Shown here: piece by piece, positions 1 through 40,000 of the stretch
How the letters are laid out: every line of letters begins with the position of its first letter
Position numbering within the stretch: the first letter of the stretch is position 1
Assembly: GCA_022574655.1 (NCBI GenBank)
Contig: JACZRQ010000013.1
Coordinates: forward strand, 1-40,000
DNA length: 40,000 bases
Source of the DNA: Chloroflexota bacterium
GTDB lineage: Bacteria > Chloroflexota > Dehalococcoidia > SM23-28-2 > RBG-16-64-32
Direction: 5' to 3'
Translations under genes and position numbers: made by a program
The notes under the pieces: model-generated
The model's database searches: none
What the model was told of the DNA's origin: nothing
What the model saw: the letters and a program-made list of their open reading frames with translations, nothing else

Positions 1-2
1 AT

Positions 3-284
3 CTCGGCCGTCTGTTCGACACCATCGTGATGGCTGGAAACGTGATGATCTTCCTGGAGCCGGGCACAGAGGAAGCCGTGGTCACCAACATGGCGCGGCA
101 CCTCTCTACGGGCGGCGTTCTGGTCGCCGGCTTCCAGCTCCAGCCCGGCCGCCTCTCCCTCGACCGCTACGACGAGTTGGCTGCGTTCGCGGGCCTAGCC
201 CTCACCGAGCGTTGGGCCACCTGGGACTGCGATCCGTGGATCCCCGGCGGGGCGTACGCGGTGTCTGTTCACCGGCCGGGGTAG
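3..284 (+). CDS. Class I SAM-dependent methyltransferase, C-terminal fragment (5' end outside window)
   Basis: Frame is open from base 3 (LGRLFDTIVMAGNVMIFLEPG...); the pattern matches the C-terminal half of a Rossmann methyltransferase; stop at 284. Confidence 0.6.
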   Translation, partial: LGRLFDTIVMAGNVMIFLEPGTEEAVVTNMARHLSTGGVLVAGFQLQPGRLSLDRYDELAAFAGLALTERWATWDCDPWIPGGAYAVSVHRPG

Positions 285-377
285 GGACTCCACACCGCGC
301 AACTTCGTATACGCGAAAATCTCTCGGCCCCCGGGGTACTCCGCCTGTGGGCTATAATCGATCCGCTGCATACCCGC

Positions 378-1181
378 ATGCCCGACATGACTTCACCGTG
401 GTACCGAATCAGATCCCAAGTCTGTCTTGTGATGCTGCTTGGGATATTGGCACTGGCAGCGTGCGGCGGGGACTCCGTCAGCTCTACGTCGCCCGGTCCC
501 GATTCAGCCACTCCGTCTGCGACTTCGGCCGCGCCCAGTCCTGTGCCAACTGAATCAGAAACTCCCTCTCCCGAGCCCGAGAGCGATCCGACCAACATCT
601 GGGAGCCCGAGGCGATCTGGGACTTCGATTTCGAGCTAGTCGAGACCCAATGCGGTGACCCAGTCTCCACGTTCGACCCTGAGCAGCCGGAATGTGTGCT
701 GAGGGCGATGCAGCTCGATCGTGCGAATCCCGAGGCGATCGCCTTCTTCGAGGCCACTGATCAGTTCCTTGATACCTACACGGAGTTGGGTCGCGTGGAC
801 TTCGGCCACGTGTCCGCACCTTGGTTCAACATGTTCCGCGGTGAGCCTGTTCTCCTCAACGGATCGCCCTCAGTGATCTTGTTTGGGGAACTGATTCCGG
901 AAGACTGGCAAGACGCACCCGGGTATCGGTCCTTATCGGACTCACTGGAAGACCGTGGCTTAGACCCGTTTCCGTGGCCGGAATACAGCGGCTTAGATGA
1001 GTCACGAAGCGAAGGACAGTTCCACATCTTGTCTTTCCCTCTGCAGGAATGCCGGGTCTGCGATGTAGTCGGTCAGCTTCGAATCGCGGTCACCTTCGAC
1101 TCGTTTGGACAAGTGGAGTCCACGGACATGCTTCCGGTGGAGGTCTCCACACCGACGGAGATCGAGAGGCTGCTACAGTAG
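378..1181 (+). CDS. Hypothetical lipoprotein with Ser/Thr/Pro-rich linker
   Basis: Signal peptide with lipobox (MLLGILALAACGG), then a low-complexity STP-rich linker and a globular region; no family recognised. Confidence 0.7.
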   Translation: MPDMTSPWYRIRSQVCLVMLLGILALAACGGDSVSSTSPGPDSATPSATSAAPSPVPTESETPSPEPESDPTNIWEPEAIWDFDFELVETQCGDPVSTFDPEQPECVLRAMQLDRANPEAIAFFEATDQFLDTYTELGRVDFGHVSAPWFNMFRGEPVLLNGSPSVILFGELIPEDWQDAPGYRSLSDSLEDRGLDPFPWPEYSGLDESRSEGQFHILSFPLQECRVCDVVGQLRIAVTFDSFGQVESTDMLPVEVSTPTEIERLLQ

Positions 1182-1280
1182 CGGCCCTGACCACGTTGAC
1201 CCGCCTTGTCACGGTTGCTGTCAATCGCCCCCTCAAGGCCTGGCGAAGCTGCTGATAACGGCCAGTCTAGATACGACAAC

Positions 1281-1355
1281 TGGAGCCAACGGAGAGATTC
1301 GAACTCTCGACCTGCGGTTTACGAAACCGCTGCTCTACCACTGAGCTACGTTGGC
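1281..1355 (-). tRNA. tRNA-Thr (anticodon CGT), CCA encoded
   Basis: Reverse complement GCCAACG-TA-GCTC-AGTGGTA-GAGC-A-GCGGT-TTCGTAA-ACCGC-AGGTC-GAGAG-TTCGAAT-CTCTC-CGTTGGC-T-CCA folds as a complete cloverleaf. Confidence 0.95.
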
Positions 1356-1407
1356 TCCGAAAGCTATGTTATCGGCGTGCTAACGCCGCCGCAACGCAAC
1401 CGGTGAG

Positions 1408-2205
1408 CTAAAGCTCTACGTAGCCGACGTCGCGCACCGGAAAGCGCAGAAGCTTCGTCGCGACCGAGCCGAACAGTTCGGTATCCCCTGTCGTGAAGAA
1501 GCGAAACTCGGGATTGGAGTTCGAGCCCAGCATGTCGTGCTCGCGCAGAAGCTGTCTTACCCGGCGCGCCACTGGCCGCGACGGATCGTAGACTCGCACC
1601 CCTGGTCCAAGCAGGGTCTTGATCCGGTTTCGCAGGAACGGGTAATGCGTACACCCCAGGCCGACGACATCAGCGTCGCTTGCCCGCACTGGAGCTAGAT
1701 GACGTTCCAGCAGCGCCGTGGTCTGCTTCGTCCGAAGGTTACCCGCCTCCACCAGGTCCTCTAGCCCGTCGCAGCCAACGTTGACGACCCGCTTGTCGGA
1801 CGCGAACTCACCGATCAGGTCCGCGAGATACGTGCTTTCCGCCGTCGCCGGCGTCGAAAGCACGGCGATGGTACCCGTGCGCGTAAGACGAGCCAACGTC
1901 TTGACCACCGGAACAACGCCGACGAACGAGACATCCGAGAACCGCGTCCGCAGATGATCGATGGCGTGAACAGTGGCTGTGTTACAGGCGACGACAATCA
2001 ACTTGCAGCCCTGATCGAGAAGGAAGGCGGTAATGCGGCCGGTTAGGTCGGTCAACTCCTCGGTCGACTTTTCGCCATAGGGAACGTGGCCGCTGTCAGC
2101 GAAGAATACCAGGTTTTCCTGTGGAACGAGCTTTCGAATCGCTCGCCAGATCGAGAGGCCGCCGACCCCGGAGTCGAACACGCCGATCGGCCGGTTATCC
2201 ATCAA
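1408..2205 (-). CDS. murI: Glutamate racemase
   Basis: PIGVFDSGVGGLSIWRAI, VVACNTATVHAI and VGLGCTHYPFL motifs with both catalytic Cys. Confidence 0.95.
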   Translation of the reverse strand: MMDNRPIGVFDSGVGGLSIWRAIRKLVPQENLVFFADSGHVPYGEKSTEELTDLTGRITAFLLDQGCKLIVVACNTATVHAIDHLRTRFSDVSFVGVVPVVKTLARLTRTGTIAVLSTPATAESTYLADLIGEFASDKRVVNVGCDGLEDLVEAGNLRTKQTTALLERHLAPVRASDADVVGLGCTHYPFLRNRIKTLLGPGVRVYDPSRPVARRVRQLLREHDMLGSNSNPEFRFFTTGDTELFGSVATKLLRFPVRDVGYVEL

Positions 2206-2342
2206 GCAACCCCTTTGAGATCACGCCCCGATGCTAAGTTTCGATCGGTGCAACTGTCAACCGAACAATAGAACGCCTGGAACGCCGACATGGATACTCC
2301 TGCTTGACCCTCAACGCGGCGCCACCGCACAATTACCGTCAC

Positions 2343-3065
2343 ATGAACGCCTTGGTGAAGGGCAGAATCTATCTTCTCGTACTAGCGTTGGCCGCCGCGC
2401 TTGCCTTGATCATGATCGCGTGCGGTAGCGACGATGAAGAGGACGCGTCCGGACTCGCGACTGATACCCCTGCTGCTTCAGGGCAGCCAACGCTTTCAGA
2501 TGCAGAGCCAACGACATCGAACTGCCCCGCTCCTACAGCCACCGCACCGGAGCCTGTGATGAAACAGTACGACGCTAGACCTGAACTTACTATCGACACC
2601 TCCAAAACGTATACAGCCATCGTGAAGACCGAACGCGGCGACATCACGATACAGCTACGCCCTGACCTGGCGCCTGAGCACGTCAACAGCTTCGTCTTCC
2701 TGGCTCGTGAAGGGTTCTACGACGGGGTAACGTTCCATCGTGTGATTCCGGGCTTCGTCGCCCAGGCCGGCGATCCTACCGGCACAGGCAGCGGTGGGCC
2801 CGGATACACCGTGCCAGCCGAGTTCAGCGACGAGAAGTTCGTGCGCGGCACCCTAGGTATGGCCCGCTCGTCAGAGCTGAACAGCGCTGGCAGCCAGTTC
2901 TACATCAACTTCGACGCGACGCCGACCCTGGATGGCCAGTACACCATCTTCGGCAATGTGAGCGAGGGAATGGACGTGGTAGACTGCCTGACCGCCCGCG
3001 ACCCGTCAGACCCCAACGCGCCACCCGGCGACGCGATCGTCACCATCGAGATCATCGAAGAATAG
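2343..3065 (+). CDS. Peptidyl-prolyl cis-trans isomerase (cyclophilin type), lipoprotein
   Basis: Lipobox (LIMIACGSDDE); cyclophilin core FHRVIPGFVAQAGDPTGTGSGGPGY and NSAGSQFYI. ORF opens at 2304; ATG at 2343 is the likelier start. Confidence 0.9.
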   Translation: MNALVKGRIYLLVLALAAALALIMIACGSDDEEDASGLATDTPAASGQPTLSDAEPTTSNCPAPTATAPEPVMKQYDARPELTIDTSKTYTAIVKTERGDITIQLRPDLAPEHVNSFVFLAREGFYDGVTFHRVIPGFVAQAGDPTGTGSGGPGYTVPAEFSDEKFVRGTLGMARSSELNSAGSQFYINFDATPTLDGQYTIFGNVSEGMDVVDCLTARDPSDPNAPPGDAIVTIEIIEE

Positions 3066-3171
3066 AAGCTCGAACGACCGCCGATGCTTGGCTGGAGGCG
3101 CTGGCCGCGGTGCTTTCTACCAGCGCGGACGGCGAGAAACGCAGCGAAGCTATCCATGGAGGAGGGACGCC

Positions 3172-3555
3172 GTGGCGAAGAGCCTGAAAGACCTGGTTAG
3201 TGAGGCGAAGGCCCGGATCAAGGAACCCACCGCCGAAGAAGCGGCAGTTCAGATAAAGGCAAGCGCCAACGTCCTCATCCTGGACGTGCGAGAACCTGGC
3301 GAATATGCTGCTGGCCACATCCCCAACGCTCTTAACGTCCCCCGCGGTTTGCTGGAGCCGATGGCCGACTTGGAATACCCCAAACGCGAGCCTCGGCTCG
3401 AAGACCGCAACCAGAAGATCATCGTTCACTGTGCCAGCGGCGTGCGAAGCATCTTCGCGGCCGATGTTCTTCAGGTAATGGGTTTCACCGACGTGGAGTC
3501 CATGGCCGACGGCTTCACAGCTTGGGAGCAGCAGAGCCTGCCCGTTGAGCGCTAG
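3172..3555 (+). CDS. Rhodanese-like domain protein
   Basis: ILDVREPGEYAAGHIPNALNVPRG and active-site loop HCASGVRS. GTG start at 3172 follows GGAGGAG; the ORF track start at 3088 is probably too early. Confidence 0.9.
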   Translation: MAKSLKDLVSEAKARIKEPTAEEAAVQIKASANVLILDVREPGEYAAGHIPNALNVPRGLLEPMADLEYPKREPRLEDRNQKIIVHCASGVRSIFAADVLQVMGFTDVESMADGFTAWEQQSLPVER

Positions 3556-3599
3556 CCGAAGCTAAGTACCAAGAGCACCAAACAAAGCGGGCGACGCGG

Positions 3600-4520
3600 T
3601 CAGGAAACGCTCTGGCGGAGCCTCAGACGATCGACCTGCCGTTCGGCGTGGTACGAGGAACGTACCAGCGGCCCCGCTTCGACATGTCTAAATCCTAGCT
3701 TGAGAGCAGAGCTCCTGAGTTCGTCAAACTCCTGCGGGGGATAGTAGCGATCGACCGGCAAGTGCTTCTTCGTTGGCCGTAGGTACTGACCCACGGTCAG
3801 CACGTCGCAGCCAGCGTCGACGAGATCGCCAAAGACAGCCAGCAACTCCTCTTCCGTCTCCCCGAGACCGACCATCAGTCCGCTCTTCGTGGTCGCGCCG
3901 GGATCTAGCTCTTTCGCCCGTCGCAACAACTCCAGCGTCCGCTCGTAGCGCGCCTTCGGACGAACGCGCGCATAGAGTCGCGGAACTGTTTCCGTGTTGT
4001 GGTTCAGGATCTCGGGCCTCGCGTTCATGATGATAGCCAGAGCGTCCCAGTCGCCAACAAAGTCAGGAATAAGGACCTCAACCGAGGTTTGCGGCGACAG
4101 CTTCCGTATCCAGCGAATCGTGTCCGCGAAGATCGCTGCACCGCCATCGGGTTGGTCGTCCCGATTCACCGACGTCACAACAGCGTGTGCCAGACCCATG
4201 CGCTGAACGGCTCTCGCAACACGCATCGGCTCGAGACGATCAAGCGAAAGCGGACGACCGGACTTCACCGCACAGAAGCCACAAGAGCGGGTGCACGTGT
4301 CGCCCAGAATCATGAACGTGGCCGTGCCAGCCTCCCAGCACTCCCCTATGTTGGGGCAACGCGCCTCTTCACATACGGTGTTAAGCCCGCCATCACGCAT
4401 GATGGCTTTGAGCCGAATGGAGTTCGGCCCGCCCGGGAAACGGACCTTGAGCCACGGAGGCTTGCGGCCTTCCTTCACTCGACCGCCACCGGTGTCCTCG
4501 GTGACCTGTGCGTCACTCAC
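3600..4520 (-). CDS. lipA: Lipoyl synthase
   Basis: [13 protein letters not shown] and radical-SAM [10 protein letters not shown] motifs. Confidence 0.97.
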
Positions 4521-4585
4521 AACCGCATTCTACCATTCGAACCGTCACTGCCTCACACGCAAACTCGTGCAACAATATACGAACT

Positions 4586-5239
4586 ATGAGAAACATCCTC
4601 ATCGTCGGTACCGGTACGGTCGACGCGCTCGGCCGCGCTCTGACCGACGATGGCTTTCAGGTCACCGTTCAAGGGCCAGGGCAGCCGGATCACGAAGACC
4701 TCGCGAGCTTCAACGTACTTATTGTGCAGCTTGCCGAGGACGCCGCTACGAAACAGCTCATTGACGGCGCTGCGTCAAGCGAATCGCCACCGATCATCGC
4801 GCTTCTGGACGCCGCCGATCTCGACCAGCTCAAGCTGACCGACGCCATCACGGACTTCTTCGTCTTCGGCAGCGACCCGCGCGAGTTAACCACTCGCGTG
4901 CGTCAGATTCTCTGGAACCGCCACCAGGTGGACGCCAAGAACCTGATCACTTGCGGTCATCTAGTGATCGACCTGTCGAACTACACCGTGAACGTCGCCG
5001 GCGACACCGTCGATCTGACCTACAAAGAGTTCGAGCTTCTACGTTTCCTGGCAACGAACCCCAACCGCGTCTTTGGCCGCGACGAGCTTCTCAATAAGGT
5101 CTGGGGTTACGACTTCTACGGCGGCGCCAGGACCGTGGACGTCCACATCCGCCGCCTGCGTGCAAAGATCGAGACCAAGCACGATACGTTCATCGAGACG
5201 GTTCGCAACGTCGGCTACCGCTTCCGAGCCGGCACCTAG
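4586..5239 (+). CDS. Orphan OmpR/PhoB-family response regulator with degenerate receiver (GlnR-like candidate)
   Basis: C-terminal winged helix (LTYKEFELLRFLATNPNRVFGRDELLNKVWGYDFYGGARTVDVHIRRLRAKIE...IETVRNVGYRF). ATG at 4586 (MRNILIVG). No adjacent histidine kinase. Confidence 0.9.
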   Translation: MRNILIVGTGTVDALGRALTDDGFQVTVQGPGQPDHEDLASFNVLIVQLAEDAATKQLIDGAASSESPPIIALLDAADLDQLKLTDAITDFFVFGSDPRELTTRVRQILWNRHQVDAKNLITCGHLVIDLSNYTVNVAGDTVDLTYKEFELLRFLATNPNRVFGRDELLNKVWGYDFYGGARTVDVHIRRLRAKIETKHDTFIETVRNVGYRFRAGT

Positions 5240-5250
5240 CCAATCCATCC

Positions 5251-5288
5251 GTAACATCGGCGTAACTGCACCGTAATCTGATCGTAAT
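5251..5288 (+). promoter_or_regulatory. Candidate GlnR-type box upstream of amtB: four GTAAY units at 11-bp spacing
   Basis: GTAAC(5251)-n6-GTAAC(5262)-n6-GTAAT(5273)-n6-GTAAT(5284), read directly; candidate -10 TAGGTT at 5310-5315. Confidence 0.7.
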
Positions 5289-5351
5289 ATTCGGGGGGCA
5301 GCCCCGTGATAGGTTCAGCCAAAGCAATTACCTACAGGGGGACGTTTAGAT

Positions 5352-6707
5352 ATGCCAGAAATCAACAGTGGCGACACCGCATGGGTCCTGATGGCGTCAG
5401 CGTTGGTGCTTTTCATGACGCCGGGACTCGGGTTCTTCTACGCGGGATTCACACGCAGCAAGAACGCGATTGCGACCATCATGCAGAGCTTCATCGTGAT
5501 GGGACTGGTCAGCGTTCTCTGGGTGGTAGTCGGATACAGCCTCGCCTTCGGACCGAGTCAGGGAGGGTTGATTGGCGACCCCACAGAGTTCTTCGGGCTG
5601 AGGGGTGTGGGCGCAGAGCCCCTGGAGGGTACCGCGATCCCGCACGAGTTATTCATGATCTTCCAAGCGATGTTCGCGATCATTACGCCTGCTCTGATTA
5701 CGGGCGCCTTCGCCGAACGAGCAAAGTTCAGCACATTCCTCCTTTTCATGGCGGCCTGGTCCCTGCTCGTGTACGCCCCGGTGGCGCACTGGGTATTCGG
5801 CGAGGGATTCCTTTCGGTGTTCTCCGCCAACAATTTGGACATCTTGGGCGTTAATCTCGGTGATGCCAACGCCCTTGACTTCGCGGGGGGTACCGCCATT
5901 CACGTCAACGCTGGCGCTGCGGCGTTGGCCGCTGCGATCTTCTACGGCAAGCGCGTCGGCTTCGGTAAAGAAGCGATGGAGCCGCACAACGTTACGTACA
6001 TCGTTCTCGGTGCGGCGATCCTCTGGTTTGGCTGGTTCGGCTTCAACGCCGGCAGCGCCGGCGCAGCGAACGCTCAGGCGGTTAACGCCTTCGTTGTCAC
6101 AAACACCGCGGCCGCCACTGCCGCACTGGCCTGGATGGGAGCCAGTTGGCTCATGACCGGCAAGGCCAGCGTAATCGGCGCTGCGGCGGGTGCCGTCGCG
6201 GGCCTCGTGGCAATAACACCCGCGTCCGGTTTCGTGCAGCCCATGGAGGCGATCGCTATCGGCGGTATCGCCGGCGTACTCTGCTACGGCGCGGTCCGTC
6301 TGCGTGTCCGCTCCGGGCTTGATGATTCACTGGATGTCGTCGCCGTCCACGGTGTCGGCGGCCTCTGGGGAGGCATCGCTACTGGAATCTTCGCGGTAGC
6401 GATCATCGGTGGCACCGATGGTTGGATCGAAGGTAACGGGGGTCAGATGGTAGACCAGGTCGTCGCTATCGCCATCGTCGCGATCTACTCCTTCGTCGTC
6501 ACCGGCATCATCCTGAAGGTGCTCGACCTGATACTCGGACTACGGCCCAGCGAGGACGAAGAGCGCCTTGGTCTGGACGTCACCCAACACGGCGAGCGCG
6601 CCTACGTGTTCGACGAAGGCTTGGCCCCGATGCCGGCGGCTCCGCCCGCCTCGCCGCCTCCTCCGCCCCCTGCACCCAAGGAGCCAGAGAGCGCGGAAAA
6701 CGGATAA
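5352..6707 (+). CDS. amtB: Ammonium transporter with proline-rich C-terminal tail
   Basis: Amt signatures (FYAGFTRSKNAI, DFAGGTAIHVNAGAAALAAAI, AVHGVGGLWGGIATGIFA). Confidence 0.96.
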   Translation: MPEINSGDTAWVLMASALVLFMTPGLGFFYAGFTRSKNAIATIMQSFIVMGLVSVLWVVVGYSLAFGPSQGGLIGDPTEFFGLRGVGAEPLEGTAIPHELFMIFQAMFAIITPALITGAFAERAKFSTFLLFMAAWSLLVYAPVAHWVFGEGFLSVFSANNLDILGVNLGDANALDFAGGTAIHVNAGAAALAAAIFYGKRVGFGKEAMEPHNVTYIVLGAAILWFGWFGFNAGSAGAANAQAVNAFVVTNTAAATAALAWMGASWLMTGKASVIGAAAGAVAGLVAITPASGFVQPMEAIAIGGIAGVLCYGAVRLRVRSGLDDSLDVVAVHGVGGLWGGIATGIFAVAIIGGTDGWIEGNGGQMVDQVVAIAIVAIYSFVVTGIILKVLDLILGLRPSEDEERLGLDVTQHGERAYVFDEGLAPMPAAPPASPPPPPPAPKEPESAENG

Positions 6708-6743
6708 GATAGCGGGCGACGAGAGCCATGAACACTCAACTAG

Positions 6744-7109
<366 letters not shown>

Positions 7110-7121
7110 CGTCGCCAGGAC

Positions 7122-7175
7122 TTAACGTAGCCGTAACGCAGACGGTACTTCCCCGGCTCCGCCAGTCCTTATAAT
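7122..7175 (+). promoter_or_regulatory. Candidate GlnR-type box and -10 element upstream of glnA
   Basis: TTAAC(7122)-n6-GTAAC(7133)-n6-GGTAC(7144) at 11-bp spacing, then perfect TATAAT at 7170-7175. Confidence 0.6.
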
Positions 7176-7208
7176 CACTAGCGCACATCACATCCCAAGG
7201 AGGAGCAA

Positions 7209-8639
<1,431 letters not shown>

Positions 8640-8662
8640 TCGACAACCCGAATTGAGCCCAG

Positions 8663-8695
8663 GCCGGCAGCCCGCCGCACCCGCGGTCTGCCGGC
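8663..8695. repeat. Inverted repeat between the two GS genes
   Basis: GCCGGCAG (8663-8670) / CTGCCGGC (8688-8695), perfect 8-bp arms around a GC-rich loop. Confidence 0.6.
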
Positions 8696-8736
8696 TGCCC
8701 GTCTCCCGTCGCGTGCAGGAAGAAGGAGGTTGAGGA

Positions 8737-10071
8737 ATGGATGACAGGAGCAGCAGCGCTGAGTACGTCCTTCAGATGGTGAAGGAGCACGACGTCAAGT
8801 TCATCCGCCTCTGGTTCACAGACATACTGGGCTCGCTGAAGAGCGTCGCGATCACCGACGCTGAGCTGGCCGACTCACTGGCAGACGGAACCGGCTTCGA
8901 CGGCTCATCGATCGAAGGTTTCGCCCGCATCGACGAATCCGACATGATCGCGATGCCCGACCCGTCGACGTTCGCGCTGATCCCCTGGCGGCCGATGGAG
9001 AAGCGCGTCGCGCGCATGTTCTGCGACGTCCTCCACACCGACGGCACGCCGTTCGAAGGCGATCCGCGCTACGTCCTGCGGCGAAACCTGAAGCGCGCCG
9101 CGGACCTGGGATACACGTTCTACGTAGGCCCGGAGCTGGAGTTCTTCTACTTCGCATCTTCAGACGAACCGAAAGTCCTCGACGCCGGCGGCTACTTCGA
9201 CCTGACGCCGCTCGACGCCGGGACCGACCTCCGCCGCGAAACCGTCCTCACGCTCGAGGAGCTGGGCATACAGGTCGAGGCGTCGCACCATGAGGTGGCG
9301 CCGTCGCAGCACGAGATCGACCTCCGCTACACGGACGCCCTGACGATGGCGGACAACACGATGACGTACCGCCTGGCGGTGAAGGAGATCGCGCTGAAGA
9401 ACGACGTCTACGCCACGTTCATGCCGAAGCCGCTGCGCGACGAGAACGGATCGGGCATGCACGTCCACCAGTCGCTGTTCAAGGGCGAACGAAACGCCTT
9501 CTTCGACGCCAACGCCGAGTACGACCTGTCGGCGACCGCCAGGAGCTACATCGCCGGCCTGCTGAAGCACGCGCAGGAGTTCACGATCGTCGCCAGCCAG
9601 TGGGTGAACTCGTACAAGCGCCTCGTCCCCGGCTACGAAGCCCCCGTGTACCTCTCATGGGCGCGGCGCAACCGCTCGGACCTGATCCGCATACCGGACC
9701 ACAAGCCCGGCAACGAGAACGCCGTGCGCATCGAGTACCGCGGCGCCGACCCCGCCTGCAACCCGTACCTGGTGTTCTCGGCGATGCTGGCGGCCGGTCT
9801 GGCCGGCATCGAGAAGGACTACCCGTGTCCGGAGCCGACCGAGGGCAACGTCTTCGAAATGACCGAGGAGGAGCAGAAGGAGCGCGGCATCGAGCACCTT
9901 CCCGGCAGCCTCTGGGAAGCGATCGAATACGCCGAGGGCAGCGAACTACTGAAAAGCTGTCTCGGCGATCACCTGTTTGAGAGCCTGATGACCAGCAAGA
10001 AGATCGAGTGGAGCAACTTCCGCCGCGAGGTGACGGACTACGAGCTGAAGCGGTACCTGCCGACGCTATAG
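8737..10071 (+). CDS. Second glutamine synthetase type I (shorter, GSI-alpha-like)
   Basis: [55 protein letters not shown]. Region equivalent to the E. coli adenylylation loop reads GNVFEM. Confidence 0.93.
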   Translation: MDDRSSSAEYVLQMVKEHDVKFIRLWFTDILGSLKSVAITDAELADSLADGTGFDGSSIEGFARIDESDMIAMPDPSTFALIPWRPMEKRVARMFCDVLHTDGTPFEGDPRYVLRRNLKRAADLGYTFYVGPELEFFYFASSDEPKVLDAGGYFDLTPLDAGTDLRRETVLTLEELGIQVEASHHEVAPSQHEIDLRYTDALTMADNTMTYRLAVKEIALKNDVYATFMPKPLRDENGSGMHVHQSLFKGERNAFFDANAEYDLSATARSYIAGLLKHAQEFTIVASQWVNSYKRLVPGYEAPVYLSWARRNRSDLIRIPDHKPGNENAVRIEYRGADPACNPYLVFSAMLAAGLAGIEKDYPCPEPTEGNVFEMTEEEQKERGIEHLPGSLWEAIEYAEGSELLKSCLGDHLFESLMTSKKIEWSNFRREVTDYELKRYLPTL

Positions 10072-10227
10072 GGCGCGCAGTTTGTTTGGTAAAAAGGGTT
10101 GTCGCTAGAAGCGTGATTCGGGAAGTGGAATGCTGGGTAGCGTGTAGTGGTTGATCGGTACGTGTTCCGCGATGCGCAAGTGAAGTTGGTTGGCGCTGAT
10201 AAACTCGCCCGCTCTTGGAGTGGATCG

Positions 10228-10989
10228 CTATGTCTCTGGCGCATGAACTGACCAGCTGCGCCATCGCCGAATCATCGGAAGCAGCCTCATTTCACTATCA
10301 GGTTCAGATTCTAGACTGAATCGGAACTCCCGTTCGGACATGTTGCTTGCTTTCAGCAACACCCACACTTCGTATCTACTGCCCATTCGCCGTTCCGCGT
10401 TGTAGTCACCGACAAACCTGCTGTTATCCCATCGGAAGAATCCTGGCTCGCCAACGTAATTGACCCCAATATCAAGTGTGGCTTCTTGCCCGTTCGGTGG
10501 GAGATCAATCCGATCCAACTCCCATTTCTCTCCAAGGTCTTCGGCCTCTTTCTGGTCTGACCACCTTCCCATCCAGCTCTCGACAAGTCCACCGGAGTCG
10601 CGCAGCTCAATCCGCGCGGACAGATCCTTAGCAACCGACTCATCCCCGGATGGATCATGAGCGCGATTCTGCACCCGAATGCGATGGAAGCTCCCCCGCT
10701 TTGTTTCAGTCTTCCAGTTTCCATTGGCGTGCTGATACCGAATGGTCACCGGGTTCGTCGCGGGCGATAAGCCTGAGTATTCCACCCGCGGCCTCGGGTC
10801 CAGAAATATCTGTCCTTCCCGAACGACGGTGAGAGCCACAAATGCGCCTAGAGCAACAAACGCTATAGCGCGGATCGCATCAACATCCGCCCCAAGTGCG
10901 CTTTCTCCCGTGAAGTCGAAGGCGATCGCAATCGCGGCTACAACAGCTGCCACGACACGACCGACAACGAATAGGAGCGCCCTAAGCAC
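10228..10989 (-). CDS. Hypothetical membrane-anchored protein
   Basis: Two N-terminal hydrophobic segments, then a beta-rich soluble region; no family recognised. Confidence 0.65.
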   Translation of the reverse strand: MLRALLFVVGRVVAAVVAAIAIAFDFTGESALGADVDAIRAIAFVALGAFVALTVVREGQIFLDPRPRVEYSGLSPATNPVTIRYQHANGNWKTETKRGSFHRIRVQNRAHDPSGDESVAKDLSARIELRDSGGLVESWMGRWSDQKEAEDLGEKWELDRIDLPPNGQEATLDIGVNYVGEPGFFRWDNSRFVGDYNAERRMGSRYEVWVLLKASNMSEREFRFSLESEPDSEMRLLPMIRRWRSWSVHAPET

Positions 10990-11217
10990 GTCCCAACAAT
11001 ACGACCGGCATCATTCATCGGCAAGCGGATGCCGCCCTGTTGTAAACAAATTGTAAAAAGGCGTTAGCAGACGCTCATTCGGCGTTATCAACATTGAGCC
11101 AGACACGCCCGCCGCATACATTCGAAGCAGGATCGAAGCATGATTCACGCTCGATCTTGAAACAACGAATGTAACGACCCAAGCCATCGGCACATCATCT
11201 TGGGAAGAAGAGGCGGA

Positions 11218-11457
11218 ATGCTGGTAAAAGACTCCAAGCAGTCAGAATCCAAGCTCCTCGAGCTAGTTGAGGACACGACGTCCCAGCTCGCCAAGGACTT
11301 CGACGGCCGGCTTGAGCCCGGCATCATCCGGCAGGTGGTCACAGAGGTGTTCGAGTCCCTGCGAGGATCGACCGTCCCCGACTTCGTCCCCTTGTTCGTC
11401 TACCGCTCCGCCCGCGAGCGGCTGACCGCGCTCGAACGCAGCGCCGCGCAAGCGTAG
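11218..11457 (+). CDS. Small hypothetical helical protein
   Basis: ATG at 11218 after GGAAGAAGAGGCGGA; ends at a hairpin. Confidence 0.6.
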   Translation: MLVKDSKQSESKLLELVEDTTSQLAKDFDGRLEPGIIRQVVTEVFESLRGSTVPDFVPLFVYRSARERLTALERSAAQA

Positions 11458-11478
11458 AGCCTTCGGGCCTTCGGCTCT
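11456..11478 (+). terminator. Hairpin, possible terminator between convergent transcripts
   Basis: AGAGCC-TTCGGGCCTTC-GGCTCT, overlapping the stop codon of the upstream small ORF. Confidence 0.4.
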
Positions 11479-11544
11479 CTACTTCGAACGTCTCGCCCAA
11501 ACGCCAGTCAGACTGAACCCTGACCCCCATGTGGAGTGCGCCGC

Positions 11545-13023
11545 CTAACGCTGGCTGACGACGCCGGCGTTCTCAACGAACGTCGTAAAGATCGAAGCCG
11601 TGCTGTCGTCCACAAGCTCGAACACCGGCGCCGGGTAGAGACCCACGAAGAACACACCGCCGATCAGAAGAGCGATCGCACCGTATTCCGGCCAGGGAGT
11701 CGGGAAACGCCCCAGGGACTCGGGCTTGCCGACGTACATCTGTCTGATGATGACGAGATAGTAGTAGAGCGAGACGAAGCTCATCGTCACACCCACGCCC
11801 GCGAGCCAGAGGAGGTCCGCCTCGGCCGCGGCCTGGAAGAGGATGAACTTGGTCACGAACCCGGCGAAGAGCGGCATGCCGGACAGCGAGAAGAGCGCGA
11901 TAGTGAGCGACAGCGCGAGGAACGGCGCGCGCTCTGCTAGCCCAGCAAAGTCGGCGATCTCCTCCTTGCCGGTCCAGTTGTAGAAGACGATCACGCAGAC
12001 GAACGCCGCCACGTTCGTGATCACGTAGCCGACGAGGTGCAGGACCAGAGCGCTCCCCGCCTCCGGTGAAAGCGCCGCGATGCCGATCAGCAGATAACCG
12101 ACCTGACCGATGCTGGAGTAGGCGAGCAGCCGCTTGATGTTGTGCTGCTGAATCGCCACGAGGTTCCCTAACACCATCGTCGCTACCGCAAGGGCGGCGA
12201 TGAAGTAACGCCAATCGTCGACCAGCGGACCGAACGCCTGCGTAAACAGCTTCAGGAAGAACGCGAAGCCCGCCGCCTTTGAGATCGCCGCGACGAACGC
12301 GGTGATAGGCAGCGGCGCGCCCTCGTAGGCGTCCGGCGTCCAGAGGTGGAACGGCACGGCGGCGACCTTGAAGCCGAGCCCGCCGATCATCAGCGAGAGA
12401 CCGAAGAACATCGCCATGCTGATGTCGCTCGTGTCGCCACTGAGTGCCTCGCCGATCGCGGCGTAGTGCGTCGAGCCCGTCACGCCATAGATGAAGCCGA
12501 CACCGTAGAGGAAGATCGCGGACGAGAAGGCGCCGAGCAGCATGTACTTCAAGCCACCCTCGTTCGAGCGCGGCTCGAACTTGGCGAAGGAGACGAGGAC
12601 GTAGAGGCTGAAGCTCAACAGCTCGAGCGATATGTACGCCGTGAGAATCTCGCGCGACGCCGCCATGCCATTCGCACCGACGACGGCGAGCAAGATCAAG
12701 GCGTAGTACTCGCCCGGATGCAGCAAGCGGTCGTTTACGTATCGGGCGGAGGCGAGGCAGGCGAAGACGCCGATGAGACCGAAGAAGACGCGGAACATCG
12801 TCGTGTAGTCGTTGATATCGATGATTCCCGCGAAGTCTGTCGAGTTATCGATCCAGATCAGCGAGACGAGGGTAGCGACCAGCGCGCCGGCGGCGGCGAG
12901 GTAGCCGAGCTGGACCTTGCCGATGCGGTCCGAGAACAGCGACAGCAGTACGATCGCTCCGGCCCAGGCGACGAGGATGTACTCGGGTGTGAGTAGCGCC
13001 CACTCGAAGTTCAGTTCTTCCAT
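11545..13023 (-). CDS. nuoN: NADH-quinone oxidoreductase subunit N
   Basis: NuoN-type antiporter-like subunit (FKVAAVPFHLWTPDAYEGAPLPITAFVAAISKAAGFAFFLKLF); last in operon. Confidence 0.95.
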   Translation of the reverse strand: MEELNFEWALLTPEYILVAWAGAIVLLSLFSDRIGKVQLGYLAAAGALVATLVSLIWIDNSTDFAGIIDINDYTTMFRVFFGLIGVFACLASARYVNDRLLHPGEYYALILLAVVGANGMAASREILTAYISLELLSFSLYVLVSFAKFEPRSNEGGLKYMLLGAFSSAIFLYGVGFIYGVTGSTHYAAIGEALSGDTSDISMAMFFGLSLMIGGLGFKVAAVPFHLWTPDAYEGAPLPITAFVAAISKAAGFAFFLKLFTQAFGPLVDDWRYFIAALAVATMVLGNLVAIQQHNIKRLLAYSSIGQVGYLLIGIAALSPEAGSALVLHLVGYVITNVAAFVCVIVFYNWTGKEEIADFAGLAERAPFLALSLTIALFSLSGMPLFAGFVTKFILFQAAAEADLLWLAGVGVTMSFVSLYYYLVIIRQMYVGKPESLGRFPTPWPEYGAIALLIGGVFFVGLYPAPVFELVDDSTASIFTTFVENAGVVSQR

Positions 13024-14526
13024 CTAACCTATCGCCTGAATCGCACTAACGGTGTCCGAGATGCGGTCCACGAACGGCGCCGGCCAGAGACCCATGAATA
13101 AGAGGAAGCTGATCAGTGTGGCAGCAGCCACCTGCTCGCCGATCCGCATCTCCTTGAGACCCTCCCACTTTTCGTTCAGAGGGCCGAAGTAGGCGAGCGC
13201 CAGCATACGCAGAATGTACGTCGCGCTGATGGCGGCGGCGATGATCCCGAGCACGCCCGCCCACTCGTAGCCGGACTGGAAAGTACCGACGAAGATATGG
13301 AACTCCGCCACGAACCCGGCCAACCCGGGTAACCCGATCGAAGACAGCCCGGCGATCGCCCAGAAAGCGGAATGCCGAGGCATCTTCTTGGCGATGCCTC
13401 CGAATTTAGTCATGTCGCGCGTGTGGGCCTGGTCGTAAACGGCACCGACGCTGGTGAACATGAGGGCCGTCATCGCGCCGTGGGCGAACATCTGCAGGAC
13501 CGCGCCGGTGACGCCGATGTCGCTCAAGGTGGCGAGCCCCATGAGAACGAAGCCCATATGACTGACGCTGGAGTACCCGACCATGTACTTGAAGTCCGTC
13601 TGGGTCATGGCCGCAATGGCGCCGTACAATGCGCCGGCGACGCCCAGCGTCATCATCACCGGCGCCCAGAACTCCGCGCCCTCCGGGAACAACGTGATGC
13701 CGACACGCAAAATGCCGAAGGCGCCGAGCTTCATCAACACGCCCGCGTGCAGCATCGATACGGCTGTAGGCGCGGCGACGTGGCCGTCGGGCGACCAGGT
13801 ATGCAGCGGCCACATGCCGGCAAGGACGCCGAAACCGATCATATAGAACGGGAAGAACGTCTTCTGGAACGTCGGATCGTAGGCGACCTCACTCAAGGCC
13901 GGTAAGTCGAATGTGCCGAGTCCCGCCTCCACAAACGTCGCCATCATGGCGATGAAGATGAGGACACTGCCGCCGACGAGGAACAGCGTCAGCTTCATCG
14001 CCCCGTACTCTTTGGTTCGCGTGAAGGTGCCGAAGTTGGTGCTTGACCCCCAGACAGCGATGAGCAGGTACATGGGCAGTACCGCGACTTCGTACCAGAA
14101 GAACAGGAAGAAGAGGTCGTGCGAGAGGAAGACGCCGTAGACGCCGCTCACGAGCAGGAACAGCAGTACGAAGTAGTCTTTCACTCGGTGGGTGATGTTC
14201 CAGGACACGAAGACGCCGGCGAAGATCACCAGTCCGTTCAGCAGCACTAGCGGCGCGCCAATGCCGTCGAGCCCGAGATGGAACGTGATCCCATCCTCGC
14301 CGAAGAACCCAATGTTAGAGATCCAGTCCCACTGCAGCTCGTAGCGAAGCCCGCTGCCACCGTCGAACTGGTATACGAAGAAGGCAACCAGTGACAGAGC
14401 GAACAGGGTGCTGGCAACGAGTAGCGCAAGGTAGCGCGAGAGCTGAGGATAACGCGACGGCATGATCATGAACAGCGGTCCCGACCCGGCCGAGATCGCG
14501 ATGAGAGCAAAAAGTACGATATTCAT
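13024..14526 (-). CDS. nuoM: NADH-quinone oxidoreductase subunit M
   Basis: FWYEVAVLPMYLLIAVWG, MWPLHTWSPDGHVAAPTAVSMLHAGVLMKLGAFGILR. Confidence 0.96.
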   Translation of the reverse strand: MNIVLFALIAISAGSGPLFMIMPSRYPQLSRYLALLVASTLFALSLVAFFVYQFDGGSGLRYELQWDWISNIGFFGEDGITFHLGLDGIGAPLVLLNGLVIFAGVFVSWNITHRVKDYFVLLFLLVSGVYGVFLSHDLFFLFFWYEVAVLPMYLLIAVWGSSTNFGTFTRTKEYGAMKLTLFLVGGSVLIFIAMMATFVEAGLGTFDLPALSEVAYDPTFQKTFFPFYMIGFGVLAGMWPLHTWSPDGHVAAPTAVSMLHAGVLMKLGAFGILRVGITLFPEGAEFWAPVMMTLGVAGALYGAIAAMTQTDFKYMVGYSSVSHMGFVLMGLATLSDIGVTGAVLQMFAHGAMTALMFTSVGAVYDQAHTRDMTKFGGIAKKMPRHSAFWAIAGLSSIGLPGLAGFVAEFHIFVGTFQSGYEWAGVLGIIAAAISATYILRMLALAYFGPLNEKWEGLKEMRIGEQVAAATLISFLLFMGLWPAPFVDRISDTVSAIQAIG

Positions 14527-14528
14527 GC

Positions 14529-16427
14529 TTACGCCTTCACGATCAGGAACACTAAGGCGAGAATGATAACTCCGCTCGAGATCGCGAGCGCGTAGTTAGG
14601 GAGCTTCCCCGTGCTCGTGAACTTCAGCTGCCAGCCCGCTAACAGCGCCAGTGCAGCCGACCCGTCGACCCCGGTGTCGTTGACGATGTTGCGGTCGAAC
14701 CACGACACGATAGAGCTTCCAGTGAGAACGACGCGGTCGATAACGAACTGGTAGACGTGATCGATGTAGAAGCGGTTGTAGAGAACGTTGTACACCGGTC
14801 TGAACAACTCTCCCATACGCGTCGCGGGCACGGCGTCGTTGGCCCAGAAGACGTAGCCGACCATCATGCCCCCCGCGCCCAGCACGGTCGAGAGGACGAC
14901 GATGTCCCAGTTGAACTCGAACTCCTCGGCATGTTCCAAGAAGACGAACTCCCCGAACCCGCCCGGAAACCCCATCGCTTCACCTACACCGCTAAACACG
15001 ACGAAACCGCTGATCGCCGCCAGCACAGCGAGGATGAGCAGCGGAACCGTCATCGCCGGCTCTGCGTCGTGGGCGTGCTTTCGCGACTCCGGATCGCGCG
15101 ACTTGAAGAGGAACGTGCGGATGAACAATCGGGTCATGAAGAGCGACGTAATGAACACGCTCAACAACATCAACCCATAGACACCGGCATTCTGGCCGAC
15201 CTCAGTGAAGTGCAGAATCTCGTCCTTCGCCCAGAAGCCGGCAAGCGGCACGATCCCGATCATCGCCAGCGTTCCCACGGCAAACGTCACGGTCGTCAAC
15301 GGCATCCTCGATGCCAGCCCGCCAAGCTCATCAAGCTCCTGCTTCTCCGTCGCGTGAATGACCGACCCGGCGCCGAGGAAGAGCAACGCCTTGAAGAAGG
15401 CGTGTACGAACAGGTAGAGCATGGCCGCAGTGACAGAATGTGATCCGAGCGCCACCATCATCAGTCCGAGGCTGTTCAGCGTAGAGTAGGCGATCACGCG
15501 CTTTATATCTGTCGCCGCCAGGCCCATGGTTGCGGAGATCAGCACCGTCGTCAGACCCAGCCCAGTCACAACGTTGAGCGCGATCGGGTCCGCCAGCTCG
15601 AACAGCGGCAGCATACGCGCGACCAGATAGACGCCGGCTACCACCATTGTCGCCGCGTGGATGAGAGCGGATACAGGGGTCGGGCCCTCCATCGCATCCG
15701 GAAGCCAGACGTGAAGCGGGAACTGCCCCGACTTACCGACCGCGCCAGCGAACAAGAAGAGTACCGCCACCGTGAGATAAGTCGCGCCGTAACCGCCCGC
15801 CTCCGCGAACTCAAATATCTCCGAGATGTCGAACGTGCCGGCCTCGCGCCAGAGCATGAGGATTCCGATCAGCAGTCCGACATCGCCGATTCTCGTCGTG
15901 ATGAACGCCTTCTTGGCCGCCTCCGCTGCAGCTCGCTTCTCCCACCAGAAGCCAATCAGGAGGAACGAACAGAAACCGACGCCCTCCCAAGCGGCGTACA
16001 GAAGCAGCAGGTTGTCCGCCAGAACTAGCGTCAGCATCGCCGCCACGAATAGGGACATCACCGCGAAATACCAACCGTAGCGGGGGTCGCCCCTCATGTA
16101 GCCGACGGAGTAGATCTGCACCATCAACGCCACGAAGCTGACGACCGCCAGCATGACAATCGTTATCTGGTCCGTGAAGAAGCCGAGTCGTATCTCGAAG
16201 TCGCCGAACGATACCCATTCCCAGCTCTTCTCCCCACCGGTGAATCCAGGCTCGTCGACGACGTCCAAGAGGTCGGCGAGAACGAAGAAGAAGAGAACGA
16301 ACGAAGCGGCGATCGCCCCGATCGCGACCCAGTCACCCTTCCGCGGCAGGTACTTCCCGACGAGCGTGATCACTACGAACGCCGCCGCCGGAAGCGCGGG
16401 TATGAGCCAGGCTTGTTCCATGCCCAT
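14529..16427 (-). CDS. nuoL: NADH-quinone oxidoreductase subunit L
   Basis: YAAWEGVGFCSFLLIGFWWEK, GKSGQFPLHVWLPDAMEGPTPVSALIHAATMVVAGVYL. Confidence 0.97.
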   Translation of the reverse strand: MGMEQAWLIPALPAAAFVVITLVGKYLPRKGDWVAIGAIAASFVLFFFVLADLLDVVDEPGFTGGEKSWEWVSFGDFEIRLGFFTDQITIVMLAVVSFVALMVQIYSVGYMRGDPRYGWYFAVMSLFVAAMLTLVLADNLLLLYAAWEGVGFCSFLLIGFWWEKRAAAEAAKKAFITTRIGDVGLLIGILMLWREAGTFDISEIFEFAEAGGYGATYLTVAVLFLFAGAVGKSGQFPLHVWLPDAMEGPTPVSALIHAATMVVAGVYLVARMLPLFELADPIALNVVTGLGLTTVLISATMGLAATDIKRVIAYSTLNSLGLMMVALGSHSVTAAMLYLFVHAFFKALLFLGAGSVIHATEKQELDELGGLASRMPLTTVTFAVGTLAMIGIVPLAGFWAKDEILHFTEVGQNAGVYGLMLLSVFITSLFMTRLFIRTFLFKSRDPESRKHAHDAEPAMTVPLLILAVLAAISGFVVFSGVGEAMGFPGGFGEFVFLEHAEEFEFNWDIVVLSTVLGAGGMMVGYVFWANDAVPATRMGELFRPVYNVLYNRFYIDHVYQFVIDRVVLTGSSIVSWFDRNIVNDTGVDGSAALALLAGWQLKFTSTGKLPNYALAISSGVIILALVFLIVKA

Positions 16428-16437
16428 CAGTTCACGC

Positions 16438-16746
16438 CTACCACTTCAAAGCGTCCGCTTCATCGACGTTAGCCGTCTGGCGGTTGCGGTACAGACGCAA
16501 CACGATCGCCAGCGCGAGGCCGACCTCAGCCGCGGCGATCACGATTACGAATATCGCGAACACGAGGCCAGTGAACACCTCGGGCGATAGGTACACAGCG
16601 AAGGCGACGAAATTGATGCTGACCGCCTGCAGCATCAGCTCGACGGACATGAGAATCAGGAGAGCACTGCGGCGGGCAAGAACCCCGTACATCCCGATCG
16701 CGAACAGGATCGAACTCAACACAAGAAAGTTGTCGATCGGGATCAT
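16438..16746 (-). CDS. nuoK: NADH-quinone oxidoreductase subunit K
   Basis: Short membrane protein with conserved Glu helices (LMSVELMLQAVSINFVAF); position between L and J. Confidence 0.95.
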   Translation of the reverse strand: MIPIDNFLVLSSILFAIGMYGVLARRSALLILMSVELMLQAVSINFVAFAVYLSPEVFTGLVFAIFVIVIAAAEVGLALAIVLRLYRNRQTANVDEADALKW

Positions 16747-17240
16747 TCGCCTTCCTCACCTCGCGCGAGGATGATCGCCCCTAGCAGTGCCACGATGAGC
16801 ACCAACGAGGCGATCTCGAACGGTATGGCCCAGTTAGTAAAGAGCAGGTTGCCGATCTCTTCGATCGACACGACAGTCGCTTCGTCGGTCTCCCCCGGCC
16901 ACTCAGTATCAAGGACCGCCACTATCGAGATGCCGCCGATCATGCCAGCTGCAACTGCGGCGAGCGGCCACTGAGGACCGTTCAAAGCGCGCGGCATGTC
17001 GCGAACCCGCGTGAGCATCATCGCGAAGAGAACAAGGATCGTGACGGCGCCGCCATATACGAGCACCTGAACGATGGCCAGAAACTCTGCTGCCAGCAAC
17101 ACGAAGACGCCGGCCACCGCCAGTAGCGAAAGAATCAGAAAGAGAGCGGAATGTACGACGTTCCGAGCAAGCACGACGCCAAGAGCGCCGATTACGGTAA
17201 TGCCGGCGACGACGTAGAAGATTCCCTCTTCGGGGCTCAT
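16743..17240 (-). CDS. nuoJ: NADH-quinone oxidoreductase subunit J
   Basis: ARNVVHSALFLILSLLAVAGVFVLLAAEFLAIVQVLVYGGAVTILVLFAMML; 4-nt overlap with nuoK. Confidence 0.95.
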   Translation of the reverse strand: MSPEEGIFYVVAGITVIGALGVVLARNVVHSALFLILSLLAVAGVFVLLAAEFLAIVQVLVYGGAVTILVLFAMMLTRVRDMPRALNGPQWPLAAVAAGMIGGISIVAVLDTEWPGETDEATVVSIEEIGNLLFTNWAIPFEIASLVLIVALLGAIILARGEEGE

Positions 17241-17273
17241 CGCCTTAAGGGTTCCCGGGTGCCAACGCTGGCT

Positions 17274-17816
17274 CTATCCCTCGCCGCCTTCCTTCTTCTC
17301 CGCCTCCTCTTTCTCATTTTTCGGCGTCCAGCCGGAATGGGCTACGCCCATCGGCTCGCGGAACGGGTCCTTCAGTTCTCCGGATTGAGACTGGCGTTCG
17401 AGGGCCGGCAAGTCCATCACCAGGTCCTGGCGGTCGTACCGGGACAGCTCGACACCCTCCCACGTGTTGTTCATCACAATCGCGTCGAAGTTACAGACCT
17501 CGACACAGATGTCACAGCGCATGCAGCGCGCATAGTCAATGTAGAACTCATCGACGATCTTCTTGCGGGTGCTCTTGCCTTCCGCATACTTCGGATTGTC
17601 CTTCATCGTTACCGTCATGCAGTCGACAGGGCAGTAGCGGGCACAGACCTGACAGCCAGTACAGAACGACTCATCTTTGTCAAAGTCCCAGAGCAAGATC
17701 GGGAATCCGCGTGACCGGTGCGGCAACTCCTTCTTCTCCGACGGATACTGTACTGTTACCGGCTTTCTGAACGCGGCACGAACTGTGGTTGCGGCTGCTT
17801 TGAGAATTCCGAGCAT
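17274..17816 (-). CDS. nuoI: NADH-quinone oxidoreductase subunit I (2x[4Fe-4S])
   Basis: CTGCQVCARYCPVDC and CMRCDICVEVCNFDAI ferredoxin motifs. Confidence 0.95.
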   Translation of the reverse strand: MLGILKAAATTVRAAFRKPVTVQYPSEKKELPHRSRGFPILLWDFDKDESFCTGCQVCARYCPVDCMTVTMKDNPKYAEGKSTRKKIVDEFYIDYARCMRCDICVEVCNFDAIVMNNTWEGVELSRYDRQDLVMDLPALERQSQSGELKDPFREPMGVAHSGWTPKNEKEEAEKKEGGEG

Positions 17817-18943
17817 TAGAGCACACTCCCCACACGCTGCGCGCTAGCAGCAGATGGCTGATAAGTGACGCCGGACTGCCGGGCCGCTCTGTTCGTCACG
17901 TAGACAAAAGCGCCCAGCGCCACCAGCGACATGATCGTCATCGTCCAGTGCGGCCAGTCGTAAGCCAACACTAACCCGTTGATTATGATTTGCAGAAATG
18001 CGAAGGGCAACAACAACTGCCAACAATAAGCCATCATCTGGTCTATTCGCAGCCGGGGAAGGCTCGCCCTCATCCAGATGAAGAAAAGGATGAACGCCGA
18101 GGTCTTGACGGCCATGAGCGCGATCTGCACGACAACCGGTACGTCACCGCCCACCGGCCACTGCCAACCACCCAGGAAGATAAGCGAACCCAGTATCGAT
18201 ATCAGCACCATGCTCACAAACTCACCGAGCTGGAACATCGACCAGCGTATCCCCGAGTACTCGACGAACGGACCGCCGACGACCTCCGATTCCGCCACCG
18301 GGATATCGAACGGCTGCCGGTAAAGTTCGGCGAGACCGGCGATCACGAATATCACAAACGCCAGCGGCAGGTAGGCTATCAACGGCGTGTCGCCTTGCAT
18401 TCCAACGATCACCCCAATGTCTAAACTCGAGGCAACCATTGCGACCGCGAGTATCGATAGGATGAACGGCACCTCATAACTGATGAGCTGCGCAGCCGCC
18501 CTCGCGGCGCCGATCAACGCGTACTTGTTGTCCGATCCCCATCCCGCCATCACGAAGCCGACGATGGAGACGCCTTGGAGAGCAACGATGTAGAAGAGAC
18601 CGAGCGTGAGGTTCCGAATCAGAATGTCGGCAGTAAACGGGAGCGCAACCAGCGCCATGATTACGGGTACGACGATCGCGAACGGGGCCAGCTCGAACAC
18701 CCAGCGGTCGGCGGTTGTTGGTCTCAGGTCTTCCTTTGTCAGCAGTTTGATCGTGTCAGCGAGTCCTTGCAGCGTTCCGTACGGACCCACTCGCATCGGC
18801 CCCAGGCGCATCTGCAGACGGCCGATCACCTTACGTTCTGTCCAGGTGATGATGATCATGTAGAGGGGTACCAGCAATGCTACTCCACCCAGCCGGATCA
18901 GGGCATCAAGCCAGACGTTACCGACGATCATGCCGAGAATCAT
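17816..18943 (-). CDS. nuoH: NADH-quinone oxidoreductase subunit H
   Basis: WTERKVIGRLQMRLGPMRVGPYGTLQGLADTIKLLTKED. Confidence 0.97.
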   Translation of the reverse strand: MILGMIVGNVWLDALIRLGGVALLVPLYMIIITWTERKVIGRLQMRLGPMRVGPYGTLQGLADTIKLLTKEDLRPTTADRWVFELAPFAIVVPVIMALVALPFTADILIRNLTLGLFYIVALQGVSIVGFVMAGWGSDNKYALIGAARAAAQLISYEVPFILSILAVAMVASSLDIGVIVGMQGDTPLIAYLPLAFVIFVIAGLAELYRQPFDIPVAESEVVGGPFVEYSGIRWSMFQLGEFVSMVLISILGSLIFLGGWQWPVGGDVPVVVQIALMAVKTSAFILFFIWMRASLPRLRIDQMMAYCWQLLLPFAFLQIIINGLVLAYDWPHWTMTIMSLVALGAFVYVTNRAARQSGVTYQPSAASAQRVGSVL

Positions 18944-20076
18944 CTGTCGACTTCGCAGAGGACGATGTCGATCGATCCGAGGATGATGATGACGTCTGCG
19001 ACGTAGTGTCCGATCGACATCGCGCGTAGAGCTGAGAGGTTGGAGAATGACGCTCCCCGCACCTTGTGGCGATAGGGCTTGTCGCTGCCATTCGAGACGA
19101 TGTAAACGCCATACTCGCCGCGCGGGCTTTCCACGCGCATGTAGATCTCGCCCGCAGGAGGCCTCAGGATGCGCTTCATCCCTTCAGCCATGATCGGCCC
19201 CTCGGGCATCTGGGCAAGCGCCTGCTCTACGATTCTCACTGACTGATGCATCTCCTCAAGGCGCACGTACATGCGGTCGAAGACGTCCCCCTGATCTCCC
19301 GTCGGTACGTCAAATTCGAAGCGGTCGTAGATCGAGTACGGCTCAGCTCGTCGGATGTCGTGCTGAACACCGCTCGCTCGGAGCATCGGACCGCTCAGCC
19401 CCCAGTTGATCGCGTCCTCCGGCGATACGGAACCGAGACCGCGGCAGCGGGCGAGCACGATTTCGTTATCCATGAGCAGACCATCGAGGTCGTTTAGACC
19501 ACTATTGATTTTCGCCAGCACTTGCTTTGTCCGCTCGCTGAAGTCATCAGGGACGTCCCAGGCGACACCCCCAGGACGGAAGTAGTTGTACATCATGCGT
19601 TCGCCCGTGACTTCTTCGAACAAGTCCTGGATCGTCTCGCGATCACGGAATGCGTACATAAACGCCGTGCCAAAAACGCCGACGTCCGTCGCGAACGCGC
19701 CAAAGAACATGAGGTGGCTGGCGATGCGGTTGAGCTCGGCCAGGATAACGCGGATGTATTCCGCGCGATCCGGCGCGGTCAGCCCGGCGAGGGTCTCGAC
19801 CGCCTCAACGAAGCAGTGCTCCGTGCTGAACTGCGCGAGGTAGTCTGTGCGGTCGTGATAGCCGATCGCCTGGCGGTAGTCGCAGTTCTCAGGCAGCTTC
19901 TCGTTGCCCCGATGCATATATCCGATTACAGGGTCGAGATCGGTGACCACCTCACCGTCAACGGTCAGGACCATACGGAACACGCCGTGGGTCGCGGGGT
20001 GTTGAGGCCCGACGTTGATGTTGATGTCGATCGTGTCGAGTTCGTGCTCGGCGGGTGCGCGGTGTTCGACAGTCAT
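18940..20076 (-). CDS. nuoD: NADH-quinone oxidoreductase subunit D
   Basis: NVGPQHPATHGVFRMVLTVDGE, PVIGYMHRGNEKL, C-terminal DIVLCEVDR. Confidence 0.97.
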   Translation of the reverse strand: MTVEHRAPAEHELDTIDININVGPQHPATHGVFRMVLTVDGEVVTDLDPVIGYMHRGNEKLPENCDYRQAIGYHDRTDYLAQFSTEHCFVEAVETLAGLTAPDRAEYIRVILAELNRIASHLMFFGAFATDVGVFGTAFMYAFRDRETIQDLFEEVTGERMMYNYFRPGGVAWDVPDDFSERTKQVLAKINSGLNDLDGLLMDNEIVLARCRGLGSVSPEDAINWGLSGPMLRASGVQHDIRRAEPYSIYDRFEFDVPTGDQGDVFDRMYVRLEEMHQSVRIVEQALAQMPEGPIMAEGMKRILRPPAGEIYMRVESPRGEYGVYIVSNGSDKPYRHKVRGASFSNLSALRAMSIGHYVADVIIILGSIDIVLCEVDR

Positions 20077-20078
20077 CG

Positions 20079-21182
20079 TTAGCCCTTCTGCTCCTCGGAG
20101 AACTTCTTCAGAGCCTCGGAGACCGCCTGCTTCTCCTCGTCTGACGACAGACCTTTCGCACGAGCTTCGTCACGGGTCTTCTTGATCAGTACCGCCTTCT
20201 CCTGCGCTAGCTTGATCTTGGCCGCTCGGTCTTGCACCGGCTTAGCAGGCGCTGGCGCAGCCGCTTCCCGCTCCTCCGAAAACTTCTTCAGAGCCTCGGC
20301 CACAGCCTGCTTCTCCTCATCCGATGAGAGACCCTTCGCACGCGCCGCGTCGCGGGTCTTCTTAATTAGAGCCCCCTTCTGCTGCGCGAGCTGAATCTTG
20401 GCGGCGCGCTCGTCAACCGGCTTCGCCGGGGCGGCGCCGGGCTGTGCGGCATCGGCCGCCGCTTGTTCCTCTTCGAACTGCTTGAGCGCCGCCTGCACAG
20501 CCGCCTTCTGATCTTCCGCCGAGAGGCCCTCGTCCCGCGCTTTGTCGCGAGTCTTCTTTATGATCTGCGCCTTCTTCTGCGCCAATTCAATCTTGCGCGC
20601 CTTTTCATCGACGGGCGGCGCTTCACCAGACGCGGCCGCAGCCTGCTCCTTCGCTTTCTGGATAGCGTCGAGGTAGTCCTCTTGCCAGTCTTCGATCTCG
20701 GCCAGCGGGTGGCTTTTGCGCATGATGTAGTAGCCGAGGCCTTCTTCGGTGAGAAGCGGCCGCAGGTCCGGGTGACCGTCATAGACGATGCCGTAAAGCT
20801 CGTGCGCCTCACGCTCGTGCCAGTTGGCGGTGTGCCAAATGTGACTTACGGTCGGGACATGCGGGTCCTCGTACGGGCATCGCACCTTGATCGCGATCGT
20901 ATGCTTCCGGCTAAACGAGTACAGATGATAGACGGTCTCAAGCTCCGTCAGGTAGTCGACGCCAGAGAGACAGCGCAGATAGTCGAAGGACAAACGTTCG
21001 TCGTTATGCGCGGCGTCCATCACTCGAGCGAAATCGTCGCGGGTGACGGTCAGCGTCTCGTTTAGCGGCGTTTCAATAACGCCGAACTCGACGTCCGGCA
21101 GCGCCGCCTGGAACAAGCGTCCGACTGGCCCGGGCTCCGGTGGTTGTTCTTCGACCGCTTCCTTGGTGTCTGCTTCAGCCAT
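20079..21182 (-). CDS. nuoC: NADH-quinone oxidoreductase subunit C with three-repeat C-terminal tail
   Basis: Core HEREAHELYGIVYDGHPDLRPLLTEEGLGYYIMRKSHPL. ATG at 21182 (MAEADTKEA) overlaps the nuoB stop; the ORF track start (21383) is inside nuoB. Confidence 0.95.
   Translation of the reverse strand: MAEADTKEAVEEQPPEPGPVGRLFQAALPDVEFGVIETPLNETLTVTRDDFARVMDAAHNDERLSFDYLRCLSGVDYLTELETVYHLYSFSRKHTIAIKVRCPYEDPHVPTVSHIWHTANWHEREAHELYGIVYDGHPDLRPLLTEEGLGYYIMRKSHPLAEIEDWQEDYLDAIQKAKEQAAAASGEAPPVDEKARKIELAQKKAQIIKKTRDKARDEGLSAEDQKAAVQAALKQFEEEQAAADAAQPGAAPAKPVDERAAKIQLAQQKGALIKKTRDAARAKGLSSDEEKQAVAEALKKFSEEREAAAPAPAKPVQDRAAKIKLAQEKAVLIKKTRDEARAKGLSSDEEKQAVSEALKKFSEEQKG
20082..20612 (-). repeat. Three tandem ~52-65-aa protein repeats in the NuoC C-terminus
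   Basis: R1 (20418-20612) VDEKARKIELAQKKAQIIKKTRDKARDEGLSAEDQKAAVQAALKQFEEE...; R2 (20238-20417) VDERAAKIQLAQQKGALIKKTRDAARAKGLSSDEEKQAVAEALKKFSEER...; R3 (20082-20237) VQDRAAKIKLAQEKAVLIKKTRDEARAKGLSSDEEKQAVSEALKKFSEEQKG. Confidence 0.97.
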
Positions 21183-21805
21183 TATCCGGCGCCGATCTTG
21201 CCTCGTTCTTCCATGATCTTCTTCTGGAGGGCCAGAAACGCGTCCATCAGCGCTTCGGGCCTTGGCGGACAGCCAGGCACGTAAACGTCGACGGGGATGA
21301 TCTTGTCGACCCCCTGGAGCACGCGGTCGTAGCGAGTATAAGGCCCACCGTTCGTAGCGCACGCGCCCATCGATATAACCCACTTTGGGTTGGGCATCTG
21401 TTCGTAGAGCAGCTTGACGGCAGGCGCCATCTTCTTCGTAACCGTGCCCGAGACGATCATCACATCCGATTGCCTCGGCGACGCAAACGGCACGATCCCG
21501 AAGCGGTCAAGGTCGTGCCTCCCCATGAATGTGGAGATCATCTCGATCGCACAGCACGCGAGGCCGAACGTCATCGGCCAAAGCGACGACTTGCGCCCCC
21601 AGGCGATCAGCCAGTCCGCGGGCATCTGCATGATCCCAGGCAGGATCTGGCGGTACAGCGCCTTCCCCTGCGTGGGGTTCGCCGGCGAAGCGTCTAGCCG
21701 CTTGATATCGTGCCGAAGGCCGGCGTCTACGGCGTCCGAGATACTGAGCTGCGGATCATCCCGTACCTCGAATACCTCGATAAGCTTTTTCTCAGACATA
21801 TTCAC
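21182..21805 (-). CDS. nuoB: NADH-quinone oxidoreductase subunit B
   Basis: [31 protein letters not shown] and [11 protein letters not shown] cluster motifs. Confidence 0.97.
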
Positions 21806-22174
21806 CTACCTCCAGCGCAGTACACCCATCTTCCAAGCGTAGAGCAGTCCGAAAGCCAAGATTCCGATGAACACCAACATCTCCCAGAACGCCTGTGCAC
21901 CCAGATCGGCGATCGTCACGGCCCACGGAAAAAGGAAGACGGCTTCGATATCGAAGATCAGAAAGAGGATCGCAAACAAGTAGTAGCGAAAGTGAACCTG
22001 CCCCCGCGAGCGCCCGATGGGAAGCATTCCGCACTCGTACGTGACGCCCTTCGCTTCGGTACGCTGTCGCGGCGAAAGTACGAAGTTGCCAATCAGAGCG
22101 CCAGCGACGAGGAGGAAGCCGAGGATTGTGGCGATCAAGACCGGTACGTAGCTGTCGAATAGTTCGCTGGCCAA
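21806..22174 (-). CDS. nuoA: NADH-quinone oxidoreductase subunit A
   Basis: YECGMLPIG...VHFRYYLFAILFLIFDIEAVFLFPWA. Confidence 0.96.
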   Translation of the reverse strand: MASELFDSYVPVLIATILGFLLVAGALIGNFVLSPRQRTEAKGVTYECGMLPIGRSRGQVHFRYYLFAILFLIFDIEAVFLFPWAVTIADLGAQAFWEMLVFIGILAFGLLYAWKMGVLRWR

Positions 22175-22285
22175 CCGTTACTGACCCCTAATCTCAAACA
22201 TCAGTTTGTGCAATTCGCCACAAGCGGATGCTAGCACGCGGGTATTTCAGTGTCAATTTAGAAACCACTCACTTTCTTTATTCGC

Positions 22286-24976
22286 CTACCCCAGCTCTGA
22301 GAGGCGCTCTTTGAGACCCGCCTTGCGTGCCTGCGCCGCCTCAAGCTTCGCCTCCTCCCGGGCAATGATCTCCGCGGGCGCTTTCGACCGGAACTGCTCG
22401 TTCCCCAACTTCCCTTCCATCTTCTTGATCTCCCCTTCCGCCTCCTCGAGCTGCCCGTTTAGACGCTTCCGCTCCGCTTCAACGTCGATCATCCCGGCCA
22501 GCGGCAGCAGAACACGCGCTTCGGCGAGCACTGCCGAGGCAACTCCGTCCGACGGCGCGTCCTTGGTTTTGCTGACGAAGTGAAGCGGTCGCGCCCGCGC
22601 CAGCGACTCGATCACCGCCCGCGCACCCTCGAGCACAGGCGTCGCTCCGTTGGCCGCGATGTAGGCCTCGACGTACCGCCCCGGGTCGACACCGCGCTCC
22701 GACCGTAGGTTCCTGATCGCGCGAACAACGTCGATCACGGTCCGCATCTCGCTTTCGGCTGACTCATCCCGCTCGCCGAGCGATTGCGGGTAGGACGCGA
22801 CTATGGCTGCTTCCGATTCCAGCTCTACGTAGCCGCGCAAGTGCTGCCACAACGCCTCAGTCACGAAGGGGATCACGGGATGCAGCAAGCGAAGGCTGTT
22901 CTGAAGGACATCAACGAGCACCGGCAATGGTGACTTGTCGCCGTCGCGCAGCCGGACCTTTGCCATCTCCAGATACCAATCACAATACTCGCTCCAGAAG
23001 AAGTCATAGAGGACGCGTCCCGCTTCATTGATCTGGAAGTCGCCGAGTAGCTTGTTCGTCTCATCGACCGTCGCGATCAACCGCGAGTAGATCCAGCGGT
23101 CTTCCAGCGGCCAGTCGCTTCGGGCGTCGACACTGGCGATCTTCGTCGGGTCGAGAAGCTCTACGTCCTCCTCACCAACGTTCTGCATGACGAAGCGGGA
23201 CGCGTTCCAGGTCTTATTCGCGAAGTTGCGGCTCGATTCCAGCTTCTCGTCGAACAGCCGGAAGTCGTTGCCGGGTCCGCCGCTGGTCGCGAGCGTGAAG
23301 CGCAGCGCATCCGTGCCGTACTTATCGGCTGCGACGAGAGGATCGACGACGTTGCCGACACTCTTCGTCATTTTGCGGCCCTTGGCGTCGCGGATGAGGC
23401 CGTGCAGATAGACGCGCCGGAAGGGGACATCGCCCATGTTGTACAGTCCGAGCACGATCATCCGGGCAACCCAGAAGAAGAGAATGTCGTAGCCAGTCTC
23501 AAGGACGGATGTAGGGTAGAAGAAACTCAAGTCGTCGTTCTCGTCGGGCCAGCCAAGAGTTGAATACGGCCAGAGGCCAGACGAGAACCAGGTGTCGAGC
23601 ACGTCCGGGTCCTGCTCCAGCTTCGCCGAGCCGCACTTACCGCACTTGTCCGGGTTCTCGATCGCCGCCGATTCTTCTCCGCAGTCCCGGCAGTACCAGA
23701 CCGGTATCCGATGCCCCCACCAGAGCTGGCGAGAGATACACCAGTCGCGGATATTCTCCATCCAGTTCATGTAAACCCGCTCGAAGCGCCGCGGTACGAT
23801 CTCGATGCGGCCGTCCTTCACCGCCTCGATGGCAGGTTTCGCGAGCGGCTCCATGTTCACGAACCATTGCTCGCTGACAAGCGGCTCGACGACCGTGTTG
23901 CAGCGCTGGCAGTGGCCGATCGAATGCGTGTGGTCCTCCACCTTCTCCAGGAGCCCCAACCGTTCCAGGTCGGCGACTATAAGCTTCCGCGCCTCCAGGC
24001 GGTCGACACCGTTGTACGGTCCCGCCTCTTCGTTCATAGTCGCGTCTCGGGCGATCGCAACGATCGGCTTCAGGCCGTGCCGCTCGCCGATCTCGAAGTC
24101 CAGCGGGTCGTGCCCGGGCGTGATCTTGAGAGCGCCGGTCCCGAACTCAGCATCGACCTGCTCATCGGCGATGACGGGGATCTGCCGCTCGATCACGGGC
24201 AGGCGCACCTTGCGCCCGATGTAAGGCTGCCAGCGCTCGACCGAAGGATTAACTGCGATCGCCACGTCGGCGACAATCGTCTCGGGGCGCGTGGTGGCGA
24301 TCAGAATGTAGTCGTCCGTGGGCTCGCCGCCATCATCAAGAACCGGATAACGCACGTACCAGAGGTGACCTTCCACTTCCTCGTGCTCGACCTCGAGGTC
24401 GGAGAGCGCCGTCATACATCGCGGGCACCAGTTCGTGACACGAGAACCGCGGTAGATCAGGCCTTCGTTGTACATGCGCACGAACGTAGCGCGCACCGCC
24501 TTCTGCGGCCCTTCGTCCATCGTGAAGACTTCGCGGTCCCAATCGCATGAGGCGCCGAGCCGCATGTGCTGGTTCGAGATCAAGCTGCGATACTGCCGAA
24601 CCCACTGCCACACACGCTCGACGAACTTCTCACGACCCAGGTCGTGCCGACTCATTCCTTCTTTCGCAAGCTGCTTCTCGACGACGTTCTGCGTAGCGAT
24701 GCCTGCGTGGTCGACACCCGGTAGCCAGAGAGTCGCATCGCCCCGCATGCGGTGCCAGCGAATCAGCGTATCCTCGATTGTCGCCGTCAGCGCGTGGCCG
24801 AGATGAAGTTCACCCGTCACGTTCGGCGGCGGCATGATGATGCAGAACGGATCGCGATCGCGATTGGCAGATGGCTTGAAGTAGCCCTTGTCCATCCACA
24901 TCTGGTAGATGGACGCTTCCACGTCGGAAGGCGTATAGGCCTTCGGGATATCGTCAGGTTGGGTCTGCTTACTCAT
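22286..24976 (-). CDS. valS: Valyl-tRNA synthetase
   Basis: HIGH-type PPPNVTGELHLGHALTATIED, KMSKS-type GRKMTKSVGNVVDP, C-terminal coiled coil. Likely start MSKQTQ at 24976. Confidence 0.97.
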   Translation of the reverse strand: MSKQTQPDDIPKAYTPSDVEASIYQMWMDKGYFKPSANRDRDPFCIIMPPPNVTGELHLGHALTATIEDTLIRWHRMRGDATLWLPGVDHAGIATQNVVEKQLAKEGMSRHDLGREKFVERVWQWVRQYRSLISNQHMRLGASCDWDREVFTMDEGPQKAVRATFVRMYNEGLIYRGSRVTNWCPRCMTALSDLEVEHEEVEGHLWYVRYPVLDDGGEPTDDYILIATTRPETIVADVAIAVNPSVERWQPYIGRKVRLPVIERQIPVIADEQVDAEFGTGALKITPGHDPLDFEIGERHGLKPIVAIARDATMNEEAGPYNGVDRLEARKLIVADLERLGLLEKVEDHTHSIGHCQRCNTVVEPLVSEQWFVNMEPLAKPAIEAVKDGRIEIVPRRFERVYMNWMENIRDWCISRQLWWGHRIPVWYCRDCGEESAAIENPDKCGKCGSAKLEQDPDVLDTWFSSGLWPYSTLGWPDENDDLSFFYPTSVLETGYDILFFWVARMIVLGLYNMGDVPFRRVYLHGLIRDAKGRKMTKSVGNVVDPLVAADKYGTDALRFTLATSGGPGNDFRLFDEKLESSRNFANKTWNASRFVMQNVGEEDVELLDPTKIASVDARSDWPLEDRWIYSRLIATVDETNKLLGDFQINEAGRVLYDFFWSEYCDWYLEMAKVRLRDGDKSPLPVLVDVLQNSLRLLHPVIPFVTEALWQHLRGYVELESEAAIVASYPQSLGERDESAESEMRTVIDVVRAIRNLRSERGVDPGRYVEAYIAANGATPVLEGARAVIESLARARPLHFVSKTKDAPSDGVASAVLAEARVLLPLAGMIDVEAERKRLNGQLEEAEGEIKKMEGKLGNEQFRSKAPAEIIAREEAKLEAAQARKAGLKERLSELG

Positions 24977-24989
24977 ATTGGGCCTCGTC

Positions 24990-25005
24990 TGCGGAGAACT
25001 CCGCA
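24990..25005. promoter_or_regulatory. Palindrome just upstream of valS
   Basis: TGCGGAG-AA-CTCCGCA, perfect 7-bp arms, 13 nt from the proposed ATG. Confidence 0.4.
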
Positions 25006-25120
25006 TAACGCCTAAATTGTAGGCAGTCGCCATACGTGCGAGCAAGGCGGGCGGCGCGATTGACGAAGCTCACTCCCTGACCTATCTTGGAGCGGTAAGA
25101 CCGCCCTATGAATTCTCCCC

Positions 25121-25990
25121 TTGAGTTTGGCCCCTAGCGAATTGGGACACTGGCTGCGAATCGGCGAAATCGAACTGCTCGTCGTGAGCGACGGCGTCTT
25201 GCGTCAGGACGCCGGCGCCGTCTTCGGCCTCGTTCCCCGAATCATGTGGGAACGCTACGTCCCGCAACTCGATGACAAATACCGACTACCCCTCGGCCTC
25301 AACATGCTCCTCATCCGCTCCGGCGGAAAGACAATCCTGGTGGACACCGGCTGTGGCGCCAAGGATTCGAAGATGCCCGGCGCCGTCAGCACGGCTGAGA
25401 GCGGAAAGCTAGTCGAGAATCTCGCCGCCGAGGGGGTCCAGCCCGGCGATATCGATATCGTCGCGAATACGCACCTGCACTTCGACCACGCGGGAGGAAA
25501 TACAGCCACCGGCGGCGATCGCGTCGTCCCAACCTTCCCAAACGCCCGCTACCTCATCCAGGAAGGCGAGTGGCAAGCCGCGACGCACCCGAACGAGCGC
25601 ACCCGCGGCACCTATCTCGAAGAGAACCTTGCGCCGATCGAGGACGCCAAACAGCTCGACCTGGTGCGTGGCGAAGTCGAGATCGCGAGCGGAGTGCGCA
25701 TGGTACCCGCACCCGGTCACACCGAGGACCACTGCGTGGTCGAGATCGAGTCCGGCGGAGACTACGCACTGTACGTCGGCGAGATGGCGCAGCAGCCGGT
25801 GATGCTCGAGCGGCTCGCCTGGGTGTCGGCGTTCGACATCCTGCCCATGGTCTCGATAGAGACGAAGCGACGCTTCACTGAGAAAGCGATCGAGAAACGC
25901 GCCCTCCTCATCTCCGTACACGCGGACTACCCGGGCCTCGGCCGCCTGACGACTGCAAACTCAAAGCGGAGGTGGGAACCAGCTGAGTGA
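25121..25990 (+). CDS. MBL-fold metallo-hydrolase
   Basis: THLHFDHAGGN (HxHxDH) and later PGHTEDH; TTG start proposed. Confidence 0.9.
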   Translation: MSLAPSELGHWLRIGEIELLVVSDGVLRQDAGAVFGLVPRIMWERYVPQLDDKYRLPLGLNMLLIRSGGKTILVDTGCGAKDSKMPGAVSTAESGKLVENLAAEGVQPGDIDIVANTHLHFDHAGGNTATGGDRVVPTFPNARYLIQEGEWQAATHPNERTRGTYLEENLAPIEDAKQLDLVRGEVEIASGVRMVPAPGHTEDHCVVEIESGGDYALYVGEMAQQPVMLERLAWVSAFDILPMVSIETKRRFTEKAIEKRALLISVHADYPGLGRLTTANSKRRWEPAE

Positions 25991-27101
25991 TCCATCCCCT
26001 ACCGGCACCCTCCTCCACACCGCTCTCTACGATGAGCACGTTTCGCTGGGCGCGCGCATGGTCGCGTTCGCGGGATGGGAGATGCCAATCCAGTACGCAG
26101 GCATCGTCGAGGAACACCGCACGGTCCGCGAGCGTTCAGGCGCCTTCGACGTCTCTCATATGGGCCGCTTCGAGGTGCACGGCCCGGAAGCGGTCGCCTT
26201 CCTGCGTTATGTGAACACCTGGGACGTGGCGCGGCTGGCGCCCGGCGAGGGCCACTACTCCGTGATGTGCCGGGAGGACGGCGGCATCCTCGACGACGTG
26301 TACGTCTTCTGTCTCGACGAGACGCGCTACCTCGTCGTCGTCAACGCGTCCAACGCCGAGAAGATCGGACGCTGGGTCCGGAAGCACGTCGACAGATTCG
26401 ACGCGCAGATCGTAGACCGCCACCTGTCCACGGCCATGATCGCTTTACAAGGTCCGAGTTCCCTCGATCGGGTGCGAGCTCTCGTCGGAGACGCATTCGT
26501 CGGCTCGCTCAAGCCTCGGCGGTGCGCCGAGACGGAGTGGCGCGGGCACACGCTGTTCGCCTCACGCACAGGCTACACGGGCGAGGACGGGCTGGAGCTG
26601 ATCGTCGAGGGAGACGCCGCGCCTGAGCTTTGGCGGGCGCTGATCGACCAAGGAGTGACTGCGATCGGCCTCGGCGCGCGCGATACGTTGCGGCTGGAGG
26701 CGGCGCTACTCCTGTACGGAAACGACATGGACGAGGAAACGAACCCGCTGGAGGTGGGCCTCGGTTGGGTCGTCAGCCTGGACGATGCCGACTTCATCGG
26801 CAAAGAGGCGCTGGTCAGCGCCGAGCGGGCCGGAAACAGCCGCGAACTGGTCTGCCTCAAGACCGAGGATCGGGGCATCATGCGCGCGGGATGCAGTATC
26901 TTGCACTCCGGTGAGCAGGTCGGTAAAGTCACGAGCGGCGGCTACTCCCCGACTCTCTCGACGAGCATCGGCATGGGCTTCGTCCCACCCGATCTGGCGG
27001 CTATCGGCGGCGAACTTCAGGTCGACGTCCGAGGAAAACAGTTGAGGGTGCGGGTGGCACAACGGCCGTTCTACAAACGCCCGAAGAAGACCAGAAAGTA
27101 G
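25983..27101 (+). CDS. gcvT: Glycine cleavage system T protein (aminomethyltransferase)
   Basis: LYDEHVSLGARMVAFAGWEMPIQY...SHMGRFEVHG. Homology extends upstream of the ATG at 26058; likely CTG start at 25983 after GGAGGTGGG. Confidence 0.93.
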   Translation: MSDPSPTGTLLHTALYDEHVSLGARMVAFAGWEMPIQYAGIVEEHRTVRERSGAFDVSHMGRFEVHGPEAVAFLRYVNTWDVARLAPGEGHYSVMCREDGGILDDVYVFCLDETRYLVVVNASNAEKIGRWVRKHVDRFDAQIVDRHLSTAMIALQGPSSLDRVRALVGDAFVGSLKPRRCAETEWRGHTLFASRTGYTGEDGLELIVEGDAAPELWRALIDQGVTAIGLGARDTLRLEAALLLYGNDMDEETNPLEVGLGWVVSLDDADFIGKEALVSAERAGNSRELVCLKTEDRGIMRAGCSILHSGEQVGKVTSGGYSPTLSTSIGMGFVPPDLAAIGGELQVDVRGKQLRVRVAQRPFYKRPKKTRK

Positions 27102-27109
27102 CGAAAGCG

Positions 27110-27499
27110 ATGGCCAGCCCGCAAGACTTGAAGTACACCAAAGAGCACGAGTGGGTGCGCATGGACGGCGACGTCGGAACGATCGGGATTACCGACTACG
27201 CGCAGGATGCGCTGGGCGACATCGTGCTTCTCGATCTGCCGGCCACCGGGACCAACGTCTCATACATGGACAAGTTCGGCGAGATCGAGTCGGTGAAGGC
27301 CGTATCGGAGCTATTCGCACCGGTCACCGGAGAGGTCGTGGACATCAATTCAGCGCTCGAAGACAGCCCGGAGCTGGTGAACGACTCGCCCTTCGACGAG
27401 GGCTGGATCCTTCGTGTTCGACTTTCTGACCCGTCGGAGGTGGAAAAGCTACTCGACGCGAACCAGTACGACGAGTATCTTGCGACTGAGGTCGAATGA
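27110..27499 (+). CDS. gcvH: Glycine cleavage system H protein
   Basis: KEHEWVRMDGDVGTIGITDYAQDALGDIV; lipoylation site FGEIESVKAVSEL. Confidence 0.97.
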   Translation: MASPQDLKYTKEHEWVRMDGDVGTIGITDYAQDALGDIVLLDLPATGTNVSYMDKFGEIESVKAVSELFAPVTGEVVDINSALEDSPELVNDSPFDEGWILRVRLSDPSEVEKLLDANQYDEYLATEVE

Positions 27500-28815
27500 G
27501 CCCTTCCAGCCCGCACCCGTACATCCCGAACACTGACGACGACCGCCGCGAGATGCTCGAGGCGATCGGCGTCGCAACCGTCGACGACCTGTTCGCCGAC
27601 ATCCCGTCTGCGTTCCGCATCGACGGACTCGGCCTGCCGGCAGCGCTGTCCGAAGTGGAGTTGATACGCGAGATGGCGGCTCTTGCCGACCGAAGCGTCG
27701 TCACAGGCAACGGCGTAACATCATTCCTCGGTGGCGGCGCTTACCACCATTTCATACCGAGCACCGTCGGACACGTGATTGGGCGCAGCGAGTATGCCAC
27801 GGCGTACACCCCGTACCAGCCCGAGATCTCGCAGGGGACGCTGCAGACGATGTTCGAGCTGCAGTCGATGACGTGCGAACTCATGGGAATGGACATCGCG
27901 AACGGCGGGGTGTACGACGGAGCCAGCGCGTTGGCGGAGGCCTGCCTGATGGCATGTCGCGTCACCGGCCGGTCACGGATCGCGCTACATTCGAGCGTGA
28001 ACCCCGCATACGTCGACGTTGTAAGGACGTACGCGTCCGGACCGGGCCTGACTGTAGATGTGCTGGCGAACGCGGACGTGACCGACGAATACGCCTGCCT
28101 CGCCGTTCAACATCCGGCATTCCTGGGCGATCTGATCGAAGTTTGGTCGCTCGCCGAAGCGACACGCGCGGCTGGAGCCCTCTACATCACGAGCGTCGAC
28201 CCGATCTCGCTCGGCATGCTCACGCCGCCCGGCGAGTACGGCGCGGACATCGCCGTCGCCGAGGGGCAGAGCCTGGGCTGGCCGGTCAACTACGGCGGGC
28301 CGTACCTCGGCCTCTTCGCCTGCCGCCAGAAGTACGTCCGCCAGATGCCCGGCAGGATCGTCGGCCGGACGACCGATCTCGACGGTAAGACCGGCTACGT
28401 GCTCACCCTGCAGACGCGCGAACAACACATCAGGCGCGAAAGAGCCACCTCCAACATCTGTACCAGTCAGCAGCTCGTCGGCCTCGCCGCGACTGTCTAC
28501 CTTGCGACGATGGGCAAGGAAGGGCTGCGGCAAGTGGCCGAGTCCTGCTACCACAAGGCGCACTACGCCGCCCAACTCATCGACGGAATCGATGGATACA
28601 CCGTGAGCGTCGCGGAACCGTTCTTCAAGGAGTTCACGGTTCGCTGCCCACGATCGCCTTCAGAGATCAACCAGTCTCTCCTCGAACGCGACATCATCGG
28701 CGGCCTCGACGTCTCCGATCGGATCGAGAACGGAATGCTCGTCTGCGTCACCGAGATGAACACACGAGAAGAGATCGATCGGCTGGCGGACGGGCTGAGG
28801 GACGCGTCAGAGTGA
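27496..28815 (+). CDS. gcvPA: Glycine dehydrogenase (decarboxylating) subunit 1
   Basis: FLGGGAYHHFIPSTVGHVIGRSEYATAYTPYQPEISQGTLQTMFE. Confidence 0.97.
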   Translation: MSPSSPHPYIPNTDDDRREMLEAIGVATVDDLFADIPSAFRIDGLGLPAALSEVELIREMAALADRSVVTGNGVTSFLGGGAYHHFIPSTVGHVIGRSEYATAYTPYQPEISQGTLQTMFELQSMTCELMGMDIANGGVYDGASALAEACLMACRVTGRSRIALHSSVNPAYVDVVRTYASGPGLTVDVLANADVTDEYACLAVQHPAFLGDLIEVWSLAEATRAAGALYITSVDPISLGMLTPPGEYGADIAVAEGQSLGWPVNYGGPYLGLFACRQKYVRQMPGRIVGRTTDLDGKTGYVLTLQTREQHIRRERATSNICTSQQLVGLAATVYLATMGKEGLRQVAESCYHKAHYAAQLIDGIDGYTVSVAEPFFKEFTVRCPRSPSEINQSLLERDIIGGLDVSDRIENGMLVCVTEMNTREEIDRLADGLRDASE

Positions 28816-30311
28816 CGACGACGGATCGAACCAGACTCGACCCAAAAACAGACGACATCGGCGCTCGGCTGACGTTCGACCGCAGCCGCCCGGGCCGCAT
28901 GGGCGTTCTCCTCCCGGCGCTGGACGTGCCCACCGCTGAACTGCCGGACTCGCGATTTCTGCGCCACGACCTCCGTCTACCCGAGCTGGCACAGAACGAG
29001 GTGATCCGCTACTTCCTGGGCCTCAGCAAACTGAACTACAACATCGACAGCGGCTTTTACCCGCTCGGCTCCTGCACTATGAAGTACAACCCGAAGATCA
29101 ACGAAGACGTCGCACGGTTGGCTGGCTTCGCCAACGTCCACCCGCTTCAGGAACCGAAGTCAGCTCAAGGCGCGCTGCGGACGATGAGTTTGCTGCAGGA
29201 CGCCCTTTCGGAGATCACCGGGATGGATGCGGTGAGCCTGGCGCCGGCAGCCGGAGCGCAGGGCGAGCTCTGCGGCATCCTCATGATCAAGGCCTACCTC
29301 GCGGAGCGAGGCGAGAGCCACCGCCGGACCGTACTCATTCCAGATTCAGCGCACGGCACGAACCCGGCGACGGCCGCCATGGCCGGGTTCGACGTTGTGA
29401 CGGTGCCTTCAACATCCGACGGCAACTCAGACATCGACTTCCTGCGCAGCGCGTTGAACAACGGCGTCGCGGCGATGATGCTCACGCTGCCCTCGACGCT
29501 TGGACTGTTCGACCCCAACATCGAGCAGATCGCCGCGATGCTGCACGACCACGGCGCGCTCCTGTACGGCGACGGCGCCAACCAGAACGCGTTTCTCGGG
29601 CGCGCCCGCTTCGGTGACATCGGCTTCGACGTCGTACATCTGAACCTGCACAAGACGTTCTCCACACCGCACGGCGGCGGTGGGCCCGGCGCCGGTCCAG
29701 TCTGCGTGAAGTCCCACCTCGCTCCCTATCTACCGGCGCCGATCGTCACGGGCGACGAAGGGAACTACCGTCTGAAAACGCCTGAACACACCATCGGCAA
29801 GACGATGGCGTTCCACGGCAACTTCGGCGTCCTCGTTCGCGCGCTAACCTACATCCGCTCCCTCGGCGCCGATGGCCTTCGAGCGATCAGCGAGAACGCG
29901 GTCATCAACGCGAACTACGTCCTCGTCCGCCTGCGCGACGCGTACAAGCTGCCGTACGACCGCACCTGCCTGCACGAGGTCGTCTTATCTGGGAGCCGTC
30001 AGAAGGCGGCGAGCGGTGTGAAGACGCTCGATATCGCCAAGCGTCTGATCGATTACGGATTCCACCCGCCCACGATATACTTCCCTCTAATCGTGGACGA
30101 AGCGCTGATGATCGAACCGACCGAGGCGGAGGGGAAGGAAGCCCTCGACGACTTCTGCGACGCGATGCTCTCGATCGCCCGCGAATCGGAAGAAGATCCT
30201 GACATCGTGAAGGGCGCGCCTCACACCGCACCGCTCCGCCGTCTCGACGAGGCGACCGCGGCCCGGAAGCCCGTCCTGCGCTGGACGCCGAAAGCGGAAC
30301 CGACCTCGTGA
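28812..30311 (+). CDS. gcvPB: Glycine dehydrogenase (decarboxylating) subunit 2
   Basis: FYPLGSCTMKYNPKINE; PLP site DVVHLNLHKTFSTPHGGGGPGAGPV. Confidence 0.97.
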   Translation: MTTTDRTRLDPKTDDIGARLTFDRSRPGRMGVLLPALDVPTAELPDSRFLRHDLRLPELAQNEVIRYFLGLSKLNYNIDSGFYPLGSCTMKYNPKINEDVARLAGFANVHPLQEPKSAQGALRTMSLLQDALSEITGMDAVSLAPAAGAQGELCGILMIKAYLAERGESHRRTVLIPDSAHGTNPATAAMAGFDVVTVPSTSDGNSDIDFLRSALNNGVAAMMLTLPSTLGLFDPNIEQIAAMLHDHGALLYGDGANQNAFLGRARFGDIGFDVVHLNLHKTFSTPHGGGGPGAGPVCVKSHLAPYLPAPIVTGDEGNYRLKTPEHTIGKTMAFHGNFGVLVRALTYIRSLGADGLRAISENAVINANYVLVRLRDAYKLPYDRTCLHEVVLSGSRQKAASGVKTLDIAKRLIDYGFHPPTIYFPLIVDEALMIEPTEAEGKEALDDFCDAMLSIARESEEDPDIVKGAPHTAPLRRLDEATAARKPVLRWTPKAEPTS

Positions 30312-31507
30312 CCGAACGACTCGCCGAACTGAACGTACCCGACCGCCTGCTGCTCGGCCCCGGCCCATCAAACGTCCACCCGCGCGTATACCGCGCGATG
30401 ATGACGCCGGTTATCGGCTACCTCGACCCGCAGTTCATCCAACTCCTCGACGACACCCAACGTCCGCTGCGATCGGTGTTCCGCACCGAGAACGAGATGA
30501 CGATGCCGATCTCCGGCACCGGCACCGCTGGTATGGAAGCGGCGATCTACAACATCGTCGAGCCCGGCGATGCCGTCATCGTCTGCCAGAACGGCTTCTT
30601 CGGCACGCGAATGGTGGACATGGCGAAACGCTGCGACGCGGAGGTGACGCTCGTCGAGGCGGACTGGGGCCGCATCATCGAGCCCGAACAGGTGAAGGCC
30701 GCACTGAAATCCGTGGGCCGCCAGGTGAAAGTTGTGATGATCGTCCACGCCGAGACCAGTACGGGCATCCTCCAGCCACTCGAAGAGATCTCGCGGATCG
30801 TGCACGAGGAGGGAGCCCTCCTTCTCGTCGACGCCGTCACGTCCTTATCCGGCTGCGAACTGCTGGTCGATGACTGGAACATCGATGTCTGCTTCTCCGG
30901 CACGCAGAAATGCCTCTCGGCGCCACCGGGAATGGCGCCCATCACATTCAGTCAACCAGCGATGGACATCGTCATGAACCGCAAGGAGCCGGTCCGAAGC
31001 TGGTACTTCGACGTTTCGATGCTGCGGAAATACTTCGTCGGCGATCAGGGCACGCGCGTCTACCATCACACGCCGCCGATGACCATGCTCTACGCACTCC
31101 GCGAGGGGCTGCGCGTCGTCGTCGAAGAGGGCCTGGAGGCGAGAATCACACGCCACAAGCGAAACGCAGACGCACTGCACGCGGGCTTCGCCGTGATGGG
31201 GATCGAAATCCACGCCCAGGAAGGCTACCGGCTGCCCTCGCTCACGACCGCCCGCGTCCCCGAAGGCATTGACGACGACGAGCTGCGAGCGGGGCTCCTG
31301 AACGAGCACAACATCGAAGTTGGGCGCGGTATCGCCGAACTGCAGGGGAAGGTCCTGCGCATCGGGCTCATGGGTTACAACTCGACGGAAGCGAACGTAC
31401 TCACACTCCTCTACGCGCTCGAGACGCAGCTCCTCAACCAGGGGTTCCAGCTCGACAAGGGCGCCGGAGTCAGCGCAGCAACAACCCACTACGACAAGAC
31501 ACGGTAG
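30308..31507 (+). CDS. Class V aminotransferase (alanine/serine-glyoxylate aminotransferase-like)
   Basis: LLLGPGPSNVHPRVYRAM, GTGTAGMEAAIYNI; PLP site CFSGTQKCLSAPPGMAPI. Confidence 0.9.
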   Translation: MTERLAELNVPDRLLLGPGPSNVHPRVYRAMMTPVIGYLDPQFIQLLDDTQRPLRSVFRTENEMTMPISGTGTAGMEAAIYNIVEPGDAVIVCQNGFFGTRMVDMAKRCDAEVTLVEADWGRIIEPEQVKAALKSVGRQVKVVMIVHAETSTGILQPLEEISRIVHEEGALLLVDAVTSLSGCELLVDDWNIDVCFSGTQKCLSAPPGMAPITFSQPAMDIVMNRKEPVRSWYFDVSMLRKYFVGDQGTRVYHHTPPMTMLYALREGLRVVVEEGLEARITRHKRNADALHAGFAVMGIEIHAQEGYRLPSLTTARVPEGIDDDELRAGLLNEHNIEVGRGIAELQGKVLRIGLMGYNSTEANVLTLLYALETQLLNQGFQLDKGAGVSAATTHYDKTR

Positions 31508-31552
31508 CAACGCCCAAATGACTCACCTGATCCAACCAGAAGGAGTACAGAG

Positions 31553-32026
31553 ATGGCGACACGTGAAGAACTAATCCAGGGCTTCGAGTTCACCGTGCAG
31601 CAGGCGAAGCGAACAACGTCGCTCTACGCCGAGGGCGAGTGGGACGCTGCCCGCGCATCGGGATGGACGCCGAAGCAAGTGTACTGCCACCTTGCCACGC
31701 TGGCGCTGGCGGTTCCTCAGCTAGCACAAGGCCTCGAAGGCGCATCCGAATCGACGGATATCACGCAAGGCATTGACATCAACCAGATGAACGATCAGGC
31801 GGTGGCGGCGATGGCGGGGATGGATCCAACACAGGTCTTACTGGCATTTGAGGCAAACTACGGCAAGCTAATCGAGTTCGTGAAAGCGATGCCGGACGAT
31901 CAGCTACAGGCGAAACGCAGCTTCCTGTCCGATCCGATCCCGGTGTCCGACATCCTCGCCAACTCGATCATGCTCCACGGCATTCACCACGTCTACGAGG
32001 CTTCCGCGCGCTTCGGCGCGCCATAG
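31553..32026 (+). CDS. DinB/mycothiol-dependent-like helical bundle protein
   Basis: Helical protein with C-terminal LHGIHHVYEASARFGAP; size fits DinB-like. Confidence 0.55.
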   Translation: MATREELIQGFEFTVQQAKRTTSLYAEGEWDAARASGWTPKQVYCHLATLALAVPQLAQGLEGASESTDITQGIDINQMNDQAVAAMAGMDPTQVLLAFEANYGKLIEFVKAMPDDQLQAKRSFLSDPIPVSDILANSIMLHGIHHVYEASARFGAP

Positions 32027-32034
32027 AGCCGCAG

Positions 32035-32550
32035 ATGTCGCGCCCGGACCTGTCTGGCAAGCGCATCCTCGTCGCCGGCGTCGAGACGGATCTCGGCCGC
32101 ACCGTCGCTGCCACGCTCGCCGACTCAGGTGCTACCGTCGCAGCCGTGGCGACCGTCAACGACTCCGATACGGCGTTCGCAACGCAACGCCTCGCTCGAA
32201 AGCTGGGCGGTCCCGGACAAGCCCTCGACGGCACGAACGACATGGCCGTCCGCGTGATGGTCCGCCAGGTCTCGAAGGGGCTGGGCGGCCTCGACGCGAT
32301 CGTGCTCTGCACGACGCCGGAAGCCACCCCGCTGCTGGTACGATACGGCGGCAAAGAGCTCGACCGGTCCGGCGGACGGCATCTCATCATCGTCAGCGCG
32401 GACGACGTGCCGATCGACACCGAAGAACGCACCGACCAGAAGCGCCCGTCGTGGCTGCCGGTCACCGTACGACCCGGTGACGGCGGCGACGAGGCGACCG
32501 CCGAGGCTGTGTTGCGGCTCCTCAGCGGCGACCAGTTGCTGGGCTCGTAG
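32035..32550 (+). CDS. Truncated/degenerate SDR-like Rossmann protein
   Basis: LSGKRILVAGVETDLGRTVAATLADSGATVA start; 171 aa; no NNAG or YxxxK. Confidence 0.7.
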   Translation: MSRPDLSGKRILVAGVETDLGRTVAATLADSGATVAAVATVNDSDTAFATQRLARKLGGPGQALDGTNDMAVRVMVRQVSKGLGGLDAIVLCTTPEATPLLVRYGGKELDRSGGRHLIIVSADDVPIDTEERTDQKRPSWLPVTVRPGDGGDEATAEAVLRLLSGDQLLGS

Positions 32551-32602
32551 ATAGTCGATAAGCTGACCCGCGAATCGCTGTGCTCGATAAGGAGAACCAC
32601 CT

Positions 32603-33424
32603 ATGAGCGTGCTCGACAAGCTAAAGCTCGACGACAAGGTCGCCATCGTCACCGGAGCCGGCCGCGGCCTCGGCCGCGCGATGTCGATAGCGTTGGCGGA
32701 AGCAGGCGCGGACATCGTCGTCACCGCCCGCACCAAGACACAGATCGAGGAGACGGCGGGCCTCGTCCGTCAGACCGGGCGCAAGGCGCTGCCGGTCTCC
32801 TGCGACGTCACCGACTCGTCGTCGGTCAACGCGATGGTCGAGGCGACCGTGGCCGAGTTCGGGCGGATCGACATACTCGTGAACAACGCCGGCGGCTACA
32901 CGGCCGGATACAACGACGAACTCGCCGACATCTCGGACGAGACCTGGCGCATCGGCATCGACACCAACCTCACCGGCGCGGTCTTCTGCTGCCGGGCGGT
33001 GATCCCGCACATGACCGCAGCCGCCCAGACAGGCACGGGCCGCGGCAAGATCATCAACGTGACCTCGGGCTTCGGGCTCCGGGCCGGCCGCAACAACTTC
33101 TCATACACCGCGGCGAAGGCGGGGCTGATCAACTTCACGCGCGCCCTCTCGATGACGTACCCAGCGACGATACAGGCGAACCTCATCGCGCCGGGGCTGT
33201 TCCCGCACGGCCAGAAGGCGCTGATCGACTGGTGGAAGGGCGGCAAGTTCGTGCCGATGGGCCGGCTCGGCCTCGATGAGGAGCTGGGGCCGATCTGCGT
33301 GTTCCTCGCCTCCGGACTTTCGGACTACATGAACGGCCAGATCATCGTGCTCGACGGCGGCGGCCTCGCCGGCGGCCAGGCGCCAACCGGTTTCGCGCCC
33401 GTCATCCCGATGGAGGTGGCGTGA
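32603..33424 (+). CDS. SDR family oxidoreductase (canonical motifs)
   Basis: TGAGRGLG, ILVNNAGG, NVTSGFG...YTAAK. Confidence 0.95.
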   Translation: MSVLDKLKLDDKVAIVTGAGRGLGRAMSIALAEAGADIVVTARTKTQIEETAGLVRQTGRKALPVSCDVTDSSSVNAMVEATVAEFGRIDILVNNAGGYTAGYNDELADISDETWRIGIDTNLTGAVFCCRAVIPHMTAAAQTGTGRGKIINVTSGFGLRAGRNNFSYTAAKAGLINFTRALSMTYPATIQANLIAPGLFPHGQKALIDWWKGGKFVPMGRLGLDEELGPICVFLASGLSDYMNGQIIVLDGGGLAGGQAPTGFAPVIPMEVA

Positions 33425-34221
33425 TGCATGCCCGCCGAAAGGACGGGAACGTCCTCGAAGGGTTCTCGCTCGCAGGCAAGTCAGCCGTCGTCATCGGCGC
33501 CTCGAACCCGCTCGGGCGGGCGGCAGCGATCGCGCTGGCGGAAGCGGGAGCGAACGTCGGCGTCGCGACGACAACGCGCGCGAAGAAGGAAGAGGTCGTC
33601 GCCAACTCGTGCGCTAACGAGATCTGGGCGCTTGACCGCAAGGGGTTCGCGCTCGCGATCGACGCCTCGCTGGAGTCGGACATCGACGCGCTGGCAGAGC
33701 GGGCGGCGTCGGAGTTTGGCGAGGTCGACGTGCTTGTGAACGCGCACGACCTCCCCTACGCTCAGCCGATCGGCGACATCTCGTTCGACGACTGGCGGCG
33801 GGCGATGGACGTGAACCTCGGCGGCGTGTTCCTGGCATGCAAGATCATCGGCGGGGCGATGGTCAAGCAGGGCAAGGGCCGCATCATCAACGTGGCGACC
33901 GTGCTGGGCGAGCGCGGCATGGCGAACGGGACGGCCTACTGCGCGGCGCAGGCGGGCGTGCTGAACATGACTCGGGCGCTGGCGCTGGAATGGGCGCGGA
34001 CGGGCGTGACGGTGAACGCGATCGGGGCCGGGTGGACGGAAGGGATGGGGATCATCGGCGGCGACGAGAACCGGCAGCAGCTCGAGCGCTACTTGCCGTA
34101 CAAGCGGCTGGCGAAGCCGGGCGAGATCAGGGGGATCGCCGTCTACCTGGCGTCGGACGCGGCGGAGTACCTGACGGGGCAGGTGATCTGGATCGAGGGC
34201 GGGGCGCTCTCGCACGCGTAG
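33421..34221 (+). CDS. SDR family protein with substituted motifs (YCAAQ)
   Basis: SDR fold with IGASNPLG, VLVNAHDL, NVATVLG...YCAAQ; overlaps previous gene by 4 nt. Confidence 0.9.
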   Translation: MMHARRKDGNVLEGFSLAGKSAVVIGASNPLGRAAAIALAEAGANVGVATTTRAKKEEVVANSCANEIWALDRKGFALAIDASLESDIDALAERAASEFGEVDVLVNAHDLPYAQPIGDISFDDWRRAMDVNLGGVFLACKIIGGAMVKQGKGRIINVATVLGERGMANGTAYCAAQAGVLNMTRALALEWARTGVTVNAIGAGWTEGMGIIGGDENRQQLERYLPYKRLAKPGEIRGIAVYLASDAAEYLTGQVIWIEGGALSHA

Positions 34222-34231
34222 GGGACGGGGG

Positions 34232-34639
34232 TCACGGGTTGGGGTCGAGGGGGGCAGAGGGCGGGACGGACGGACGGGCCCCGATTGGATCGGGGCGGGC
34301 TCCGAGGGGTCGGGGCAGGCGATCAAGCTGTAACGACGCGCAATCAAGGGGTTTTCCGTATCTGATTCTCGATTGGGTGCGGGCGGCAGGTTGGGATTTT
34401 GATTGGGCGGTGGGATTCTTCAGTTTTTCGAGGACGGCCTGTGCCTGAGCGGGGGTTACTTCGGCGGCACTCTCCTTGATTGCGTGCCATGCATCAGCAG
34501 GGACGTTCACGTCCAATCGACCGCCGGCGATCTGGTTGGCGCGCTCGCCGCGCGGGGGCGCGCCGCGGTGCTTGCCTTTGGGACGCTCTTCAGTTGGTCT
34601 GGGGTTAGACGGCCCCTCGGCGTGGCTCGGGACAGGCAT
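34232..34639 (-). CDS. Small hypothetical protein
   Basis: ATG preceded by AGAAGGAGCC; central segment GGRLDVNVPADAWHAIKESAAEVTPAQAQAVLEKLKN looks protein-like; remainder low complexity. Confidence 0.4.
   Translation of the reverse strand: MPVPSHAEGPSNPRPTEERPKGKHRGAPPRGERANQIAGGRLDVNVPADAWHAIKESAAEVTPAQAQAVLEKLKNPTAQSKSQPAARTQSRIRYGKPLDCASLQLDRLPRPLGARPDPIGARPSVPPSAPLDPNP
34279..34295. terminator. Hairpin downstream of SDR cluster
   Basis: CCCCGAT-TGG-ATCGGGG, perfect 7-bp stem. Confidence 0.35.
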
Positions 34640-34672
34640 GAGCGTGGCTCCTTCTGGTTATGGGTGTGCTCT

Positions 34673-34723
34673 GAAGGCGGAGCGTGCCCCGAAGGCGGAG
34701 CGTACGGTTCCGCCGCAGGCGGA
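34673..34723. repeat. Short tandem repeat plus palindrome downstream of vsr
   Basis: GAAGGCGGAGCGT at 34673 and 34691 (18-bp period), then TCCGCC-GCA-GGCGGA at 34709-34723. Confidence 0.7.
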
Positions 34724-34737
34724 CACGGTGCGAGGCG

Positions 34738-35205
34738 TCAGTCTAGTTTGAGGGTATCGCGGGTTGGGGAGAGGTGGAAGGGGGAAGTGGCAGTTTGGGC
34801 GGCTTGCCGGACAGCCGTGGCGATTCGATCTACGACCGCTGTTGGACGGCGTTCGATGTCGTGCTCCCAGACGCGGATCACCCTCCAACCGGAGCGGCGA
34901 AGCTTCCGGAAGTTTCTCTGATCCCGTTCGCGCGTCTTGCCGATCTTCTCTTGCCAGAAGGGTGATAGATCGTCGCGCCAGAGAGGGAAGCGATAGCCGT
35001 GCCAGAAATCGCCATCTATGAAGACAGCCAACCGTGACGACGGGAACACCACGTCAGGTTTGCCCGGTAGCTCTTTAGCGTGCTTTCTGAACCGTAAGCC
35101 ACGCCCGTGCAGTGCTGATCTGACGAGTAGCTCGGGTGTAGTGTCTTTGCCCTTGACGCGAGACATGCAGTAGCTGCGCTGGGACGGACTTAGGGTGTCA
35201 GGCAC
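34738..35205 (-). CDS. vsr: Very short patch repair (Vsr) endonuclease
   Basis: LSPSQRSYCMSRVKGKDTTPELLVRSALHGRGLRFRKH...GKPDVVFPSSRLAVFIDGDFWHG; GTG start. Confidence 0.95.
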   Translation of the reverse strand: MPDTLSPSQRSYCMSRVKGKDTTPELLVRSALHGRGLRFRKHAKELPGKPDVVFPSSRLAVFIDGDFWHGYRFPLWRDDLSPFWQEKIGKTRERDQRNFRKLRRSGWRVIRVWEHDIERRPTAVVDRIATAVRQAAQTATSPFHLSPTRDTLKLD

Positions 35206-35210
35206 GCCAG

Positions 35211-37202
35211 CTAGCGATCCTGTGGGCCAAGACCCTTGGCGCGCTTGGCCGGACCCCGATAAACTGCGCCTTCCTCGAGCACGCCTCTAGCCTGAGCAAC
35301 CTCGGCTTCTTTCCGCGCAAAGTCATCGTGCTTAACGTTTCCTTCAAGAACCGCCTCGTAGTGCTTGTATCGTCTGAGGCCCCGCTCATAGACCTCATTC
35401 CAGAGCCGGATCTCGCCGTCCTCGCGCTCGTCCCAAGCGGCTTTGGTTTCAGCTGTCACGGAAGGCTCAGTGCCGCAGATCATCATCATGTACAAGCCGG
35501 AGCGAGCCGCGGCGAGGCGCTCACGGTACCGTTCGAGCCTCTGAAGATCATCCAAGGTAACTGGGTGGCCGGAGCGCTTTATCTCGATCACTACGAGCCT
35601 GCTCTCATCGTACAAGGCGAGGAAGTCGTACCTCCCGCGCTCCTCCTCATCCGTTATCTCCTCAAAATGCCACTCTCGCAGTTGCTTAGTGACCGTCTTT
35701 TCCTCGGAAAGCACCTGGTAGTCAGGGTTTAGCAACCAAGGGAAACCAGCGATTAGATCGTGAAGGTTGTCCATGCCAACCTTCGGAGCAGTCTCTGGCG
35801 CGTCCTGAACTAACATCTGATGAAACTTCTCGATTACGTTGAGCCTCCCTTTTATGACTTCGAGGATCGCACGACTTTCGAGCACCTTCCATTGGGCCAA
35901 ATTTGAGAGTAAGTTTCCCAATTCCTCTGGATCATCGCTAACGGCCTCGATGTCAGCGATGACGTCGTGGAAGTGCCGATACTCAAACGCTCGGATCAGC
36001 GAGTCCGCCAATTCGATTGCGCGCTCCTCCTCCGGCTCAGCTTGGCCAAGCACTTTTAGGAACTTTGAGACCTGGTCCCGAGAGGGCGACTCGAGGACAG
36101 CGATCCGAGATTTGAAGTCCTCCCTACTCGAGACCCAGTCCTCCATTTGCTTGCCTTTTCGATCAGCCCATTCACGGAGTACCCGCCGTGACAGCGCGTC
36201 GCCCCACTCTCTGAACGACTGAGACTCCTCGGCGTCCCAGTCAATCTCTTGGCGATCTGTGGAAACCAAGTCCGAGTCATCATCTGTTCCACGATCGAGG
36301 AAGTCGGCTTCGATCGCTCCACTTACGTAGCGGGTGCCATGCTGACCCGAAGCCGTTCCTTCCACATCGAAGAAGAACGGGGGAGCCTGAGCCGTCTTTC
36401 CGTTCACGTAGACCGTGAAGCCACGCAACTCCTTGGACTTGATGAGCGACTTAGAGAATCCGAAGAAGTACTTGACCAGGCCGCCGCCGTCGATTTCCTC
36501 GGTGGCATAGTCCTCCGCAGGCTCCCTATACTCGAAGTCGATGCTCGGCTCGCCGATGGGTTCGTCATTCAAGATGATGGCCATCTGGCCGCGCACGGTC
36601 CGGCTGAATCTCCTAGCAAGTGCCTCACGAAGACCTCCGATATCCAAGGGCGTTTTGTGCTTGAGTGAGGTAAGCGTGATTATCGTACCCGTCTCTGTCT
36701 CAGCGGGAATCTCGACTCCAATCCGGCCCGGGATTGGGATGTTTCCAGCTTCGTTATCTTTCTTTTTGAGCGCTGATACATCGAGCTCAAGTTCGGCGGC
36801 CTTACCGCTCTTCCATGTCACAACCCTCATCTTGGCCGCAACCCCGAATCCGGCTAATTTTCCGATGCCCTTTCTGCCCATGACTTTCCGCTTGCCAGCC
36901 ATCAACCCACCGTCATCCCGGCGATTTCGTCCGATAACGAGATAAGCATCCTGAACCTCGTCTTCGTCCATTCCGGATCCATCGTCGCGAATGGTGATCT
37001 CACTCTTATCACGGTCGTACGCTTGGTCTAGCGGAGCATCTATGTAGACGTTATTCGCGCCAGCATCCCAGCAATTCGCCACAAGCTCGGCGATTGCCAC
37101 GTTTCGCTGCTTATAGTTCTGAACGCCAAGATGCACAAGCGTACGACCAAGGACCTTTATGTAGAATTGGCGCTCGGTGACCCCAGATGCGTCTTCCGCC
37201 AT
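35211..37202 (-). CDS. GHKL ATPase (MutL/MORC/Hsp90-like) with C-terminal PD-(D/E)XK-like region
   Basis: N-box AIAELVANCWDAGAN, G1 IRDDGSGMD, G2 GRKGIGKLAGFG; C-terminal YDFLALYDESRLVVIEIKRSG. Start MAEDASG at 37202. Confidence 0.9.
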   Translation of the reverse strand: MAEDASGVTERQFYIKVLGRTLVHLGVQNYKQRNVAIAELVANCWDAGANNVYIDAPLDQAYDRDKSEITIRDDGSGMDEDEVQDAYLVIGRNRRDDGGLMAGKRKVMGRKGIGKLAGFGVAAKMRVVTWKSGKAAELELDVSALKKKDNEAGNIPIPGRIGVEIPAETETGTIITLTSLKHKTPLDIGGLREALARRFSRTVRGQMAIILNDEPIGEPSIDFEYREPAEDYATEEIDGGGLVKYFFGFSKSLIKSKELRGFTVYVNGKTAQAPPFFFDVEGTASGQHGTRYVSGAIEADFLDRGTDDDSDLVSTDRQEIDWDAEESQSFREWGDALSRRVLREWADRKGKQMEDWVSSREDFKSRIAVLESPSRDQVSKFLKVLGQAEPEEERAIELADSLIRAFEYRHFHDVIADIEAVSDDPEELGNLLSNLAQWKVLESRAILEVIKGRLNVIEKFHQMLVQDAPETAPKVGMDNLHDLIAGFPWLLNPDYQVLSEEKTVTKQLREWHFEEITDEEERGRYDFLALYDESRLVVIEIKRSGHPVTLDDLQRLERYRERLAAARSGLYMMMICGTEPSVTAETKAAWDEREDGEIRLWNEVYERGLRRYKHYEAVLEGNVKHDDFARKEAEVAQARGVLEEGAVYRGPAKRAKGLGPQDR

Positions 37203-37203
37203 G

Positions 37204-38265
37204 TCAGTTCCCTCCGAGATGAGTGCGGACGGCGACCGCCTGCCACTTCCCAAAGTTCGGAGGAAGGGCATTACCAATCATCGCCGCTGCGCCAGACTTG
37301 CCACCGCTCAGCGTGAAATAGTAGCCGGTCGGGAATCCCTGGATGAGTGCCGCTTCTCTTACAGTGATCGCCCGATGCTCCTCGGGGTGAAGGAAGCGAC
37401 CCTTCGAGGGATTTGTGCATCCTGTCGTGATCGTCGGGGACGCGGAATCCCAAGCCATACGGCCATATATGTCCTTGAAGCCATTCATCCGCTTGTGGCA
37501 ACCTAGCTGGTCGTCTCCAAGAGCTGACCGCCCGCCGCCGTCCAGCGGTATTCGTCTGATCAAGCGGCGAATACGGGGAGAACGCTTTTCACCGTGTATG
37601 TGAAGAGGATCGTCGGATTCCGTGGTAGACAGCATGCTTCCGATCGCGGCCCGAACGTTTCTACGGGACCGGAGCGGAGTAGGAAGTTCTACGGCGCCGC
37701 GACGACTTGCGAGCAAGATGAGTCGCCAGCGACGCTGAGGTACGCCGTAGTCGGCCGCGTTACAGACGCTGAAATTGAGCCGGTACCGCATGGCACGAAG
37801 GGCGATGCAAAAACGTGCGAACCGACGATCATCCTTGAGAGCGGGAACGTTCTCCATCATCACTGTCTTTGGACGAAGCTCGTGGACGAAGCGAAGAAAC
37901 TCGAAAATGAGGTCGTTACGTTCGTCGTCAATCGTGCGCGAGCCGTTTCGCGTTCTAAGCGATGAGAACCCCTGGCACGGTGGGCATCCGGCGAGGAGGT
38001 CGAGTTCGCGCTTCTTGATGCCGAGCGCATGCTTCACGTCCCTAACATCCAGCTCACGAATGTCAACATCCCAGAGCTTGACGCGGGGGTGGTTGGCGCG
38101 ATAGGTCTCGACGGACAGCGCATCGTTGTCGACGGCACCGATCACGTTGAAACCCGCTCGTTTCAGGCCAAGAGTTAGACCGCCGCAGCCCGAAAACAGG
38201 TCGAGGGCAGTGAGCTTGTTTCCGCGACGACGCGTGGTTGTAAGCATGGGCGGGGAAGCATTCAT
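37204..38265 (-). CDS. DNA (cytosine-5-)-methyltransferase, Dcm family
   Basis: DLFSGCGGLTLGLKRAGF, GCPPCQGFSSL, MMENVPAL, GVPQRRWRLILLASR, MIGNALPPNFG. ATG at 38265 preferred over 38307. Confidence 0.95.
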   Translation of the reverse strand: MNASPPMLTTTRRRGNKLTALDLFSGCGGLTLGLKRAGFNVIGAVDNDALSVETYRANHPRVKLWDVDIRELDVRDVKHALGIKKRELDLLAGCPPCQGFSSLRTRNGSRTIDDERNDLIFEFLRFVHELRPKTVMMENVPALKDDRRFARFCIALRAMRYRLNFSVCNAADYGVPQRRWRLILLASRRGAVELPTPLRSRRNVRAAIGSMLSTTESDDPLHIHGEKRSPRIRRLIRRIPLDGGGRSALGDDQLGCHKRMNGFKDIYGRMAWDSASPTITTGCTNPSKGRFLHPEEHRAITVREAALIQGFPTGYYFTLSGGKSGAAAMIGNALPPNFGKWQAVAVRTHLGGN

Positions 38266-38520
38266 CGTAGTGATTCTACTATGAATCAGCAAATGGATCC
38301 CGCCCATTCCTCAAGCCTACACCGACTTTTCAAGGTCGGAGGACCAGCCGGTGGGCCCTGCCCGGGATAAGGGCATTCGGCAACGGGGCCAACGTTCGTG
38401 GTCCGCTCATTCGTTCGAGAGCCTCCCTCCTGAGGCGGGCAGGCAGAATGAGCTGGACGGACGGAGGTCCGGCGAGGTGGCAAGCGGGAAGTTCGTCCGT
38501 TCGATATAGTTGGCTCTGAG

Positions 38521-39672
38521 ATGACTGCTGAGACGCCGGAAGAGGGTCAAGCGGCGACGCCGGAGGAGATCAAGCGGCTCCAGGCGAACCTGGACGATGA
38601 GATCGACGGTATCGCGATCTACGAGATGCTGTCGGAGGTGGAGCCGGACCCGGAACGCAAGGCGATCTTCGACGAGCTGGCGGTGGTGGAGGTGAAGCAC
38701 GCGGAGCTGTGGCGGGAGAAGCTGCGGGAGGCGGGGGTGGAGCCGCGGGAGCACGGCCCCAGCTTGAAGATGCGTTTGTTGGGACGGGCGGCGAAGGTGT
38801 TCGGGGTGAAGTCGGTCTTGCCGATCGTGCGCAGCTTCGAGGCGGAGGCGTACGGGGTGTACATGGCGCAGGGGGCGGCGGGACAGTCGATCGCGCCGGA
38901 CGAGCGGGAGCACCGCAAGACGATGGCGCGGATGTCGAAGCCGTCGACGGCGCCGGTGGAGGCGATCGCGGCTCGCGAGACGTGGCACCGGGGCGGAGGC
39001 GGCGGGACGCTGCGAGCGACGGTGTTCGGTGTGAGCGACGGTCTGGTGTCGAACTCGGCGCTGGTGATGGGGTTCGCGGGCGCTTCGACGGGGGGTGAGT
39101 TCGTACTGCTGGCGGGCGTCGCCGGGTTGCTGGCGGGTGCGTTTTCGATGGGCTCGGGCGAGTACGTGTCGATGCGGGCGCAGAAGGAGTTGTTCGAGCG
39201 ACAGATCGAGTTGGAGCGCGAGGAGTTGAGGACGATGCCGGAGGAGGAGCGCGCGGAGCTGACGCTGATCTACCGCGCGAAGGGTCTTACGAGGGAGGAG
39301 GCGGAGACGGCGGCGGACCGGATCATGGAGGACCCGGAGATAGCGCTGGAGACGCTGGTGCGCGAGGAGCTGGGTTTGGACCCGTCGGAGCTTGGATCGC
39401 CGTGGTCGGCGTCGATATGGTCGTTCGTGGCGTTCGCGTTCGGAGCGGTCGTGCCGGTGATACCGTTCGTGTTCTCGGACGCGAGCTGGCCGTTCGTGGT
39501 GGCGAGCGGCGCGTTGAGCGCGGTGGCGCTGTTCAGCGTGGGGGCGGCGCTGTCGTTGTTCACGGGCCGGAGCGCGCTGCGGAGCGGGTTGCGGCAGTTG
39601 GGGATCGGCATCGCGGCGGCGGCGGCTACGTTCGGTATCGGGAGCGTGATTGGGGTTACGACGGACGTTTAG
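38521..39672 (+). CDS. Ferritin-like (rubrerythrin-type) domain fused to VIT1/CCC1 transporter domain (MbfA-like)
   Basis: N-terminal LQANLDDEIDGIAIYEML...VVEVKHAELW...FEAEAYGVYM...DEREH four-helix pattern; C-terminal VFGVSDGLVSNSALVMGFAGAS...FSMGSGEYVSMRAQ. Confidence 0.9.
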   Translation: MTAETPEEGQAATPEEIKRLQANLDDEIDGIAIYEMLSEVEPDPERKAIFDELAVVEVKHAELWREKLREAGVEPREHGPSLKMRLLGRAAKVFGVKSVLPIVRSFEAEAYGVYMAQGAAGQSIAPDEREHRKTMARMSKPSTAPVEAIAARETWHRGGGGGTLRATVFGVSDGLVSNSALVMGFAGASTGGEFVLLAGVAGLLAGAFSMGSGEYVSMRAQKELFERQIELEREELRTMPEEERAELTLIYRAKGLTREEAETAADRIMEDPEIALETLVREELGLDPSELGSPWSASIWSFVAFAFGAVVPVIPFVFSDASWPFVVASGALSAVALFSVGAALSLFTGRSALRSGLRQLGIGIAAAAATFGIGSVIGVTTDV

Positions 39673-39707
39673 GGGGTGTAAGGTGCCCACCCGCCCACCC
39701 ATTGAAG

Positions 39708-39728
39708 AAAAGGGGGTAACCCCCTTTT
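39708..39728. terminator. Perfect hairpin downstream of the ferritin-like/VIT1 gene
   Basis: AAAAGGGGG-TAA-CCCCCTTTT, 9-bp stem ending in T-run. Confidence 0.65.
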
Positions 39729-39741
39729 GAACCCCTTGCAT

Positions 39742-39900
39742 GGGGCTTCGCCCCGCGCAACCCCTCAGGGAGGTTCCTCGCTTCGCTCGGAATGACAGAT
39801 GTGCCCCCTAAGACCCCTGCACCCTCAGACTCCCCGCTGATTCAGGAGCCTCACGATCGTGCTCCGCACATTCCTTCGACAGGCTCAGGATGAGCGGGAA
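39742..39900. repeat. Hairpin- and repeat-rich intergenic segment
   Basis: GGGGC-TTC-GCCCC at 39742-39754, CCTCGCTTCGCTCGGAATGACA, CCTTCGACAGGCTCAGGATGAGCGGG; resembles dispersed intergenic repeats. Confidence 0.5.
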
Positions 39901-39918
39901 GGGGCCACTCCCTGAAAT

Positions 39919-40000
39919 CTAGCGGAGGTGCTTTTCGTAGTAGCGGATGGTGGTCTGGATGGGTTCGAGCCAGCGGTTGCTGGTCTCGGTGTAGCCGTGG
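39919..40000 (-). CDS. C-terminal fragment, possibly an S9-type peptidase / alpha-beta hydrolase
   Basis: Open frame HGYTETSNRWLEPIQTTIRYYEKHLR*, similar in pattern to the C-terminus of prolyl-oligopeptidase-type hydrolases. Confidence 0.4.
   Translation of the reverse strand, partial: HGYTETSNRWLEPIQTTIRYYEKHLR

What the first reader, a model, noticed from the sequence alone, without database searches (positions are those of the whole stretch)
34738..38265. Compact candidate defence module: cytosine methyltransferase, GHKL ATPase-nuclease and Vsr
Seen: three minus-strand genes, tightly packed. The Dcm stop (37204-37206) lies next to the ATPase ATG (37200-37202), and 5 nt separate the ATPase stop from the Vsr GTG. 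They lie between metabolic genes and show less extreme GC by eye. Known: MutL/MORC-type GHKL ATPases have been linked by comparative genomics to restriction-modification loci with Dcm and Vsr. No separate restriction endonuclease gene is visible, so cleavage would depend on the ATPase fusion. Inference: a minimal three-gene variant of these ATPase-dependent R-M-like systems, possibly acting on unmethylated or mismatched DNA.
Basis: partly seen in the sequence, partly recalled or inferred. Interest (0 to 1): 0.7.

Follow-up and report, generated by a model that had tools for sequence, protein, structure and literature searches.

The report
Cytosine-methylation restriction module with ATPase-nuclease and Vsr
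Three adjacent bacterial genes encode a known kind of DNA-based self/non-self system: a cytosine methyltransferase that marks the cell's own DNA, an ATP-driven nuclease that probably cuts unmarked DNA, and a repair enzyme that fixes the mutations the marking causes. It is widespread rather than new, but relatives of the nuclease sit beside unrelated methyltransferases, which makes its target choice an open question.

Summary
In detail: three minus-strand genes, Dcm (37204-38265), GHKL ATPase-nuclease (35211-37202) and Vsr (34738-35205), tightly packed and lower in GC than their flanks. They form a 4.3-kb insertion. In nine genomes of the same family the two flanking genes are direct neighbours, and none of the 14 held family members has the Dcm or this ATPase.

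The ATPase is a distant but full-length homologue of the BbrUII/HgiDII restriction enzymes (paraMORC3-type: MORC-like ATPase plus PD-(D/E)XK nuclease). NCBIfam and PADLOC already catalogue these enzymes as Type II. The three-part composition is common, not minimal: of 99 ATPase loci, 86 have Dcm nearby, 43 have Vsr and 41 have both. The most likely roles are Dcm for self-marking, the ATPase as the restriction nuclease, and Vsr for repair of deaminated 5mC. The window's ATPase belongs to a small unnamed clade found in four phyla and two viral contigs, and scores below the NCBIfam cut-off.

The most interesting point lies outside the window. ATPase-nucleases that are 55-72% identical sit beside unrelated methyltransferases, including in one case an N6-adenine enzyme. 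Orthodox Type II restriction enzymes do not behave that way.

The parts
37204..38265 (-). C5-cytosine DNA methyltransferase (353 aa) with intact motifs (FSGCGG, PPCQ, ENV, QRR, GNA)
35211..37202 (-). GHKL ATPase fused to a PD-(D/E)XK nuclease (663 aa), BbrUII/HgiDII superfamily, paraMORC3-type; candidate restriction enzyme
36603..37145 (-). GHKL (Bergerat) ATP-binding region, residues about 20-200; E39, N43, D46, D73, G75, K111, G112, G114, K115 invariant in 54 homologues
35307..35840 (-). C-terminal nuclease domain, residues 455-632; E501, D526, E540, K542
35214..35330 (-). C-terminal tail, residues 625-663 (YRG..RA.GLG.QD), conserved in the clade, low model confidence, function unknown
34738..35205 (-). 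Vsr very-short-patch repair endonuclease (155 aa, GTG start); E25, D51, W68, H69 conserved in all 42 aligned; structural zinc Cys ligands absent
34222..38520 (.). Insertion between the SDR gene (ends 34221) and the VIT1 gene (starts 38521), which are direct neighbours in nine genomes of the same family

Best explanation
A horizontally acquired restriction-modification system of the BbrUII/HgiDII (paraMORC3) superfamily. Dcm methylates cytosine in a target sequence and so marks self DNA. The ATPase-nuclease is the restriction enzyme. As in MutL, Hsp90 and MORC, ATP binding is expected to dimerise the N-terminal GHKL domains into a clamp around DNA and to license the C-terminal PD-(D/E)XK nuclease, which cuts DNA lacking the mark. 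Vsr nicks T:G mismatches left by deamination of the 5mC that Dcm makes, limiting the mutagenic cost. Shown here: gene set, domain content, intact catalytic residues, full-length homology, conserved neighbourhood, and insertion at a site empty in relatives. Inferred: cleavage, its dependence on ATP and on absence of methylation, and the repair role of Vsr. The target sequence is unknown.
For: Domain and family matches. Profile-profile match of the window's clade to family members above the cut-off over residues 4-615, E 2e-56, including the nuclease. Relatives in the same gene setting score 779-813 against the NF050001 cut-off of 550. The ATPase model matches MORC3/MORC4/MORC2 ATPase structures with AMPPNP or DNA. 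The nuclease domain model (pLDDT 89) is nearest NucS/EndoMS. ATPase and nuclease residues are conserved. Dcm lies within 3 kb in 86 of 99 ATPase loci. Insertion and absence in 14 family genomes. M.HgiDII was characterised as a 5mC methyltransferase for GTCGAC (PMC5867850). An EcoRII-type nuclease + Vsr + Dcm module in phage KL3 gives the precedent for the Vsr role (PMC3091744).
Against: The ATPase scores 233.8 against the NF050001 cut-off of 550, so it is not a member by the curated rule. Nothing shows that the ATPase and Dcm share a target: the host genome does not avoid GTCGAC (0.92 of expectation), and the Dcm recognition region differs from those of the BbrUII-clade partners. Similar ATPases pair with unrelated methyltransferases elsewhere, which is odd for an orthodox Type II enzyme. 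Vsr is absent from more than half of the related loci, and its divergence follows neither Dcm nor the ATPase in a noisy test.
Confidence: 0.72

Rival explanations
1. The ATPase-nuclease is a stand-alone phage sensor-effector like VcSduA (GHKL Shedu, type I-D), activated by infection rather than by missing methylation; Dcm and Vsr are merely neighbours or protect the host from it.
For: Same GHKL + PD-(D/E)XK plan; VcSduA protects on its own and needs both active sites (PMC12137116). Four of 22 relatives hit SduA_C weakly. A few relatives have no Dcm within the fetched flanks; L060 lies beside DruE-like and UvrD helicases.
Against: No SduA_C (DUF4263) match in the window protein, even at E <= 1. 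Dcm is near in 86 of 99 loci, often overlapping or abutting the ATPase gene. Full-length match to known restriction enzymes.
Confidence: 0.12
2. A mismatch-directed or hemimethylation-directed system: the ATPase acts as a MutL-like partner of Vsr, and the two together nick and cut mismatched or part-methylated invading DNA.
For: GHKL ATPase of the MutL/MORC type; the nuclease domain is nearest NucS/EndoMS; Vsr lies directly downstream with a 5-nt gap. MutL-Vsr interaction is known in E. coli and N. gonorrhoeae (PMC12907096).
Against: 56 of 99 ATPase loci have no Vsr within 2.5 kb. When present, Vsr occurs in many different orders and on either strand relative to the ATPase. The NucS resemblance is weak by fold (E 2.4e-3) and covers only the catalytic core.
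Confidence: 0.08
3. Cargo without present activity: a decaying or unexpressed insertion in this genome.
For: No sigma-70-like promoter was found; the genome is a draft metagenome bin, 77% complete.
Against: All three ORFs are open and keep their catalytic residues, including K542, which 21 of 54 relatives lack. The promoter scan is weak evidence in this phylum.
Confidence: 0.08

Closest known systems
BbrUII/HgiDII family restriction enzymes with their m5C methyltransferases (NCBIfam NF050001)
   Same: GHKL ATPase + PD-(D/E)XK in one chain, homologous over nearly the full length; adjacent C5-cytosine methyltransferase
   Different: 233.8 bits against a cut-off of 550; separate 100%-supported clade; different Dcm recognition region; target not shown to be GTCGAC
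paraMORC3 proteins in R-M loci (Iyer, Abhiman and Aravind 2008, PMC2292703)
   Same: GHKL + S5-type ATPase with a C-terminal nuclease bearing E-D-ExK, in neighbourhoods with Dcm and Vsr
   Different: Original paraMORC3 alignment not at hand; no SFII helicase seen in the window
VcSduA / Shedu type I-D (PMC12137116)
   Same: N-terminal GHKL ATPase and C-terminal PD-(D/E)XK nuclease in one protein
   Different: No DUF4263 match; VcSduA acts alone, without Dcm or Vsr
Phage KL3 EcoRII-C + Vsr + EcoRII methylase module (PMC3091744)
   Same: Nuclease, Vsr and m5C methyltransferase in one compact three-gene module
   Different: Orthodox Type II nuclease instead of a GHKL ATPase-nuclease
MORC3/MORC2/MORC4 ATPase cassettes
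   Same: Best structural matches to the ATPase part of the model (Foldseek E about 1e-13 to 1e-14)
   Different: Eukaryotic chromatin proteins without the nuclease domain

Membership tests
BbrUII/HgiDII family (NF050001) | Curated score cut-off of 550 bits | tested here: not met
   233.8 bits; relatives L034, L038, L047, L050 reach 779-813
BbrUII/HgiDII family (NF050001) | Full-length homology, ATPase through nuclease | tested here: met
   hhalign probability 100, E 2e-56, residues 4-615 against 5-640
BbrUII/HgiDII family (NF050001) | Adjacent m5C methyltransferase | tested here: met
BbrUII/HgiDII family (NF050001) | Recognition of GTCGAC | tested here: inconclusive
   No avoidance of GTCGAC in 1 Mb of the host genome; Dcm recognition region unlike those of BbrUII-clade partners
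Type II R-M system | Nuclease and methyltransferase act on the same sequence, cleavage blocked by methylation | not testable with these tools
   Needs biochemistry or methylome
paraMORC3 | GHKL with all ATP-binding motifs plus C-terminal E-D-ExK nuclease | tested here: met
   Invariant motif residues; E501, D526, E540-x-K542; MORC-like fold
Shedu type I-D | DUF4263/SduA_C domain | tested here: not met
   No PF14082 match at E <= 1 in P0001 or at E <= 0.1 in the isolated domain
Vsr | Curated Vsr models and catalytic residues E25, D51, H69 | tested here: met
Vsr | E. coli-type structural zinc site (Cys ligands) | tested here: not met
   The corresponding Cys positions are not Cys in the window
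HEF_HK / Response_reg_2 system (PMC8011034) | HEF_HK domain and Response_reg_2 partner | tested here: not met
   No such Pfam match at E <= 1 in the three proteins

The most novel reading that the evidence does not exclude
The ATPase-nuclease does not read a DNA sequence itself. It is a general cutting engine whose target choice comes from whichever methyltransferase is encoded beside it, or from a signal other than sequence, so methyltransferases can be exchanged freely. This would be a Type II-like system with Type I/III/BREX-like division of labour in only two proteins. Support: in one clade, ATPases 57-72% identical have adjacent Dcms with recognition regions only 11-29% identical, with no hypervariable block in the ATPase. 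In the window's own clade, L224 (56% identical) abuts an N6-adenine methyltransferase, and its similarity to the Dcm-paired L223 is flat along the chain. Type II enzymes of unrelated specificity generally share no sequence similarity (PMC4081073).
Probability: 0.28. Interest if true: 0.68.

Novelty: new member of a known kind. Interest (0 to 1): 0.38.

Why it matters
The module is an example of a common but little-studied R-M class in which the restriction enzyme resembles MutL, Hsp90 and MORC. Its mechanism, and what ATP does in it, are unknown as far as the searches here show. The survey turns a vague question into a direct one: swap the methyltransferase and see whether the cut site moves. 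An answer would also bear on how eukaryotic MORC ATPases sense methylated DNA.

Tried and rejected
(1) Target prediction from genome avoidance: GTCGAC is not avoided. CAGCTG and GAGCTC are depleted to 0.51, but the genome carries at least two other DNA_methylase genes and the module is a recent insertion, so nothing follows. (2) Single-sequence scans for close relatives in genome and viral contigs found none; alignment queries did. (3) Vsr co-divergence with Dcm or the ATPase: partial correlations near zero, with uncertain Vsr ORF starts; inconclusive. (4) Shedu membership: no DUF4263 match. (5) HEF_HK two-component-like system: no such domains. (6) Insertion ends: a 14-nt near-repeat (34261-34274 and 38452-38465) lies near both ends but in low-complexity sequence, and the relatives' intergenic regions do not align well enough to call it a target-site duplication. 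(7) The BbrUII source paper (PMC3815753) was not held. (8) PDB search by sequence found no solved full-length paraMORC3.

Full report
What is there. The three ORFs are as described: Dcm 37204-38265, ATPase 35211-37202 and Vsr 34738-35205, all on the minus strand, with 1 nt between the first two and 5 nt between the last two. GC is 0.56-0.58 against 0.60-0.68 around. Pfam and NCBIfam place all three firmly. Dcm keeps the C5-methyltransferase motifs. Vsr aligns with E. coli Vsr over residues 7-122; E25, D51, W68 and H69 are identical in all 42 Vsr proteins aligned, while the Cys ligands of the E. coli structural zinc site are absent.

The ATPase. Pfam sees only HATPase_c_3 above its cut-off. NCBIfam gives NF050001, 'BbrUII/HgiDII family restriction enzyme', at 4e-69 but 233.8 bits, under the cut-off of 550. 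PADLOC gives two Type II restriction enzyme models. All 22 relatives in a first alignment match NF050001 and both PADLOC models, and four of them pass the cut-off. A profile of the window's clade aligns with a profile of the family proper over residues 4-615 (E 2e-56), nuclease included. In 54 homologues the GHKL residues E39, N43, D46, D73, G75, K111, G112, G114 and K115 are invariant; in the nuclease, E501 is kept in 51, D526 in 52, E540 in 53 and K542 in 33. The model (pLDDT 82.9) matches MORC3, MORC2 and MORC4 ATPase structures best. The nuclease domain modelled alone (pLDDT 89) has NucS/EndoMS among its nearest solved structures, at modest significance (E 2.4e-3), in line with a sequence-profile hit to NucS. 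This is the paraMORC3 plan of Iyer et al. 2008: GHKL plus S5, C-terminal E-D-ExK nuclease, neighbourhoods with Dcm and Vsr (PMC2292703).

Neighbourhood. Loci came from whole-genome, plasmid, phage and genome-contig searches seeded with this ATPase, so they are not a random sample. Of 99 distinct loci, 70 have a Dcm within 300 bp, 86 within 3 kb; 43 have a Vsr within 2.5 kb; 41 have both. Hosts include Chloroflexota, Actinomycetota, Acidobacteriota, Planctomycetota, Bacteroidota, Pseudomonadota and archaea. A P2-like E. coli phage carries an annotated 'ParaMORC3' beside a Dcm, and a Rhizobium plasmid carries Vsr, Dcm and ATPase. The order dcm-atp-vsr on one strand recurs in L061, L087 and L088. 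The three-gene form is therefore normal for this class.

Clade. In a 72-row tree the window's ATPase groups with Mycolicibacterium peregrinum (L060) and a Lentisphaerae bin (L062), support 100, apart from the BbrUII clade. An Acidobacteria bin (L061, gene split by a frameshift) is 58% identical by tblastn, and two viral-collection contigs are 58% and 56% (L223, L224). All share a conserved C-terminal tail (YRG..RA.GLG.QD) in a region of low model confidence.

Acquisition. The phylum is Chloroflexota: same-phylum contigs G149:C19 and G117:C6 have the lengths of named Chloroflexi/Chloroflexota contigs. In nine genomes of the same family the SDR and VIT1 genes that flank the module lie 39-236 bp apart in the same orientation; here they are 4.3 kb apart. 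None of the 14 other family genomes has the Dcm or an ATPase of this clade. The flanks' synteny also shows that the contig belongs to this organism.

Mechanism. The plainest reading is restriction-modification: Dcm marks, the ATPase-nuclease cuts unmarked DNA under ATP control, and Vsr repairs T:G mismatches from deaminated 5mC. M.HgiDII is a characterised 5mC methyltransferase for GTCGAC (PMC5867850). A compact nuclease-Vsr-methylase module with the same division of labour has been described in phage KL3 (PMC3091744). For a GHKL + PD-(D/E)XK protein, VcSduA shows that both active sites are needed for protection (PMC12137116). Cleavage, ATP dependence and methylation dependence remain inferred for the window.

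A puzzle. Orthodox Type II enzymes of unrelated specificity generally share no sequence similarity (PMC4081073). Here, among 85 pairs of loci whose ATPases are at least 55% identical, 32 have adjacent Dcms under 40% identical. Most belong to one clade (L100, L112, L114, L127, L128, L134, L089, L133, L033), so they are not independent. Within it, ATPases 57-72% identical abut Dcms with recognition regions 11-29% identical, and no block of the ATPase is hypervariable. In the window's own clade, L224 abuts a D12-class N6-adenine methyltransferase instead of a Dcm, and its ATPase is as close to the Dcm-paired L223 (58%) as L061 is (54%), evenly along the chain. Conversely, the window's Dcm is 55-57% identical to Dcms whose ATPases are only 27-30% identical. 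Either specificity shifts with few residues, or the ATPase-nuclease does not read sequence itself. This is inference from sequence; adjacency does not prove that the methyltransferase is cognate.

Verdict. A real, intact, horizontally acquired member of a known kind, in an unnamed subclade. Ordinary as an architecture; the partner-swapping pattern in its family deserves a test.

Noticed in passing
L063, L064, L067, L073-L076, L078, L079, L083, L084, L086, L088, L090, L092, L095, L097-L099, L106, L120 (ATPase genes): In 21 of 54 homologues the catalytic Lys of the nuclease (K542 here) is replaced, in 18 of them by Met (EFMRPG), while the Asp, Glu and Arg around it are mostly kept; a variant active site or a loss of cleavage.
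   Followed up: partly
L100, L112, L114, L127, L128, L134, L089, L133, L033: ATPase-nucleases 57-72% identical but adjacent Dcms of several unrelated types: repeated methyltransferase exchange.
   Followed up: partly
L224:4926-10991: Viral-collection contig with an ATPase of the window's clade 5 bp from a D12 N6-adenine methyltransferase, next to an Eco57I-like 993-aa enzyme and a recombinase (integrase family, phrog_95).
   Followed up: partly
L060:3-6980: The Mycolicibacterium peregrinum relative has no Dcm within 5 kb and lies behind DruE-like and UvrD-like helicase genes.
   Followed up: partly
L039:3059-6024: Neisseria gonorrhoeae record with a split Dcm, a truncated ATPase and an intact-looking Vsr: a decayed copy of the module.
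   Followed up: no
L051:6205-8076 and L053:5677-7578: Relatives from 6-Mb Chloroflexota genomes keep the ATPase half but have an unrelated C-terminal half without the nuclease motif or any Pfam match.
   Followed up: partly
window 34232-34639 (-): 135-aa ORF downstream of Vsr inside the insertion, no match sought beyond ORF listing; two 18-nt tandem units at 34666-34701.
   Followed up: no
G000 genome (1.0 Mb sampled): CAGCTG and GAGCTC occur at half their expected number; two further DNA_methylase genes lie on contigs C29 and C105.
   Followed up: partly
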